A stretch of DNA of 33,896 nucleotides. Source: Micromonospora sp. CPCC 205371 (GTDB lineage: Bacteria; Actinomycetota; Actinomycetes; Mycobacteriales; Micromonosporaceae). The notes under the pieces are model-generated. The model searched no databases, had not been told where the DNA came from, and was given only the letters and a program-made list of their open reading frames with translations. Each line of letters opens with the position of its first letter. The first letter of the stretch is position 1. Of this stretch, positions 1 through 33,896 are shown in pieces. The translations under genes and the position numbers were made by a program. Location: contig NZ_JAIBNX010000090.1 in assembly GCF_026130045.1 (NCBI RefSeq), forward strand, positions 1 through 33,896, written 5' to 3'.

Positions 1-71
1 GCGCGGTCAACGGCAGATCCGATCAGCTGCGGTTTTCTCCGGAGATGCTGGCCGGGTTAGGACAGCCGTAA
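1..71 (+). CDS. C-terminal tail of an unidentified protein (partial)
   Basis: The frame beginning at position 3 is open from the window edge to a TAA at 69-71 and encodes a short tail ending SPEMLAGLGQP. It lies 21 bp upstream of the next plus-strand gene fragment, so the two may have formed an operon. The family cannot be told from 22 residues, and only the open frame and the spacing support it. Confidence 0.35.
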   Translation, partial: AVNGRSDQLRFSPEMLAGLGQP

Positions 72-92
72 CTGGCGTGCCATCATCCGCTG

Positions 93-343
93 ATGACAGG
101 CAGGGTCGAGAACACCGTCGAGTTGGAGACCTCGGTAGTCGAGCGCCTGAGCGAGTATCTGGCGCCGCACGGATGGGTGCTGCACCGTATCGAGCGTGGT
201 GACGAGGTTGCCTTCGTACGCGAGCCGACCAGCGAGTGCACCTGGCATTTCGGCGTCAATCTCGCCGGGCGCGAGGGCGTTTCGCTGAGCGGCAGCGTCT
301 GCGTGGAACATGTGGTCGTCGCCGAGGAGCAGCGCCGGCTATA
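93..343 (+). pseudogene. N-terminal fragment of a hypothetical protein interrupted by a transposon
   Basis: The ATG at 93 opens a frame of about 84 host residues with ordinary protein character (LAPHGWVLHRIERGDEVAFV, then a segment around WHFGVNLAGREG). The frame runs into the transposon at about 344 and stops at 363-365 inside transposon DNA. The C-terminal half is found at 7077-7493 on the other side of the element. Joining ...CGGCTA to CCTCAC... gives an uninterrupted reading (QRRL followed by PHVLTPNDAQQ), so the two parts were one gene. I do not recognise the family. No strong ribosome-binding site precedes the ATG, so the start is provisional. Confidence 0.6.
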
Positions 344-395
344 TGTTGCGCGCCGTTCGCGATGAGCGTGTAGGCGTCGTTGTTGGTGAGGATGT
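344..395. repeat. Left transposon end with two subterminal repeats
   Basis: Two related sites begin with TGT at 344 and 369. The site at 369 shares GCGTCGT and TTGGTGAGGATG with the reverse complement of the right end. The site at 344 resembles the reverse complement of 6992-7021: both contain GCGCG, then CG, TGA and GTAGG at matching spacing with one gap. They are probably transposase binding sites. Confidence 0.6.
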
Positions 396-409
396 GGCGT
401 CATGAAGGA

Positions 410-436
410 GCCCCGCCGGGCGGTGTCCGGCGGGGC
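410..436 (-). terminator. Hairpin at the left end of the transposon, after the ATPase gene
   Basis: A perfect 10-bp GC-rich stem (GCCCCGCCGG against CCGGCGGGGC) with a 7-base loop lies 27 bp past the ATPase stop codon. No U-tract follows on the minus strand, so it is a GC-type terminator at best. It would also act on plus-strand readthrough from the broken host gene. Confidence 0.6.
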
Positions 437-463
437 TTGGTGTTCACGTTGTCGTGGTGGTGC

Positions 464-1279
464 TCATTCTGACGTGACTTCGGCGACGGCGGCGCGGGTG
501 GCGGATTCGTCGACGATGGCTTTGTCGGCGGTGAAGGCGGCGACGAGGGCTTGGATGGCGAGGTTGTTGACGGCGCGGGGTAGGCCGCGGCTGGTTTGGT
601 GGATCAGGGCGGTGGCGTCGTCGGAGAACAGGGTGTCGGTGCGGCCGGCGAGGGCGAGGTGGTGTTTGAGGTAGCCGGCGGTTTCGGGTGGGGTCATGGG
701 GTGCAGGGTGTAGCGCAGCGCGATGCGTTGGTCGAGGGCGGCCAGGACACCGAGTCGGATTTTGCGGCGGAGGGTGGGTTGGCCGACCAGGAGGCAGGCG
801 AATGGGCTGCGGGAGTCCATGTCTTGGTTGGTGAGCATGCGGATGCCTTCGAGTTGGGCGTGGTCGAGTAGGTGGGCTTCGTCGATGACCAGGACGGGGG
901 TGCGGCCGCGTTCGGCTTGTTCGGTGGCGAGGGCGTCGGCGGCTTGCGGGATCAACGTGGCCATGTGGGGTTTGGGGACGCCGCCGAGGGCGGCGACGAT
1001 GGCGTGGTGGGTGGCGCGGGCGCCGATGGTGGGGTTGCCGAGGTAGATGGTGGTGTGGGGGGTGGGGTCCAGGCCGGTCAGGGCGGCGCGGACGGCGACG
1101 GTTTTGCCGGCGCCGACTTCGCCGGTGATGACGCCGAGGGCGCGTTCGTTGACGCACCAGGTGATGCGGGCGATGGCTTCGGCGTGGGCGGTGTGCCGGT
1201 GCAGCATGCCGGGGGCCAGGTCGCGGCCGAACGGGGTGCGGGTCAGTCCGTAGTGCGCCTGCAGGCGTTCGATGGTCAC
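464..1279 (-). CDS. ExeA/TniB-like AAA ATPase, transposition helper
   Basis: This 271-residue P-loop ATPase probably activates or targets the adjacent DDE transposase, as TniB or TnsC proteins do. It has a Walker A motif (GEVGAGKT), a Walker B motif (VLVIDEAHLL) and a C-terminal helical segment (TSRGLPRAVNNLAIQAL) typical of the ExeA/AAA_22 family. I chose the GTG at 1279 because AGGAGA lies about 8 bases upstream and because it overlaps the TGA of the preceding small gene in a GTGA junction. The frame stays open further upstream, but that part encodes a low-complexity His/Arg/Pro stretch typical of a shadow frame. It is last in the transposon operon and looks intact. Confidence 0.85.
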   Translation of the reverse strand: MTIERLQAHYGLTRTPFGRDLAPGMLHRHTAHAEAIARITWCVNERALGVITGEVGAGKTVAVRAALTGLDPTPHTTIYLGNPTIGARATHHAIVAALGGVPKPHMATLIPQAADALATEQAERGRTPVLVIDEAHLLDHAQLEGIRMLTNQDMDSRSPFACLLVGQPTLRRKIRLGVLAALDQRIALRYTLHPMTPPETAGYLKHHLALAGRTDTLFSDDATALIHQTSRGLPRAVNNLAIQALVAAFTADKAIVDESATRAAVAEVTSE

Positions 1280-1464
1280 GGTTGTTTCTCCTGGCAGATG
1301 GTGGTGAACAGGCGCTGCTGCCAGTAGATGAGGTCGGCGTCGGTGATCGGCGGGTAGCCGTAGCGGGTCAGAATGTTGCTGATGTCGATGGCCAAACCGA
1401 GGCAGAACCGGTGGTCGTCGCCGTCGCACGGGCGTGGGATCGGGTAGCGGTGGTTGCCGGTCAC
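1276..1464 (-). CDS. 62-residue protein between transposase and ATPase
   Basis: This short gene starts at GTG 1464 inside the transposase stop (GTGA overlap) and ends inside the ATPase start (a second GTGA overlap), so its translation should be coupled to both neighbours. The product, from MTGNHRYPIP to CQEKQP, contains DADLIYWQQRLFTTI, which looks like an amphipathic helix. No enzymatic motif or zinc site is visible. Its position suggests an accessory transposition factor or adaptor between transposase and ATPase. I do not recognise a family. Confidence 0.65.
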   Translation of the reverse strand: MTGNHRYPIPRPCDGDDHRFCLGLAIDISNILTRYGYPPITDADLIYWQQRLFTTICQEKQP

Positions 1465-2330
1465 GGCCGTTGTTCGGTGTTGTCGGGCTCGTTGCTGCCG
1501 CTGATGGCGGTGTAGTTGACGCGGTCGGCTACGTGCTGGTCGTGGACGGCGTCGATCAGGCGCAGGTAGTTGATGCCGGTGGGGGTGGGCAGGTCGGCTG
1601 CGACGTGTTCGGGGCGGGCCTTGGGGTGGGCGTGTCGGCCGATGCGGAACGCCACGGCCAGGCCGTAGCTGCGCTCGTTGTGGCGGACCTCAACGTCGGT
1701 CATGTCGAACGGGTCGAACACGAGCTCGACCTTGCGACCGACCAGGATCGGGTCGACCTGGTAGGTGTTGTTGTGCAGGCTGACGGTGGCGGTCTTGGCG
1801 ACCGTGCGGGTCGCGGACCACAAGAACGCCTCCCGCAACGCTGCCGGGCTGGGGACGGGGACCGGGCCAGTCAGCCTGTCCCGCCAGCGGACCAGCGGCG
1901 CCTGACCGGTGCTCGAATGGGTTGTGGTGTGGTAGACGGTTTCGACCCAGGCGGTGAACAACCGGTTGAGTTGCACCAGATCGACCACCGTCGTGTCTGG
2001 TGTGGACAGTTCGACGAGGAACTGCTCCCGCACGGTGCGGAAGAAACGTTCGATCTTCCCGCGGCCCTGCGGACGGCCCGGCTGGGAGTGCACGAGCTTG
2101 ATGCCGAGACTGGCGCAGGCGCGTAGCAGCCACGAGTCGACGAACGCGCTGCCGTTGTCGACGTAGATCGCCTCCGGGACACCCCGTGATCCCAGGGCCG
2201 GGCGCAGCGCCGCCGCCAGCCGGACGGTGTCTTCGGCGAACCCGAACCGTCCTGCTATCACCGCGCGGGAGTGATCGTCGATAAACGCGAACAGGTAGGT
2301 CTTCCGCCCGGCCACCAGCGGGCCGTGCAG
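1461..2330 (-). pseudogene. C-terminal part of the DDE transposase, cut off by the RIT element
   Basis: This part carries the RNase H-fold rve core: first Asp in FIDDHSRA, second Asp in VDNGSAFVD, catalytic Glu in GRGKIERFF, then a beta-barrel Mu-type C-terminal region (NNTYQVDPILVGRKVELVFDP). The sequence up to 2330 reads LHGPL before AGRKTYLF, which continues directly from the N-terminal part that ends at 5734 (TGDA). The reconstructed gene would have 457 codons plus a stop. A GTG at 2315 could start a truncated product containing all three catalytic residues but lacking the N-terminal DNA-binding region. The end overlaps the next gene by GTGA. Confidence 0.8.
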
Positions 2331-2363
2331 GGCGTCTTATGACGACTGCTTCGTTATGCCGCC
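2331..2363. repeat. RIT left inverted repeat (33 bp)
   Basis: It begins GGCGTCTTATGAC and ends TTATGCCGCC, and is the exact reverse complement of 5681-5713. Its first six bases are also the direct repeat shared with 5734-5739. A further copy of the core TTATGCCG is found inverted at 2411-2418. Confidence 0.9.
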
Positions 2364-2418
2364 CGGCGTCGAGGACTGTCTGTTGTGGAGGCCTTAGCTT
2401 GTGGTCGGTTCGGCATAA

Positions 2419-3408
2419 TCAGAGGCTGTTGAGGAACGCCAGGATGGTGTCGGTGGGCTGGTAGCGGCCGGGTGTCGCGGTGATCGGTGCGGTGCGGTTC
2501 AGGGCGCGTTCCTTGAGCGCGAGGTCGGCGTGGACGTAGATCTGTGTGGTGGCAACGCTTTCGTGGCCGAGCCAGAGAGCGATGACGGTGATGTCGACGC
2601 CGGCGTTCAGGAGCCGCATGGCGGTGGAGTGCCGCATGATGTGCGGGGAGATCTTCTTGCCGGCCAGGGTGGGGCACGATTGGGCGGCGGTGCGGGCCTG
2701 TTTGGCGACGCGTCGTTCTAGGGCGTCTCTGCTGAGCCGAAGCCCTTGGCGGGTGGGGAACAGCGGGTCGGTCGGTGCGCCGGCGCGTTCGGGTAGCCAG
2801 GCGTTGAGCATGGTGATGGTGGCGTGGGTCAGTGGGGTGATGCGCTGCTTGCGGCCTTTGCCGTGGCAGCTGATGTGGGCGCCGGTGCCCAGGTGGACGT
2901 CGTTGATGGTCAGCGCGGTCAGTTCCGAGGCGCGTAGCCCGGTCTGGAGGGCGACTGCGAGCATGGTGCGGTCTCGGCGGCCGATCCAGGTGTGGGGGTC
3001 CGGGGCTTGCAGCAGCGCGTCGATCTCGGGTTCGGTCAGGTAGGTGACGATGTTGCGGTCGAACCGTTTGGGAGGGATGGCCAGCACCCGCTGGATCGAC
3101 TTCGCGTGTTCGGGATGGTGCAAGGCGGCGTAGCCGAACAGGGAGTGCACCGCGGCGAGGCGGGCGTTGCGGGTGCGCACGCTGTTGCCGCGCTCGGTCT
3201 CCAGGTGGTTGAGGAACTCGCCGATCAGTGGCGCGTCCAGATCCTCGATCGTCAGCCGCGACGGCTGGATACCGGTGCGGGCGAAAGCGAAGGCCAGCAA
3301 CAGTTTGAACGTGTCACGGTAGGCGGCGACGGTGTGTGGGCTGGCCTGGCGTTGCCGGATGAGCCGGTCGGTGAAGAACGCCTGCAGGGTCGGAGCCAGT
3401 GCGCTCAT
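2419..3408 (-). CDS. RIT tyrosine recombinase C (third gene)
   Basis: This 329-residue phage-integrase-type tyrosine recombinase has an N-terminal SAM-like core-binding domain (about 5-100) and a C-terminal catalytic domain. Visible catalytic residues are Arg159 (TGLRASE), the Lys in HGKGRKQR, His256 and Arg259 (HIMRH), His282 (GHES) and the nucleophile Tyr291 (TQIYVHAD). All are present, so it should be active. The ATG at 3408 overlaps the TGA of the second recombinase (ATGA), implying coupled translation. In RIT elements the three proteins are thought to act together on the element ends. The division of labour cannot be read here. Confidence 0.9.
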   Translation of the reverse strand: MSALAPTLQAFFTDRLIRQRQASPHTVAAYRDTFKLLLAFAFARTGIQPSRLTIEDLDAPLIGEFLNHLETERGNSVRTRNARLAAVHSLFGYAALHHPEHAKSIQRVLAIPPKRFDRNIVTYLTEPEIDALLQAPDPHTWIGRRDRTMLAVALQTGLRASELTALTINDVHLGTGAHISCHGKGRKQRITPLTHATITMLNAWLPERAGAPTDPLFPTRQGLRLSRDALERRVAKQARTAAQSCPTLAGKKISPHIMRHSTAMRLLNAGVDITVIALWLGHESVATTQIYVHADLALKERALNRTAPITATPGRYQPTDTILAFLNSL

Positions 3409-4337
3409 GCGACACCTGCCAGATGGGTGTCCAGGCGCTGCCCGGCAAGGGCGAGCAGCTCCGGCGCCGCGGACAGGTACCAGAACGTGTGCTTCGGGTC
3501 GGCGTGGCCCAGGTAGGTGGACAGCCGGGGCAGCAGAGCCGCGACGTTCTCGCCGCGGCGGTACCAGTCCAACAGCGTCGCCACCGCGAAACTGTGGCGA
3601 AGATCGTGAATCCGCGGCCGGCAGTTCCCCGATCTGGGCACCAACCCGGCTGATGTTCTCACCTTCCGCCAGGTCCGCTGCGCCCGGCTGTGGTCCAGCC
3701 GGGTTCCGGCATTGGAGATGAACAAGGCGCCGCTGTCAGCAAGGTTTTTGTAGTGCAGCAGTTGCTGGCGCTGGGTCAGATAGTGGCGTAGTCCGTCCGT
3801 GGTGCTGGGGTGCAGCGGCAGGAGGCGGCTCTTGCCGAACTTGCCGTCGCGGACGGTCAGGACCCCAGCATCGGGGTCGAAGTCGCCCGCATCCAAGCCG
3901 ATCGCCTCGCCGAACCGCATGCCGGTGACAGCCAACAGGCTGATCAACGCCGGGTAGGTGACCGCGTAAACCCGGCTATGGAGCCTGGTGGCCGCCTGCA
4001 CCAACGCGTGGATCTCCGCATCGGAATACAGATACGGGGTTGCCCGATGCTTGCCGTGAGCGATCAACCCCGACGGCGGTATCTGGGTGCGGTCGTCGAT
4101 GGTGCGTAGGTGAACCGCGAACCGGCGCACCGCCGAGAGCCGCATCGCGTGCCACCAGCCGGACCGGTCAGGCTGTGTCGCCCACGCCACCGCGTGCTCG
4201 ACTGTCACGACGTCCACGTGCTGGAGCTCCAGGTAGCTGACGAACTGGCCCAGCAGCTTCTCGGCGCGGTCAAGCTTGGACCCGAGGGCACGGCGGACGC
4301 TCAGATAGTCGGCCAGGGCCTGCCGCAGCGGGCTCAT
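3405..4337 (-). CDS. RIT tyrosine recombinase B (second gene)
   Basis: This tyrosine recombinase of 310 residues has catalytic residues Arg141 (TGMRFGE), a Lys in DGKFGKSR, His244 and Arg247 (HDLRH), His278 (LGHADPKH) and Tyr287 (TFWYLS). I start it at ATG 4337, which overlaps the TGA of the first recombinase in an ATGA junction. The frame stays open upstream to a possible start at 4361, which would add eight residues. The wide TFWYL spacing and the GHADPKHT motif are typical of the middle member of such trios. It looks intact. Confidence 0.88.
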   Translation of the reverse strand: MSPLRQALADYLSVRRALGSKLDRAEKLLGQFVSYLELQHVDVVTVEHAVAWATQPDRSGWWHAMRLSAVRRFAVHLRTIDDRTQIPPSGLIAHGKHRATPYLYSDAEIHALVQAATRLHSRVYAVTYPALISLLAVTGMRFGEAIGLDAGDFDPDAGVLTVRDGKFGKSRLLPLHPSTTDGLRHYLTQRQQLLHYKNLADSGALFISNAGTRLDHSRAQRTWRKVRTSAGLVPRSGNCRPRIHDLRHSFAVATLLDWYRRGENVAALLPRLSTYLGHADPKHTFWYLSAAPELLALAGQRLDTHLAGVA

Positions 4338-5548
4338 GCCGCAGCCGCCGAAGTAGGCCAACCGCGGGCGATCGTCCGCAGCGAGCCGATGTCGACCTTC
4401 GCGTAGATCGTCGTGGTCAGCGCGTGCTGGTGCCGCAGTACTTGACCGATCTCGGCCAGCGACGCGCCCGCGGTCAGCATGGCCGTGGCCGCGCTGTGAC
4501 GCAGCCGATGAGCATGCGCGACCCCAAACCCGGCTCGACGGGCGGCCCTGGCCACCACGTTGGTCACCGCGTTGCGGCTCATCGGCCCGTGCGGGGCGCG
4601 GGCGCAGAGGAACACCTGCCGGGCGCCGGTTTTCGGCCGCCAGCCGGTCAGATACGACACGATGGCTTGGCCGACGTCGGCGGGCAGCGGCAGCCGTTCG
4701 GTCCGATGGCCTTTCCCCGTGATGGCCAGTTCACCGTTGGGCCAGTCGATGTCCTGCAGCCGCAGCCCGGCGACTTCCCCGATCCGTAGGCCCAGCCGCG
4801 ACAGCATGGTCAGGATCGCCGTATCCCGTTGGCCCACCTCGGTGTCGGGGTCGCAGGAGGCCAGCAGCCCGGTGACCTGGATTGCGGGCAGGGCCTTGGG
4901 CAGTCCGGCCAGCTTCCACCGGGCCAAGGTCGGCACCGCGGTAGCCAGCCCCACCGAGGTGATGCCCGCGACGTGCAGATACCGCAGCAGCGACCGCAGC
5001 GCGGTCACCAGATGCGGCACCGACCCGGGACCGCGGCGTGTCTGGTCCACTACGAACGCGGTGACCTCGCCGGCGGTCAACGCTTCCAGCTCAAGGCGGC
5101 CATCGCTCATCCGCGACTCCACGAACGGACGCAGCGCCCGCATGTTCCTGTCGATCGTCCGGGCGGAGAGTCCCCGCTCCGTGGCCTCATAGTTGCCATA
5201 CCGGGCGAGCAGCGCGTCGGACGCGGTCATGGCCGGGTTCGGTCGATCAGCGACCGGCGTCCCGACGAACCGCAGGTATTCCAGCAGCTCTGCCCACGAC
5301 CCTGCCCGCCAAGTCCTGAATCGACCAGCCGCATCCTGGACCGCGATGAACGCGTCCACTGTCGCCAGGCCGAACGCGGCGATGTCCTGCTTCTCGGTGC
5401 CCATCCAATGGCTCAGGTGCGTCATGCGCCGCTGATGAATCCGTACCACCGCAGGCGCGTAACCCTTGCGCACCAACCATTCCGTGAAACCCGCCTCATA
5501 CGGCGCCAACGGACCGAACATCTCTAGCCGAGCACGGGACCACGTCAC
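4334..5548 (-). CDS. RIT tyrosine recombinase A (first gene)
   Basis: This 404-residue tyrosine recombinase heads the trio. Its long N-terminal region (about 1-215) holds the DNA-binding core domain. The catalytic part shows Arg255 (LGLRIGE), Lys279 (ITGKGHR), His347 and Arg350 (HRLRH), His373 (LRHQH) and Tyr382 (TTIYAKV). The GTG start at 5548 is supported by AGGAGA about 6 bases upstream. The trio must be transcribed from the 130-bp stretch between this gene and the right inverted repeat, so the recombinases may bind over their own promoter. Confidence 0.9.
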   Translation of the reverse strand: MTWSRARLEMFGPLAPYEAGFTEWLVRKGYAPAVVRIHQRRMTHLSHWMGTEKQDIAAFGLATVDAFIAVQDAAGRFRTWRAGSWAELLEYLRFVGTPVADRPNPAMTASDALLARYGNYEATERGLSARTIDRNMRALRPFVESRMSDGRLELEALTAGEVTAFVVDQTRRGPGSVPHLVTALRSLLRYLHVAGITSVGLATAVPTLARWKLAGLPKALPAIQVTGLLASCDPDTEVGQRDTAILTMLSRLGLRIGEVAGLRLQDIDWPNGELAITGKGHRTERLPLPADVGQAIVSYLTGWRPKTGARQVFLCARAPHGPMSRNAVTNVVARAARRAGFGVAHAHRLRHSAATAMLTAGASLAEIGQVLRHQHALTTTIYAKVDIGSLRTIARGWPTSAAAA

Positions 5549-5680
5549 GATCGTCTCCTGTCTTGAGGTCCTTCACCTCCATAGACAGGCACGCCGCCCG
5601 ATCATGACGATGGTTATGCCGCCCCAAACGGATGACTTCAAACCCCTCCACCAGCAGCGAACGCCCGATTCCCGCGACCA
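5549..5680 (-). promoter_or_regulatory. RIT leader and probable promoter region
   Basis: This 132-bp non-coding stretch lies between the right inverted repeat and the first recombinase gene. It contains GGTTATGCCGCC at 5613-5624, an internal copy of the inverted-repeat core, and CCTCCATAGACAG, which resembles the left-end subterminal sequence CCTCCACAACAGACAG read on the minus strand. These are probable recombinase sites. No clear -35/-10 pair stands out. Confidence 0.5.
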
Positions 5681-5713
5681 GGCGGCATAACGAAGCAGTC
5701 GTCATAAGACGCC
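5681..5713. repeat. RIT right inverted repeat (33 bp)
   Basis: It begins GGCGGCATAACG and ends GTCATAAGACGCC, and is a perfect 33/33 reverse complement of 2331-2363. At its outer edge CATAA, GACGCC and TTATG form a symmetrical arm-spacer-arm layout. Confidence 0.9.
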
Positions 5714-5739
5714 TTATGCCGCACGCGGCATAAGGCGTC
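5708..5739. repeat. 32-bp palindrome at the RIT right junction
   Basis: GACGCCTTATGCCGC and its reverse complement face each other around a central AC. The outer six bases on the right (5734-5739, GGCGTC) belong to the interrupted transposase. The left copy belongs to the inverted repeat. No counterpart exists at the left junction, so the element ends are asymmetrical. Confidence 0.85.
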
Positions 5740-6237
5740 GCCGGTCCACAACTCGTTCGGGCGGTCGGCTTCGAACCGGCCGAACACCGCCGGCGCCTGT
5801 GGCGGCGCGGCGGCCAGGCCGAGGCGTTCGAAGTGCCGCTGCAAAGTCCGTAGCGACGGCGCCCACCCCGTCTGGACGATCATGATCCGCCGTACTTGGG
5901 TCGCGGTGCGGGCCGGGTTCTCCCGCTTCAGCCCCGCCGCCATTTCCAATACCTCGGCCGGCGTGCGAGGGCTGACCTGCGCCGGGCGGGGCACCAGGGC
6001 AGCGAACCCGCCAGTGCGCCACCAGCGGATCCACCGGTCGATCGTCGATCGGCCCACGGTGACCTTGTCCCCGAACGGGCCGTCATGCTCAGCCGCGACA
6101 AGCTGGCGCACCAACTTCCCGCGTTGGCGCGTCGACAACGCCGGGTCGACGACGTCCTGGATGAGCCGGTAGCGGAACAACGCCACCTGCCGGGCCCGCT
6201 CGGCCCGCATCCTCTGATCTTGTTCTTCGCTGGACAA
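5734..6237 (-). pseudogene. N-terminal part of the DDE transposase, cut off by the RIT element
   Basis: These 168 codons hold two helix-turn-helix segments (TVGRSTIDRWIRWWRTGG and ATQVRRIMI...LRTLQRHFERLG) and end in ELWTGDA, the usual run-up to the first catalytic Asp. The reading then enters RIT DNA and stops at 5638 after an unrelated 31-residue tail, giving a potential 199-residue DNA-binding fragment with no catalytic core. The start is TTG 6237, with GAGG a few bases upstream. No in-frame ATG or GTG gives a better start. The catalytic half lies at 1461-2330. Confidence 0.8.
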
Positions 6238-6296
6238 CAGTCACCCTCTTCGCCTCGATGCAACAAGCACCAGGCGAAACTGGCCAACCTGGCCGA

Positions 6297-6917
6297 TCAG
6301 AGCGGGCTTGGCCAGGGCGGGCTGGTGTTGATCGGCAACCCCGCCCGATCCGGTGACAGCAACCTGCCGCCGGTGACCGCGCAGCTCACCCGCCAGGGCG
6401 ACACCGTGAGCACGTCCCAACCCCACCGGCGGGCGATCGCCACGCCGGCGGCGACGGTCGCCGCGGCCGCCTCAGCCCGCGGTGACCCCGCCGGGACCGG
6501 CAGGACCCGAGCCGGGGCGACCCCCGCCCGGGCCTGCCCGAACAGCCGACGCACCAGCTCAGCGCGATACGCGAACCGCGTCAGCCAGCCACGGACCGTC
6601 GAGCGGGCCCGGCCAAGCGCTCTGGCGATCCGACCAGCACCGGCACCCGCGGCCCGAGCCGCCAACGCCGACCCGACCACCTCGACCTCGTCCGCCCGGC
6701 GCACCAGCACAGTGACCGGCAGCAACACCTGCGACCGACCACACCGCTCACACCGGCCCCGCCGCGGCCGCACCACCCGCGACGACCAGCGCGTACGCAA
6801 CCGCCGCGAACGAGCGAACCCCCACGGCCGTAACACCCCTGAACACGCAGGACAGACGACCTGCCCCGCCCGCAGCCGTCTCTCGACGGCCACCGCATCC
6901 GCCTCTACCGTGAGCAT
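6297..6917 (-). CDS. Zinc-ribbon and HTH protein of the transposon (DUF6431-like)
   Basis: This 206-residue protein begins at ATG 6917, preceded by GGAGG at good spacing. It has an N-terminal zinc ribbon (CPAC...CERC, two CxxC pairs about 34 residues apart) and a central helix-turn-helix (GRIARALGRARSTVRGWLTRFAYR). It resembles the DUF6431 proteins found beside actinobacterial transposases, a family recalled from memory. The C-terminal third is Ala-rich. It is first in the transposon operon, 60 bp before the transposase, so it may be a DNA-binding regulator or target-recognition factor. Confidence 0.75.
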   Translation of the reverse strand: MLTVEADAVAVERRLRAGQVVCPACSGVLRPWGFARSRRLRTRWSSRVVRPRRGRCERCGRSQVLLPVTVLVRRADEVEVVGSALAARAAGAGAGRIARALGRARSTVRGWLTRFAYRAELVRRLFGQARAGVAPARVLPVPAGSPRAEAAAATVAAGVAIARRWGWDVLTVSPWRVSCAVTGGRLLSPDRAGLPINTSPPWPSPL

Positions 6918-6940
6918 CGGTGCCTCCAAGCACCACACAC

Positions 6941-6982
6941 GGCCCTCCCGGGCGGCTCCGCCAAGAACGGTCCGGGAGGGCC
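6941..6982. repeat. Hairpin at the right end of the transposon, upstream of its first gene
   Basis: A perfect 11-bp stem (GGCCCTCCCGG against CCGGGAGGGCC) encloses a 20-base loop that contains a smaller GCGG/CCGC stem. It begins 24 bp before the first transposon gene. It could block transcription entering from the host gene or structure the operon leader. It mirrors the hairpin at 410-436. Confidence 0.6.
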
Positions 6983-6991
6983 GGACCAGTT

Positions 6992-7076
6992 CCTACGTGT
7001 TCACCGTGGCGTCGCGCGTCACCAAGAGCAATCCACCGGTAGCCGTCAAAACCATCCTCACCAGCGACGACGCACA
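6992..7076. repeat. Right transposon end with two subterminal repeats
   Basis: Read on the minus strand from 7076, the end begins TGTGCGTCGTCG and continues CTGGTGAGGATG, matching the left-end site at 369. A second site, read from 7021 (TGACGCGCGACG... GTAGG), matches the left-end site at 344 with one gap. Any promoter for the transposon operon must lie here or just inside. Confidence 0.6.
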
Positions 7077-7493
7077 GCTACCTCACGTCCTCACACCGAA
7101 CGACGCGCAACAGCTATACGGCTGGGACGGCACCGTGTGCCAGGTCGGCGCGAGCATGCTCGATCTCGTGCACGCGGCGGAACAGTCCAGTCCCACGCTT
7201 TTTCGGTGGTGGGTCGCGGCGCTTGGTCAAGTAGACGAGGCCGTTGCGCAGGTGGTCTCGGACCTGAGGACCTACGGTGAGCCCTTCCTGCGCGACAATC
7301 TCACGCTGCCCCAAATAGTCGAAACCCGAAATCTCAGGTCGAATACGGAACACTGGCGCTCTGCTACGCACTGCAGGGCGACCTACCCCAGGCGCGGGCC
7401 ATGCTGGCGAAGTTCGGCGCGGTGGTTCGGGTATTCGCCGGAGGGCAGACGGAAGCCTTCACCCGCAACTTCGCCAAGCGATTCGGCCTCTGA
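7077..7493 (+). pseudogene. C-terminal fragment of the interrupted hypothetical gene, frameshifted
   Basis: The frame entering from the transposon junction reads PHVLTPNDAQQLYGWDG, then FRWWVAALGQVDEAVAQVV and LRTYGEPFLRDNLTLPQIVE. A second frame, opening near 7320-7345, supplies a natural C-terminus (VEYGTLALCYALQGD, then AVVRVFAGGQTEAFTRNF) and a TGA at 7491-7493. So the gene carries a frameshift at about 7320-7345 as well as the insertion, or the read has an indel there. The family is unknown. The end resembles a small helical repeat domain. Confidence 0.6.
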
Positions 7494-7814
7494 GCTTGCC
7501 ATCGAAAGTGACCGAGGCGCTGGGCGCTTCAGATTTGAAAGCCTCACGATCACCCGCGTGTCGAACCGACCGCACGCCACCCCACCGCCGCCCGGCGAGC
7601 ACAGCGCGCTGAGCGCAGCAGAGCACAACGACGAACTCCCCGAACATCGTCCCCCGACGTAGGTGACCAGTGCATTGCAAGCATGAGCCAGAGTCCCTGG
7701 CCGTCGGGCAGTGAGCAGGACCTGAACGCGCACCGGCTCGGCCCTGACTCATAGGCAACGTCTTCCCCAAGCGAACTGACGGCGGCATGACCGGAAGACA
7801 TGCATGGATGATCG
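7494..7814. other. Intergenic, no gene recognised
   Basis: Several frames are open on both strands, but none has a ribosome-binding site or protein-like composition. I see no RNA gene or repeat. It separates the broken host gene from a minus-strand membrane protein. Confidence 0.5.
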
Positions 7815-8426
7815 TTATGCGGTCAAAGTGTTATCCGACGCAACCTCGCTCGATGTCAGCGGATTGGCCGGCACATCCCGCGTCGCCAGCTCTGTTGATA
7901 TCCATGGTGACCTTCGGAATCGTGGCAGAGGCTCGCCAGGTGTACCAATTGATCGCCGAACTGCCTCGTAGAACTCATGTTTAGCGTCACCGGCTTGCGC
8001 CAAAGCGCGGTCCCAGTCGCTTCGTCCACCTAATCGACCTCGGGCGAACCATTCGAGACGCCATACGCTTTGCTTCCACCGCTGGCCGGCCTCGACCACC
8101 GCGGAGTCCCCGACCATGAGCACGGACTCCCATTTAGCCGATCTATCAAGCTCGGCGGCGGCGAGCTGGGATATGCCAACTTCGGGAGGCAATGGCTCCG
8201 CAAGATCGTCCAAGCCGCGATGGGCGGCGATGGCACGCGCGATGTCTGTCATCTTCTTAAGCGCGTGCGCATGATCCGAGTAAGCGGCCACCTGTAGTGC
8301 ATTCCAATGCGCCTGACGCTGGCGCTGCCATTGAGCCCGACCGACGGCTGAGGTCGCGAGATAGGTCGCAGTACTGCCAACCAGAACGCCGATGATCGTC
8401 GGAAGTTGATCGAGAAGGCTGCTCAT
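7815..8426 (-). CDS. Membrane-anchored hypothetical protein
   Basis: The 203-residue product starts at ATG 8426, with a GGGGGGAG ribosome-binding site six bases upstream. An N-terminal hydrophobic segment (LPTIIGVLVGSTATYLATSAV, about residues 7-27) is followed by a charged helical region (RAQWQRQRQAHWNALQVAAY) and a soluble C-terminal half. It resembles small single-span actinobacterial proteins of unknown function often found in genomic islands. No catalytic motif is visible. The neighbours give no functional hint. Confidence 0.65.
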   Translation of the reverse strand: MSSLLDQLPTIIGVLVGSTATYLATSAVGRAQWQRQRQAHWNALQVAAYSDHAHALKKMTDIARAIAAHRGLDDLAEPLPPEVGISQLAAAELDRSAKWESVLMVGDSAVVEAGQRWKQSVWRLEWFARGRLGGRSDWDRALAQAGDAKHEFYEAVRRSIGTPGEPLPRFRRSPWISTELATRDVPANPLTSSEVASDNTLTA

Positions 8427-8515
8427 CCTATCTCCCCCCAGCGGGATGGGACTTGAATTATCGTAACGTTCGGTGACAACCATCCGCGATGGCGGTTTCG
8501 CAACACCGTGGTGAT

Positions 8516-8546
8516 CATTTCAGTCGGGCAGCTGCCCACCGAAATG
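8516..8546. repeat. Imperfect palindrome upstream of the membrane protein gene
   Basis: CATTTC.GT..GGGCAG and its reverse complement meet at AGCT (8530-8533), with two mismatches and one single-base gap. It lies 90 bp upstream of the start at 8426 in a gene-free interval (8427-8755) and could be an operator. Nothing else was found in the interval. Confidence 0.45.
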
Positions 8547-8755
8547 GTGCCTCATGCTCCGCGTGTGTCGTACTGTTCTCGGCTACTTGTTTCGTTGCCT
8601 CAGGACCGCGGCCCGGCCAGATCCGGTTGTTGGCGTGGTTATCCTCACGCTCTGGTGGTGGGTAGGGCACGGGTGGCTGATGCCGGGTGTCCCGTTGTGG
8701 GTCAGCCGGAGTTCGTGCTGCCGGTGTTGGTGGGGCAAGTTGCGAACCTCGTGCG

Positions 8756-9178
8756 TCATGGCTTCGCCTGAGCGGTCGACGCTTGAGGATTCGCAGGTCG
8801 CGATCCATTCCGTACTACGACCATGAGAACGGTCGACGAGATTAGCCACACCAAACATAGCCATCGACTAGTGTAAGGACTCTCCGCTGTTGAGTTTCCT
8901 ACCAGTGCCCATTGCACCGGGAAGGCTGCAATGAGAGAGATAACAAGCCCACCCACCGCTGCTGGTGGAATCGCCTTTATCCAGGCGCTCACACCTGGTG
9001 CCACCGGCGTCAGCCTGTAGTAAGCAGCCAGCAGAATGAATAGCACCACACCGGCAACACTCTCGAACGGTTCAAACGCTCCCTCTGATGCGCTGATCGC
9101 GATAACTCCTGCTGCGGCGGCGCCTGCCAGGGCCGCTTGGTCCACCTCTACCTTCATCTTGCCAGCGTATTGAGTCAT
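8756..9178 (-). CDS. Small multi-span membrane protein, unknown function
   Basis: Starting at ATG 9178 (MTQYAGKMKVEVD), this protein of 140 residues has about three hydrophobic spans: AALAGAAAAGVIAIS, SVAGVVLFILLAAYY with a following AVGGLVISLIAAFPV, and WLCLVWLISSTVLMVVV. A polar C-terminus follows. No strong ribosome-binding site is seen. A start at ATG 9157 (MKVEVD) is possible, and longer upstream starts give poorly composed sequence. The family is not recognised. With the preceding gene it forms a small pair of orphan membrane proteins between the transposon and a tRNA remnant. Confidence 0.55.
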   Translation of the reverse strand: MTQYAGKMKVEVDQAALAGAAAAGVIAISASEGAFEPFESVAGVVLFILLAAYYRLTPVAPGVSAWIKAIPPAAVGGLVISLIAAFPVQWALVGNSTAESPYTSRWLCLVWLISSTVLMVVVRNGSRPANPQASTAQAKP

Positions 9179-9720
9179 GTCAACATTGACACCTGCGTCG
9201 ACGATGCGAATACCGAACTCCAGTCGCTGTTCGAGGATCAGGAAGCGAAGACCTGCGCGATCCTCGGCAAGATTGAACGCACTATCCTCGGCATGAGAGG
9301 TCGCCGCCAAAGGACGTGGGCGACCTTCAAGCTTTCTGCAAGACGCCTAAGGGGGCGGTGCAGCGACTCTTTGCGGGAGATCGAATGGGAGCTGCGCCGC
9401 CCGGTGGCAACGGTACCGCTTGCTCGCCGGCCTGGCGTCGACAACGTAGTTCGCCTTTGGCGTATGCCGGCGAGTGGCTGACCTGTGCGTCCCGGCCCGC
9501 TACCCCGCCGGCGGGTCGTGGGTGCTCCGTGGGTGCTCGGGTGCCAGCGACCCTCGACGGATTCCACCCCTAGATCCTGGATTTCGGCCACGAACGACCG
9601 CCGACAAGGCGACTACAAGGAGCGACGGCCACGCTGACCTGCTGATATGACGTGGGCTCTGCCTGGATTTCTGGCCAGCAATCCGGACGCAAGTACTTTA
9701 CGTTCAGTAGCAGGGACGAA
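9179..9720. other. Intergenic, no gene supported
   Basis: Frames are open on both strands, but none looks like a real protein. A short direct repeat, GGGTGCTC twice followed by GGGTGCC, lies at about 9518-9545. The stretch may be eroded mobile DNA next to the tRNA remnant. Confidence 0.45.
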
Positions 9721-9730
9721 GACGCCCGGT

Positions 9731-9773
9731 GAGGATTAAAAGTCCTCAGCTCTGCCGATTGAGCTAGCGGCCC
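9731..9773 (-). pseudogene. Truncated tRNA-Lys (anticodon TTT)
   Basis: On the minus strand the 5' acceptor GGGCCGC (9773-9767), TA, a D-arm GCTC/GAGC, and the anticodon arm GAGGA-CTTTTAA-TCCTC are intact. The anticodon TTT reads lysine codons. After 9731 there is no TTCGA-type T-arm with pairing stems and no GCGGCCC to close the acceptor. An upstream TAGCCT (about 9784-9789) still looks like its -10 box. It is therefore the 5' half of a tRNA gene, perhaps left by loss of an integrated element. Confidence 0.7.
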
Positions 9774-9880
9774 GCGGATCTAGGCTACCGGACCCTTTCG
9801 CCGCCCCCGCGCGCCATGCGGGTTCACGCAAGTATCGACGCGGGTGCAACCCGCTTGCCCCTGCCGTGCGTCTTCGTGGC

Positions 9881-12800
9881 GTGACGAAGCGTAGATTCGC
9901 CAGTTTTCTGGCCATCACACTACTGCTCGCCACCACAGGCGGGCCGGCGTTCGCTCAGGCATCTGGGCGGGCGGTAGAGCGGGCAGCGGGGCAGGCGCCG
10001 GAGCAGGGGCCGGCGCCCGTCCTGCCAGCCGGTAAGACGTACACGGTGACGCTGCTGACCGGCGACGTCGTCACCGTCCACACGAGATCATCTGGGTGCC
10101 CGGACGTGTCGGTTCGGCCGGCGCGGTCGAGCGGGATGCTGCACAAGAGCTGCGGTGCCGATGGGCACGTGCGGGTGATACCTGGCACGGTGGCCGGGCT
10201 GGTGGGCAGCGTGCTCGACGAGGCGCTGTTCGACGTGACGACGCTGATCCGGGAAGGGTACGACGACGCGCGCAGCAAGGAGCTGCCGCTGATCGTCAAG
10301 CCGGCGGACGGCCGCGCCAGGAGCGCGTTCGTGACCGGTCTGATCGGGCAGCGAGAGCTGCGGAGCATCGGCGCGGTCGCCGGCAAGCAGCCCAAAGGCA
10401 AGCCCATGACCGCGCTGGCTGACCCAGCGGCGGCGGGCAAGGTCTGGCTCGATCATCGGGTACACGCGACGCAGGCGAAGCTGGACCGGAATCTGCGCCA
10501 GGTGTCGGCGCCGCAGGCGTGGGCGGCCGGGTACACCGGCAGGGGCGCCCGGGTTGCGGTGCTGGACACTGGGGTGGATGCCACGCACCCGGACATCGCG
10601 GGGAGGGTCGCGGAGGCGGCGGACTTCACCGGCAGCAGCCCGGAGGCGGTCGACGGGCACGGGCACGGCACCCATGTCGCTGCCACTGTCGCGGGCAGCG
10701 GCGCCGCGGCTGGCGGGGAGCGCCGGGGTGTGGCTCCGGACGCGCGGCTGGTCGTCGGCAAGGTGCTCGACGATCTTGGCCTGGGCACCGATTCGCAGAT
10801 TATCGCCGGCCTGGAGTGGGCGGCACCGCGCGCCGATGTGGTCAACCTGAGCCTCGGCGGCTACGAGCCCAGCGACGGCACCGACCCGCTGTCCCAGGCG
10901 GTCGACGCGGTCAGCGAGCAGCACGGCACTCTCGTGGTGGCCGCGTCGGGCAACGATCCCCTTGACCGGCTGATCAGTACGCCGGCCGCCGCGGCGTCGG
11001 CGCTGACCGTCGGTGCGGTGGACGGTGCCGACCGGCTGGCCGAGTTCTCCGGTCGTGGGCCGGTGATCAACAGCAACGCGCTCAAGCCGGAGATCGTCGC
11101 GCCGGGCGTGGAGATCGTCGCGGCTCGCGCCGCGGGCACCGGGATCGGGCGGATCATCGACGAGAGGTACACGGCCCTCTCGGGGACCTCGATGGCGGCG
11201 CCGCACGTCGCGGGCGTTGCCGCCCTGCTGGTCCAGCAGCACCCTGACTGGGATGCCCGCCGGCTCAAGGCGGCCCTCGTCGGGTCCGCGGACCGGCTGG
11301 AGGGCGCTGACGCGTACACGGTCGGATCGGGGCGGCTCGACGCCGCGCGTGCCCTCGGTGCGCTCGTGCCCGACCAGGCCGTGGTCAACCTCGGCGCCGG
11401 CGGCGCCGGGACCAAGCCGGCCTGGGCGAACACCCGCGCGCGCTTCGCGGGGATGGCGGCGTCCGGTACGGTGGCGGCCCGGGTGGGGGCCCAGGCGCCG
11501 GACGCCGCGACGCTGTCCGACCGGAGGCTGGCGATCGATGCTGGCGGCACGGGTACCACGGTGTTACGCATCGACCGCGACGGTTTGGCGACCGGGTTCT
11601 ACACCGCGACCGTGACGGCTCGTAGCGGCGGCCGTACGGTGACCACGCCAATCGCCTTCTACGTGGAGCCGCCCACCGTCGAGCTGTCCATGTCGATGCG
11701 GCCCCTGCCGGACGCACCGGCCGAGGCGGACATCTTCCTGTTCGGGCAGATCGTCAACCTGGAAGATCCGGCGCTCTTCGCCGTGACGTTCTACCTCAAC
11801 CGCGGCGGTGAGGGCTTCAAGGCGCGGGTGCCGGCTGGCCGGTACAGCATCACCGGCTCCGTCTACGAACTGGGCGAGCGCGAACGGATGGCGCTGACCG
11901 GCGACTCCGACATCACCCTCGCCACCGATACCGCCTTCACGCTGGATGCCACGAACGCACGGCCGGTGAAGGTGGGCGTCGAGGGCGTGGAGACCTCGCC
12001 GGTCGCGGTCGGCGTGTACTACGAGCAGCGTGCCCGGCGCGGCTTCGGCTGGTACGACTTCGCGTTCGCGTGGGAGGACAACGCGCGCGCTGGCGGTGTC
12101 TACGCCGTGCCGCTGGACGAGCCCGGCATCGGCGAGTTCCAGGCGTACACGGTGGCGGGGATGGAGGCGCCCGGCCCGTCGTTCTACGACGTGATCAAGG
12201 CCCATCCGTCGGGCCTGCCGGCCGACGCGTCGCATCAGGTGACCGCCGCCGAGCGGGCCAAGCTGGTGCGCATCGACCAGCGGTTCCACCGGCTCGACAA
12301 GCCGGAGACGGTCACCGGCCACAAGCGGTACGGCGTCAGCGCGTCCGGGCGGCTGGTGTCCGAGTCGTTCACGCGGGACCTGTCCGGCGACCGCGTCGAC
12401 CACGTGTCACCGGAGTACAGGTGGATCGACGAGGCGATCTACGACGACCTGGTCACGCAGGAGGCGCCGCGCAGCTACCCGCCGGGCAGCCGGCACGAGA
12501 AGGTCTGGGTACGCCAGCCACTGCGCCCCGACTGGTACGACGACCCGGCCGAGACGGTGGGCGGATGCGCACCGGAGCCGATCACCCGTACCCGCGGCCA
12601 CCTGTATGTCGAACTGGTCCCCATGACCGACCAGCACCAGCGTGGCACCTGCTTCGAGCTGGGCCTCGCGACCACCGCCCTGTACCGGAACGGGGCACTT
12701 CTGGGCGAGGTCGAGGGGTCGGTGGGAGACTTCGCGATCCCGGCCGAGCGCGGCACGTACCGGCTCGTCCACGAGGTGGACAACAGCGGGTGGCTGCCGA

Positions 12801-13222
12801 CCTCGACCCGGGTGAGCACCGCGTGGACGTTCAAGTCGGCGGGCCCACGCGGCACCGGGTCGGCTCCCGTGCCGCTGCTGTCGGTCGACTATGAGCTGCC
12901 CCTGGACATCGCGAACCGACCCGCCGGCCGGGAGGCGGCGTTCACTGTCCACCAGGCGCACGGGGTGGCCCGGCAGCGGATCACTTCGCTTGCGCTGTGG
13001 ACGTCGGTGGACGACGGCGTCACCTGGCAGAAGGTGCCGGTATCGCGGGACGGCGCTGACCGGTTCAAGGCGCAGCTACCGCAGCCGGCGGCCGGACAGG
13101 CGGTGTCGCTACGGATCGCGGTCAAGGCGAGCGGCGGCAGCGCACTCGACCAAACCATCGTCCGCGCCTACCAAGGGGAGACCGGCGGCTCAGGTCGGCA
13201 GGTTGAGGGCGCGGCGGGCTAG
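9881..13222 (+). CDS. Secreted S8 subtilisin-like serine protease with large C-terminal region
   Basis: This exported endopeptidase has a signal peptide (MTKRRFASFLAITLLLATT, cleavage near PAFAQA), a propeptide region (about 40-190) and a subtilase catalytic domain. Counting from GTG 9881, the triad is Asp229 (AVLDTGVD), His262 (GHGHGTHV) and Ser437 (SGTSMAAPHVAG). The oxyanion Asn lies in VVAASGN. About 600 residues of beta-rich sequence without a recognised domain follow. GTG 9881 gives the most natural signal peptide. GTG 9866 would add five residues. Neither has a clear ribosome-binding site. The 3' end overlaps the convergent EI24 gene by 33 bp. Confidence 0.9.
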   Translation: MTKRRFASFLAITLLLATTGGPAFAQASGRAVERAAGQAPEQGPAPVLPAGKTYTVTLLTGDVVTVHTRSSGCPDVSVRPARSSGMLHKSCGADGHVRVIPGTVAGLVGSVLDEALFDVTTLIREGYDDARSKELPLIVKPADGRARSAFVTGLIGQRELRSIGAVAGKQPKGKPMTALADPAAAGKVWLDHRVHATQAKLDRNLRQVSAPQAWAAGYTGRGARVAVLDTGVDATHPDIAGRVAEAADFTGSSPEAVDGHGHGTHVAATVAGSGAAAGGERRGVAPDARLVVGKVLDDLGLGTDSQIIAGLEWAAPRADVVNLSLGGYEPSDGTDPLSQAVDAVSEQHGTLVVAASGNDPLDRLISTPAAAASALTVGAVDGADRLAEFSGRGPVINSNALKPEIVAPGVEIVAARAAGTGIGRIIDERYTALSGTSMAAPHVAGVAALLVQQHPDWDARRLKAALVGSADRLEGADAYTVGSGRLDAARALGALVPDQAVVNLGAGGAGTKPAWANTRARFAGMAASGTVAARVGAQAPDAATLSDRRLAIDAGGTGTTVLRIDRDGLATGFYTATVTARSGGRTVTTPIAFYVEPPTVELSMSMRPLPDAPAEADIFLFGQIVNLEDPALFAVTFYLNRGGEGFKARVPAGRYSITGSVYELGERERMALTGDSDITLATDTAFTLDATNARPVKVGVEGVETSPVAVGVYYEQRARRGFGWYDFAFAWEDNARAGGVYAVPLDEPGIGEFQAYTVAGMEAPGPSFYDVIKAHPSGLPADASHQVTAAERAKLVRIDQRFHRLDKPETVTGHKRYGVSASGRLVSESFTRDLSGDRVDHVSPEYRWIDEAIYDDLVTQEAPRSYPPGSRHEKVWVRQPLRPDWYDDPAETVGGCAPEPITRTRGHLYVELVPMTDQHQRGTCFELGLATTALYRNGALLGEVEGSVGDFAIPAERGTYRLVHEVDNSGWLPTSTRVSTAWTFKSAGPRGTGSAPVPLLSVDYELPLDIANRPAGREAAFTVHQAHGVARQRITSLALWTSVDDGVTWQKVPVSRDGADRFKAQLPQPAAGQAVSLRIAVKASGGSALDQTIVRAYQGETGGSGRQVEGAAG

Positions 13223-13945
13223 CAGGGTGCCGCCGACGATCGCCGCGGGCATGACCAGTACGGCGCCGAGGGGGATCAGGAAGCAGCAGAACACGCCCAC
13301 CCCGAACCCGAGCGCCATCGGCCGGTTGGCCTTGAGGATCGTGCGCCGCTCGGGCAGTCGGAGTCCTCGGCGGTAGAACGCCACCCCCACCAATTCCAGC
13401 GCGAGGAACCAGCCACCAATGAACGCGCCGATGACCGGGATCACGGTCTGGCCGACGATCGGGATGAAACCGGCGACGAAGAGGGGGATGCCGATCAGTA
13501 CGGACAGCGCGATCAGCCGTAGTGAGTCCCAGATGCTGCGCCGCAGCGAACGCCACCACGGCACGTCGATCTCGTCGGGGACGCCGCCGTACCGCGCCTC
13601 GATCACCTCGGAGATCTTCTCGTAGAACGGGTCACCGATGGCGAGCGTCACGGCGGTGAAGGTCAGGATGCCGATGAAGCCGCCCAGTCCGAGGATGCCG
13701 ATGGCGGCTACCACCTGCACGGTGTCGCGCATCCCGCTGGACCAGTCGTCGGCCCACCAGGTGACCGCCTCGGACAGGTCGGACACGAAGTAGATGAGCG
13801 TCGCGAAGGCGGCAACGTACAGCACCGCCGAGATGAACGCCGGTATCAGGCCGAGTAGGACGAGCCTGGGGTTGCGTGCGTACGTGCCGAGGCCGCGGCC
13901 GAGCAGGCCCAGGCCCGCGAGGAATTCACGAAGGGGTACCGCCAC
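13190..13945 (-). CDS. EI24-domain (CysZ-like) membrane protein
   Basis: This 251-residue protein with about four to five transmembrane segments belongs to the EI24 family, which includes the sulfate permease CysZ. Features include the N-terminal GLGLLGRGLGTYARNPRLVLLGLIP, a cytosolic loop DPFYEKISEVIEARYGG, and the family segment AGFIPIVGQTVIPVIGAFIGGW. The GTG at 13945 matches the usual start of the family (VPLREFLAGLG), and it is preceded by the Ser/Thr/Pro-rich gene 11 bp away, so they are probably co-transcribed. Sulfate transport is only possible. Actinobacterial homologues are mostly uncharacterised. Confidence 0.85.
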   Translation of the reverse strand: MAVPLREFLAGLGLLGRGLGTYARNPRLVLLGLIPAFISAVLYVAAFATLIYFVSDLSEAVTWWADDWSSGMRDTVQVVAAIGILGLGGFIGILTFTAVTLAIGDPFYEKISEVIEARYGGVPDEIDVPWWRSLRRSIWDSLRLIALSVLIGIPLFVAGFIPIVGQTVIPVIGAFIGGWFLALELVGVAFYRRGLRLPERRTILKANRPMALGFGVGVFCCFLIPLGAVLVMPAAIVGGTLLARRALNLPT

Positions 13946-13956
13946 GAAGCCGGAGC

Positions 13957-14337
13957 TTACGGCGTCGGGCTCGCGTCCGGGGATGCTGGCGGCTCGGTGG
14001 CCGGGTACGTCGGCTCGATCGTGGCTTCCGGCGCCAGCGTCGCGGATGGGGACGCGGACGGCGTCGGTGCGGTGGATGCGGTGGGCAAGGCGGGCGACGC
14101 CGTCGGCGAGGTGGACGAGGTGGGCGTGACCGACGGTGTGACGGTGGGTGAGGCCGAAGGGCTCATGCGGATGCGGGGATGCTTGCCGCCGACCGGTGCG
14201 GTGCCCAGGCCGCCGTCGCCCACGGGCGTGGCGGCGGGAGCGGGGCCGGCGCCCGCCCAGGTCCAACCCGCCCATACCGCGAAGGGGAGACCAATCAGTA
14301 CGATTGCCGCGAAAACCACCTTGGGCCTTTTGTCCAC
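13957..14337 (-). CDS. Membrane-anchored Ser/Thr/Pro/Ala-rich protein
   Basis: The 126-residue product has a single N-terminal transmembrane segment (VVFAAIVLIGLPFAVWAGW) followed by an extracellular low-complexity tail of Ser, Thr, Pro and Ala repeats (SPTASPALPTAST and similar). It starts at GTG 14337. Such tails are often O-glycosylated cell-wall spacers. No catalytic domain is present. It is adjacent to and co-oriented with the EI24 gene, and a hairpin separates it from the upstream AlaX gene. Confidence 0.7.
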   Translation of the reverse strand: MDKRPKVVFAAIVLIGLPFAVWAGWTWAGAGPAPAATPVGDGGLGTAPVGGKHPRIRMSPSASPTVTPSVTPTSSTSPTASPALPTASTAPTPSASPSATLAPEATIEPTYPATEPPASPDASPTP

Positions 14338-14341
14338 GCTA

Positions 14342-14363
14342 TTTCACCGCCGAAGCGGCGAAA
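14342..14363 (-). terminator. Hairpin after the AlaX gene
   Basis: TTTTCGCCG and CGGCGGTGAAA (minus strand) pair across a CTT loop, three bases after the AlaX stop and just before the next start. It looks like a partial terminator within a gene series. Confidence 0.5.
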
Positions 14364-14366
14364 AGG

Positions 14367-15104
14367 TTACGCAGCGAGTCTGATCCGTACCCGTCTGTTG
14401 GCCTTACCCTTGCTCTCCACCTTGACCAGCTGTACCTTGCCGATCTGCGACGTCGACGCCACGTGTGTGCCACCGTCGGCCTGCACGTCGAGCCCGGTGA
14501 TGTCGACGATCCGGATCTCCTGCTCGTCAGCCGGGATCAGGTTGGACTGGGTGCGGATGATGTCGGGCAGTGCCAGCGCCTGGTCGCGCGGCAGCACCCG
14601 CACCTCCACGCGGCGGTCCGCGGCCACCTCCTGGTTGACGAGGTCTTCCAGGCGCGCCTTGAAGTCCGGCGGGACCTCGGGCAGATTGAAGTCCATCCGG
14701 GCCTCGCCCGGCTCCATGTTGCCGCCCGTCACCAGCGCACCGAAGTCGCGGAAAACCACGCCGCAGAGCACGTGCAGGCCGCTGTGCGTGCGCATCAGCA
14801 AGCTGCGCCGCTCGTCTTCGACAGCGCCGGTCACCGCCGTGCCGGCGGGCGGCAGCGGGTCGCCCTCGGCGGGCAGCAGGTACAGGTCGTCGCCCTTGCG
14901 GGTGCCCACGATGCGCGTCTGCACGCCCTGCCAGAGCAGCACGCCGTGGTCGGGCGGCTGGCCGCCGCCACCGGGGTAGAAGGCCGACCGGTCCAGCACG
15001 ATGCCCTGCTCAGGGTCGGCGGCCAGGACGGTGCACTCCCATTCGCGGAGCGTCGGGTCGGCGAGGTCGAGTCGATGAGTTCGGCCATGGTGCGTGACAC
15101 CCAT
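14367..15104 (-). CDS. AlaX-type alanyl-tRNA editing protein
   Basis: This stand-alone editing-domain protein of 245 residues probably deacylates mischarged Ser- or Gly-tRNA(Ala) in the cytosol. The N-terminal part has the AlaX glycine motif FYPGGGGQPPDHG (43-55). The zinc-binding HxxxH is present as His107 and His111 (HSGLH). The second motif, usually CxxxH, is DGGTH (Asp210 to His214), so Asp or water would replace the Cys ligand, as in some AlaX homologues. It starts at ATG 15104, 10 bp after the hydrolase stop, and is probably co-transcribed with it. Confidence 0.85.
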   Translation of the reverse strand: MGVTHHGRTHRLDLADPTLREWECTVLAADPEQGIVLDRSAFYPGGGGQPPDHGVLLWQGVQTRIVGTRKGDDLYLLPAEGDPLPPAGTAVTGAVEDERRSLLMRTHSGLHVLCGVVFRDFGALVTGGNMEPGEARMDFNLPEVPPDFKARLEDLVNQEVAADRRVEVRVLPRDQALALPDIIRTQSNLIPADEQEIRIVDITGLDVQADGGTHVASTSQIGKVQLVKVESKGKANRRVRIRLAA

Positions 15105-15114
15105 GGACCGAACC

Positions 15115-16002
15115 CTACTCGTTCAGGAACCCCGAAATCCGGTCTCGCAGGTCGGACCGGTTCGTCCATAGAACGGCCGGCTTGTCATACACGTGCAGCG
15201 TCGCGTGCGGCAGCGCGGCAGCGAGCGCCTCGGCCACCGCGACCGGGTGCTGGTCGTCGCCCTGACAGCCGATCACCAGCGTGCGGGCGGTCACCGTCGC
15301 CAGGTCGGCGGCGCCGGCCACCGCGACCTGGTCGGGGAGGTCGGCGAGACCGGCCGCGAGGCCGTCGCGCATGAGCTGGTCGATGCGCTGGCGCAGGTAG
15401 GCCCAGCCGGCCGGCGTGTTGCGGACCGCGGGCGGCGCTTCGGCCGAGACCACGCCGGCCACCGCCGCGATGTCGCCCGATTCGACCGCGTCGAGCAGCT
15501 CCGCGAACCGCTCACGCACCGCCGGGCCTCTTGGCTGATCGAGTACCGCCGGAAGGTAGAAAACCGCTCGGTCAAAGCGCTCGGGGCTCTCCGCCAGCAG
15601 CCGGCACATCGCGCCCGCTCCGAGGCTCGCCCCGACGGCCCGGGTCGCACCGGCCAGGTCAGCGACGGCTCGCAGGTCGCGGGCGAGATCCGTGTACGTC
15701 CACCGGCCGGCCGGCGCGTCGGAGCGCCCGTGCCCTCGGAACTGAAAGAAGACCTTGGTGCCGGCGACCGCGCTGCCCAGTGGACGGGTGGCGGCGATGC
15801 CGGTCGCCAGCCCGTGAGCGAACACGGTGACCGGCTTACCCGCCCCCGTCACCAGCCGTTCCAGGCGCACACCGTGCGGGGTGGTGACCAGCTCGGTCAC
15901 GGGCTCGGGCAGCGCTGGCCGCCCGGTCCGGGGCGCGGTGGGCCCAGGGCCGTACGTCCGCGGTCCGCCGTCAGGCGGCGGGGGCCAGCGGAAATCCCTC
16001 AC
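15115..16002 (-). CDS. Alpha/beta-hydrolase fold protein
   Basis: The 295-residue protein has an oxyanion segment (VFAHGLATG), a nucleophile elbow GASLGAG (Ser126) and a late strand LVIGCQGDDQHP carrying the likely acid. The region where the catalytic His is expected reads VLWTNRSDLRDRI, with Asn281 where relatives commonly have WTHR (recalled pattern). His may thus be missing, and activity is uncertain. The first 35 residues are Pro-rich. Its ATG overlaps the DUF2516 gene stop by 4 bp, so translation is coupled. Substrate is unknown. Confidence 0.8.
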   Translation of the reverse strand: MRDFRWPPPPDGGPRTYGPGPTAPRTGRPALPEPVTELVTTPHGVRLERLVTGAGKPVTVFAHGLATGIAATRPLGSAVAGTKVFFQFRGHGRSDAPAGRWTYTDLARDLRAVADLAGATRAVGASLGAGAMCRLLAESPERFDRAVFYLPAVLDQPRGPAVRERFAELLDAVESGDIAAVAGVVSAEAPPAVRNTPAGWAYLRQRIDQLMRDGLAAGLADLPDQVAVAGAADLATVTARTLVIGCQGDDQHPVAVAEALAAALPHATLHVYDKPAVLWTNRSDLRDRISGFLNE

Positions 16003-16310
16003 CAGAACCCTTTGCCATCGGTCAGGTCACGCAGTCCGACCCGGACGTCGAGCAGGTAGATGGCGGCTGCCGCGATGCCGATCAGGCCGAAGATGCTGAC
16101 CGCCCAGAAGAGCAGCGTGAAGAGCAGGGCGATGCCCAGGATGGCCAGCCATGCCCCCTTCGGAAGGGTGCCGATAGCCGGGAACGCGTCGGCCCGCTGG
16201 GTGAGGCAGTGCACGAGGGCGACACCCTCGATGACGAGGGCGAAGATGAGCAGCGCCAGGTCGATGACGTACCGGACGTCGAGGAAGAAGATCGGCGCGG
16301 TGGTGGCCAT
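15999..16310 (-). CDS. DUF2516 family small membrane protein
   Basis: This 103-residue integral membrane protein has three hydrophobic spans (VIDLALLIFALVIEGVALV, WLAILGIALLFTLLFWAV, IFGLIGIAAAAIYLLDV). The pattern fits DUF2516, whose mycobacterial member lies immediately after hbhA, as it does here. Function is unknown. It overlaps the following hydrolase gene by ATGA. A hairpin lies between it and the HbhA-like gene. Confidence 0.85.
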   Translation of the reverse strand: MATTAPIFFLDVRYVIDLALLIFALVIEGVALVHCLTQRADAFPAIGTLPKGAWLAILGIALLFTLLFWAVSIFGLIGIAAAAIYLLDVRVGLRDLTDGKGFW

Positions 16311-16330
16311 GCCTTGAAGCTTATGCCGCT

Positions 16331-16362
16331 GGCCCGAACTCTGTTGAACAGAGCCCGGGCCC
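16331..16362 (-). terminator. Hairpin between the HbhA-like and DUF2516 genes
   Basis: CTCTGTT and AACAGAG pair around a central G, extended outward by GGCCC/GGGCC with an internal bulge. It lies 14 bp after the HbhA-like stop. No U-run follows, so it could attenuate rather than end transcription. Confidence 0.5.
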
Positions 16363-16376
16363 GCGATCCGGGGAGG

Positions 16377-16910
16377 TTACTTGGCTACCGGGCGGGTGCG
16401 CTTCGCCGGGCGGGTCGCCTTGGCGGCCGGCTTCTCAGCGGCCGGCTTCTCGGCCTCGGCGGGAGCGGCGGCCGGTGCGGCGGTCACCTCGGCGGGAGCC
16501 TCGGTGGCCTCGATATCGGCGTTGATCGTGTCGGCGGCCTGGACCACACCGGAGCCGAGCACCCGCTCGCCGTGCGCGACCAGCTTGCCGTACACGGTGA
16601 CGGCCTTCTCCTGTGCGGCGAAGGCGCCCGCGACGACCACAGCGGCGTTGCGCTTGGCGGCGTCACGCAGCTTGTCGACGTCGAGGTCGGCGGTGGCCGC
16701 CTTGCCGCGCAGGTTGGTCGCGGCGGTGTTGGCGGCGCGCAGCGTGGCTACAGCCTTCTCGCGCAGGTCGACGCTGCCGGCGGCGGCCTTCTCGCTCAGC
16801 TCGTTCACCACGGCTGGGAGCTTGCGGAGCTGCTGGTAGGCCAGGTCACCAGCGCCGGCGGCGGCGTAGAGCGGAGCCGGGATGCGGGTCGACTTGGTCT
16901 GCTGGGTCAT
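16377..16910 (-). CDS. hbhA: Heparin-binding hemagglutinin (HbhA)-like protein
   Basis: The 177-residue protein has a helical, probably coiled-coil body (about 20-125, e.g. NELSEKAAAGSVDLREKAVATL) and a C-terminal Lys/Ala/Pro-rich tail (EKPAAEKPAAKATRPAKRTRP). That is the architecture of mycobacterial HbhA, whose Lys-rich tail binds glycosaminoglycans and DNA. There is no signal peptide. In a non-pathogen the role is more likely in envelope, lipid or nucleoid organisation. Its ATG overlaps the XRE regulator stop (ATGA), the same gene order as mycobacterial Rv0474-Rv0475. Confidence 0.8.
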   Translation of the reverse strand: MTQQTKSTRIPAPLYAAAGAGDLAYQQLRKLPAVVNELSEKAAAGSVDLREKAVATLRAANTAATNLRGKAATADLDVDKLRDAAKRNAAVVVAGAFAAQEKAVTVYGKLVAHGERVLGSGVVQAADTINADIEATEAPAEVTAAPAAAPAEAEKPAAEKPAAKATRPAKRTRPVAK

Positions 16911-17443
16911 GAGTTCTCCTCTTCGGCCGCGGGCGCGGCCTTCTTGACCGCTTTTTTCGCGGTCTTGCGGGCGGGCTTGGGTGCCGGTGCGGCCCCCCCT
17001 TCGGTCACCGCGCCCGACTCGATGACGGCCTCATCGGCGGTCGGCGCTTCGGGCGAAGGCGCCTCCCCCGGCGCCTCTTCCTCGGCGTGCCGGGCGTTTT
17101 CGCGGCGGAAGGTCTCGTAGATCTGGCTGAGCGACTGCTTCTGCGGCAGGGTCAGGTCGGGGTCGCTGGCGATGGCCGCCAGCATGCCCTGCCCTTCATT
17201 GGCGTCGAGCGCGTCGAGCAGGCCCGCGCGCAGGTACATCACCGGGGTGGAGACCCGGAGCGCGCTGGCCAGCTGCTGGAGCACCTCGGCGCTGGGCTTG
17301 CGCAGGCCGCGCTCGACCTGGCTGAGGTATGGATTGCTGACCCCGGCCTGGTCGGCGAGCTGCCGCAACGAAATCTTGGCGTTACGCCGCAGGTCGCGGA
17401 TGAAGCCGCCGATGTCGCGGGGCAGATCTTTCGGGGTGGCCAT
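16907..17443 (-). CDS. XRE-family transcriptional regulator upstream of hbhA
   Basis: The 178-residue protein has an N-terminal helix-turn-helix (ISLRQLADQAGVSNPYLSQV, about 23-42, followed by ERGLRKPSAEVLQQLA) and a low-complexity acidic-then-basic C-terminus ending in a Lys/Ala stretch like that of HbhA. ATG 17443 is the natural start. An upstream extension would read through the promoter palindrome. It is coupled to hbhA by ATGA. An inverted repeat at 17465-17480 in its upstream region is a candidate autoregulatory site. Confidence 0.85.
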   Translation of the reverse strand: MATPKDLPRDIGGFIRDLRRNAKISLRQLADQAGVSNPYLSQVERGLRKPSAEVLQQLASALRVSTPVMYLRAGLLDALDANEGQGMLAAIASDPDLTLPQKQSLSQIYETFRRENARHAEEEAPGEAPSPEAPTADEAVIESGAVTEGGAAPAPKPARKTAKKAVKKAAPAAEEENS

Positions 17444-17464
17444 GGCTCGAAGGTAGCCCGCACT

Positions 17465-17480
17465 GCTTGCTCCTGCAAGC
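17465..17480. promoter_or_regulatory. Palindromic operator candidate upstream of the XRE gene
   Basis: GCTTGC and GCAAGC arms around TCCT form a perfect 16-bp inverted repeat, 22 bp upstream of the XRE start. The size and place suit an HTH_3 dimer binding its own promoter. Confidence 0.55.
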
Positions 17481-17525
17481 GTTTCGCTAACTAATGGCAA
17501 ACATGGGTCTCAGGTCACACCCGCC

Positions 17526-18464
17526 CTACCAGGCCGCGCGTACCGCGCCCACCGGCTCGCCGCCGCCCAGCAACGGGGTCTCGGCCAGCGAGTCCAGGAC
17601 CTCGGCGGTCACGCCCAGGCGCCGGAGCGCGGAGACCAGTACCGGCATGCGGGCCCGCATCGCACCATCGTCGATCTTGATGGCCACCGCGCCCACGCCT
17701 GGCACCGCCACCGCGAGCACACCCTCGGCGCCGCCCTTGGCGAGCAAGCCAGGCACCCCGTGCATCAGCCGGGTGTCGTCGGCGTCCGTGCCGGCGACCT
17801 GCTCCGGATGCGCCCGCATCGCGTCGGCGACCGTGCGTTCCGGCGAGGCGGGCGCGCCGCTCACCAGGCGCAGGAACGCGCCCGCCAAGCCGGTCAGCGA
17901 GATCGCGAGCACCGGCGCCCCGCACCCGTCGACGCCCACCGCCGCGACCCGCTCACCGGCGAACTCCTCCACCGTCGCCCGGATGCGCTCCTGGAGCGGG
18001 TGGTCGGGCAGCCAGTACTCCTGCGTCGGCCAACCGGCGGCCAGACAGGTGAGCAGCATCCCGGAGTGCTTCCCGGAGCAGTTCATCTGGACCCGGGCCT
18101 TGCCACCGCCCGCGCGCAGTACCGCCTCCGCGGCAGCCGCGGACAGTGGCAGGTCGGGCGGGCAGCGCAGCGCGGACTCGTCCAGCCCGGCGGTGCGCAG
18201 CAGCGCACGCACCCGGGCCACGTGGAAGTCTTCGCCGAAGTGACTCGCGCAGACGACAGCCAGGTCGGCCGGGTCAGCCAGCCGGAGCCCCGAGCGCAGC
18301 ATGCCGATCGCCTGGAGCGGCTTGTTGGACGAGCGCGGGAAGATCGGGGATTTGGCGTCGCCCGCGGAGTCGACGACGGCGCCCGTGGCGTCGAGGACCA
18401 CCACCGAGCCGCGGTGCACCCCCTCGACGAACCCCGAGCGCACCACCTCGGCTAGCACGGTCAT
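17526..18464 (-). CDS. L-asparaginase II family protein
   Basis: This 312-residue protein of the Asparaginase_II family (the Rhizobium AnsA type, distinct from the E. coli fold) should hydrolyse L-asparagine to aspartate and ammonia. Family signatures are VEGVHRGSVVVLDATG near the start, KSPIFPRSSNKPLQAI (39-54), CASHFGED (73-80), MNCSGKHSGMLLTC and VDGCGAPV. Length is normal. ATG 18464 has GGGAGG upstream. It ends 60 bp past the XRE promoter region and faces no partner gene. Cytosolic location is likely, as no signal peptide is seen. Confidence 0.88.
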   Translation of the reverse strand: MTVLAEVVRSGFVEGVHRGSVVVLDATGAVVDSAGDAKSPIFPRSSNKPLQAIGMLRSGLRLADPADLAVVCASHFGEDFHVARVRALLRTAGLDESALRCPPDLPLSAAAAEAVLRAGGGKARVQMNCSGKHSGMLLTCLAAGWPTQEYWLPDHPLQERIRATVEEFAGERVAAVGVDGCGAPVLAISLTGLAGAFLRLVSGAPASPERTVADAMRAHPEQVAGTDADDTRLMHGVPGLLAKGGAEGVLAVAVPGVGAVAIKIDDGAMRARMPVLVSALRRLGVTAEVLDSLAETPLLGGGEPVGAVRAAW

Positions 18465-18594
18465 GCGCCACCTCCCGCAGCCGGCCCGGAGTCGAGGGAG
18501 CGCAGCGACCGAGCGCAGGGTCGGCTACAGGGAGGCACAAATGGCGCATGACCCGCGCGAGCGAAGCGAACGCCAGCAAACACCGTGCCACCCA

Positions 18595-19422
18595 TCACGC
18601 CGGCACGCCCAGAAGCGCGCGGGCCTCGCCGGTGGTCAGCGGGGGCCGCTGCGCGAGCTGCGCGAACCCGACCGCACGGGCCACGAGCTGCATGTTCGAC
18701 TCGACCGGTCGCCCCTTGGCGTACGTGACGGTGTCTTCCATGCCGACCCGAAGGTGGCCGCCCGCCGACAGCGACGCCAGCATCACCGGGATCGTGCTGC
18801 GGCCGATGCCGGTGGCCGAGAACGTGGTGTCCTCCGGCAGGTCGCGCATCGCCTGGCGGCAGGCGACGAGCGCCTCCGTGGTGCCGGGCATGCCGCCCGG
18901 TACGCCCATGACCAGGTCGACGTGCACGTGGCCGCCGGCGGGCAAGCCCCACTTGTCGAGTAGTCGCCGCAGGGCGGTTAGGTGACCGAGGTCGAAGATC
19001 TCGTACTCCGGCACGACGCCCAACTGCTGCATGCGCAGGTGCAGACCGACCACGAACTCCCAGCGGTTGAGGAACACGTCGTCGCCGAAGTTGACCGTAC
19101 CCATCGTGCAGGACGCCATGTCGGGGCCGGCTTCGAGCACGGCGAGCCGGGCGTCCTCCGGGTCGGTCACCGCGCCGCCTGTGGAGAGCTGCACGATCAG
19201 GTCCGTGCTCTCCCGCAGGGCCGAGACGGTCTCGCGGAGCCGGCCGAGATCGAGGGTCGGCCGGGCCTCGGCATCGCGGATATGAACGTGGATCACGCTG
19301 GCACCGAGCGCCTCGCACTCCTTGGCGGTGCTCACCAACTCGTCGAGTGTGACCGGCAGCGCCGGCACGTCAGCCTTGGCGGACTCGGCACCGGTAGGCG
19401 CCACCGTGATCAACGTACCCAT
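18595..19422 (-). CDS. BKACE family (3-keto-5-aminohexanoate cleavage-like) enzyme
   Basis: This 275-residue TIM-barrel enzyme belongs to the beta-keto acid cleavage family, which condenses a beta-keto acid with acetyl-CoA using zinc. Zinc ligands His45 and His47 are in VIHVHIRD. VQLSTGG and VHVDLVMGVPGG are further family signatures. The true substrate cannot be told; the 3-keto-5-aminohexanoate annotation covers many specificities. The ATG at 19422 is preceded by TAGGCT at leaderless spacing. A 130-bp gap separates it from asparaginase. Confidence 0.88.
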   Translation of the reverse strand: MGTLITVAPTGAESAKADVPALPVTLDELVSTAKECEALGASVIHVHIRDAEARPTLDLGRLRETVSALRESTDLIVQLSTGGAVTDPEDARLAVLEAGPDMASCTMGTVNFGDDVFLNRWEFVVGLHLRMQQLGVVPEYEIFDLGHLTALRRLLDKWGLPAGGHVHVDLVMGVPGGMPGTTEALVACRQAMRDLPEDTTFSATGIGRSTIPVMLASLSAGGHLRVGMEDTVTYAKGRPVESNMQLVARAVGFAQLAQRPPLTTGEARALLGVPA

Positions 19423-19428
19423 GGCCTC

Positions 19429-19434
19429 AGCCTA
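19429..19434 (-). promoter_or_regulatory. Leaderless-type -10 box for the BKACE gene
   Basis: TAGGCT on the minus strand is followed by six bases and then the ATG at 19422, placing the transcript start at the initiation codon. Confidence 0.6.
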
Positions 19435-19448
19435 GATCCCCCTCAGCG

Positions 19449-19500
19449 TGATCAAGGCGTCCCTCAGGTCGTTAGAGCACCTTGAGGGACGCCTTGATCA
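19449..19500 (-). terminator. Long hairpin containing the ygfZ stop codon
   Basis: Arms TGATCAAGGCGTCCCTCA (19449-19466) and its exact reverse complement (19483-19500) make an 18-bp perfect stem, extended by GGT/ACC with one bulge. The TGA of ygfZ is the outermost triplet of one arm. The arm end GATCAAGG is shared with dispersed palindromes near 32.3 kb and 33.8 kb. Confidence 0.75.
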
Positions 19501-20556
19501 TGCGTCGATGGCGGCGGTGGACTCGCCGACGCGGAGGACGGCGTCGTCTGGCACGTTTCGCTTGAGCACGGCCAGCGCGACCATACCCAGCTCGAAATGG
19601 CGTACCGCGGTGCCGACGAACCCCACCGCACGACCGTCGCCGGTGGTCACAGGTGTGCCGACGGCCGGCGGCTGGTCGGTGGCCACCCCGTCGAGATGCA
19701 GCAGGGCCAGCCGGCGCGGCGGCCGGCCCAGGTTGTGCACCCGGGCCACGGTCTCCTGGCCGCGATAGCAGCCCTTATCGAGGTGCACGGCCGGGCCGAT
19801 CAGGTCGACGTCGGCCGGGATGGTGCGGTGGTCGGTCTCCATGCCGACCCGGGGCACCCGAGCGGCCACCCGGATCGCCTCGTACGCCCACAGCCCCGCC
19901 AGCGGCACGCCGAGAGACGCCACGACGTCGGCGACGGCGTCACGCGGGACGATCAAGTCGACACCCAGCCGACCCCGTCGGGCAAGGCCACCGGACGGCA
20001 GGGCCGCAACGGCGTACAGGCTGCTCGATGCCGAAGGGACGGAGCCGGCGGCGAACTTCGGACCCGGCACCGGGCGGACCTCGGGGTCTTTCAGCGGAAG
20101 TCCGAGCGCTTCGACCGCGCGGGGCCCGACCAGCGACAGCACCGCCCATTCGGCCGTGGCGTCACGCGGCTCGACGCGGGTCAGGAACCGCATCTTTTCC
20201 AAGAACGTGAGCAGGTCAGGCCCGCTGCCCGGCTCGGTGTCGAGCCAGGTCGTGTCGCCGTCTTCGGCGACCAACGCGTGGTGCTCGACGTGACCGTGCG
20301 GGGAGAGCACGAGCAGCTCGGTGCCCTGACCGGCACGCAGGCCGGCGAGGTGCTGGGTGGTGAGGCTGTGCAGCCAGCTCGCCCGCTCGACGCCCGGCAC
20401 GGCCAGTACGCTCCGGTGGGAACGGTCGACCAGCCCCACATCGGTCGCGAGCAGGCGCTGCTCGCGCATCGGGTCGCCATAGTGCGCGGCCACGCCCGCG
20501 TCTCGCGAACCCGGGTCGATAGCCTCGACGGCCACCGCTCCCGCCACGTCGATCAT
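19498..20556 (-). CDS. ygfZ: YgfZ/GcvT-like folate-binding protein
   Basis: This 352-residue protein of the YgfZ family assists iron-sulfur cluster enzyme assembly or repair in a folate-dependent way. The family signature KGCYRGQET (261-269) with its conserved Cys is intact, and the aminomethyltransferase-like N-domain and C-terminal barrel are both present. ATG 20556 overlaps the TGA of the Fur-family gene (ATGA) and has GAGGAG at good spacing, which rules out the GTG at 20562. The fur-ygfZ operon suggests metal-linked control. Confidence 0.92.
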   Translation of the reverse strand: MIDVAGAVAVEAIDPGSRDAGVAAHYGDPMREQRLLATDVGLVDRSHRSVLAVPGVERASWLHSLTTQHLAGLRAGQGTELLVLSPHGHVEHHALVAEDGDTTWLDTEPGSGPDLLTFLEKMRFLTRVEPRDATAEWAVLSLVGPRAVEALGLPLKDPEVRPVPGPKFAAGSVPSASSSLYAVAALPSGGLARRGRLGVDLIVPRDAVADVVASLGVPLAGLWAYEAIRVAARVPRVGMETDHRTIPADVDLIGPAVHLDKGCYRGQETVARVHNLGRPPRRLALLHLDGVATDQPPAVGTPVTTGDGRAVGFVGTAVRHFELGMVALAVLKRNVPDDAVLRVGESTAAIDA

Positions 20557-20966
20557 GTGCACTCCTCACACGTGCCGAACAGAGCCAGGTGCCCGATGTC
20601 GACCTCGAACCCGCGCTGCCGCCGCAGCTCTTCAGCCAGCGGCGCCAGCAGTTCCGGCTCGACCTCGCTCACCGTGCCACACTGCCGGCACACCATGTGG
20701 GCGTGTTGATCTTCACTCACCGGATGGTAGGTCGGCGACCCGTGCGACAGGTGCGTATGGGTAACCAACCCAAGGTCTTCGAGTAATTCCAGGGTGCGGT
20801 AGATCGTGGTGATGTTCACTCCGGCGGCGACCTCGCGGACCGCGGCGTGCAACTGCTCGGGCGTGGCGTGCCCGAGCTCGTGTACGGCCTCCAGAACCAA
20901 CTGGCGCTGGGCCGTCAACCGCAGGCCACGGGCCCGCAGGATCTCCGGAAGTGAAGTTTCCGACAC
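20553..20966 (-). CDS. Fur-family metalloregulator
   Basis: The 137-residue repressor has a winged helix (about 10-80, NITTIYRTLELLEDLGLV), a His-rich metal site (EDQHAHMVC) and two structural-zinc CxxC pairs, Cys93/Cys96 and Cys133/Cys136. Whether it senses iron, zinc or nickel is not clear from sequence. GTG 20966 is chosen because TATTAT (20973-20978) sits six bases upstream, so the mRNA should be leaderless. A TTG at 20969 is less likely. It is co-transcribed with ygfZ. Confidence 0.88.
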   Translation of the reverse strand: MSETSLPEILRARGLRLTAQRQLVLEAVHELGHATPEQLHAAVREVAAGVNITTIYRTLELLEDLGLVTHTHLSHGSPTYHPVSEDQHAHMVCRQCGTVSEVEPELLAPLAEELRRQRGFEVDIGHLALFGTCEECT

Positions 20967-20972
20967 CAACCG

Positions 20973-20978
20973 ATAATA
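20973..20978 (-). promoter_or_regulatory. Leaderless-type -10 box for the Fur-family gene
   Basis: TATTAT on the minus strand is followed by CGGTTG and then GTG at 20966. The transcript would start at the initiation codon. It is a natural place for autorepression. Confidence 0.6.
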
Positions 20979-20985
20979 GTGCGCC

Positions 20986-21576
20986 TCAGCCGCCGACCCG
21001 GATGAGCCGGGCGGACAGGTGCGGCGACAGCGGGTGGCCCATGGCGGCCATCTCCTGGGCGTACAGCAGCGCGCCCTCCACGATGCCGAACAGCCGGTGG
21101 CCGGCGGTCACCTCTTTCGCGGTCGAGGTGCGCATCACCGCGTCGGTGACCAGCTCGATCTGGGTGCCGGTGACCCTTCCGAGGTACAGCTCGACGATCC
21201 CGGTGGGCGTGCTGATCAGCACCTCCAGGTCGTCGGTCGCGTGGTCGCCGTCGAAGACCGGCCGCCACCAACCCACCTCGCGGCCAGCGGGGCGCACCGG
21301 CTGGCTCTGCTCGTCGAGCAGCCAGGCGCGCGACTCGTAGTGCACGAACGGCCGGCCGTCGTGGCTGATCCGGATCTCCTGCGCGTAGTCGAAGTCTTCG
21401 ATCGTGGGGAAGCCGCCGCGGCCACGGCCGCGCCACAGGCCGATGTACGGCAGCAGGCCCAGGAGCGCCGGATGCAGGTCGGGCCCCTTACGCAGGTCGT
21501 GGGTCTCCTCGTACGGGTACGGGTCGACCGGCGGCGCGTTGAGCCAGGGTGGGGGTCCGAGCGGGTTGTCAGTCAC
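20986..21576 (-). CDS. FABP-like nitrobindin (heme beta-barrel protein)
   Basis: The 196-residue protein belongs to the nitrobindin/THAP4-like family (DUF1794), ferric-heme beta-barrels that act on peroxynitrite. The family opening LPYIGLWRGRGRGGFPTI (43-60) is present, and the likely proximal heme ligand is His186 (PLSPHLSARL). GTG 21576 overlaps the TGA of the 34-residue gene before it (GTGA), so the two are translationally coupled. The first 30 residues are a Pro-rich extension. A role in nitrosative stress is inferred from the family. Confidence 0.88.
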   Translation of the reverse strand: MTDNPLGPPPWLNAPPVDPYPYEETHDLRKGPDLHPALLGLLPYIGLWRGRGRGGFPTIEDFDYAQEIRISHDGRPFVHYESRAWLLDEQSQPVRPAGREVGWWRPVFDGDHATDDLEVLISTPTGIVELYLGRVTGTQIELVTDAVMRTSTAKEVTAGHRLFGIVEGALLYAQEMAAMGHPLSPHLSARLIRVGG

Positions 21577-21677
21577 CAGCGTCCTCGACAGATGCGTACG
21601 GCCAGATAGACCAGGCCACCGGCGAGCGCCCCGAAGCCCGCGACCAGCAGGCTGACGAACCCGATCTCGGTGACCAC
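21573..21677 (-). CDS. 34-residue single-span membrane peptide
   Basis: This gene is below the usual length cutoff. GTG 21677 opens a frame encoding MVTEIGFVSLLVAGFGALAG followed by GLVYLAVRICRGRW and TGA, a clear transmembrane helix with a basic end. The stop overlaps the nitrobindin GTG. TAGGAT lies six bases upstream of the start, predicting a leaderless transcript. Function is unknown. It might anchor or partner the nitrobindin. Confidence 0.7.
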   Translation of the reverse strand: MVTEIGFVSLLVAGFGALAGGLVYLAVRICRGRW

Positions 21678-21683
21678 GGCACG

Positions 21684-21693
21684 ATCCTATGCT
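21684..21693. promoter_or_regulatory. Overlapping divergent leaderless promoters
   Basis: ATCCTATGCT holds TAGGAT (minus, 21684-21689) and TATGCT (plus, 21688-21693). Each is followed by six bases and a start codon: GTG 21677 on the minus strand and ATG 21700 on the plus strand. The two -10 boxes share two bases, so polymerases would compete. Confidence 0.65.
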
Positions 21694-21699
21694 GGCGGG

Positions 21700-22062
21700 A
21701 TGGCACGGTCTCTCATCGTCAAGGCAACAGCGGGTACGGACGCTCCGGAGCGGTGCGCACAGGCGTTCACGGTGGCGGCCACCGCGGTCGCGGCTGGTGC
21801 CGACGTATCGCTGTGGCTGACCGGCGAGTCGGCGTGGTTCGCGCTGCCGGGGCGGGCGGCCGAGTTCGACCTGGCGCACTCGGCGCCGCTACCGGACCTC
21901 CTGGAGGCGATCCTGGCCGGCGGGAAGGTGACCCTCTGCACCCAGTGCGCCGCCCGTCGCGAGATCACCGCCGACGACGTGCTCCCCGGCGTACGCATCG
22001 CGGGAGCGGCCGCTTTCGTGGAGGAGACGCTGGCCGAGGGTGCTCAGGCGCTCGTCTACTAA
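21700..22062 (+). CDS. DsrE-family protein
   Basis: The 120-residue protein has the DsrE/F-like fold pattern: an N-terminal beta strand (SLIVKATAGTD), a helix with AQAFTVAATAVAAGADVSLWL, and conserved Cys80 and Cys83 in VTLCTQCAARR. Relatives pass sulfur as persulfide on a cysteine or serve as accessory sulfur-relay proteins. ATG 21700 is chosen by the leaderless promoter; a start at 21670 would lie upstream of the -10 box. The end overlaps the convergent gene by four bases. Confidence 0.8.
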   Translation: MARSLIVKATAGTDAPERCAQAFTVAATAVAAGADVSLWLTGESAWFALPGRAAEFDLAHSAPLPDLLEAILAGGKVTLCTQCAARREITADDVLPGVRIAGAAAFVEETLAEGAQALVY

Positions 22063-22868
22063 CAGGGCGTGGTCGCGGCGACGGAGATCTCGCCGCCCTC
22101 CGCGTCGACCGATACGGCCGCCTGTGGGGTGCGGTAGGCGAACCGGTCCTCGGTGTCGACGATGACGGTGCCGCCGGTCGCGAGAGCGCGCAGTGGAGCC
22201 CCGAGCGAGGCGGGCGGCGTGCCGGGTGTGCCGTCGGCGCGCACGGTGCGCACGGTGCCGCCGTTCGGGCATGGCGCCTCGGCCGCCGTCACCGCGTTCG
22301 TGGTGGCGTCGAAGGCGCCCAGGACCGGATTGATCACACTGCGGTCGGCCGCCGGCTCGGTCAGCTCGATGTCGCCGGCGGGACGGCAGCCCGTCTCGAC
22401 GCTCAGGCTCACCACGCCCGGCGACGTGACGCTGCCCCGGATCGCGACGAAGTCACCCGCGTCGGCGCGCAGCGCGTGCCGTTTCTCGGTGTGCCGGGCA
22501 CGCGCGTCGTACCCCGCCGGCAGCGCCCTGACGATCTGGTCGAGCAGGCCAGGGCCGTCCGCTTCGCGGGTGTAGATCGTGACCTCGCGGGTCAGCGTCG
22601 CACCCGACCGGACCGGGGTGATGCGGCAGCCGCGCTCCAGGTCGTACCCGGAAATGTGCAGAACCACCGCGGAGCCGGCGGCGGCCGCCAACTCCCCCAC
22701 AGCGCGGTCGACGACCGGCCGCGCGTCGGCGACGCTGCTCTGGTCGCGGACCGTCGCGTCGCCGCGCCGCACGGAGGCGTACGCGACTACGGCGAGCACG
22801 ATGGCCCAGAGCACCGCGACGGCCACCAGCCACCGGCGGCGCCGGGATGGCGGCGCGTCTACTGTCAC
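22059..22868 (-). CDS. Membrane-anchored hypothetical protein paired with a PhoB-type regulator
   Basis: The 269-residue protein has an Arg-rich N-terminus, one transmembrane span (WLVAVAVLWAIVLAVVAYASV, about 13-33) and an extracytoplasmic part with five cysteines. No enzyme motif is visible and the family is not recognised. The start at 22868 is four bases past the regulator stop, so the two form an operon. The extracellular part could be a sensor or cell-surface component, which is inference only. Confidence 0.75.
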   Translation of the reverse strand: MTVDAPPSRRRRWLVAVAVLWAIVLAVVAYASVRRGDATVRDQSSVADARPVVDRAVGELAAAAGSAVVLHISGYDLERGCRITPVRSGATLTREVTIYTREADGPGLLDQIVRALPAGYDARARHTEKRHALRADAGDFVAIRGSVTSPGVVSLSVETGCRPAGDIELTEPAADRSVINPVLGAFDATTNAVTAAEAPCPNGGTVRTVRADGTPGTPPASLGAPLRALATGGTVIVDTEDRFAYRTPQAAVSVDAEGGEISVAATTPC

Positions 22869-22872
22869 TCGC

Positions 22873-23436
22873 TCATGCTATTGCCGCTGGACCAGGGCGC
22901 TGATCCGGAGGTGCGGGGCGGAAGCTGAGGCGGTAGCCGACGCCACGAACGGTCTCGACCACCGGCCCGCCCTCAGCCGCGCGGAGCTTGCGGCGCAGCC
23001 GCTTCACGGCGGAGTGCAGGATCGCGGTGTCGCCCAGGTAGGCGCCGCCCCAGACGGTGTCGAATAGCTGCTCGTACGTCCACACCATGATGGGCGGACT
23101 GGCCAGCCGGCCCAGCAGGTCACGCTCCAGGCGGGTAAGCCCGAGCGGCTCGCCGCGCCAGGTCACCAGGTGGCCGGCGGCGTCGATCATCAGCTCGCCG
23201 AGTTTCACCGGACCGTTGGCGGTCTTGGGTGCGACCTCGGCCGGGACGCGTGACTCGGCCGGAAACAGCATCGCCCGCAGCTCAGACAGGTCGGCGCAGA
23301 GCACCACGGTGCCGCAGTCGTCGAGCCGCCGGACCACGCGCTCGCGAAGCGCCACGTCCGTCGACACACACACGACCAACGGCACGTCCCCATGGACCAC
23401 CGCAATCCTCCCCAGGTGCGCAGTCTCCGTGCGCAC
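22873..23436 (-). CDS. Winged-helix (PhoB/OmpR-type) regulator with degenerate N-domain
   Basis: The 187-residue protein has a C-terminal Trans_reg_C winged helix (about 75-172; LTRLERDLLGRLAS, WTYEQLFDTVWGG, LHSAVKRLRRKL, VVETVRGVGYRL). The N-terminal 70 residues look like a shortened receiver, without the usual acidic pocket and phosphorylated Asp. It lies divergent to the Kelch-subtilase gene, with three 11-bp-phased repeats between. It probably controls the protease, its own operon or both. Confidence 0.82.
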   Translation of the reverse strand: MRTETAHLGRIAVVHGDVPLVVCVSTDVALRERVVRRLDDCGTVVLCADLSELRAMLFPAESRVPAEVAPKTANGPVKLGELMIDAAGHLVTWRGEPLGLTRLERDLLGRLASPPIMVWTYEQLFDTVWGGAYLGDTAILHSAVKRLRRKLRAAEGGPVVETVRGVGYRLSFRPAPPDQRPGPAAIA

Positions 23437-23504
23437 TCAGCCAACGCCCTGGGATAGACGAAGTCAACTGCAATGTCGGCGAATAAGCGGATTCCCCGGG
23501 CGGC

Positions 23505-23534
23505 CTGCCCGAGTTCTGCCCGACAACTGCCCGA
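23505..23534. promoter_or_regulatory. Three CTGCCCGA direct repeats at 11-bp spacing
   Basis: CTGCCCGA occurs at 23505-23512, 23516-23523 and 23527-23534, exactly 11 bp apart. OmpR/PhoB-type proteins bind direct repeats with about this phase as head-to-tail dimers. The array lies between the divergent regulator and protease genes. Confidence 0.65.
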
Positions 23535-23612
23535 CAGGCGCCATTGATGACCCCCGTTACGCGACAGAAGCATGAGTGCACGGTCAGTAAAAGCGGGACG
23601 GGGGAGGAACCA

Positions 23613-26600
23613 ATGAGACGGTTATCTATCGCACTGTTGGTGGGGGTGATCGGCATAACGGCCCAACCGGCCATCGCCAGCGCCGCCGAGCCAGGCGCAC
23701 CGGTCAGCCCCGACCTGGTCGCCGAGCTCGACGCCAAGGGCACCACCAAATTCATGGTCTACCTGCGGGAACGAGCCAACCTGGCCGGCGCCGCGAAGCA
23801 GGCCACGTCGGACGCCCGCGCCACGCACGTGTATCAGCAGCTCACCGGCACGGCCAAGAGCAGCCAGGCAGACCTGCGGGCAGACCTCGACGAGCGCAAG
23901 ACGCCGTACCGCAGCTTCTGGATCGCCAACGCCATCCAGGTCACCGGCGACCAGTCCACAGTAGACGCCATCGCTGCCCGCCCCGACGTAGAGCGGATCG
24001 AACCGAGCCGCAGCTATCCACTGCTGACGGCGACTCCCGCGAAGGCCCCCGAACGCGGCACCGCCGCCGCTGAGTGGAACGTCGACAACGTTCGCGCGCC
24101 CGAGGTCTGGTCCGAGTACGGGACGCGCGGCGAGGGCGTCGTCGTCGCGACGATCGACAGCGGCGCGCAGTACGACCACCCGGCGCTGGTCAACCAGTAC
24201 CGGGGCAACCTCGGCAACGGCAGCTTCGACCACAATTACAGCTGGTTCGACCCGGCCGGCGTGTGCGGAAGCCCCGCACCCTGCGACAACGAGGACCACG
24301 GCACGCACGTCGCCGGCACAGCGGTCGGAGACGACGGCGGCGCCAACCAGATCGGCGTCGCGCCCGGTGCCAAGTGGATCGCCGCCAAGGGCTGCGAAGA
24401 CCGCAACTGTACCGACGCCTCGCTGCTCGCCTCGGGACAGTGGGTGCTCGCGCCGACCGACCTGAACGGCGCCAACCCACGCCCCGACCTCCACCCCGAC
24501 GTGGTCAACAACTCGTGGGGCGGCGGGCAGAACGACCCCTGGTACCGCCAGACCATCGCCGCCTGGGTCGCGGCCGGCATCTTCCCGTCCTTCGCGGTCG
24601 GCAACGACGGCCCTGCCTGCGGCACCGCCAATTCGCCCGGCGACGAGCCCGGCGCCTACGCCGTCGGCGGCCACGACATCAACAACGCGATCTACGGGTC
24701 GTCGAGCCGTGGCTCGTCCCTTGTGGACGGCGCCACCAAGCCCGACATCTCGGCGCCCGCCGTCAACGTGCGGTCCAGCGTTCCGGGCAACCTGTACGCC
24801 GCCTTCAACGGCACCTCGATGGCGACCCCGCACGTCAGCGGCACCGTCGCCCTGCTGTGGTCGGCGGCGCCGGCCCTGAAGGGCAACGTGACGGCGACCC
24901 GAAACGTGCTCGACCGCACCGCGATCGACGTCGACTCCACCGGCTGCGGCGGCACCGCGGCCAACAACAACAACTTCGGTGAGGGACGGCTCGACGCGTA
25001 CGCCGCCGTCGCCCGGGCCATCCGGAAGGTCGGCGAGGTGACCGGCGTGGTCACCGACGCCGCCGGCAAGCCGCTGGCTGGCGCGACGATCAGCGCGGCC
25101 GACGAGACGGCGACGACCGGAGCGGACGGCTCCTACTCGCTCAGCCTTCCGATCGGCGAGCAGCAGGTGACCGTGGCTCTGTACGGGTACCGCAGCGAGT
25201 CGGTGACGGTCACGGTGCCCGAAAACGGCACAGTCACGGCCAACTTCGACCTCGATGCCGCCTCGACGGTACGCATCACCGGTCGGGTCTTCGACGCGTC
25301 GGGCCACAGCTGGCCGCTCGCGGCACGTATCGACATAGCCGGACGGCCCGGCGGCCCGATCTTCACCGACCCGGCCACCGGCCTGTACGCGGTCGGGCTG
25401 GCCAGCGGCGCCACGTACCGATTCACCTTCACCTCGCTCATCCCCGGCTACCAGACGGTCACCCGCGACGTGGCCGTGGGCGAGAGCGACGGAAAGATCG
25501 ACGCGAGGATGCTGGTCGATCCCGGCTGCACCGCGCCCGGATACCAGGCACGCTTCTCCGACCCGACCATGACCGAGCCCTTCGACGGCACCGAGGCACC
25601 GGCCGGGTGGTCGGTGGTCAACCGCACGACGATGGGCGGCTGGGAGTTCGACGACCCGGGCAGCCGCGGCAACCTGACCGGTGGCAGCGGCGGCTTCGCG
25701 ATCATCGACAGTGACGCGCTCGGCAGCGGTAACACGCAGGACACCGACCTCGTCGCCCCGCCGCTGGATCTGTCGGGCATGTCCGCACCGTACGTCCGGT
25801 TCAACAGCGACTGGCGTGCGGTCGGCGTGGGTGCCGACAGCGCCGACATCGACGTGTCCAGCGACGGCGGCGCCTCGTGGACCAACGTGTGGCACCAGGC
25901 CACCAGTCGCCGCGGTCCGCGGATCGAAGAGGTGCCGCTGTTCCCGGTCGCGGGCGACTCGGACGCGCTCGTGCGGTTCCGGTTCAACGGCCGGTTCGCC
26001 TGGTGGTGGCAGGTCGACAACGTCCAGATCGTCAACCGGCTCTGCGAGCCGGTGCCGGGCGGCCTGGTCGTCGGCTACACCACCGACGCGAACACAGGCG
26101 CCGCGCTGGCTGGCGTACAGGTGTCCAGTGTGGACCCGCCGGTCGAGTCGGGCACGTCGGCAGCCGACGGCTTCTACTGGCTCTTCTCGACCGTCGTGGG
26201 CGTCCGGCAGTTCCAGGCCACAAAGGCCGGGTACCCGCCGGCGACGAAGTCCGTGCACGTGGGCGGCAACAACTCCGCCCGGCTCGACTTCCCGATGGCC
26301 GCGCCACGGATCGCCGTCGACAAGACGTCGATCGAGACGTACGCGCCGATGGGCCGCACCCGCAACGCCAACGTCAAGATCACCAACACGGGCAGCGCGC
26401 CGGCGCAGCTCGATCTGCTGGAGTTCACCGGCGGGTTCGAGGCGATGAGCCGGCAGGGCGCGCGGCTGACCGAGGTCGCCGTCCCTGGCGGGGCGCGCAA
26501 GGAGCAGGCGTCGGACGGCAAGCTGCCGGCGTACGCGCCACGCGCCAGCACGCTGATCGACGACGCGTGGAGCCGGATCGCCGACTTCCCCGCGCCGATC

Positions 26601-27914
26601 TTCGACAACGCCGCCGCCACGCTCGACGGCAAGATCTACTCGGTCGGTGGAGGCAGCGGCACCGGGCGGGAGCGCTCGGCGTACGTGTACGACCCGGTCG
26701 CCGGCTCCTGGCGGCAACTACCCAACATGCCAAGCGCCCGGTCCAAGCCGTCGGCGGCAGCCGTCAACGGCAAGCTGTACGTCTTCGGCGGCTGGGGACC
26801 AGACGACGTCGTCGCCACCGTCGACGTCTTCGACCCAGCCAGCGAGACGTGGAGCACCGTGCCCGGAGCGGTCAACCCGCTGCCACGGGCGGCGGCGGGC
26901 ATCGCTGTAGTGGGCGGCAAGGTGTACCTCGTCGCCGGCTGCGTCGACACCACCTGCCCCGACTCGACCGACGTGCTGGCGTTCGACCCGGCCACCGGCA
27001 CGTTCACGGCTCGGGCGGCATACCCGCACCTCGTGTCGTTCCAGTCGTGTGGCGGCATCGGCGGCAAGGTGTACTGCGGCGGCGGCGCCTCGACGGTGTC
27101 GCACCGGGACGCGTTCGTGTACGACCCCGCTGCCAACCGGTGGACGGCACTTCCCGACCTGCCGCTCGACCTGTGGGGCTCCGCACACTCCACCGCCAGC
27201 GGCCTGCTGATCCTGGCAGGCGGCGTCACCAACGGGTTCAGCACGATCACCAACCGGAGCATCGCGTTCGACCCGAGCACCAACGCCTGGGTCGACCTGC
27301 CCGCCACGCAGTTCCCCCGGTACCGGGGCGCGGGCTCCTGCGGCACCTACAAGATCGGAGGGTCGCCGGGCGGCTTCAACAGCACCGTCGAAACCGAACG
27401 CCTCGGCGGTGGGCTCGACCTCTGCGACGAGATCGGCGACGTGCCCTGGCTGTCGGAGAACGTAACCACGTTCACCCTCGCGCCCGGCGCGTCGCGGAAC
27501 GTCACCCTGACGGTCGACGCCAGCCAGCTCAAGGGCATCGACCAGCCCGGCGTCTACCGCGCCAAGCTGGGCATCCGCACCGATTCCCCGTACCCGGTCC
27601 CGCAGGTCTCGGTGAGCCTCAACGTGTCACCGCCGACCAACTGGGGCAAGATCGAAGGCACCGTGCTCGGCGTGACGTGTAACGACGAGATCGTGGCCGT
27701 ACCCGCGACGGTGCGGTTCATCTCACGGGCCTACCCCGACAACACGTACACCGTGTCGGCCGCCTCCACCGGCAAGTACTCGTACTGGCTGCCACGCGGG
27801 CGATACGACATCGTGGTGTCCAAGGACGGCTGGCTCGCGACCACCCAGCGGGTGCCGATCGAGCCCGGCGTCACCCAAACCATCGACGTGACTCTCGAAC
27901 AGAGCTGCATCTAG
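23613..27914 (+). CDS. Secreted subtilase with carboxypeptidase-regulatory-like, anchor-J and Kelch domains
   Basis: The 1433-residue exoprotein starts at ATG 23613, preceded by GGGGAGG. The domains in order are: signal peptide (cleavage near ASAAEPG), an inhibitor-type prodomain (about 45-135), and an S8 catalytic domain with Asp182 (ATIDSGAQ), His229 (EDHGTHVAG) and Ser402 (NGTSMATPHVSG). After these come carboxypeptidase-regulatory-like domains (about 474-549 and 551-632), a MAM/choice-of-anchor-J-like domain (about 652-809), a third regulatory-like domain (814-895) and about five Kelch repeats (1000-1265). A fourth regulatory-like domain ends the protein (1345-1433). Kelch on an extracellular protease suggests binding to glycans or to a protein target. 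A strong terminator follows. Confidence 0.92.
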   Translation: MRRLSIALLVGVIGITAQPAIASAAEPGAPVSPDLVAELDAKGTTKFMVYLRERANLAGAAKQATSDARATHVYQQLTGTAKSSQADLRADLDERKTPYRSFWIANAIQVTGDQSTVDAIAARPDVERIEPSRSYPLLTATPAKAPERGTAAAEWNVDNVRAPEVWSEYGTRGEGVVVATIDSGAQYDHPALVNQYRGNLGNGSFDHNYSWFDPAGVCGSPAPCDNEDHGTHVAGTAVGDDGGANQIGVAPGAKWIAAKGCEDRNCTDASLLASGQWVLAPTDLNGANPRPDLHPDVVNNSWGGGQNDPWYRQTIAAWVAAGIFPSFAVGNDGPACGTANSPGDEPGAYAVGGHDINNAIYGSSSRGSSLVDGATKPDISAPAVNVRSSVPGNLYAAFNGTSMATPHVSGTVALLWSAAPALKGNVTATRNVLDRTAIDVDSTGCGGTAANNNNFGEGRLDAYAAVARAIRKVGEVTGVVTDAAGKPLAGATISAADETATTGADGSYSLSLPIGEQQVTVALYGYRSESVTVTVPENGTVTANFDLDAASTVRITGRVFDASGHSWPLAARIDIAGRPGGPIFTDPATGLYAVGLASGATYRFTFTSLIPGYQTVTRDVAVGESDGKIDARMLVDPGCTAPGYQARFSDPTMTEPFDGTEAPAGWSVVNRTTMGGWEFDDPGSRGNLTGGSGGFAIIDSDALGSGNTQDTDLVAPPLDLSGMSAPYVRFNSDWRAVGVGADSADIDVSSDGGASWTNVWHQATSRRGPRIEEVPLFPVAGDSDALVRFRFNGRFAWWWQVDNVQIVNRLCEPVPGGLVVGYTTDANTGAALAGVQVSSVDPPVESGTSAADGFYWLFSTVVGVRQFQATKAGYPPATKSVHVGGNNSARLDFPMAAPRIAVDKTSIETYAPMGRTRNANVKITNTGSAPAQLDLLEFTGGFEAMSRQGARLTEVAVPGGARKEQASDGKLPAYAPRASTLIDDAWSRIADFPAPIFDNAAATLDGKIYSVGGGSGTGRERSAYVYDPVAGSWRQLPNMPSARSKPSAAAVNGKLYVFGGWGPDDVVATVDVFDPASETWSTVPGAVNPLPRAAAGIAVVGGKVYLVAGCVDTTCPDSTDVLAFDPATGTFTARAAYPHLVSFQSCGGIGGKVYCGGGASTVSHRDAFVYDPAANRWTALPDLPLDLWGSAHSTASGLLILAGGVTNGFSTITNRSIAFDPSTNAWVDLPATQFPRYRGAGSCGTYKIGGSPGGFNSTVETERLGGGLDLCDEIGDVPWLSENVTTFTLAPGASRNVTLTVDASQLKGIDQPGVYRAKLGIRTDSPYPVPQVSVSLNVSPPTNWGKIEGTVLGVTCNDEIVAVPATVRFISRAYPDNTYTVSAASTGKYSYWLPRGRYDIVVSKDGWLATTQRVPIEPGVTQTIDVTLEQSCI

Positions 27915-27923
27915 TCACACACG

Positions 27924-27961
27924 GAAGGAGGCGTCCCCCGGCTTCGGGGGACGCCTCCTTC
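27924..27961. terminator. Bidirectional terminator between the subtilase and sseC genes
   Basis: A perfect stem of 16 bp or more (GAAGGAGGCGTCCCCCG and its reverse complement) surrounds a short GCTT loop. It serves both convergent genes. Confidence 0.9.
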
Positions 27962-27975
27962 GCTGTGCTCTGGGG

Positions 27976-28305
27976 TCAAGCGGCGACCGCGGCGCTGACC
28001 TGGTTGGTGGCCTGGCTGGCGGTCACGGTGGTGTCACCGTTGCCGTGCCGGGAGAGGGCGCGCAGCGTCCACGTGCCCGGCGCGGCGAAGAACCGGAACT
28101 GGCCTTCGGGCGAGGTGACCACCTCGGCCGTGAACTCACCGGTCGAGTCGAGCAGCCGCACGTACGCGCCGGCCACCGCCTCGCCGGAGTCGTTGCTCAC
28201 GACGCCCGTGATCACGGTTTCCTTCTCGAGGTCGACGCTGGCCGGCAACGGGGCGGCCTGATCGGGCGCGGCGCAACCCGCGGAAGTCACAGCAGTCATC
28301 GTCAC
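27976..28305 (-). CDS. sseC: DUF1416 protein SseC
   Basis: The 109-residue protein has a single beta-sandwich domain (VITGVVSNDSGEAVAGAYVR, FRFFAAPGTWTLRAL) of the DUF1416 family. It is nearly always found after a thiosulfate sulfurtransferase in actinobacteria, as here. The ATG overlaps the cysA stop (ATGA). Cys11 may be functional, but the role is unknown beyond sulfur metabolism. Confidence 0.92.
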   Translation of the reverse strand: MTMTAVTSAGCAAPDQAAPLPASVDLEKETVITGVVSNDSGEAVAGAYVRLLDSTGEFTAEVVTSPEGQFRFFAAPGTWTLRALSRHGNGDTTVTASQATNQVSAAVAA

Positions 28306-29150
28306 GCCTTTCCGGGCTCGTCGCCGAGGGCTACGGGCACGCCGACCAGCGAGCCGTACTCAGTCCACGAACCGTCGTAGTTCTTCACGTCCTGGTGACC
28401 GAGCAGTTCCTTGAGCACGAACCATGTGTGCGAGGAGCGCTCGCCGATGCGGCAGTACGCGATGGTCGACTTGGAGTCGTCGAGCCCTGCCTCGCCGTAG
28501 ATCTGACGCAAGTCGTCGTCAGACTTGAACGTGCCGTCTTCGTTGGCGGCCTTGCTCCACGGCACGCTGAGTGCCGTCGGGATGTGTCCGGCGCGCTGGG
28601 CCTGCTCCTGCGGGAGGTGGGCGGGGGCGAGCAGGCGGCCGGCGTACTCGTCGGGCGAGCGCACGTCGACCAGGTTCTTCGTGCCGATCGCGTCGACCAC
28701 CTCGTCGCGGAACGCGCGGATCGACACGTCGGGGTCCTGGGCCGTGTACTGGGTGGCCTCGCGGCTCACAGCGTCTTTGCTGAGCGGGCGGGCATCGAGC
28801 TCCCACTTCTTGCGGCCACCGTCGAGCAGCCGCACGTCGCCGTGCCCGTAGAGCTTGAAGTACCAGTACGCGTAGGCCGCGAACCAGTTGTTGTTGCCGC
28901 CGTACAGGATGACCGTGTCGTCGCCCGCGATGCCACGCTCGGAGAGCAGCGCCTCGAACTGCTGCTTGTTGACGAAGTCCCGGCGCACCGGGTCCTGCAG
29001 GTCCTTCTTCCAGTCCAGCTTGATGGCTCCGGGGATGTGCCCACCGTCATAGGCGGTGGTGTCTTCGTCGACCTCGACGAAGACGACACCTGGGGCGTCG
29101 AGGTTGGCCTCGGCCCAGTCCGCGGATACGAGTGCAGTGTCGCGACTCAT
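28302..29150 (-). CDS. cysA: Thiosulfate sulfurtransferase (two-domain rhodanese)
   Basis: The 282-residue enzyme transfers a sulfane sulfur from thiosulfate to an acceptor, in the cytosol. The N-terminal rhodanese domain is non-catalytic. The C-terminal one carries the active-site loop CRIGERSSH with Cys233. The start at ATG 29150 has AGGAG eight bases upstream. A 157-nt leader separates it from a cysteine-rich leader peptide gene, pointing to control by cysteine supply. It is coupled to sseC downstream. Confidence 0.95.
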   Translation of the reverse strand: MSRDTALVSADWAEANLDAPGVVFVEVDEDTTAYDGGHIPGAIKLDWKKDLQDPVRRDFVNKQQFEALLSERGIAGDDTVILYGGNNNWFAAYAYWYFKLYGHGDVRLLDGGRKKWELDARPLSKDAVSREATQYTAQDPDVSIRAFRDEVVDAIGTKNLVDVRSPDEYAGRLLAPAHLPQEQAQRAGHIPTALSVPWSKAANEDGTFKSDDDLRQIYGEAGLDDSKSTIAYCRIGERSSHTWFVLKELLGHQDVKNYDGSWTEYGSLVGVPVALGDEPGKA

Positions 29151-29304
29151 CGAATGAGCTCCTTGTGAGGATTGATTCGAGGTCGGCGCTTAGGCGCTCA
29201 ACTTGCCGTGGCGCGCGACCCATGGATGTGGACAGATCACGGGTACGTGCGACGGCGCCACTGCCGGGCGTAAATGGATCAGAGGGTACGCAAAACCGGC
29301 CCCG

Positions 29305-29318
29305 CCGTCAGATGACGG
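29305..29318 (-). promoter_or_regulatory. Attenuator-like hairpin over the leader peptide stop codon
   Basis: CCGTCA and TGACGG pair around two bases, and outer C/G bases extend the stem with a bulge. On the minus strand CCGGTTTTG follows, so it resembles an intrinsic terminator. The leader peptide TGA is within the stem, so ribosome position would affect folding. Confidence 0.6.
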
Positions 29319-29385
29319 GGCGACAGAGGCAGGTGGCCACGCGGCACAGGTCGACCGCGCGCCGTTTGGTGAGGAGCGTCCCCAT
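29308..29385 (-). CDS. Cysteine-rich leader peptide upstream of cysA
   Basis: A 25-residue gene, too short for usual prediction, encodes MGTLLTKRRAVDLC followed by RVATCLCRPVI and TGA. The Lys-Arg-Arg-Ala-Val-Asp-Leu-Cys-Arg core and a C-x-C pair fit the putative leader peptides upstream of actinobacterial sulfur genes, and polycysteine upstream frames are known cysteine-responsive attenuators in mycobacteria. TAGGCT lies eight bases before ATG 29385, so the mRNA may be nearly leaderless. Slow translation of the three Cys codons would alter the hairpin at its stop and so cysA-sseC expression. Confidence 0.85.
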   Translation of the reverse strand: MGTLLTKRRAVDLCRVATCLCRPVI

Positions 29386-29452
29386 GGGCAAGCAGCCTAC
29401 CAGCCGTTCTTCTGCCGGTAACAGCAGCGACTCACCATCCGGGACGGCTTAC

Positions 29453-30238
29453 CTACGCTTGGTTCAATGGCACGTTCTGAGCCGCGGCGGTCACGGCCAG
29501 ACCGTCGGACTGGGCCTTGACGTCCTGCAGCTCCAGCTGGAACGGCATCTCGGGCAGCGCCAGGTTGAGCGAGATGTCTCGGGCGTACGCGTTGACCAGC
29601 TCCTCGGCGCCTCGCGGCGCCCCCTCCGCCGAGAGGTTGACGAACGACACCTGCACGCGGCCTTCGCGCACCGTCAGCTCCGCGTTGCCCTTGACGGTGA
29701 CCTCCTGGCCGAGCACCCGCAGCGGGGCCGTGACGGAAAGCACACCGTCCCGTTCGGACAGTTGGAGGCCGGGCTGGTTGATCAAGGCGACGACGCTGGC
29801 GTACGCGACGATCGCCGTGCCCTCGACAGTGCCGGCGGTGATCTCACCTTGCTGGGTGCGCAGCGTGTCGAGCGGTGCTGTCACGGAGCGCGCCTCGACG
29901 TCCAGGCGCGGCAGCCGGACGCCTTCGCCTTCCAGCGTCCCCTCCACGTCGCGGAGCCGGATGGAGATCGACTCGTACTCCCCAGCGAGCACCTGGGTCA
30001 GGAACGGAAAACCGCCGACGCTCACCTCGGGCGGCGACGTCTCAAGGCCCTGGGCGACGAGTTCCTGCTTGATCTCATCGCCGATCACACGCTCGGCCAT
30101 CGAGGCGCCGACCCGGTCGGCCACCGCCACGAGCCCCAACAGCACGAGCAGCAGCACGACGAGTACGGTCAGCAGCCGCCGACCCCGCTTGCGGCGGCGC
30201 GGCTGAGTGCGTTCGTCGGCGTACGTGTACGTCGTCAC
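29453..30238 (-). CDS. lmeA: LmeA-like DUF2993 phospholipid-binding protein
   Basis: The 261-residue protein has an Arg-rich N-terminus, one transmembrane segment or uncleaved signal (LLTVLVVLLLVLLGLVAVA, about 22-40) and a DUF2993 domain (SVGGFPFLTQVLAGEYESI, 77-95; a second half around LRVLGQEVTVKG). Mycobacterial LmeA binds phospholipid and supports lipomannan elongation in the periplasm. A role in envelope glycolipids is inferred. GTG 30238 is followed upstream by TATAAA eight bases away. In mycobacteria the gene also sits between glnR and cysA2. Confidence 0.88.
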   Translation of the reverse strand: MTTYTYADERTQPRRRKRGRRLLTVLVVLLLVLLGLVAVADRVGASMAERVIGDEIKQELVAQGLETSPPEVSVGGFPFLTQVLAGEYESISIRLRDVEGTLEGEGVRLPRLDVEARSVTAPLDTLRTQQGEITAGTVEGTAIVAYASVVALINQPGLQLSERDGVLSVTAPLRVLGQEVTVKGNAELTVREGRVQVSFVNLSAEGAPRGAEELVNAYARDISLNLALPEMPFQLELQDVKAQSDGLAVTAAAQNVPLNQA

Positions 30239-30275
30239 GTTCGTCGTTTATACCCGGTGTTCCTGTGCGCCACGC

Positions 30276-31352
30276 TCACGTGAGAAACAGGACGCACATG
30301 GCATAAGCCGCAGGAGCCGCGAGCGCGAACCCGCCCAGCGGCCCTTGCATGTGCCGAGCGATCCACATCGTCGGCGGCTCACCGGCCATCTGGCGGCCCG
30401 CTTCCGAGTACCCGGCCGCCAGGTCCGCCAGACCGGCCGCACTGGCCGCGACCAGGCCGACCACCGCGCCGCTGACGGGCGTGAAACCCACGACGTAGCT
30501 GCCGATGACCGCGGCGGCCAGCGTGCCGCACATCGCGCCGAGCACGACGCCGGCCGCGCCGCGCGGCACCTGCGGCGCCAGGCGCGGCCAGGCGAACACC
30601 GCGTCGGTCAGGCGCGCCACGACCAGCGACACGCCGGTCGCGGTCAAACAGACAAAGATCGCCTGTGTACCCAGCGGAATCCGACCCAACACGATCAAGG
30701 TGGCGAACGCGACGACGCCCACCACGATGAGCAGGGTCGCGCCCAGTGAGTCGGTGACTCGCACCCGGTCGACACGCCGGATGAGCTGGGCGAGCACGCC
30801 CGCCACGAAACCACCCACGGCGACATAGCCGACCGGGGCGATGGTCGCGGTATCGGGCGAAATCGCGGCAAAGTCGGCCAGCGCGGCGATCGCAATGCAG
30901 ACCCCGGCCACCAAGGGCAGCGCCGGCGGGCGGATCGCCATCGTCCACGCCAGGACGAAGAGCAACTGCACACCGAAGATCACAATCGCGTACGGGATGC
31001 GTGCGCCGCCCGGTCCGGCGGTCTGAGCACCCATGATCAGTCCCAGCGTGAGCAGCCCCGCGAACCCGGCCACCGCTACCGAGAGCAACCGGCGGACCGG
31101 TACCGGCTCGACCTCTTCCGCGCCGTCGTCGGTCTCCTCGTCGCCGGGCTCGGACTCAGACAGCTCTGTCGACTGGAGACCGCTCGGCCCGTCCCGGCGG
31201 GCACGCCGAGCAGCGGCGCGCTCCCGCCGATCGTCGGGACTGGTCACCGGTGCCGCGCCGGGAGCGCCGTAAACGTTCGGGGCCGTACGCCGCGGGCCCG
31301 GCGGGGGTCCGTCCCACGACTCGCGGCCCACGTCAGAGGACGAGGGAAACAC
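30276..31352 (-). CDS. Polytopic membrane protein, unknown function
   Basis: The 358-residue protein has a charged, disordered cytosolic N-terminus of about 85 residues and eight to ten transmembrane segments (SVAVAGFAGLLTLGLIMGA, YAIVIFGVQLLFVLAWTMAI, ALPLVAGVCIAIAALADFAAI and others). No transporter or enzyme motif is clear to me. GTG 31352 is preceded by TACGGT and six bases, a leaderless layout. It lies between lmeA and glnR and may join lmeA in an envelope role. Confidence 0.8.
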   Translation of the reverse strand: MFPSSSDVGRESWDGPPPGPRRTAPNVYGAPGAAPVTSPDDRRERAAARRARRDGPSGLQSTELSESEPGDEETDDGAEEVEPVPVRRLLSVAVAGFAGLLTLGLIMGAQTAGPGGARIPYAIVIFGVQLLFVLAWTMAIRPPALPLVAGVCIAIAALADFAAISPDTATIAPVGYVAVGGFVAGVLAQLIRRVDRVRVTDSLGATLLIVVGVVAFATLIVLGRIPLGTQAIFVCLTATGVSLVVARLTDAVFAWPRLAPQVPRGAAGVVLGAMCGTLAAAVIGSYVVGFTPVSGAVVGLVAASAAGLADLAAGYSEAGRQMAGEPPTMWIARHMQGPLGGFALAAPAAYAMCVLFLT

Positions 31353-31358
31353 GCTCGC

Positions 31359-31364
31359 ACCGTA
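31359..31364 (-). promoter_or_regulatory. Leaderless-type -10 box for the polytopic membrane protein
   Basis: TACGGT on the minus strand, then GCGAGC, then GTG 31352. The spacing predicts a transcript starting at the codon. Confidence 0.5.
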
Positions 31365-31537
31365 CTCTTTTCTCGGCCGTTATGGCCGATCACACAGATG
31401 AACGGGTATGCACCTGGGCGTTACGAGCTGAAAATCGGTTAAGCTCAGCGTCAAGTTTTCAGTAACCCCGCCCGTCAGCGACGCCGGGACCCGACGGTCA
31501 CCGCGCGGCCCAAGCGCCGCGAGGACGGAGGTGAAGT

Positions 31538-32251
31538 GTGGAGATCCTGCTCCTCGTGACAGCGCGTGCTGGTGAGCCTTCCGCTGTGCTGCCCGCGCTC
31601 GATCTGCTTCCCCACTCGGTGCGCACCGCCCCGCGCGACGTACGCACACTGGTGTCCGGCCCCAGCCCCGACGCTGTCATGGTCGACGCCCGCTCCGAGC
31701 TCGCCGAGGCCCGCGCGACCTGCCGCATGCTGCACGCCACCGGACTCGGCGTCCCGCTCGTCGCTGTGGTCACCGAGGCTGGGCTCATCGCGCTCAACGC
31801 GGACTGGGGCGTCGACGACGTCATCCTCGCCAGCGCCGGTCCCGCCGAGGTCGAGGCGCGGCTGCGGCTGGCCGTCGGGCGGCTCACCAACGCCACGTCC
31901 GGCGCCGGTGGGCTGATCCGGGCCGGCGAGCTGACCATCGACCCCGACACGTACGCCGCCAAGCTCAAGGGCCGGCCGCTCGACCTGACCTACAAGGAGT
32001 TCGAGCTGCTGAAGTTCCTCGCACAGCACCCCGGCCGGGTGTTCACCCGCGACCAGCTGCTGCGCGAGGTGTGGGGTTACGACTACTTCGGTGGCACCCG
32101 CACGGTCGACGTGCACGTGCGGCGGCTGCGCGCCAAGCTCGGCTCCGAGTACGAGTCGATGATCGGCACGGTGCGTCAGGTGGGATACAAGTTCGTGGTC
32201 CCGCCGACCCGCCAGCTCCCCGACACCGAGCCCGCTCCCATCCCGGTCTAA
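31538..32251 (+). CDS. glnR: Nitrogen regulator GlnR (orphan OmpR-type)
   Basis: The 237-residue protein is the actinobacterial GlnR, global regulator of nitrogen assimilation. Its receiver-like domain (1-125) keeps Asp50 (VMVDAR) but lacks the rest of the acidic pocket. The signature stretch [20 protein letters not shown] is present. The winged helix (about 145-228) has [20 protein letters not shown]-type sequence (here YKEFELL) and [20 protein letters not shown]. There is no partner kinase nearby, as usual. GTG 31538 has a strong GGAGGTGA ribosome-binding site. Confidence 0.93.
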
Positions 32252-32264
32252 CCCTTCCCGCGCC

Positions 32265-32312
32265 CGCTGCTCGTCGCGCCCGCTGCTCGACGCGCCCCCG
32301 CTGCTCGACGCT
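32265..32312. repeat. Imperfect tandem repeats after glnR
   Basis: The unit CGCGCCCGCTGCTCG, slightly varied, occurs three times. A second simple array (CTCTGTGCGTC and CCTGTCCCGCGTCGCC units) lies at about 32450-32530. No gene is supported between 32252 and 32669. Confidence 0.6.
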
Positions 32313-32316
32313 CGTC

Positions 32317-32373
32317 GATCAAGGGCAAATGCACGTGGTTCGATCTCTTTTCCGCGTGCATTTGCCCTTGATC
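32317..32373. repeat. Dispersed palindrome, copy 1
   Basis: Perfect 19-bp arms (GATCAAGGGCAAATGCACG and its reverse complement) surround a 19-base loop with GATCTCTTTTCC. Placed after glnR, it may serve as a terminator. Confidence 0.85.
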
Positions 32374-32554
32374 CATGCAGATCTCCTTGATCGACGCGCC
32401 TGCGCGCGTCCGGGCGCCGTCGGCGGTTGCCGTCGCCTGTCCCGCGTCGCCTGAGGCCTGTCACGTGTCGCCTGTCCCGCGTCGCCCTCTGTGCGTCACC
32501 CTCTGTGCGTCGTCCGCTGTGCGTCGCCCGCGCCGCGTCGATCAAGGACATCCT

Positions 32555-32619
32555 CGTCGATCAAGGGCGAATGCACGTGCTTGGATCTCTTTTCCGCGTG
32601 CATTCGCCCTTGATCGACG
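32555..32619. repeat. Dispersed palindrome, copy 2
   Basis: Perfect 23-bp arms have GGGCGAATGC where copy 1 has GGGCAAATGC, and the opposite arm changes to match (GCATTCGCCC). The loop again contains GATCTCTTTTCC. Confidence 0.85.
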
Positions 32620-32669
32620 AAGAGTGGGAGTCCGGTGGAGGGCGCGCGAAGGAGAGAGCGGAGCGCGGG

Positions 32670-33266
32670 CTAGTGGACCACGCGGTAGGCGAGGTGGGTT
32701 ACGCCGTCGCCCTGGACGACGGAGATGGGGCCGTCGAACTCGACCGGGGCGCCGGCGATCTGCCCGAAGAACGGGATGCCGTCGCCCAGCAACACCGGCA
32801 CCAGGTCGACGTGCACCTCGTCGAGCAGACCGGCCTCGAGCGCCTGCCGGGCGATCGTGCCGCCGTTGAGGCCCACGTCCTTGCCGCCGGCCAGTTCCTT
32901 GGCCTTGGCTACGGCGTCCTCGATGCCGGTCGACACGAAGACGAAGTTCTCGTCGTCTTCCGGCCGGTCGTCGGGGCGCTTGTGGGTGAGGACCACGGTC
33001 GTCGTGTCCATCGGGTGGCGGCCGCCCCACCCGTTGGTGATGTTGTACAGCGTGCGGCCCACCACCAGTGACCCAAGGCGCTCGTACAGGTTGCGCAGGT
33101 GCTCAGCGCTGGCCGCCGAGGTGCGGAACGTCATCTCTGGGTCGCCGGTGGGGACCTCTACATCGCCCCGGTTGTACCACTTGAACAGGTAGTCGAACCC
33201 GTCGTGATTCGGGCCGGCGATGAAACCGTCGAGGGACATCGTCGCGCCGGTCGCCACCTTGCTCAT
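32670..33266 (-). CDS. RibD-C/dihydrofolate reductase-like protein
   Basis: The 198-residue protein of the RibD C-terminal family (DHFR fold) is a probable NADPH-dependent reductase. Family features are MSLDGFIAGPN (10-20), VVGRTLYNITNGWGG, GLNGGTIARQALEAGLLDEVHVDLVPVLL (with the GG nucleotide loop) and FFGQI. Such stand-alone copies are not the riboflavin enzyme and often sit with ArsR-type regulators. ATG 33266 has AGGGAA upstream. A palindromic site at 33343-33358 lies upstream. Confidence 0.88.
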   Translation of the reverse strand: MSKVATGATMSLDGFIAGPNHDGFDYLFKWYNRGDVEVPTGDPEMTFRTSAASAEHLRNLYERLGSLVVGRTLYNITNGWGGRHPMDTTTVVLTHKRPDDRPEDDENFVFVSTGIEDAVAKAKELAGGKDVGLNGGTIARQALEAGLLDEVHVDLVPVLLGDGIPFFGQIAGAPVEFDGPISVVQGDGVTHLAYRVVH

Positions 33267-33342
33267 TGGTCTGTTCCCTTCTCGTCAGGTGTGTGTCTAC
33301 CGAGGCGTCGTCCGGCAGGCACTGGATTCGACACGTCGGCAT

Positions 33343-33358
33343 GTGACTATTCAGTCAC
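33343..33358. promoter_or_regulatory. Palindromic operator upstream of the RibD-C gene
   Basis: GTGACT and AGTCAC flank ATTC as a perfect inverted repeat, about 77 bp upstream of the start. On the minus strand TTGCAG and a T/A-rich hexamer overlap it, so it may cover the promoter. No regulator gene is present in the window. Confidence 0.6.
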
Positions 33359-33605
33359 CTATTGCTGCAAGGTCGGTACATGACGGCGATCGCAGACGGG
33401 GCGGCGAGGACGTGGCCGCGCGCTTGCCCGTGTGGAGGCCGCTGTGCGGATCGCGACGATCCGGTCGAGGGTCGGCACCTGGCGGCGCCGGGACGGCCGC
33501 AGTGGTCGGGCTTGACGCGGCATCAGAGCCCCTTCGACGGCGTTGATCAAGGAGTTAACGCCGTTAAGGGCAGGGCCACGTGTCAAGGTCACGGTTTCGC
33601 GAGGT

Positions 33606-33663
33606 GCTGTGAACCTTTGATGCTGTTCTGGCAGCTGTTCTGGCAGCATCAAACGTTCACAGC
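33606..33663. repeat. Inverted repeat around a 12-bp tandem duplication
   Basis: Arms GCTGTGAACCTTTGATGCTG and its reverse complement pair over 20 bases with one mismatch. The loop is made of GCTGTTCTGGCA twice in tandem. It is unrelated in sequence to the GATCAAGG palindromes. Confidence 0.75.
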
Positions 33664-33799
33664 GCGAGGGGCAGTGGCGCGGAACGGGGCGATCCGGTCG
33701 TTGGCCGGGCGCCTGCGGCGCCTGACCGACCGTGGCGACGGGTCTTGACGCGGCGGCGGATTGCTCGACTCAACGACGTCGATCAAGGGCATCTGCATG

Positions 33800-33856
33800 G
33801 ATCAAGGGCGAATGCACGTGGAAAAGAGATCGAATCACGTGCATTTGCCCTTGATC
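33800..33856. repeat. Dispersed palindrome, copy 3 (inverted loop)
   Basis: Arms of 21 bases (from GATCAAGGGCG to GCACGTG and the reverse) pair with one G-T wobble. The loop reads GGAAAAGAGATC, the reverse complement of the loop in copies 1 and 2, so this copy is in the opposite orientation. Confidence 0.8.
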
Positions 33857-33896
33857 GGCGGGGAGAGGCGCCCTTGGCCCGTGGGGCCAAGTCGGA

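Follow-up and report, generated by a model that had tools for sequence, protein, structure and literature searches.

Recombinase in trio (RIT) elements are known from Cupriavidus metallidurans and other hosts, and the sites named in the excerpted text of two studies are radC of two hosts, an IS66 tnpA and a Tn6049-like transposase gene (PMC2864759, PMC3414803). A table from 2023, as excerpted, enters the target specificity and movement of RITs as not tested (PMC10214605). Strand-biased circularizing integrative elements (SE), as far as their excerpted description goes, resemble RITs in carrying a 6-bp spacer from the previous site, in using tyrosine recombinases and in having few target sites, but they encode two recombinases plus two other proteins, and no movable 20-bp palindrome is described for them there (PMC10214605). 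Likewise, the excerpts on GInt islands (PMC5385486) and Tn554 (via PMC10214605) report a 6-nt staggered exchange, mixed junctions and site preference; these elements differ from RITs in having four genes (GInt) or TnpABC (Tn554), and such a palindrome is not described in these texts either.

Here we analysed a 33,896-nucleotide stretch of Micromonospora sp. CPCC 205371 (the window), in which a RIT lies within a larger transposon, and compared it with RITs from other genomes. No fourth gene corresponding to the accessory genes of SE, GInt or Tn554 (CDS2 and CDS4, ginD, tnpC) was found between the RIT ends. TniABQ transposons (Tn5053/Tn402), to which the outer element is comparable, have a DDE transposase with a Mu-type C-terminal domain, an AAA ATPase and TG-ended terminal repeats with several end sites, and the target repeat of Tn5053 is 5 bp. 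The outer element shares all of these features except the length of the target repeat, which is 6 bp, and it has a DUF6431/HTH-like gene where TniQ was not found.

Results

The three-level nesting proposed in the earlier note, a RIT in a TniA-like transposon in a host gene, is real, and the order host gene, transposon, RIT is backed by empty sites in relatives (Table 1). The three adjacent tyrosine recombinase genes are bounded by 36-bp inverted repeats with 97% identity, and each relates to RitA, RitB and RitC of other trios. With overlapping recombinase genes, a length of about 3.5 kb and terminal inverted repeats with an overlapping palindrome, the insertion resembles the RITs of C. metallidurans and other hosts as excerpted. 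Judged from three open frames with ATGA overlaps, its genes appear intact, as had been claimed; a longer ritB frame starts with TTG at 4361.

Table 1. Features of the nested insertions in the window.
Feature	Position	Strand	Basis
Interrupted host gene (conserved hypothetical), 5' part	93-343	+	L167, L168, L165 run across 343/7119
6-bp target repeat GCTATA, left copy	338-343		sequence
TniA-like transposon, corrected ends; tips TGTTGCGCG	344-7112		tips match L157
Left terminal inverted repeat of transposon	344-366		inverted repeat I2 and L157
Left subterminal repeat of transposon	374-394		repeat I6
AAA ATPase gene of transposon	464-1429	-	AAA_22, 1.1e-19
Transposase gene, 3' part (rve core, Mu-type C-terminal domain)	1461-2336	-	Pfam
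Whole RIT insertion, 3403 bp with one spacer copy counted	2331-5733	-	empty sites L157, L158, L164
Spacer adjoining B' (GACGCC on minus strand)	2331-2336		
RIT body; ends TTATGACGAC, each with two TTATG boxes lying 17 bp apart	2337-5707	-	
ritC, tyrosine recombinase	2419-3408	-	Phage_integrase, 7.6e-35
ritB, tyrosine recombinase (ATG at 4337)	3405-4337	-	Phage_integrase, 3e-21 on longer frame
ritA, tyrosine recombinase	4334-5548	-	Phage_integrase, 6.4e-26
Spacer, body/P	5708-5713		
20-bp palindrome P	5714-5733		
Spacer, P/target side B	5734-5739		
Transposase gene, 5' part (HTH)	5734-6237	-	Pfam
DUF6431/HTH-like gene of transposon	6297-6938	-	weak Pfam matches below cut-off; gene order
Right subterminal repeat of transposon	7053-7073		repeat I6
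Right terminal inverted repeat of transposon	7090-7112		inverted repeat I2 and L157
6-bp target repeat GCTATA, right copy	7113-7118		sequence
Host gene, 3' part, frameshifted near 7326	7113-7494	+	alignment to L168

Deletion of 2331-5733 restored the DDE transposase gene, and the insertion point is TGD/A in the TniA-like transposase, with an Asp that we presume to be catalytic. Uninterrupted transposases of relatives displayed the same empty site: L157 (602 aa), L158 (494 aa) and L164 (open frame of 337 aa, its transposase being frameshifted further upstream) read through exactly at this point with a single 6-bp spacer copy, and the RIT boundaries drawn earlier match them. The description of the transposon as disabled is true insofar as its transposase gene is split.

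The outer right boundary had to be revised. It had been set at 7076, with the host gene joined through CTA at 341/7080, and this join does maintain the reading frame, as does the one at 343/7119. However, three host-gene homologues (L167, 54%; L168, 53%; L165, 35%) ran gapless across 343/7119 and required a 12-residue gap under the former join, and both the terminal inverted repeat and the alignment to L157 extended to 7112. The former empty site is thus off by 32 to 36 bp on its right side, and we give it practically no chance of being correct. The outer border of the right subterminal repeat is what had been taken for the transposon end. L157 (G128), a contig of 3175 bp, has the corresponding transposon tips at both of its ends and aligned to 344-2330 and 5735-7112 of the window, without about 210 bp near 1295-1505.

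Calling the outer element TniA-type was fair for its transposase and its TniB-like ATPase (rve, Mu-transpos_C and AAA_22); for TniQ, there was no match among the scanned frames, which covered the short frames in part. Compared with the curated NCBIfam scores, the 3' part of the split transposase, the only part compared, reached 109 bits versus 224 for IS481 and 44 bits versus 160 for IS21. The conserved part of the ATPase gene begins near 1282 (tblastn matches from residue 46-53), and the gene order around the DUF6431/HTH-like gene was common to L157, L029 and L129. The target repeat of the transposon in L029 is 6 or 8 bp.

Related RITs were found to follow one common plan, B - 6 bp - 20-bp palindrome P - 6 bp - body - 6 bp - B', which was present in 47 of 55 two-ended units; recombinase genes stood in the order A-B-C in 83 of 137 units. 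Within each of 12 target classes (43 insertions), P was always on the same side of the target. Single-ended records without P numbered 20; for 13 of them the P side of their class was known, and all 13 showed the opposite side (scored by eye). Three two-ended units without P (L078, L095, L133) had the same target side at both ends. L131 and L105 gave no simple fit.

P could have been a palindrome that the target already contained, or it could have belonged permanently to one end of the element; a palindrome overlapping an end is reported in the excerpts of earlier work (PMC3414803). Both versions were rejected and seem to us very improbable: P is absent from the empty sites L157, L158 and L164, and it lies at either body end, the ritA end in 23 units and the ritC end in 24.

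Many RIT sites were conserved motifs of transposases, transposition ATPases, recombinases, reverse transcriptases and ArdC-like proteins, and insertions from different hosts ended at the same profile position in the IS256, IstB, ArdC-like, DDE_5 and integrase families. Some targets were not mobile-element enzymes, and among 71 labelled units, 11 lay in other or unknown genes; 11 further records had no target label. Target class largely tracked RIT phylogeny, weakly so for the window's own class, whose four rows required three changes on the tree, a value matched by 33 of 500 shuffles. IS256 required four changes and DUF3489 three, while IS66_C was unclustered (500 of 500 shuffles). These comparisons suggest that each RIT lineage may have a target gene of its own and, within it, a single conserved stretch at which it aims, the gene being mostly one of other mobile DNA.

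The sample surveyed was non-random. Target labels and gene orientation were set partly by eye, and reading frames were chosen from the GC content of third positions and from the motifs they encode, since frames picked on open length alone proved wrong at several loci. The labelled set leaves out 24 of 94 end records, namely the chimeric L027, seven near-copies belonging to K. philippinense family 2, five records that are the second end of a labelled unit, and those with the target unassigned (L044, L056, L057, L067, L078, L098, L103, L104, L105, L113 and L139-C). One labelled unit, L121+AB, bears a name absent from the end records, and L134 was excluded from the tree. The Pfam search of target fragments covered 50 of 60 fragments.

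Spacers were compared in 65 differing pairs, in which positions 1 and 2 agreed in fractions of 0.97 and 0.95. Differing spacers altered the encoded motif less than controls predicted: the encoded residues differed 25 times in 40 distinct pairs, whereas two controls gave 33.8 and 44.2, and none of 2000 simulated runs was as low in either control. Such low motif change would be expected if the spacers are footprints left by previous targets of like kind. Codon position was set aside as a test of spacer origin, as it is largely confounded with spacer position, and the simulation was used instead.

Discussion

The window's element is an ordinary RIT; the regularities across RITs are the point. It is of the same kind as the published ones, and the excerpted texts (PMC2864759, PMC3414803) do not state a P rule, a clade target rule or spacer footprints. 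The empty sites, the common plan, the P-side rule, the relation of target class to phylogeny and the motif-preserving spacers are supported by comparison of sequences. From these we infer site-specific hyperparasitism by the three tyrosine recombinases, and consider the following course of events probable. The TniA-like transposon would have entered the conserved hypothetical gene with a 6-bp target repeat, and a RIT of a lineage recognising the transposase motif would then have inserted at TGD/A-LHG and split the gene. The recombinases may circularize the element, with P bridging its two ends in the order right end - 6 bp - P - 6 bp - left end. Since P would present the same half-site to both ends, exchange with the target over the 6-bp spacer could take place at either of them; whichever is used, B would be linked to P, while B' would adjoin an end of the body. 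Spacers would be swapped or repaired during insertion, retaining footprints of the previous site, with a match presumably required at their first two bases.

The shared sites might instead have been inherited, as old composites of RIT and transposon that were copied or passed on, and would then be no proof of target choice. Consistent with this, the body has the same orientation in the window, L029 and L042, and such composites occur at the same place in two almost identical strains, according to the excerpts of PMC3414803. In other hosts, too, this RIT lineage occupies these codons in transposases of this kind. Yet in L129 the body is reversed there, and the body occurs in both orientations in 10 of the 12 target classes. 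Furthermore, the window's transposon is nearer to the uninterrupted L157 than to the interrupted L029, which speaks for independent insertions, and one genome, Kibdelosporangium philippinense, has identical recombinase rows at different sites (L028, L029, L030). We therefore regard inheritance as unlikely and favour repeated insertion by target-specific RITs. Against the favoured reading, only part of the four K. philippinense copies of the close RIT share the site: L028 and L030 lie in other genes, and L027 has a half-site only. For RIT mobility, identical rows at several sites of this genome are only indirect evidence.

A wider claim, towards which we lean with less assurance, is that RITs are a broad hyperparasitic class, every lineage being a site-specific recombination system tuned to a single conserved, mostly active-site string of codons in other mobile elements, with a movable P as a landing half-site usable in both directions and 6-bp records of the previous target. 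The codon strings concerned would be those of the DDE Asp, Walker B, YADD, HExxH, the tyrosine-recombinase RxxHxLRH and even, in a rival RitB, the region around the catalytic Tyr. The catalytic look could equally be incidental, with RITs needing only conserved DNA in multi-copy genes, catalysis playing no role and no competitor being silenced. Targets in a methyltransferase-like gene (L043), DUF6585 (L028), SRAP (L132) and HNH (L039) fit this, and nothing decisive stands against it, active-site codons being simply among the best conserved; we judge its chances to be even. It concerns selection, not mechanism, and overlaps with the favoured course of insertion.

The survey yields exact RIT ends, a target rule and a proposed mechanism. 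If these hold, a class of mobile DNA would persist by entering codons of other mobile elements that are conserved and often catalytic, and would switch those elements off. Inteins occupy active sites of host proteins, and RITs in catalytic codons may be likened to them. Natural tyrosine recombinases would also become available, in families that differ in their targets. Neither the RIT nor the transposon's ATPase gene was found a second time in full in the same genome, which showed two short partial RIT matches (160 bp at 74% and 83 bp at 75%) in addition to the element's own repeats.

Nested insertions and their empty sites

The window is contig C472 of a 9.36-Mb genome in 481 contigs. Its recombinase-in-trio (RIT) element comprises three overlapping tyrosine recombinase genes, which split a DDE transposase gene so that the HTH lies on the 5' part and the rve core and Mu-type C-terminal domain on the 3' part. 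The other genes of the outer, TniA-like transposon encode an AAA ATPase, with one match in the source genome, and a DUF6431/HTH-like protein. A genome search found no second full RIT copy elsewhere in the source genome.

Recombinase genes of the RIT element in the window
Feature	Coordinates	Strand	Remark
Tyrosine recombinase gene 1	5548-4334	minus	ATGA overlap with next gene
Tyrosine recombinase gene 2	4337-3405	minus	ATGA overlaps
Tyrosine recombinase gene 3	3408-2419	minus	ATGA overlap with preceding gene

Written in the direction of the transposase gene, the sequence around the RIT is GGACCGGC / GACGCC / TTATGCCGCGTGCGGCATAA / GGCGTC / body / GACGCC / CTGCACGGCC, and the insertion measures 3403 bp. 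Uninterrupted relatives read GGACCGGCGACGCACTGCACGG (locus L157), GGACCGGCGACGCCCTGCACGG (L158) and GGACCGGTGACGCCCTGCACGG (L164) at the same place, and all three encode WTGDALHG, the D of which is presumably the first catalytic Asp of the DDE triad. The nesting of RIT, transposon and host gene claimed in the earlier note was borne out, with the outer end corrected.

For that end the earlier note had proposed a right boundary at 7076/7080, which did not hold: inverted repeat I2 sets the right tip at 7112, and the 3175-bp contig L157 from genome G128, whose two ends carry TGTTG tips corresponding to the transposon's, aligns to 7112 (344-2330 at 88% and 80%, 5735-7112 at 76%, with approximately 210 bp near 1295-1505 absent from L157). 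By eye, L029 and L158 have comparable tips, as does L162 at one end, and GCTATA flanks the outer element on both sides (338-343 and 7113-7118). The reading frame alone could not decide the outer join, because both joins preserve it. Homologues of the interrupted host gene (L167, 54%; L168, 53%; L165, 35%) are gap-free across 343/7119, and the earlier join, CTA at 341/7080, was rejected since it requires a 12-residue gap in them.

Compared with L168, the host gene is also frameshifted (7300-7340), its C-terminal part lying in a different frame past ~7326, and it therefore resembles a pseudogene twice over. Partial second copies or paralogues of it occur in the source genome at L170 (G000:C466:34888-34965) and L148 (G000:C449:80392-80508), one of them cut by a contig end. 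G+C-rich, terminator-like hairpins lie just within each transposon end (411-438 and 6940-6983), with similar ones visible in L157, L029 and L158. Elsewhere in the window, a 1118-residue frame (9866-13222) resembles a secreted subtilisin-type protease, with GHGTHV and GTSMAAPH motifs recognised by eye.

Genes targeted by RIT elements

The survey was seeded from the window's RIT, and the sample is non-random. RIT relatives were found in 16/300 genomes of the window's family, 13/345 of its class and 11/396 of its phylum, its own genome included each time. A contig scan gave 15 RIT loci, to which K. philippinense contributed 11 (RitB at 71% for four and at 56% for seven), and viral contigs gave 21; 16 plasmid regions were chosen out of 418 plasmid records with RitC and 246 with RitB. 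End records were accepted only on two TTATG-like boxes 17 bp apart; from 99 loci scanned, 94 records in 86 loci passed, and 55 units are two-ended.

Among 71 labelled units, assigned partly by eye and with short flanks for L033 (five residues), L064 and L075, the interrupted genes were 27 transposases, 6 transposition ATPases, 6 serine recombinases, 3 tyrosine recombinases (one of them RitB), 3 group II intron reverse transcriptases, 15 genes frequent on plasmids or phages (ArdC-like 4, RadC 1, DUF3489 10) and 11 other or unassigned genes. Sixty flank fragments were prepared and 50 run against Pfam: 28 matched transposition or recombination families, among which L109, L119 and L124 scored below the curated cut-off and L051 (AAA_22) and L128 (HTH_21) gave generic matches; 7 matched ArdC-like, DUF3489, RadC or phage-tail families, 4 matched other families and 11 gave no Pfam match. 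Four of these 11 were later named: L050 as a group II reverse transcriptase and L133 as IS1380, both below cut-off, L047 as a resolvase and L132 as SRAP.

Insertion places recurred within families. In IS256, L046, L048, L110, L111 and L131 stop at profile position 253 and L026 resumes at 257; in IstB, L029 stops at 158 and L053, L114 and L144 resume at 161; in MPTase-PolyVal, L135 and L140 stop at 51 and L096 and L138 resume at 55. DDE_5 fragments resume at 93-94 (L059, L060, L120) and Phage_integrase fragments at 132 (L118, L119). Two distinct places were used in IS66 (L112 and L127; L136 and L137) and in the ExeA-type ATPase (L051, L058). The target motifs were TGD-ALHG, VAD-FTYV, RLHDLRH, YADD, HELxH, VDELG, YDAGKK, TCVxHLIR and TMSEAELH, some of which are presumably catalytic.

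L144, on Rhodococcus opacus plasmid pR1CP1, is a RIT within ritB of another RIT, adjoining its FWYL motif. L042 and L051 (contigs C38 and C274 of G027) appear to belong to one transposon relative with two RITs of different clades, in its transposase and ATPase genes, the contigs being linked by inference and sharing spacer GATGCG.

Target class across the RIT tree

Mapped onto a 70-RIT tree, the 31 target groups required 32 changes (minimum 30; shuffled mean 56.5; 0/200 shuffles as low), a score raised by near-copies. Fourteen groups were listed individually, the other seventeen being mostly single rows, which are uninformative. Eight of the 14 showed one change each (SerRec, ArdC, IS701, RT, IS66_ct, IS5, IS3 and YR), with 2 for IstB and hypMVRG, 3 for DUF3489 and 4 for IS256; IS66_C did not cluster (500/500 shuffles as low), and TniA, the window's class, took 3 changes (33/500 shuffles as low). 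The target rule is therefore strong across the tree as a whole and weak for TniA. The clade of seven with the window's RIT contains four transposase insertions, L043 in a methyltransferase-like gene, and L028 and L030, other K. philippinense sites with recombinase rows identical to those of L029. As a RIT the window's element is ordinary; what merits follow-up is the set of regularities surrounding it.

Position of the palindrome

A 20-bp palindrome, P, is separated from one body end by a single 6-bp spacer. Calling P at ≥7 of 10 matched arm positions, we found 23 of the 55 two-ended units to carry it at the ritA end, 24 at the ritC end, 2 at both ends and 6 at neither; 61/70 P copies matched at 9 or 10 arm positions, and 64/73 sides without P at ≤4. 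The side of the target gene bearing P was constant within each of 12 classes (43 insertions, with gene orientation entered by hand; 9 were in serine recombinases, 7 of those K. philippinense copies), and the body lay in both orientations in 10 of the 12. Twenty single-ended records lacked P; 13 fell in classes with a known P side, and by eye all 13 show the opposite side, the other seven having no such class.

As for the P-less units, L033 and L057 stop at contig ends, and in L078, L095 and L133 both flanks come from one and the same side of the target gene. L027, which has two P copies, is bordered at one end by the N-terminal side of the transposase and at the other by a gene without family assignment. 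L131 and L105 apart, the exceptions fit one P per B end (B being the target side next to P) combined with rearrangement between copies. L105 is a RIT with a palindrome beyond each end.

Spacer differences

The three spacers all agreed in 18 of 46 units, two agreed in 19 and all differed in 9. In 65 differing pairs, agreement was 0.97 and 0.95 at positions 1-2 and 0.34-0.68 at positions 3-6. When translated in frame with the target, the differing spacers of 26 units gave identical residues in 10 and a one-residue difference in 16, spacer and codon position being largely confounded in them. In a simulation on forty distinct differing pairs, the 25 residue differences observed compare with 33.8 for random bases at the same positions and 44.2 for random positions among 3-6 (0/2000 runs ≤25 in either control). 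Identical residues were encoded by 15/40 pairs, which the first control reached in 45/2000 runs and the second in 0/2000. These patterns fit an odd spacer that would derive from a different copy within the target's gene family.

Proposed mechanism and earlier reports

The anatomy, empty sites, target tendency and spacer footprints are supported by the sequence comparisons. A circular form with its ends joined via P could recombine at the 6-bp spacer, and exchange would begin at spacer positions 1-2, the three recombinases having putative roles in the process.

The literature searched, consulted in part and without Ricker 2013, yielded no statement of the P rule or target rule. RIT target specificity is tabulated as not tested (PMC10214605), a Tn6049-like transposase with a RIT and an overlapping palindrome is described (PMC3414803), and radC of two hosts is reported to hold two related RITs, with one further RIT in IS66 tnpA (PMC2864759). 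RitA is described as having two sequential core-binding domains (PMC8138268); as a guess, these might match the paired boxes.
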